NCBI GenBank assembly: GCA_937900605.1
Contig: CALCDK010000107.1
Location: 1 to 14,086, forward strand
Source: an uncultured Olsenella sp.
Lineage (GTDB): Bacteria > Actinomycetota > Coriobacteriia > Coriobacteriales > Atopobiaceae
DNA length: 14,086 nt
Direction: 5' to 3'
The position numbers were made by a program, and so were the translations under genes. Shown piece by piece: positions 1 to 14,086 of this stretch (positions are counted from its first letter, which is position 1; every line of letters starts with the position of its first letter). The notes under the pieces are model-generated. The model made no database searches, was not told the DNA's origin, and saw nothing but the letters and a program-made list of their open reading frames with translations.

Positions 1-517
1 CGATGGCGACGTCAGGGGTGATGTTGAAGTCGGCCAGCGGGTACTTGATGCCCTTGTCGTAGTCCGTGATGACGGAGAAGGCAGTGACCTCGGTCGCGGT
101 GCCGGAGGTGGAGGCGATGGCGCAGAAGTGGGCCTTCTGGCGCAGCTCCGGGAAGGAGAACGGGACGACGGCCTCCTCGAAGGTCTCCTCGGGGTACTCG
201 TAGAAGAGCCACATGGCCTTGGCCGCGTCGATGGGCGAGCCGCCGCCGATGGCGACGATCCAGTCGGGCTGGAACTCGGCCATGGCCTCGGCGCCGCGCT
301 TGACGGTCTCGACGGACGGGTCGGACTCGACGCCCTCGAACAGCTTGACCTCGAAGCCGGCCTCCTTGAGGTCGTTCTCGACGTCCTGCAGGAAGCCGCC
401 ACGGCGCATGGAACCGCCGCCGGTGACGATCATGGCCTTGGAGCCCTTGAGGTTCTTGACCTCGTGACGGGCGCCCTCGCCGAAGTAGAGATCGCGCGGG
501 TTGGTGAAACGTCCCAT
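1..517 (-). CDS. Iron-containing alcohol dehydrogenase, butanol-dehydrogenase type (partial, 3' end outside window)
   Basis: The N-terminal 172 residues of a group III iron-dependent alcohol dehydrogenase, which interconverts aldehydes and alcohols with NAD(P)H, usually in fermentation. The ATG at 517 follows GGAGGA (521-526). Visible motifs are GGGSMRRGG (33-41), GGGSPIDAAKA (91-101), which binds the nucleotide, and STSGTATEVTAFSVITDY (136-153), all typical of the clostridial NADPH-dependent butanol dehydrogenase subgroup (about 390 residues). The metal-binding Asp/His residues of this family lie further on, beyond the window edge, so catalytic completeness cannot be judged. The gene diverges from the TPR-like pair at 782 and has a roughly 110-nt leader with several hairpins. 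The truncation is due to the window boundary, not a mutation. The family call is confident; the exact substrate is not known. Confidence 0.93.
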   Translation of the reverse strand, partial: MGRFTNPRDLYFGEGARHEVKNLKGSKAMIVTGGGSMRRGGFLQDVENDLKEAGFEVKLFEGVESDPSVETVKRGAEAMAEFQPDWIVAIGGGSPIDAAKAMWLFYEYPEETFEEAVVPFSFPELRQKAHFCAIASTSGTATEVTAFSVITDYDKGIKYPLADFNITPDVAI

Positions 518-535
518 AACTCCTCCGATTCCTTG

Positions 536-621
536 CCGCCGCTCGCGCGGCGGGACGTGGCGGGCGGTGCCCGCCAGCTGACAAACGAGAGGTGCATCGG
601 CCGTCCGGGGAACTCCCCCGG
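536..621 (-). promoter_or_regulatory. Hairpin-rich leader of the alcohol dehydrogenase gene
   Basis: Three perfect short inverted repeats lie between the likely promoter and the start codon: 605-610 with 616-621 (CCGGGG/CCCCGG), 558-565 with 569-576 (8-bp arms, 3-nt loop), and 536-542 with 547-553 (CCGCCGC/GCGGCGG, 4-nt loop). The last lies just upstream of the ribosome binding site at 521-526. They could form an attenuator or stabilise the mRNA. In DNA this GC-rich, hairpins of this size also arise by chance. No Rex-like operator (TTGTGA-N-TCACAA) was seen. Confidence 0.35.
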
Positions 622-634
622 CTCAGTCGGCGCA

Positions 635-643
635 AGCATAGCA
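635..643 (-). promoter_or_regulatory. Likely extended -10 promoter of the alcohol dehydrogenase gene
   Basis: On the minus strand the sequence reads TGC-TATGCT (643 to 635), an extended -10 element. No convincing -35 box is present; the best is TTCGGC-like about 17 bp upstream. Transcription would start near 628, about 110 nt before the ATG. Confidence 0.45.
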
Positions 644-700
644 GAACGGGCGTCCGCCGAACCCACTATTTCGCCGAGCGTCCGCTCGCGTCCGTCAGCG

Positions 701-746
701 GCGCGGCGGGGGCCGCCGGGGGCCGCCGGGGCCCGGGCGGCGCCCC
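701..746. repeat. GC-only low-complexity stretch with a duplicated 10-mer
   Basis: GGGGGCCGCC occurs twice in direct succession here, followed by GGGCCCGGGCGGCGCCCC. The stretch lies in the divergent intergenic region just upstream of the TPR-like gene pair. It can fold strongly on either strand, and no gene is visible in it. Confidence 0.5.
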
Positions 747-781
747 GTCGGCTACGATAGGCACCCGACGAGAGGAGAGAC

Positions 782-1825
782 ATGGCTTTCGACGCAAAGC
801 GAGAGGACTACCTGCGCCTCTGCCTGAGGTTCACGAGGGAGCTGGGCTCCGGCGAGGCCACCCGCATGGCCGACGAGCTCGCCGGCTTCGGCCGGCGCTT
901 CGCCAACGACCGCGACTCGCTCCCTCAGACGGACGCCGACCGCGCGTTCCACCTGGTGGCCGAGGCGACCGACCTCATCGACTACCAGCTCCCGTTCACC
1001 CCCGACGACGCCCAGGCCCAGGCGCTCATGCAGCGCGCCCGCAACCTGCTCGACGAGGCCCTGTCCCTGGACCCGCAGTGCCACGATGCGGCCAGGATGC
1101 GCCAGTCGGGCCTCAGCGCCAGCGTGACCGACCGCCTGGAGTGGCTGCTCTCCCACGAGGGTGAGGTCCGCGAGTCCTGCGAGCGCCAGGTGGGCGTCAT
1201 CGACGACGCCATCGAGGGCGAGCGCGGCGTCATGGCCCGCAACCTCGCCATGCGCCCGCTGTGGCGCTGGATGGCCTCCGAGGCCGCCGACGCGCTGGTC
1301 TGCGGCCGCAACCGCCAGTGCCTGGACATCTGCCGCCGGCTGCTGGAATCCGACCCGGACGACAACGCGGGCGCGCGCCTCACGGCCACCTACGCCCTCG
1401 CCAAGCTGGAGGACGAGGAGGGCATCGACCGGCTGCGGGCGGCATGGCCGCGCCTCTCGCCGCACCGCGGGCCCGAGGACCCGTGGTCGCGACTGGCCGA
1501 CATCTCCGGCGCGTACAAGGCCCGCCGCATGCAGGAGGCCGAGATGCTGCTGGACGCGCTGCTGCGCGACGTCCCGCACGCCGCCGCGGTGCTCACGCGC
1601 CAGGCTGACCTGCCCGACGGCGAGTTCTCGCGCGTCATCCTGGTGCCGGACAGCGAGGACGAGCTCACCATCGCCACCAGCGAGGCCATCGTGCTGCTGC
1701 AGGAGGGCGCCGAGCCCACCGGCCGGGGTGCGCTGGGCGCCTGGGTGGCGGCCCACGTGGCGAGAAGGGCACCGCAGGAGGCCGCCGCGGCAGCGGCCGA
1801 GCAGAAGGGAGACAACGCGCGATGA
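782..1825 (+). CDS. TPR-like hypothetical protein, first of a paralogous pair
   Basis: A soluble 347-residue protein with no signal peptide or membrane segment, predicted to be almost all helical. I do not recognise a named family. The ATG at 782 follows GAGGAG (772-777). Helix pairs resembling tetratricopeptide repeats are visible: RNLLDEALSLDPQ (87-99), the 159-191 segment ending RRLLESDPDD, and 235-264 ending LLDALLRDVP. The block TATYALAKLEDEEG (201-214) matches TATLALARLEDEEG in the next gene at nearly the same residue number, so the two are paralogs from a tandem duplication. The C-terminus (331-341) is Ala/Gln-rich. The stop overlaps the next start as ATGA, so the pair is probably co-transcribed and translationally coupled. 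A scaffold or protein-binding role is plausible from the repeats, but this is inference. Confidence 0.82.
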   Translation: MAFDAKREDYLRLCLRFTRELGSGEATRMADELAGFGRRFANDRDSLPQTDADRAFHLVAEATDLIDYQLPFTPDDAQAQALMQRARNLLDEALSLDPQCHDAARMRQSGLSASVTDRLEWLLSHEGEVRESCERQVGVIDDAIEGERGVMARNLAMRPLWRWMASEAADALVCGRNRQCLDICRRLLESDPDDNAGARLTATYALAKLEDEEGIDRLRAAWPRLSPHRGPEDPWSRLADISGAYKARRMQEAEMLLDALLRDVPHAAAVLTRQADLPDGEFSRVILVPDSEDELTIATSEAIVLLQEGAEPTGRGALGAWVAAHVARRAPQEAAAAAAEQKGDNAR

Positions 1826-2895
1826 GGGCGTGGGACGAGCTGATCGAGCGCTGCGCGTGGAAGCGCAGGAGGAAGCTGGGCGGGCTCTCGGACGAGGCCT
1901 ACGAGGAGCTGCTGCTGGCGGTGCACAGGGACCCCGCGTCCTTCGTCGACGACGAGCCCGAGGCCGCGCTGCTCAGGCTGGCGCGCGCCCTCGATGCGTA
2001 CCAGTCCAAGCTGGGCGACGACGACCTTCTCGACGACCGCGCGTACGAGCGCGCACGCGCCCGCAGGCTCTCGGCGCTGGCCGCAGAGTGCCGCGCCGCG
2101 CTGGAGCTCGACCCGGAGTGCCTCGACGCCCTCGTGGTGATGCTCATGGCCAGCGAGCCCAACCCGGACGCCGTCCTCGACCAGCTCGAGGCCGCCGAGC
2201 TGCGCGACTGGGGCACGCCCGCGCTGGACCCCGTCCGCATGGAGGTCGCCCGCTCGCGGCCCGACCACGGCTGGGACTGCGTCTTCGCGCGCCCGCGCCT
2301 GCGCCTGCTGGCGGCGCTGTCGCGCACGTGCCTTGAGACCGCGCGCTTCCGCAAGGCCCTCGACTACGCCGGGCAGGCCATGGCCTGGGACCCCGAGGAC
2401 CACGTCGAGGCCCGCCACACCGCCACGCTGGCCCTGGCTCGCCTGGAGGACGAGGAGGGCTTCAACGCCCTGGACGCCCGCTTCGCCCAGGAGGCCACGC
2501 CGTGGACCCACCTCGGTCGCGCGCTGCTGCTGGCCAAGCTGGGCCGCACCACGGCGGCGAGAAGGGCCCTGCGCGGGTACGACTCGCTGTGCCAGGGCGG
2601 CGCCTACGCGCTGCTGCGCCCCACCTTCGTCGAGCGCTACCTGCCCGACCGCCCCGACGGCGACCCCTGCGGCTTCACGCGCTGCCTGTGCTGCGTGCAC
2701 GAGGCCGAGCCCGTCATCGCCGACGTCCCCGACTTCGTCCACTGGTGCGAGGGGCAGGAGTGGTTCGTGGAGTCCGCCCACCGCTGGGGCGACGCCCAGG
2801 GCGGCGCGCCGTTGGCCGACGGCACACGACACCGCGGGCCCCTCTTCAGTTCGATGGTGCCCCCAACGGGATTCGAACCCGTGTCGTCGCCTTGA
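1822..2895 (+). CDS. TPR-like hypothetical protein, second of a paralogous pair; 3' end overlaps tRNA-Glu
   Basis: A soluble 357-residue protein of unknown function. The ATG at 1822 overlaps the previous gene's TGA (ATGA) and follows AAGGGAG at 1805-1811. TPR-like segments are CRAALELDPECLDAL (90-104), 161-191 ending GQAMAWDP, and 226-253. LEDEEG (208-213) aligns with the upstream paralog (209-214). A C-terminal extension absent from the paralog has a Cys cluster, CGFTRCLCCVH (283-293), plus Cys309, which may bind a metal. The frame runs on into the antisense strand of tRNA-Glu: from residue 345 the protein is the complement of the tRNA acceptor and T arm (PPTGFEPV). The last 13 residues therefore cannot vary independently of the tRNA and may be a recent read-through tail after loss of an earlier stop. 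Confidence 0.8.
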   Translation: MRAWDELIERCAWKRRRKLGGLSDEAYEELLLAVHRDPASFVDDEPEAALLRLARALDAYQSKLGDDDLLDDRAYERARARRLSALAAECRAALELDPECLDALVVMLMASEPNPDAVLDQLEAAELRDWGTPALDPVRMEVARSRPDHGWDCVFARPRLRLLAALSRTCLETARFRKALDYAGQAMAWDPEDHVEARHTATLALARLEDEEGFNALDARFAQEATPWTHLGRALLLAKLGRTTAARRALRGYDSLCQGGAYALLRPTFVERYLPDRPDGDPCGFTRCLCCVHEAEPVIADVPDFVHWCEGQEWFVESAHRWGDAQGGAPLADGTRHRGPLFSSMVPPTGFEPVSSP

Positions 2896-2930
2896 AAGGG
2901 CGATGTCCTAGGCCTCTAGACGATGGGGAC
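2855..2930 (-). tRNA. tRNA-Glu (UUC), CCA encoded
   Basis: The minus strand from 2930 folds as a complete cloverleaf of 76 nt. The acceptor arm GTCCCCA pairs with TGGGGGC (one G-U pair), the anticodon loop CTTTCAA carries TTC, and the T arm has GGGTTCGAATCCC. The discriminator A is followed by encoded CCA (2855-2857). It lies downstream of res on the same strand but has its own promoter-like element, and it overlaps the end of the convergent TPR-like gene by 41 bp. Confidence 0.96.
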
Positions 2931-2939
2931 GCTCGGTCG

Positions 2940-2948
2940 AGTATATCA
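2940..2948 (-). promoter_or_regulatory. Extended -10 promoter of tRNA-Glu
   Basis: The minus strand reads TGA-TATACT (2948 to 2940), close to a consensus extended -10. Transcription would start near 2933, giving a very short leader before the mature 5' end at 2930. No clear -35 is seen. The rest of 2931-3013 holds only short hairpins (such as GCCGC/GCGGC around 2958-2975) that might end the res transcript. Confidence 0.55.
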
Positions 2949-3013
2949 GACGCGGATTGCCGCACGTCGGCGGCACGCCAGGGGCACAGGACGTCCCCGT
3001 CCGGCAGGCTGCG

Positions 3014-6000
3014 CTACTCCCTCACCAGCTTGAGGAGCTCGTCGAAGGAGTCCACGAAGTCGTAGGACACCTCGCCGTGGCCCAGCTGGCGGAACATGGT
3101 GCGCACGCACTCGATCTTGCTGCGCTCGACGCCCTTGAGGCCAAGGGTGCGCATCGTGCCCTTGGTCTCGGCGACGAAGTACACGTGCTTCACGGTGCCC
3201 TCGTTGAAGGCGATGGCCCAGTCGGGCGCGTAGTTGCCCACCGGCGTGGGGATGGCGAAGTCGCGGGGCAGGCGGGCGTAGACGCACACCTCGTCCGAGA
3301 CGTCCATGTCCTCGCAGAAGCGGCGCTCCACGTCGGAGTCGCACCTCACCCAGTTCTGGATGCACTTCCTGGCGGCGACCACCCCGTCGAGGGACTCGGG
3401 CATGTCCTCGATGAAGATCTGGCTGTCGTAGGTCTCGTCCAGGCGGTTGTAGACGATGTGGTCCACCACCATGGCGGACTTGGCGTCGACGATGAGCGCA
3501 CCCACCTGCGCGATGAACTCCTCGGGGTTGGAGCGGAACTGCGCGAAGCGGTCGGGCCGGATGGCCGAGAGGATCCTCGCCGCTGTCCTGCGCGTGATCG
3601 CCGCGGCCTGGGCGACCTCGCCCAGCAGGTCGTAGCGCACGCCCACCGTGCCCGGGGCGCTCACGTCCATGGTGCGCGACTCCTCGGTGCGGAACTGGTC
3701 GCGGCTCTCCAGGGACTCGACGGTCGCCCTCTCTCGCTGCGCGCCGCGCACCAGCCGGTACTGCAGCGGCGTGACTCGCAGCCCGTCGTCGATGGCCCGG
3801 ACCGCCTTGCCCACCAGCTCGTCGGAGTCGAACTCCACCGTGTATGCGTGCCTGTGGTTGATGAGGCTCCAGAGCCTCTTGAACTCTGCCTTCTTGGCAT
3901 TGTCGTTGAGGTCGTTGCGGACCACCTTGGTCCCGTGGCCGTCGGAGATGACGCCGTCGAGGGCGTGCGGGTCCTCCACGCTCCTGACCAGCGCCTCGAT
4001 CTGGGGCACGAAGTCGGCCAGGTTCTCGGGCAGCTCGGCCTCGTCCACGCGGGACAGGCCCTCGTCGCGGAAGCGCTGGGTGGGCAGTCCGTCCCTGTCG
4101 ATGAGGCGGCCGGCGATGAGCTGGTACATGATGTCGGAGGCGTCCTCGTCGGTGAGGCGCTGCTCCAGGCCCGCCTGGTTCCTGATGGTGACGCCGGCGA
4201 AGAGCGCGGCCTCGACCCTCTTGGGGCGTCGGCGCAGCTCGTGGCGCATGCCGGACTGCAGCGAGCGGGCATAGCTGCCGTAGCCCTCGGACGCGATGAC
4301 CGTGAGCAGGTTCACGCGGTGCACCCCGTCCTTCCCCAGCAGCGCCGCGTCCTGGCGCACGCCCAGCTGGTCGACGGCCAGGCGCAGGCCGCGGCCCACC
4401 TCCTGTCGCTTGGCGATGTCGGAGTCGCCCGCGGGCTTGAGGGTGCAGATCTGAAAGATGTTGGGGTTGTCCCAGCCCTCGCGCAGCGCAGAGTGCGAGA
4501 AGACGAAGCGACACGGCTCGTCGAACGAGAGCAGGCGCTCCTTGTTCTTGAGGATGAGGTCATAGGCGCTCTGGTCGTCGGCGTCCTCCCTGCCGCGGCG
4601 CACCCTGGGGTCCACCGAGCGCCCCTTCCTGTCCACCGAGAAGTACCCCTTGTGGACGTCGTGCGCGTCGAAGCTGCGCAGGTAGGCCAGGTACCGGGAG
4701 TCGTAGGCGTCGTCCAGCGTGGGCTCGGCGCAGCGGGCCTCGACGGCGGCGCGGTACTCCTCCTCGAAGATGCGCCCGTACTCGCCCGGGCCCTCGTTTC
4801 CGTCCTCGTCGTAGACGCGGTACTTGGCCACCTCGTCCACGAAGAACAGGGAGAGGCACTTGATGCCACGGCGGAACAGCGCCTCCTCCTTCTGGAGGTG
4901 CGACGCAATCGTCTCGCGGATCTGGATGCGGCGCAGGTCCTCCTCGGTGGAGTCGTTGACCACCTGACCACAGTGGATGCGCTCGTGGCTCATGAGCTCG
5001 ACGTATCCGGCCTGGCCGTCGGTCCCGGGGACGATGCGCAGGATGCGGAAGCCCTCGCGATAGGCCTCGAGCTCGCCGGACGCCTGGTAGACGTCATCGC
5101 CCTCGTCGAAGGTGCGGGTGACCTTGGACACCGTGCCCCCGGCGCGCCTGGCCTTGATCTCCATCACCGCACGGGGCGGCCTGCTGGGGCTCACCTTGAT
5201 CTCCTGCAGGTAGAGGTAGCCGTCCGTGCCGCGCATGCCGCACAGCTCGATGCCCTTGACCTCGATGCGCTTGACCAGGCGCTCGTTGTAGGCGTCCAGG
5301 GGGTCCAGCGAGTAGACCTTGTTGTGCTCCTCCTTGTGCGTGGCGGAGTAGTTCAGCGAGAAGAGCGGGTTGAACTGCCTCATGGACTTGCGCGTGGCAC
5401 CGGACTTGGCCCCCATCTTCTGCGGCTCGTCGATGATGAGGATGGGATTGGTCTTGGCCAGCACGTCGATGGGGCGCCTCGAGCCGAACTCGTCGCGCTC
5501 CGAGAACATGATGCGCGCCGTCTTGTCGCCGCCGCGGCCGTCCTTGTTCTTGGACTCGTCGAAGGCGTTGAACGCCTGCATGTTGATGACCATGACCGAG
5601 ATGTCCGCACGCGAGGCGAACGAGTCGATCTCGCTCAGGCGGCTCGAGTCGTACACGAACGACCAGACGCGCTTGCCGTACTGCTCGTAGAAGTGCCTGG
5701 CCGTGATCTCCAGCGACTTGGCCACGCCCTCGCGGATGGCCACACTGGGCACCACGACGATGAACTTGGACCAGCCGTAGCGGGCGTTGAGCTCGAACAT
5801 GGTCTTGGTGTAGACGTAGGTCTTGCCGGTGCCCGTCTCCATCTCGACGTCCAGCTCCACCGCGCCCAGGGCATGGCAGAGCCCCCTGACGTCGCTCACC
5901 ACACCGTTCTTGCGCTGCACGGACTCCACGTTGGCGAGCAGCTCCTCCGACGAGAGGCGCAGCGGCGCGTTGCGGTAGCCCGTGCCGTCGTCCACCACGA

Positions 6001-6175
6001 CGCCGTCCGAGCCACCGAGAAGCCCCAGGCCCCGCTGGCCCCGGGCGTCAACGCGCTCCGGGCGCAGGCCGCGCAGGTAGGACTGCGCGTCGACCTTGGG
6101 CTGGCCGTCGAAGACGCTGGCCACGGCATCGGCCGCGCGCGTCTGGTAGTCCAGCACCTTGAACTTGAATTCCAT
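3014..6175 (-). CDS. res: Type III restriction enzyme Res subunit (helicase-nuclease)
   Basis: The restriction subunit of a type III system, which with Mod forms an ATP-dependent complex that moves on DNA and cuts beside unmethylated sites. It has 1053 residues from the ATG at 6175, slightly longer than typical. Superfamily 2 helicase motifs are in order: Walker A METGTGKT (112-119), VVVPSVAIREGV, Walker B IIDEPQKM (247-254), SATH (277-280), SHSALREGWDNPN (560-572) and QEVGRGLRL (591-599). The C-terminal nuclease is intact: PDW (Asp985) then ETK (Glu1003, Lys1005), the PD-ExK pattern. In-frame TTG/GTG codons at 6181-6187 could add four residues, but MEFKFKVLDYQ matches the usual Res N-terminus. 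No strong SD precedes it. Unusually, it is separated from mod by an opposite-strand toxin-antitoxin pair and so needs its own promoter. Confidence 0.96.
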   Translation of the reverse strand: MEFKFKVLDYQTRAADAVASVFDGQPKVDAQSYLRGLRPERVDARGQRGLGLLGGSDGVVVDDGTGYRNAPLRLSSEELLANVESVQRKNGVVSDVRGLCHALGAVELDVEMETGTGKTYVYTKTMFELNARYGWSKFIVVVPSVAIREGVAKSLEITARHFYEQYGKRVWSFVYDSSRLSEIDSFASRADISVMVINMQAFNAFDESKNKDGRGGDKTARIMFSERDEFGSRRPIDVLAKTNPILIIDEPQKMGAKSGATRKSMRQFNPLFSLNYSATHKEEHNKVYSLDPLDAYNERLVKRIEVKGIELCGMRGTDGYLYLQEIKVSPSRPPRAVMEIKARRAGGTVSKVTRTFDEGDDVYQASGELEAYREGFRILRIVPGTDGQAGYVELMSHERIHCGQVVNDSTEEDLRRIQIRETIASHLQKEEALFRRGIKCLSLFFVDEVAKYRVYDEDGNEGPGEYGRIFEEEYRAAVEARCAEPTLDDAYDSRYLAYLRSFDAHDVHKGYFSVDRKGRSVDPRVRRGREDADDQSAYDLILKNKERLLSFDEPCRFVFSHSALREGWDNPNIFQICTLKPAGDSDIAKRQEVGRGLRLAVDQLGVRQDAALLGKDGVHRVNLLTVIASEGYGSYARSLQSGMRHELRRRPKRVEAALFAGVTIRNQAGLEQRLTDEDASDIMYQLIAGRLIDRDGLPTQRFRDEGLSRVDEAELPENLADFVPQIEALVRSVEDPHALDGVISDGHGTKVVRNDLNDNAKKAEFKRLWSLINHRHAYTVEFDSDELVGKAVRAIDDGLRVTPLQYRLVRGAQRERATVESLESRDQFRTEESRTMDVSAPGTVGVRYDLLGEVAQAAAITRRTAARILSAIRPDRFAQFRSNPEEFIAQVGALIVDAKSAMVVDHIVYNRLDETYDSQIFIEDMPESLDGVVAARKCIQNWVRCDSDVERRFCEDMDVSDEVCVYARLPRDFAIPTPVGNYAPDWAIAFNEGTVKHVYFVAETKGTMRTLGLKGVERSKIECVRTMFRQLGHGEVSYDFVDSFDELLKLVRE

Positions 6176-6194
6176 AGTCAACACCAATCTGTGC

Positions 6195-6227
6195 GATAGT
6201 GTGGGTATAACATGGGATAACTATCCC
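6195..6227. promoter_or_regulatory. Divergent promoter/operator region shared by res and the antitoxin-toxin operon
   Basis: The 69 bp between the two start codons hold overlapping -10-like boxes: TATAAC at 6206-6211 for the plus strand and TGT-TATACC (6212 to 6204) for the minus strand. A perfect inverted repeat, GGGATA-AC-TATCCC (6214-6227), lies beside them, and GATAGT (6195-6200) is the complement of ACTATC (6220-6225). Phd/YefM antitoxins usually bind palindromes over their own promoter, so this is the likely autoregulatory operator. Clear -35 boxes are not visible. Confidence 0.5.
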
Positions 6228-6233
6228 TTTATC

Positions 6234-6240
6234 AGGAGGT
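6234..6240 (+). promoter_or_regulatory. Strong ribosome binding site of the antitoxin
   Basis: AGGAGGT ends 4 nt before the ATG at 6245, a near-perfect Shine-Dalgarno that fixes the antitoxin start. It is far stronger than anything before the overlapping toxin start, as expected when antitoxin must be made in excess. Confidence 0.75.
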
Positions 6241-6244
6241 TTCC

Positions 6245-6547
6245 ATGATCATCGCACCCATTAAGGAGCTTAAGGACGGAGCCGCGATCTCCGCGAAGTG
6301 CCACGAGGCACAGGAGCCCATCTTCATCACGAAGAACGGCTACGACGACATGGTCATCATGAGCACCGAGGTCTTCAATCGCTACGAGGGCCTCATGCGT
6401 CGCCTTGGCGAGCGGGAGTCCGAGCGCCAGAGGGAGCGCGACGAGATTGTCCGCGATTTCCGGCAGAGCATGGCGGAGTACCAAGAGGGGGACACCATCG
6501 ACGCCACCGAGGCCGTGTCCGAGCTGAGGAACCGCTATGGCATATAG
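6245..6547 (+). CDS. Phd/YefM family antitoxin
   Basis: A 100-residue antitoxin that should neutralise the adjacent toxin and repress the shared promoter. The N-terminal half has the Phd/YefM pattern: IAPIKELKDGAAISAKCHEA, then PIFITKNGYDDMVIMSTEVFNRYE (about 25-48), matching the usual 'pv.ItknGy.d.VlmS.e.ye' core. The C-terminal half is highly charged (GERESERQRERDEI, about 55-68), probably a disordered helix that wraps the toxin. Its last 11 nt overlap the toxin start, so the two are translationally coupled. Base composition is visibly less GC-rich than the flanking housekeeping genes, which suggests transfer. The family is confident; whether the pair is closer to YefM-YoeB or a ParE/RelE-type system is judged from the toxin. 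Confidence 0.9.
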   Translation: MIIAPIKELKDGAAISAKCHEAQEPIFITKNGYDDMVIMSTEVFNRYEGLMRRLGERESERQRERDEIVRDFRQSMAEYQEGDTIDATEAVSELRNRYGI

Positions 6548-6869
6548 CGTCAAGTTCTCTCGCACCGCCCGAGAGCGCCTGGACGAAATTACCCGCTATC
6601 TCACCGAAGAGCTTCATCTCACGTCCTCCGTCGTGTCCATGTACGACGACCTCGAGTCCAAACTGAGCGTGCTGCGCGAATTCCCCCGTGCCTACGCAAT
6701 CGGCGAAGAGGCCTGCGAGGCAACCGGCCACACCGTGCGGAGCGCCCGTGTCCGCTCGTTCCGGCTCCTCTATCACGTCGATGAAGAGAGGGGCGTCGTC
6801 CTCGTCCTCAGCGTTCGCTTCTGCAGCGAAGACCCAACATCCATCGGGAGCCTGAGGCGAGAGCGCTAG
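6537..6869 (+). CDS. RelE/ParE family toxin
   Basis: A 110-residue toxin of the RelE/ParE fold, which either cleaves mRNA on the ribosome (RelE-like) or poisons gyrase (ParE-like). It starts at ATG 6537 inside the antitoxin's end. MAYSVKFSRTARERLDEITRYL (1-22) is the usual opening strand and helix with A.e.L.eI..Yl, and the core RSFRLLYHVDEERGVVLVLSVRF (about 73-95) is the typical 'yRilY.vde....v.il.v.h' ending. Because the exact catalytic residues differ within the family, I cannot choose between mRNA interferase and gyrase inhibitor. It is followed by a hairpin and faces the mod gene end-to-end, 57 bp apart. Confidence 0.88.
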   Translation: MAYSVKFSRTARERLDEITRYLTEELHLTSSVVSMYDDLESKLSVLREFPRAYAIGEEACEATGHTVRSARVRSFRLLYHVDEERGVVLVLSVRFCSEDPTSIGSLRRER

Positions 6870-6879
6870 GCCGATACGA

Positions 6880-6908
6880 GACGGGTGCCATCCTGGACGG
6901 CACCCGTC
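6880..6908. terminator. Hairpin between convergent toxin and mod genes
   Basis: GACGGGTGCC (6880-6889) and GGCACCCGTC (6899-6908) form a perfect 10-bp stem with a 9-nt loop, centred between the toxin stop (6869) and the mod stop (6927). The position fits a bidirectional terminator. Neither side has a T-tract, so it would be a hairpin-only terminator. Confidence 0.6.
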
Positions 6909-6926
6909 CCGCCGACCCGGGGCCAC

Positions 6927-8843
6927 CTACACCACCTTGGCAACGGTCTCCGGGCTCAGGGTCTTGAAGATCTCGGCGAAGTTGGACAGCGCGTCGTCGC
7001 CCGCGAAGGAGGCATCGCGCATGACGGCGTACGTGGGGCGCAGCTCCGCCATGGCACGGATGACGTCCTCGGGCACGTCGCGGTCGAAACAGGCGACGAG
7101 CTCGTCCCCACCCACCTTGTAGACCGTCCTGCCGCACGCCTCGACCGCCTCGACGGGAGCCGAGTACGGAATCTGATAGCGGGGGAACAGCTGGTAGAGG
7201 ATGTCCTCGGCGCTGCGCCCGTCCTTGAGGTTGTCGGCCCTGTCGAACAGGGACTCCTGACGAAGCGCCCCGGGTTCCGCCGTCACGTCCTCGAAGTTGG
7301 AGGAATCGACCTTGAACACGCGGAAGCCGACGTCGGGCAGCTCCTTGGGCTGCTCGCCGATCTTGAGCTGGGCGTTGCCCTCCTCGACCTCCGCGACGAT
7401 CTTGGCGCCCGCACGACGGATGCGCTCCTCGCCGATCTCGCAGATGGTCTTGTAGCCGTCCCTGCAGGCCTCACGCTTCTCGTCAGTTTCCTCGGGCGGC
7501 TGGACAAGGATGAACTTGGCATGCGTCCCCTTCTCCGCGTTTCGCCTCATGAGCGCATGCGCCGTAGTACCGGAGCCTGAAAAGAAGTCGAGGACAATGG
7601 AGTTGTCCGCAAGGTTGCCCAAGGTGATGAGCCTTTCCAAAAGGCGCACGGGCTTGGGGCCGTCGAAGTAGCCCTTGCCGTCGAACAAGGCGACAACTTC
7701 CTTGGCGCCCTCCTGGCTGTGGCCAACCTCCTTGTAGAACAGAATCGAGGTGGGGGCCATGCCGTCGAACTTGAGCTCAGATAGGAAGCGCTTGATTCGG
7801 GGGACGCCATTGCCGTCGGAGCCAAACCAAATGCGATTGTCCTGGAGCCTCTCGAAGAACGCTTTCTTCGAGAGGCTCCAGCAGCGCCCTGCTGGAGGCT
7901 CTACGATGCGCCCGGAGGGCGTCTCGATGGGATAGTCGCAAGCCTCGTTGTACGTTTTCACGGTCATGTTATCCGACATCCACACGCCACGCGGGTCATT
8001 GTCGGGATTGGAGTAGCGGGCATTGGCCTCGGCCGTCCTCTCAAGGCGGCCGATCTTGAACGAATCGGCGGACTTGGCGACCATGAGCACGTAGTCATGG
8101 CTGTTGGAGACGTACTTTGCGTCGTTCTTCGGGGAGAACGCCCGCTCCCAGATCAGCTGGGCGATGAAGTTGCCCGCACCAAAGACCTCGTCGAGGAGCT
8201 TGCGCGCGTTGCAGTCCTCGTAGTCGTCAATGCTCATGAAGATGACGCCGTCCTCGCTCAGCAGGTCGCGGGCGAGCACGAGGCGCGGGTACATCATCGA
8301 GCACCAGTCGGAGTGGAAGCGACCATTGGTCTCCTTGTTCTCCCTGAAGGAGGCGTCGAGGAGATTGCCCTCGTCGTCGAAGGCGGCGTTGTCCTCGCGC
8401 TCCTCCTGCGCGCTGCGGGCGAAGGAGTCGTTGTAGACGAAGTCGTGGCCGGTGTTGTACGGCGGGTCGATGTAGATCATCTTGACTTTGCCGGCGTAGG
8501 CCTCGCGCAGAATCTTGAGGGCGTCCAGGTTGTCGCCCTCGATGTACAGGTTCTGGGTGTCGTCCCAGTTCACGCTCTTCTCCCTGCGGGGGCGCAGGGT
8601 CTTGTCGATGGGGCGCATCGCCTCGGCTCGGGCGCGCTGCTTGCCCGGCCAGGTGAACTGGTAGCGCTCGCGCATATCCTCGGCCACGTCACCCACGTGG
8701 GCCTTGAGGGCCTCCACGTCGATCGAGTGGCGAAGCTCGCCGTTCGGGCCCATGACCTCGATCACAGCGTCGGGGAACAGCTCGGCCAGCTTGGCGGCGT
8801 TCTCCTCGGCGATGTCCGCGGTGTGCAGGTCTACCTTCTCAAT
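6927..8843 (-). CDS. mod: Type III DNA methyltransferase Mod subunit (adenine-N6, beta class); non-canonical start
   Basis: The modification and target-recognition subunit of the type III system, which methylates N6 of adenine using SAM and guides Res. From an ATT at 8843 it has 638 residues, a normal length. The order is beta class: DPPYNTG (126-132), then the target-recognition region, then DFFSGSGTTAHA (419-430). The first 26 residues, EKVDLHTADIAEENAAKLAE and on through LFPDAV, match the usual Mod N-terminus, yet contain no ATG, GTG or TTG. The first standard codon is GTG at 8765, which has no SD and would delete this segment. GGGGGAGG (8858-8851) sits 7 nt before ATT 8843 and 4 nt before CTG 8846 (639 residues). 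An 18-bp inverted repeat lies at residues 322-334. Its transcript runs against the TA operon. Confidence 0.93.
   Translation of the reverse strand: MEKVDLHTADIAEENAAKLAELFPDAVIEVMGPNGELRHSIDVEALKAHVGDVAEDMRERYQFTWPGKQRARAEAMRPIDKTLRPRREKSVNWDDTQNLYIEGDNLDALKILREAYAGKVKMIYIDPPYNTGHDFVYNDSFARSAQEEREDNAAFDDEGNLLDASFRENKETNGRFHSDWCSMMYPRLVLARDLLSEDGVIFMSIDDYEDCNARKLLDEVFGAGNFIAQLIWERAFSPKNDAKYVSNSHDYVLMVAKSADSFKIGRLERTAEANARYSNPDNDPRGVWMSDNMTVKTYNEACDYPIETPSGRIVEPPAGRCWSLSKKAFFERLQDNRIWFGSDGNGVPRIKRFLSELKFDGMAPTSILFYKEVGHSQEGAKEVVALFDGKGYFDGPKPVRLLERLITLGNLADNSIVLDFFSGSGTTAHALMRRNAEKGTHAKFILVQPPEETDEKREACRDGYKTICEIGEERIRRAGAKIVAEVEEGNAQLKIGEQPKELPDVGFRVFKVDSSNFEDVTAEPGALRQESLFDRADNLKDGRSAEDILYQLFPRYQIPYSAPVEAVEACGRTVYKVGGDELVACFDRDVPEDVIRAMAELRPTYAVMRDASFAGDDALSNFAEIFKTLSPETVAKVV
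7842..7881. repeat. 18-bp perfect inverted repeat with 4-nt loop inside mod
   Basis: The left arm 7842-7859 and the right arm 7864-7881 are exact reverse complements, and the loop is CGCT (7860-7863). It lies in the coding frame of mod and encodes the segment WSLSKKAFFERLQ in the target-recognition region. The frame stays open and the flanking protein matches the family, so it is not an obvious assembly error. Confidence 0.9.
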
Positions 8844-8850
8844 CAGAACG

Positions 8851-8858
8851 CCTCCCCC
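8851..8858 (-). promoter_or_regulatory. Ribosome binding site deciding the non-canonical mod start
   Basis: The minus strand reads GGGGGAGG (8858 to 8851), a strong Shine-Dalgarno. The codons after it in the mod frame are GTT, CTG (8846), ATT (8843), GAG. Spacing from GGAGG is 4 nt to CTG and 7 nt to ATT, so ATT is better placed, but CTG is the commoner alternative start. Confidence 0.65.
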
Positions 8859-8972
8859 TGCCCCTGTACGGGCATGCAGAGGCGTCCCGCCCGGCCCGCT
8901 GCGGCTGGGTGAGACGGCATAGGCACAGGGGCATCCACGGCGTCGCCCGCACGAACGACGCCTGCCTGGCAG

Positions 8973-9116
8973 TCAGTTGTGTTGTAGGAGCCTGTCGTGC
9001 TGGAGCGCGGCGTGCGCCGACATGCGGACGCCGCGTGGCCGCGGTGAGTGCGGCATGCAAAGGAGAAGAGACCTAGTCCAGGAATCCCCCCCCCCCGCTC
9101 TGTTGGCAGGGTACAT
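8973..9116 (-). CDS. Possible leader ORF of mod carrying an 11-G homopolymer
   Basis: A 47-residue ORF beginning MYPANRAGGGDSW with no recognisable family. Its start looks genuine: ATG at 9116, AAGGAG at 9131-9126 with 9-nt spacing, and a promoter about 40 nt further upstream. The G11 tract (9096-9086) lies at codons 7 to 11, so a change in tract length changes the frame. As given it stops at 8973, 126 nt before the mod start. With one G fewer it would be 90 residues and end in TGA at 8845-8843, overlapping the mod start. Composition is Arg/Pro-rich, as for random high-GC sequence, so it may be a regulatory leader or not translated at all. Confidence 0.3.
   Translation of the reverse strand: MYPANRAGGGDSWTRSLLLCMPHSPRPRGVRMSAHAALQHDRLLQHN
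9086..9096. repeat. C11/G11 homopolymer tract
   Basis: Eleven consecutive C on the plus strand (G on the mod strand), the only long homopolymer in the window. Tracts of this length are prone to slippage during replication and underlie phase variation in many bacteria. It is also a typical place for sequencing length errors. The rest of 8859-9163 holds no other recognisable gene. Confidence 0.9.
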
Positions 9117-9163
9117 GACGCCGCTCTCCTTAACCTGACGCGCTTGCACAGATAGGCGTCTCA

Positions 9164-9192
9164 AGTATAGGAAAGGCATCATCGACGGGCAA
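9164..9192 (-). promoter_or_regulatory. Promoter for the mod leader transcript
   Basis: On the minus strand, TTGCCC (9192-9187) and TATACT (9169-9164) are separated by exactly 17 bp, the best sigma-70-like promoter in the window. Transcription would start near 9157, leaving about 310 nt before the mod start codon. It lies between tRNA-Leu and mod and reads toward mod. Confidence 0.6.
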
Positions 9193-9198
9193 ACCCAG

Positions 9199-9219
9199 CG
9201 CCGAGGGGACGTCCCGGCG
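9199..9219 (-). terminator. Hairpin downstream of tRNA-Leu
   Basis: CGCCG (9199-9203) pairs with CGGCG (9215-9219) around a GGAC/GTCC core. It begins a few bases after the tRNA 3' end and precedes the mod promoter, so it may end the tRNA transcript. No T-tract follows. Confidence 0.35.
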
Positions 9220-9224
9220 AGAGG

Positions 9225-9306
9225 TGAGGGCGGTGGGACTCGAACCCACAATCCTTGCGGCCGTGGATTTTAAGTCCACTGCGTATGCCAGTTCCGCCAC
9301 GCCCCC
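9225..9306 (-). tRNA. tRNA-Leu (UAA), CCA not encoded
   Basis: The minus strand from 9306 folds as an 82-nt class II tRNA. The acceptor GGGGGCG pairs with CGCCCTC (one G-U pair), the anticodon stem GTGGA/TCCAC encloses CTTAAAA with anticodon TAA, a long variable arm GGCCGCAAGGATT follows, and the T arm is GTGGGTTCGAGTCCCAC. Discriminator A is followed by CCT rather than CCA, so the CCA end is added enzymatically. Confidence 0.95.
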
Positions 9307-9328
9307 GTGACGTCGCCGCGACGGCGCA

Positions 9329-9334
9329 ATTCTA
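9329..9334 (-). promoter_or_regulatory. -10 element of tRNA-Leu overlapping the upstream stop codon
   Basis: TAGAAT on the minus strand (9334 to 9329); its first three bases are the TAG stop of the Ppx/GppA-like gene. The start would be near 9322, about 16 nt before the tRNA. The context GCGCTAGAATTGC resembles GCGCTAGAATCGC upstream of mazG. No -35 box is evident. Confidence 0.4.
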
Positions 9335-10396
9335 GCGCAACGGCCTCATGGAGGGCGTCCAGGGCACCGGGCCCGGGCGTCCCGACACGGCGGCGTCGGC
9401 GGCGAGCGCAAGGCCGAAGAGCAGGTCGGACTCGCTGACCACCAGCTCGTCGAAGCCGGTCTGGCGCAGCAGCTCGCCCACCACCACGGCCCCGCCGAGC
9501 ATGACAGGGGCGCGCTTGGCCTGAAGGCCCGGAAGCTGGGCGCGGCGCTCGACCGGCATGGAGGCCAGCAGCCGCTCGACCCCGTCGAGCTGTGCGGCCC
9601 CCACGCGGGCCAGGTGCACCTGCGAGGGGTCGTACGGGTCCAGGCGCTTCTCGATGGCGACGACGCTCGTCGCGGTGCCGCCCACCACCACGAGCCTCGC
9701 CGGGACGAGGGGCTCGGGCGCGGCGTCGGCGTCGACGGCGTCAGGGGTGGCGTCGGCGGTGGCGTCGTGGGTCGCGGCGGCGTCGGCGGAGGGCACGCAC
9801 TCGGCCACGGGGCCCGCGAGCTGCGCGGCCACGAAGTCGTGGGCCCGCCGCAGGTCGTCGGCTGACGGGACCGGGGACGCCGAGAGGAACTTCTCGGTGA
9901 CCCTGCGGCAGCCCACGTCCACGGAGCGGACGCAGCGCAGGTCGAGCACGCCGTCGGCGCGCAGGCGGCCCAGCGCCAGCTCAGTGGAGCCGCCGCCGCT
10001 GTCGGCCACGAGGAGCGGCTCGCCGGGGAAGTCCTGCGCCACGCCAAGGAAGGTGAGGGCGCCCTCGACCTGGCCGGGGATGATGAGCGGGTCGAGCCCG
10101 ATCGAGTCCAGGGCCGCGCCCAGCTCCCAGGAGTTCTGCGCGTCGCGGGCGGCGCTCGTCAGCGTGCAGCACGCCGCCTGGCAGCCCGCCTCGCGCGCCG
10201 CGTCAACGTAGCCGCGGACGCACGCGAAGGTGCGCTCCATGGCCGCCTGCGACAGCCGGCGCGTGGCGTCGACGCCCTCGCCCAGGTTCACGATCTCGGA
10301 GTGCTTGGCCATGCGGGCCACGCGCCCGCCCTCGACGTCGGTGACCGCCAGCCTGGCGGTCACCGTGCCGATGTCGATGCACGCGACGCGAGGCAC
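9332..10396 (-). CDS. Ppx/GppA family phosphatase (exopolyphosphatase-like)
   Basis: A 354-residue cytoplasmic protein of the Ppx/GppA family, which removes terminal phosphate from polyphosphate or from guanosine pentaphosphate. It has the ASKHA ATP-binding fold. CIDIGTVTARLAV (6-18) is phosphate loop 1, TSAARDAQN (80-88) and PGQVEGALTFLGV (107-119) are family signatures, ADSGGGSTEL (131-140) is loop 2, and KRAPVMLGGAVVVGELL (294-310) is the C-terminal signature. An Ala/Asp-rich insert at about 203-228, encoded by repeated GGCGTCG-like units, sits between the lobes. The GTG start at 10396 lies one base after the upstream gene's TAG, with a GGGAGGGGGAG ribosome site inside that gene, so the two are co-transcribed. 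Lacking the C-terminal HD domain of long Ppx proteins, it is the short type. Which substrate it prefers cannot be read from sequence. Confidence 0.9.
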   Translation of the reverse strand: MPRVACIDIGTVTARLAVTDVEGGRVARMAKHSEIVNLGEGVDATRRLSQAAMERTFACVRGYVDAAREAGCQAACCTLTSAARDAQNSWELGAALDSIGLDPLIIPGQVEGALTFLGVAQDFPGEPLLVADSGGGSTELALGRLRADGVLDLRCVRSVDVGCRRVTEKFLSASPVPSADDLRRAHDFVAAQLAGPVAECVPSADAAATHDATADATPDAVDADAAPEPLVPARLVVVGGTATSVVAIEKRLDPYDPSQVHLARVGAAQLDGVERLLASMPVERRAQLPGLQAKRAPVMLGGAVVVGELLRQTGFDELVVSESDLLFGLALAADAAVSGRPGPVPWTPSMRPLR

Positions 10397-10397
10397 G

Positions 10398-11174
10398 CTA
10401 CTCCCCCTCCCGGTACTGGAACACGAAGTCGCCCAGCACCACGTACCACGGGCGCTCCTTGGGCTGGGGCGCCTCCTGCTGCTCGGCCGGCAGGCCCTCG
10501 ACGTCGACGCCCACCTCCCCCGGGCCCACGTAGCCCTGCTCGCGCGCGACCTCCTCCTGGACGTTGGGGTCCGAGTGGAGCGCGTCGATACGGTCCTGGT
10601 AGGCGGCGGAGTCCTGGGCGGTCTGCTCCAGGCGCTCCTGGAGCACCTGCTGGTCGCGCTGGGCCCGGTAGAGGCTCTGCGCGGGGCGGTAGAGCACCAG
10701 CACCACGAGGGCGACGACGGCCAGGAAGACGAGGGCGCCGCGGCTGGGGGTGCGGGCCGGCTCGGTCCCGCGCCCGCGACGGCGGGCGTCGGCGCCAGGA
10801 CGGGCGCCGGAGCCGTCACGCGGGCCGCGGGGCGTGCGGGCGTCGGCGCCGGCTGCGGGACGGGCGCCCGTGCGCGGCGTCGCGGGGCGCGCCCCGGCGA
10901 CGGGACCGGAGGTGCGCGGGGTCGCGGTGCGCGGGGTCGCCGTGCGCGGCGCGGGATCGGGCGCCTGGCGGGAGGCGCGCGAGAGCCCGCCCTCGATCAC
11001 CGACATCTGCGGCCGGCCCGAGGGCGCCGCGGCCTGCGCGCCGGCCTGCGGGCGCGTGCCGGGCGCGGCCGCACGCAGGGCCGAGCTCTCGCGACGGGGC
11101 TCCCCGGCGACGCCCCCGCGCCCCGGGACGCGGCCGCCGCGCGTCGGTCCTTTGCCGTCAAACTGCTGGTCCAT
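10398..11174 (-). CDS. Septum formation initiator, DivIC/FtsB family
   Basis: A 258-residue single-pass membrane protein of the DivIC/FtsB family, which joins the FtsQ/DivIB-FtsL complex of the divisome. The C-terminal third has the family layout: hydrophobic segment GALVFLAVVALVVLVLY (146-162), coiled coil (about 168-201, RAQRDQQVLQERLEQ), then HSDPNVQEEVAREQGYVGPGE (200-220), the typical end. The N-terminal 145 residues are a long cytoplasmic tail rich in Pro, Arg, Ala and Thr with repeats of TATPR; most family members have a far shorter one. The start is uncertain: ATG at 11174 lies about 50 nt after the likely transcription start, while a GTG at 11210 would add 12 residues. It lies between mazG and the Ppx/GppA-like gene, as in related actinobacteria. 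Confidence 0.87.
   Translation of the reverse strand: MDQQFDGKGPTRGGRVPGRGGVAGEPRRESSALRAAAPGTRPQAGAQAAAPSGRPQMSVIEGGLSRASRQAPDPAPRTATPRTATPRTSGPVAGARPATPRTGARPAAGADARTPRGPRDGSGARPGADARRRGRGTEPARTPSRGALVFLAVVALVVLVLYRPAQSLYRAQRDQQVLQERLEQTAQDSAAYQDRIDALHSDPNVQEEVAREQGYVGPGEVGVDVEGLPAEQQEAPQPKERPWYVVLGDFVFQYREGE
10911..10940. repeat. 15-bp perfect tandem duplication in the DivIC/FtsB-like tail
   Basis: GGTGCGCGGGGTCGC occurs at 10911-10925 and again at 10926-10940, followed by a degenerate third unit. It encodes the repeated Thr-Ala-Thr-Pro-Arg block of the disordered N-terminal tail. In-frame units of 15 bp can change in number without breaking the gene. Confidence 0.85.
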
Positions 11175-11230
11175 GCCCCTGTCCGCGCCCTTCCTAGCCC
11201 ATGGCCGCACCGTCGGCCGCCTTTCCCCCT

Positions 11231-11239
11231 GTTATACCA
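11231..11239 (-). promoter_or_regulatory. Extended -10 promoter of the DivIC/FtsB-like gene
   Basis: The minus strand reads TGG-TATAAC (11239 to 11231). Transcription would start near 11224, about 50 nt before ATG 11174. The -35 position lies in the adjacent hairpin and does not match consensus. Confidence 0.5.
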
Positions 11240-11274
11240 GACGGCCGCCAGACCCCGAGGGGCCAGCGGCCGTC
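11240..11274 (-). terminator. Hairpin between mazG and the DivIC/FtsB-like gene
   Basis: GACGGCCGC (11240-11248) pairs with GCGGCCGTC (11266-11274) over nine perfect base pairs, with an inner CCCC/GGGG pair. It follows the mazG stop by about 30 nt, so it may terminate mazG transcripts. It also abuts the -10 of the next gene. No T-tract is present. Confidence 0.45.
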
Positions 11275-11301
11275 ACACCGAAGCGCCAGAGCCCGGGCAC
11301 C

Positions 11302-12171
11302 CTACGCCCGGCCCCTCTCGCCGCGCTCCTCCAGCTTTGCCTGGCCCCAGAGATCGTCGAGCTCCTGAGCGCCCAGCGACTCGAGCTCCACACCGCGCTC
11401 GCGGGCGAGCCGCTCCATGCGCGCCCAGCGCGAGCGGAACTTGCGGTTGGCCGACGCGAGTGCCTCCTCGGCGTCGATGTGCTCCCAACGGGCCACGTTG
11501 ACCAGCGAGAAGAGCAGGTCGCCGAACTCCTCGGCACGCTCGGGCGAGCCGGGCTCCTCGGCCTCGAACTCCGCGCGCTCCTCGGACACCTTGTCCCAGA
11601 CGCCGGCGAGGTCGGGCCACTCGAAGCCGGCCTTGGCCGCGCGCTTGGAGATCTTCTGCGCCTGCATGAGGGCCGGCAGCGAGGCGGGCACGGAGTCCAA
11701 CAGGCCGCGCGGCGCCTCGTCGCCCTGGGCCGCGGCCTCGCGCTCGGCGCGCTTCACGTCGTCCCAGACGTCCATGACGGCCTCGCCGTCGGACACGCCC
11801 GTCACGTCGCCGAAGACGTGCGGGTGGCGGCGGACGAGCTTCTCGTTGAGGGCGTGCGCGACGTCGTCGATGTCGAACTCGCCGTCGTCGGCGGCGATCT
11901 GCGCGTGGAGCACGACCTGCTCCAGGACGTCGCCGAGCTCCTCGAGGACGTGCTCGCAGCTGCCCTCGTGGATGGCCTCGACGGCCTCGTAGGCCTCCTC
12001 GACCATGTTCCTCGTGATCGAGAGGTGCGTCTGCTCGCGGTCCCACGGGCAGCCGTCGGGCTGGCGCAGGCGCCACGTGGTGCGCACCAGGCGGTCGAGC
12101 TCGGGGTGGGTGCCGGGCGCGCCGGCGCGGCCGCGGACCTCCTGGTCCACGCGGTCTGCTGCCTCGGACAT
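11302..12171 (-). CDS. mazG: MazG nucleoside triphosphate pyrophosphohydrolase
   Basis: A 289-residue all-helical enzyme that hydrolyses (d)NTPs to (d)NMP and pyrophosphate, cleaning the nucleotide pool. Two MazG repeats are visible. The first has CPWDREQTH (41-49), EEAYE (58-62) and EELGDVLEQVVLHA (77-90), i.e. the EExxE...ExxD metal site; the second has EERAEFE (197-203) and EEFGDLLFSLVNVARW (214-229). Length is normal for the two-domain form. The ATG at 12171 follows GAGAGGAG at a good distance, although the frame is open far upstream through mfd sequence, which is only a high-GC shadow. A -10-like TAGAAT (12209 to 12204) lies just upstream, so it may be transcribed both from there and from mfd. 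The toxin here is unrelated to MazF. Confidence 0.95.
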   Translation of the reverse strand: MSEAADRVDQEVRGRAGAPGTHPELDRLVRTTWRLRQPDGCPWDREQTHLSITRNMVEEAYEAVEAIHEGSCEHVLEELGDVLEQVVLHAQIAADDGEFDIDDVAHALNEKLVRRHPHVFGDVTGVSDGEAVMDVWDDVKRAEREAAAQGDEAPRGLLDSVPASLPALMQAQKISKRAAKAGFEWPDLAGVWDKVSEERAEFEAEEPGSPERAEEFGDLLFSLVNVARWEHIDAEEALASANRKFRSRWARMERLARERGVELESLGAQELDDLWGQAKLEERGERGRA

Positions 12172-12332
12172 GGGGTCTCCTCTCGTCGTGGTTGCCTGGG
12201 GCGATTCTAGCGCGCGCGGCCGGGCGCGGTGCCGGGGCGACGCGCGGACGAGCGCGGGGCCGGGGGCCGGGGGCCCGCCGGCCGTCGCGGCCCCGTCCCG
12301 GCGCGGGGCCGGGCGTGCGCGCCTCTCGCCGG
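12172..12332. other. Non-coding, extremely GC-rich gap between mfd and mazG
   Basis: No gene is visible. The gap holds repeated GGGGCCG/CGGCCCC blocks (about 12256-12312) that can form strong hairpins after the mfd stop, and a -10-like TAGAAT on the minus strand (12209 to 12204) in the context GCGCTAGAATCGC about 33 nt before mazG. Confidence 0.45.
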
Positions 12333-14086
12333 CTACTCCTGCGGGTCGTCGTCGCCGCCGAGCTCCTCGAGCACCGCCAGGGCGCAGGGCATGACCTCCT
12401 CCTCGTGGCGGTGGAAGGGGTAGGCCAGCTTGCGCGACTTGGGGTAGACCAGCGCGCCGCGGCCCTTGAGCTCGAGCGCCGTCTTGCGCGGCACGTCGAC
12501 GCCCTGGTAGACGAGGCGGCCGTTGACAAGCGCCACGCTCGTGCAGCCCAGGCGCTGGGCGCGGATGCGCACGCGGGCGCGGTCGAACAGGTTGCGTCCG
12601 GCCAGCGGCAGGGCCCCGTGGCGCTCCTCGCACTCGCGCTGGAGGGCGTCCACCTCGGACAGGTCGAGGGCCACGGCGAGCTTGCGGTAGACCAGCACGC
12701 GGCGGTCGACCTCGGGCAGGTACTCCTCGGCTAGGAAGAAGTCGGCCGGGAGGTTGAGGTTGACCTCGGCGGGCTCGGCGTCGCGCGTCTCGCCGCGCGC
12801 CTCGGACACGGCCTCGCCGAGCATCTGCGTGAAGAGGTCGAAGCCCACCGAGCTGAGGTTGCCGTGCTGCTCGGCGCCCACGAGCGAGCCCGCGCCGCGG
12901 ATCTCCAGGTCGCGCATGGCGATCTTCATGCCCGAGCCCAGCTCCTGGTGCTCGTTGATGGCCACGAGGCGGTCGGTGGCCTCCTGGGTCAGCGGCTGCT
13001 CGCCCGGGAACATGAAGTAGGCGTAGGCCTGGGTGCGGCCTCGGCCCACGCGGCCCTTGAGCTGGTAGAGCTGGGCCAGGCCCAGGCGCTGGGAGTCCTC
13101 GATGACCAGCGTGTTGGTGTGCGGGTTGTCGATGCCGCTCTCGATGATGGTCGTGGCCACGAGCACGTCGACCTCGTGCTCGGAGAACTGCAGCATGACG
13201 TCCTCGACCTCGCGGGCGCTCATCTTGCCGTGCGCCACGCCCACGCGGGCCTCCGGCGCGGCCTCGTGGACGCGCTCGACGGCGTCGTCGATGGTCGTGA
13301 CGCGATTGCTCACGTAGTAGACCTGGCCGCCGCGTGCCATCTCCAGGCGGATCGCCGCCGAGACCACGTCGGGGTCGTACTCCCCCACCGTGACCTTGAC
13401 GGGCAGGCGGCCGGGCGGCGGCGTCATGATGAGGCTCATGTCGCGCACGCCACTCATGGCCATCTGCATGGTGCGCGGGATCGGCGTGGCCGACAGCGTC
13501 AGCACGTCGACCTGCTCGCGCATGTTCTTGAGCTGCTCCTTGTGCTGGACGCCGAAGCGCTGCTCCTCGTCGATGATGACGAGGCCCAGGTCGTGCGGGT
13601 TGACGTCGGCCGAGAGGAGCCGGTGGGTGCCCACCAGCACGTCCACCTCGCCTGCGGCGAAGCCCTCGAGCGAGCGGCGCTGCTGGGCGGGCGTGACGAA
13701 GCGCGACAGCACGCCCACCTTGAGGTCGAACGGGGCGAAGCGCTCGAAGAACGTCTCGAAGTGCTGCTGGGCCAGGATGGTCGTGGGGCACAGCACCATG
13801 ACCTGCCTGCCGTCCTGGCAGCACTTGAACGCGGCGCGCAGGGCCACCTCGGTCTTGCCGAAGCCCACGTCGCCGCAGAGCAGGCGGTCCATCGGGCGCT
13901 CGGACTCCATGTCGGCCTTGATGTCGGCCACGGCGGCCGCCTGGTCGGGCGTGAGCTGGTAGCAGAAGGTGGACTCCATCTCCTCCTGGGCGGGCGTGTC
14001 GGGCGCGAAGGCGTGGCCGGCCACGGTGGAGCGGCGCGTGTAGAGGTCCACGAGGTCGAAGGCGAGCTTCTTGGCCGAGCGGCGGG
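12333..14086 (-). CDS. mfd: Transcription-repair coupling factor Mfd (partial, 5' end outside window)
   Basis: The C-terminal 583 residues of Mfd, an ATP-dependent DNA translocase that removes stalled RNA polymerase and recruits UvrA to lesions. The full protein is about 1150 residues, so this is the C-terminal half. The fragment enters within SAKKLAFDLVDLYTRR, at the end of the polymerase-interacting and linker region. RecG-like helicase motifs follow: LCGDVGFGKTE (Walker A, about residue 70 of the fragment), DEEQRFGVQHKEQL (Walker B), LSATPIPRT, ATTIIESGIDNPHTNT and QLYQLKGRVGRGRTQAY. The C-terminal regulatory domain starts near ADFFLAEEYLPEVDRR and ends in an acidic tail, GGDDDPQE. All key residues seen are intact. 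The first gene of the minus-strand housekeeping run here, it precedes mazG by 161 bp. Confidence 0.97.
   Translation of the reverse strand, partial: RRSAKKLAFDLVDLYTRRSTVAGHAFAPDTPAQEEMESTFCYQLTPDQAAAVADIKADMESERPMDRLLCGDVGFGKTEVALRAAFKCCQDGRQVMVLCPTTILAQQHFETFFERFAPFDLKVGVLSRFVTPAQQRRSLEGFAAGEVDVLVGTHRLLSADVNPHDLGLVIIDEEQRFGVQHKEQLKNMREQVDVLTLSATPIPRTMQMAMSGVRDMSLIMTPPPGRLPVKVTVGEYDPDVVSAAIRLEMARGGQVYYVSNRVTTIDDAVERVHEAAPEARVGVAHGKMSAREVEDVMLQFSEHEVDVLVATTIIESGIDNPHTNTLVIEDSQRLGLAQLYQLKGRVGRGRTQAYAYFMFPGEQPLTQEATDRLVAINEHQELGSGMKIAMRDLEIRGAGSLVGAEQHGNLSSVGFDLFTQMLGEAVSEARGETRDAEPAEVNLNLPADFFLAEEYLPEVDRRVLVYRKLAVALDLSEVDALQRECEERHGALPLAGRNLFDRARVRIRAQRLGCTSVALVNGRLVYQGVDVPRKTALELKGRGALVYPKSRKLAYPFHRHEEEVMPCALAVLEELGGDDDPQE

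What the first reader, a model, noticed from the sequence alone, without database searches (positions are those of the whole stretch)
8843..9116. Possible phase-variable leader ORF coupled to mod through a G11 tract
Seen: promoter TTGCCC-N17-TATACT, SD AAGGAG and ATG 9116 precede a short ORF running through eleven G. With G11 it stops at TGA 8975-8973. With one G fewer (or two more) I read the new frame codon by codon and find no stop until TGA at 8845-8843, which overlaps the mod CTG/ATT start and follows its SD. That would be 90 codons ending in a stop-start overlap. Knowledge: type III mod genes are often phase-variable by repeat slippage (phasevarions). Inference: G10 would be the ON state, delivering ribosomes to a weak mod start, and G11 the OFF state. 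Long open frames are common by chance at this GC, so the overlap is suggestive only.
Basis: partly seen in the sequence, partly recalled or inferred. Interest (0 to 1): 0.7.

Follow-up and report, generated by a model that had tools for sequence, protein, structure and literature searches.

The report
Phase-variable leader switching a restriction-modification operon
A run of eleven G's sits inside a short, apparently disposable reading frame just before a DNA-modification gene in a probable gut actinobacterium, and comparison with related species suggests that gaining or losing one G decides whether ribosomes are carried onto that gene or stop short, a random on/off switch built differently from the textbook ones.

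Summary
Alone it is weak: P about 0.09 that a phase ends 2-6 nt before the mod start. Relatives support it. The same anatomy (SD, start, 6-10 codons, G8-G11) was found at 19 Coriobacteriia type III R-M loci, window included. In 17, one of three tract phases ends 2-6 nt before the next gene's start; in L008 one phase fuses to mod; L002 is degraded. That gene's ribosome-binding site is predicted buried at 15 of these 17, unlike tract-less homologues. Leader peptides are not conserved. Two near-identical leader pairs differ by one G. In many tract-less sister operons a small, often ribbon-helix-helix-like ORF occupies the leader's slot. Best reading: slippage switches translational coupling, hence the operon, on or off. 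Against: 13 of 28 Coriobacteriia mod loci lack the tract, and stop-start proximity is also common without it. The window is OFF (G11); its mod start is ATT where near-identical alleles have a normal start. No expression data or strain reads were available.

The parts
9223..9306 (-). tRNA-Leu(taa) after ppx; similarity to the best relatives ends at its 3' end, so leader plus R-M look inserted after it
9164..9192 (-). sigma-70-like promoter TTGCCC-N17-TATACT
   Evidence: consensus match only
9126..9131 (-). leader Shine-Dalgarno AAGGAG, 9 nt before ATG
   Evidence: read directly
8843..9116 (-). extent of the leader ORF in the ON phase (as read with G10/G13/G7): ATG 9116 to TGA 8845-8843
9086..9096 (-). 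G11 tract, about codons 7-11 of the leader
8973..9116 (-). leader ORF as assembled (G11, OFF phase): 47 codons plus stop
9073..9075 (-). stop used in the third phase (G9/G12)
8844..8889 (-). predicted RNA hairpin (-34.8 kcal/mol) that pairs seven of nine bases of the mod Shine-Dalgarno
8851..8859 (-). mod Shine-Dalgarno AGGGGGAGG, 7 nt before ATT
8841..8843 (-). ATT at the conserved mod start position, overlapping the ON-phase stop (TGATT; in 12 relatives compared the preceding stop begins 2, 5 or 6 nt before the mod ATG)
6927..8843 (-). mod, type III N6/N4 DNA methyltransferase
3014..6187 (-). res, type III restriction subunit

Best explanation
It is a slippage-driven on/off switch of a type III R-M operon that acts through translational coupling. 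A leader ORF with a good Shine-Dalgarno is translated through a poly-G tract. In one of three tract phases the ribosome reads on through a hairpin that hides the ribosome-binding site of the first operon gene, opens it, stops within a few bases of that gene's start and allows efficient initiation there (ON). In the other two phases the ribosome stops early, the hairpin stays closed and the operon is translated little or not at all (OFF). The leader peptide itself is disposable. In the window the first gene is mod, G10/G13 are ON and the assembled G11 is OFF. Shown by sequence: frames, stop-start positions, cross-species conservation, tract-length differences between near-identical leaders. Predicted: the hairpins. 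Inferred: slippage during replication, the expression effect, its size, and any phasevarion.
For: Frames. 17 of 19 tract loci end one phase 2-6 nt before the next start, with spacers of 51 to 242 nt; product of shuffle probabilities over 7 lineage representatives chosen by me 1.6e-8 with the narrow criterion (set after seeing the data), 9.5e-6 with the wide one. Ribosome-binding-site region predicted paired at 15 of 17; mean unpaired 0.16 against 0.45 in 51 tract-less helicase homologues, p=8e-8, or 1e-4 with 10 representatives. In seven related leaders 92 of 98 stem cells stay paired while 9 of 14 pairs vary. Pairwise codon differences among these seven leaders are 156 nonsynonymous to 22 synonymous, so no peptide constraint is seen. 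Pairs L158/L160 (G10/G9) and L159/L164 (G9/G10) have near-identical leaders; 18 loci split 9 ON, 9 OFF. L068: the ON frame runs into a remnant of DUF4391 (E 8e-6) and keeps a stop-start junction with mod. L008: one phase fuses leader to mod. Related mod genes of two Bifidobacterium species carry poly-C inside the coding start, and G9+ tracts lie near the start of many ORFs in the class.
Against: No reads, strain sets or expression data; tract lengths come from single assemblies and homopolymer miscalls are possible. The window's own overlap has P 0.09 (0.47 wide). Fisher combination over 7 representatives is only 0.0011 (narrow; 0.0019 without the window) and 0.058 (wide). Loci are related, so counts are not independent. 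13 of 28 Coriobacteriia-titled mod loci show no G8+ tract in the sequence held, and 54 of 69 helicase homologues examined have none. A stop close to the helicase start is also common without the tract (15 of 51 narrow, 42 of 51 wide at 70 nt; 12 and 38 of 47 after leaving out those with a 100+ codon upstream ORF), because a small ORF often lies there, so the geometry alone does not prove the tract's role. Two Slackia loci (L170, L171) show no buried site. L002 has no phase reaching a start. No protein matching the ON-frame leader tail was found. The window's ATT start could make mod weak even in phase.
Confidence: 0.75

Rival explanations
1. Same leader and tract, but the switch acts on transcription: untranslated RNA in the OFF phases is exposed to Rho or to a terminator inside the leader (attenuation), while translation in the ON phase protects it.
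For: L170 (Slackia; same DNA region as L001) has a long GC-rich hairpin followed by a T-rich stretch between tract and gene and no buried ribosome-binding site.
Against: The terminator scan finds none in 8700-9330 of the window; buried ribosome-binding sites in 15 of 17 loci point to translation; the close stop-start spacing is not needed for attenuation.
Confidence: 0.13
2. The tract is a site of transcriptional (RNA polymerase) or ribosomal slippage, so a fixed tract length gives a constant mixture of phases and a steady low expression, without genetic switching.
For: Runs of 9-11 G may also slip in transcription or translation (general knowledge, recalled).
Against: Tract length differs by one between near-identical leaders, and phases split 9 ON to 9 OFF over 18 loci; intragenic tracts in the same class and in Bifidobacterium mod look like ordinary contingency loci.
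Confidence: 0.08
3. In the window the leader is a decayed or chance feature: mod is off for good (ATT start, L449P compared with its nearest allele) and the 90-codon frame means nothing.
For: P 0.09 (0.47 wide) for the window's overlap; window Mod differs from P0001 at residue 1 (ATT) and 449; the 608-aa form is on 4 contigs; no significant similarity of the spacer to DUF4391, to the fetched loci or to any protein.
Against: Same anatomy and stop-start overlap as relatives; the mod ribosome-binding site is predicted buried in a strong hairpin as at 14 other loci; the mod frame is open over 638 codons.
Confidence: 0.17
4. The tract is an ordinary intragenic contingency tract of a leader-fused protein (the leader is the true N-terminus of the downstream gene).
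For: L008: one phase fuses to mod over 676 codons; in 13 of 15 helicase loci and L068 the ON frame equals the gene frame, separated by a stop codon (spacing 3 or 6).
Against: A stop codon separates leader and gene in 17 of 19 loci; helicase and mod homologues without the leader mostly start at about the same place.
Confidence: 0.05

Closest known systems
Phase-variable type III mod genes (phasevarions: modA, modH, modS; names seen in abstracts, or recalled)
   Same: Type III Mod with Res partner; slippage-prone repeat whose unit is not a multiple of three; ON/OFF by frame; alleles with exchanged central region (P0050, P0053)
   Different: Repeat lies in a separate short leader ORF, not in mod; in 15 of 19 loci an SNF2-type helicase follows first (helicase-DUF4391-mod-res in L007); acts, on this reading, through coupling
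SSR phase variation in ORF or promoter (the two locations given in the primer PMC11475388, passages seen)
   Same: Length change of a simple repeat switches a gene
   Different: Neither in the coding sequence of the regulated gene nor in its promoter: in an upstream leader ORF with a stop-start junction
Translational coupling / leader-peptide control (trp, cat, erm leaders; recalled, no call)
   Same: Translation of an upstream ORF opens a hairpin over the next ribosome-binding site
   Different: Controlled by mutation of tract length, not by an inducer or amino acid; peptide sequence is not conserved
Small RHH-like ORF before the same helicase in tract-less sister operons
   Same: Short ORF just upstream, ending near the helicase start
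   Different: There it looks like a conserved DNA-binding-type protein (NCBIfam YlcI/YnfO above cut-off for L184 and L195 of four scanned); here it is an unconserved leader with poly-G

Membership tests
Type III restriction-modification system | Mod with N6/N4 methyltransferase domain | tested here: met
   PF01555 2.7e-31; PADLOC MTase_III 3.7e-206
Type III restriction-modification system | Res subunit with helicase and endonuclease domains | tested here: met
   PF04851, PF19778; PADLOC REase_III 4.4e-265
SSR-driven phase variation | Slippage-prone repeat whose unit is not a multiple of three | tested here: met
   G11 in the window, G8-G11 at the 19 loci
SSR-driven phase variation | Tract length varies between clones of one strain | not testable with these tools
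   No reads or strain sets; only variation between near-identical leaders of different genomes
SSR-driven phase variation | Length change alters expression | not testable with these tools
   Frames predict it; no expression data
Classical phase-variable mod (repeat inside mod) | Repeat lies within the mod coding sequence | tested here: not met
   G11 ends 242 nt before the mod start, in a separate ORF; met instead for L014 and L017 of Bifidobacterium
Phasevarion | Switching changes genome methylation and expression of other genes | not testable with these tools
   Needs methylome and RNA data
Translational coupling | Upstream stop within 10 nt of downstream start (criterion seen in PMC3711429 passages) | tested here: met
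   2-6 nt in 17 of 19 tract loci, in one phase only
Translational coupling | Downstream ribosome-binding site hidden by RNA structure | tested here: met
   Predicted at 15 of 17 loci, window included; not at L170, L171
Translational coupling | Downstream expression depends on translation of the upstream ORF | not testable with these tools
   Needs reporters
Leader-peptide attenuation (erm/cat type) | Conserved leader peptide sequence that senses a ligand | tested here: not met
   Conservation only: 156 nonsynonymous to 22 synonymous pairwise codon differences in seven related leaders; ligand not tested

The most novel reading that the evidence does not exclude
A third anatomical class of repeat-driven phase variation: a transferable 'slippage coupler', a disposable leader ORF with a poly-G tract plus a hairpin-masked ribosome-binding site, that took the place of a small DNA-binding-like gene in front of Coriobacteriia type III defence operons and turns whole-operon expression (helicase, DUF4391, Mod and Res together) into a coin toss.
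Probability: 0.53. Interest if true: 0.82.

Novelty: new variant of a known kind. Interest (0 to 1): 0.72.

Why it matters
The primer seen here places switching repeats inside ORFs or promoters; a repeat in an unannotated leader ORF could be missed by such surveys, and with it the operon it controls. If right, some Coriobacteriia switch entire type III defence (and perhaps methylation-dependent gene sets) at random, and the design is testable with a simple reporter series. It would also suggest a regulator-like gene being replaced by a stochastic switch.

Tried and rejected
Leads that went nowhere: no whole genome is held for the window; an IMG/VR scan for the leader flanks found nothing; the ON-frame leader tail has no protein relatives at E 0.001; the leader DNA has no significant match among the loci fetched by then; Rfam finds only the tRNA in 8500-9500; the Mod search in 140 genomes of G020's family found 7 with a match, the best 56% identical. 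Considered and rejected: a functional leader peptide (no conservation); mod starting at GTG 8765 (relatives start 26 codons earlier).

My 'empirical null' from tract-less helicase homologues turned out not to be a null, because 36 of 51 have a 20-99-codon ORF ending beside the helicase start; its numbers are kept in the report.

Rows and drops: of 71 helicase matches, 69 were fetched (those of G389 and G280 were not). L165, L173 and L183 had short flanks that my first script misplaced; L165 was corrected, and L173, L183 and L179 (no start codon found) were re-read and have no G7+ tract. These last three were left out of the 51 controls. G059:C25 was not fetched (nothing downstream), and G005:C1:1450029 was not fetched again (it is L010). 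L110, where one phase of a leader would end on the start of a Peptidase_M78 gene, was not pursued. The seven lineage representatives were my choice.

Papers: PMC11868660 (term search, zero hits), PMC11475388 (passages), PMC12707154 (passages), PMC3711429 (passages); others only as search listings with the start of the abstract. That I found no paper describing this design rests on nine searches of open-licence papers, several with capped listings (20 of 64, 20 of 888, 20 of 42, 20 of 43, 10 of 46 shown). One survey of type III mod repeats known to me (doi 10.1093/nar/gky192, recalled) is not held.
Full report
The claim was checked base by base. On the minus strand ATG 9116 opens an ORF that runs through G11 (9096-9086). 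With G11 it stops at TGA 8975-8973 after 47 codons; with G10, G13 or G7 it runs 90, 91 or 89 codons to TGA 8845-8843; with G9 or G12 it ends after 13 or 14 codons. The promoter-like TTGCCC-N17-TATACT is the only such match in 8700-9330. The mod start region is AGGGGGAGG, 7 nt, ATT, and the ON-phase TGA overlaps this ATT. Its chance level is not small: in dinucleotide shuffles of the spacer some phase ends 2-6 nt before the start in 9% of trials, and within -4 to +12 nt in 47%.

The neighbourhood on the minus strand is an mfd-like gene, a mazG-like gene (name from reading its sequence, not from a family search), ppx, tRNA-Leu(taa), leader, mod, then a Phd/YefM-ParE pair on the opposite strand, then res. 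The ppx to tRNA-Leu stretch matches Coriobacteriia genomes at up to 76% identity; the best is G020, and G067 and G091, whose contig lengths equal those of L024 (Thermophilibacter gallinarum) and L072 (Olsenella sp. An270), are close behind. The best alignments end at the tRNA 3' end. G020's family, as the tool groups it, holds G001, the genome of L007 (Thermophilibacter provencensis). So the leader and R-M genes look inserted after the tRNA in an organism near Thermophilibacter and Olsenella; the species itself is not held.

Relatives of Mod were fetched (79 loci, the cap's best 80). Of 28 with Coriobacteriia-type titles, 15 have a G8+ tract upstream of mod and 13 do not; four of the 13 hold less than 6 kb upstream. 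In 12 of the 15 the tract lies about 4 kb upstream at a near-constant place. There it lies a few codons into a short ORF with its own Shine-Dalgarno, just before an SNF2-type helicase; in L007 the operon reads helicase-DUF4391-mod-res. A search with the L007 helicase in 396 genomes of the class gave 71 matches in 68 genomes; 69 were fetched, of which 15 have the tract and 54 do not; the 15 are all at least 68% identical to the query. With L068 and L008 (tract directly before mod), L002 and the window this makes 19 loci. In all 15 helicase loci, L068 and the window, one of three phases ends 2, 3, 4 or 6 nt before the start of the next gene, and the other two stop earlier. In L008 one phase fuses the leader to mod. 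In L002 all phases stop within about 20 nt of the tract, and the next long ORF is the DUF4391-like one, so the helicase appears degraded there.

How surprising is this? Shuffled spacers reach the 2-6 nt criterion with probability 0.015-0.22 per locus. For seven lineage representatives the product is 1.6e-8, or 9.5e-6 with the wide criterion; Fisher's combination gives 0.0011 (0.0019 without the window) and 0.058. The narrow criterion was set after seeing the data. A control with tract-less helicase homologues was less clean than hoped: 15 of 51 meet the narrow and 42 of 51 the wide criterion at 70 nt, and 12 and 38 of 47 once those with an upstream ORF of 100 or more codons are left out. The reason is that 36 of 51 carry a 20-99-codon ORF ending near the helicase start, and 4 a longer one. 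Many of the 20 printed read as ribbon-helix-helix-like proteins: of four scanned in NCBIfam, two (L184, L195) exceed the cut-off of the YlcI/YnfO family, one is below it and one has no match; Pfam hits of eight scanned are all below cut-off. A simple motif test finds such a sequence upstream in 25 of 51 tract-less and 0 of 18 tract loci. I read this as a small gene coupled to the helicase in sister operons, with the poly-G leader sitting in the same slot in the tract lineage. So stop-start proximity is not special to the tract; what is special is that here it holds in only one tract phase and with an unconserved peptide.

RNA structure gives a second line. Folding the end of the spacer with the start of the gene shows the ribosome-binding-site region mostly paired in 15 of 17 loci (unpaired 0.00-0.19; shuffle means 0.33-0.48); L170 and L171 (Slackia) are exceptions at 0.41 and 0.49, and L170 instead has a large terminator-like hairpin in the leader. 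The mean is 0.16 against 0.45 in 51 tract-less homologues (Mann-Whitney p 8e-8; 10 representatives p 1e-4). In seven related leaders 92 of 98 stem cells pair although 9 of 14 pairs vary, mostly on the side facing the conserved Shine-Dalgarno; most changes are one-sided, so this is weak covariation. In the window a hairpin from 8889 to 8844 (-34.8 kcal/mol) pairs seven of the nine bases of AGGGGGAGG.

The leader peptide is not what is kept: pairwise codon differences among the seven related leaders are 156 nonsynonymous to 22 synonymous, and variable columns fall 12, 8 and 7 on codon positions 1, 2 and 3. Tract length does vary: L158 and L160 differ at 1 of 110 upstream and 2 of 70 spacer positions but have G10 and G9; L159 and L164 at 2 and 3 positions but have G9 and G10. 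Of 18 loci tabulated (L002 left out), 9 are assembled ON and 9 OFF, the window among the latter. L068 looks like a natural deletion: its ON-frame leader ends in a remnant of DUF4391 (E 8e-6 to L010) and a stop 6 nt before the mod ATG. The window's tail shows no such similarity, only the same junction shape: TGATT where L007 and others have TGATG.

The window's ATT deserves care. In most Coriobacteriia relatives checked mod has an ATG at this position (L008 has none, and L016, L031, L036, L052 and L075 start differently). Six public Mod proteins, 97-100% identical, are 638 aa and begin MEKVDL there, so their start codon is a normal one, though their DNA was not seen; the window's own form (608 aa, from an internal ATG) is listed on four contigs. 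Window Mod differs from P0001 only at this residue and at position 449. Either this allele has a mutated, weak start, more dependent on coupling than usual, or it is decaying while switched off; an assembly error is less likely with four contigs but cannot be excluded.

Wider setting. The pattern GGAG-N3..12-ATG-N9..36-G9 has 115 (overlapping) matches in 50 of 197 genomes of the class, against 32 for the reversed pattern (sums by hand from its table). Of 77 distinct sites examined, 6 are helicase leaders and in 36 others one phase runs at least 200 codons through the tract, several into proteins with signal-peptide-like starts; of those scanned, single ones have ChW, collagen-binding or Listeria-Bacteroides repeat domains. 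Frames open by chance in GC-rich DNA inflate this number. Related mod genes of two Bifidobacterium species (L014 C8, L017 C10) carry poly-C inside the coding start, out of frame as assembled, with another phase open over about 650 codons. So putative contingency loci of the ordinary kind surround this less ordinary one.

Literature, as far as open-licence text shows: a recent primer names ORF and promoter as the places where repeats switch genes (PMC11475388, passages); a review of phase variation holds none of the terms translational coupling, leader, reinitiation or untranslated (PMC11868660); the GeneTack authors treat phase variation and translational coupling as separate classes (PMC3711429, passages). 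In Coriobacteriia a preprint on Eggerthella lenta reports phage evasion by large reversible inversions, another mechanism (PMC13174815, listing only). Nine searches, several with capped listings, showed no description of a phase-variable coupled leader; subscription papers were not searched.

Conclusion. The sequence steps are shown; hairpins are predicted; slippage within a strain, the effect on expression and any phasevarion are inferred.

Noticed in passing
window 6245-6869 (+): Phd/YefM antitoxin and ParE-type toxin genes lie between mod and res on the opposite strand, whereas mod and res are adjacent in L007.
   Followed up: partly
P0050, P0053: Mod proteins sharing the window Mod's N- and C-terminal parts closely but with a different central region, as expected of alleles with exchanged recognition domains.
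   Followed up: no
L174-L224, upstream of the helicase: A 67-90 aa ribbon-helix-helix-like ORF ends near the helicase start in many tract-less sister operons; it may be the ancestral regulator replaced by the poly-G leader.
   Followed up: partly
L110 (G087:C54): SD-ATG-G11 leader one phase of which (84 codons) would end overlapping an ATG of a Peptidase_M78 (IrrE-like) gene: a possible second user of the coupled-leader design.
   Followed up: partly
L014, L017 (Bifidobacterium): Poly-C tracts (C8, C10) inside the first codons of mod, both out of frame as assembled; another tract phase is open over about 650 codons.
   Followed up: yes
L083, L086, L126, L134, L135, L140, L146, L151 and others: G9-G10 tracts near the start of ORFs for secreted or surface-like proteins in Coriobacteriia genomes: a set of putative contingency loci.
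   Followed up: partly
L001/L170 between tract and helicase: Long terminator-like hairpin inside this Slackia leader, hinting at attenuation rather than ribosome-binding-site masking there.
   Followed up: no
window 8843 and Mod residue 449: ATT start and a proline at residue 449 distinguish this allele from the nearest public one; possible decay while switched off.
   Followed up: partly
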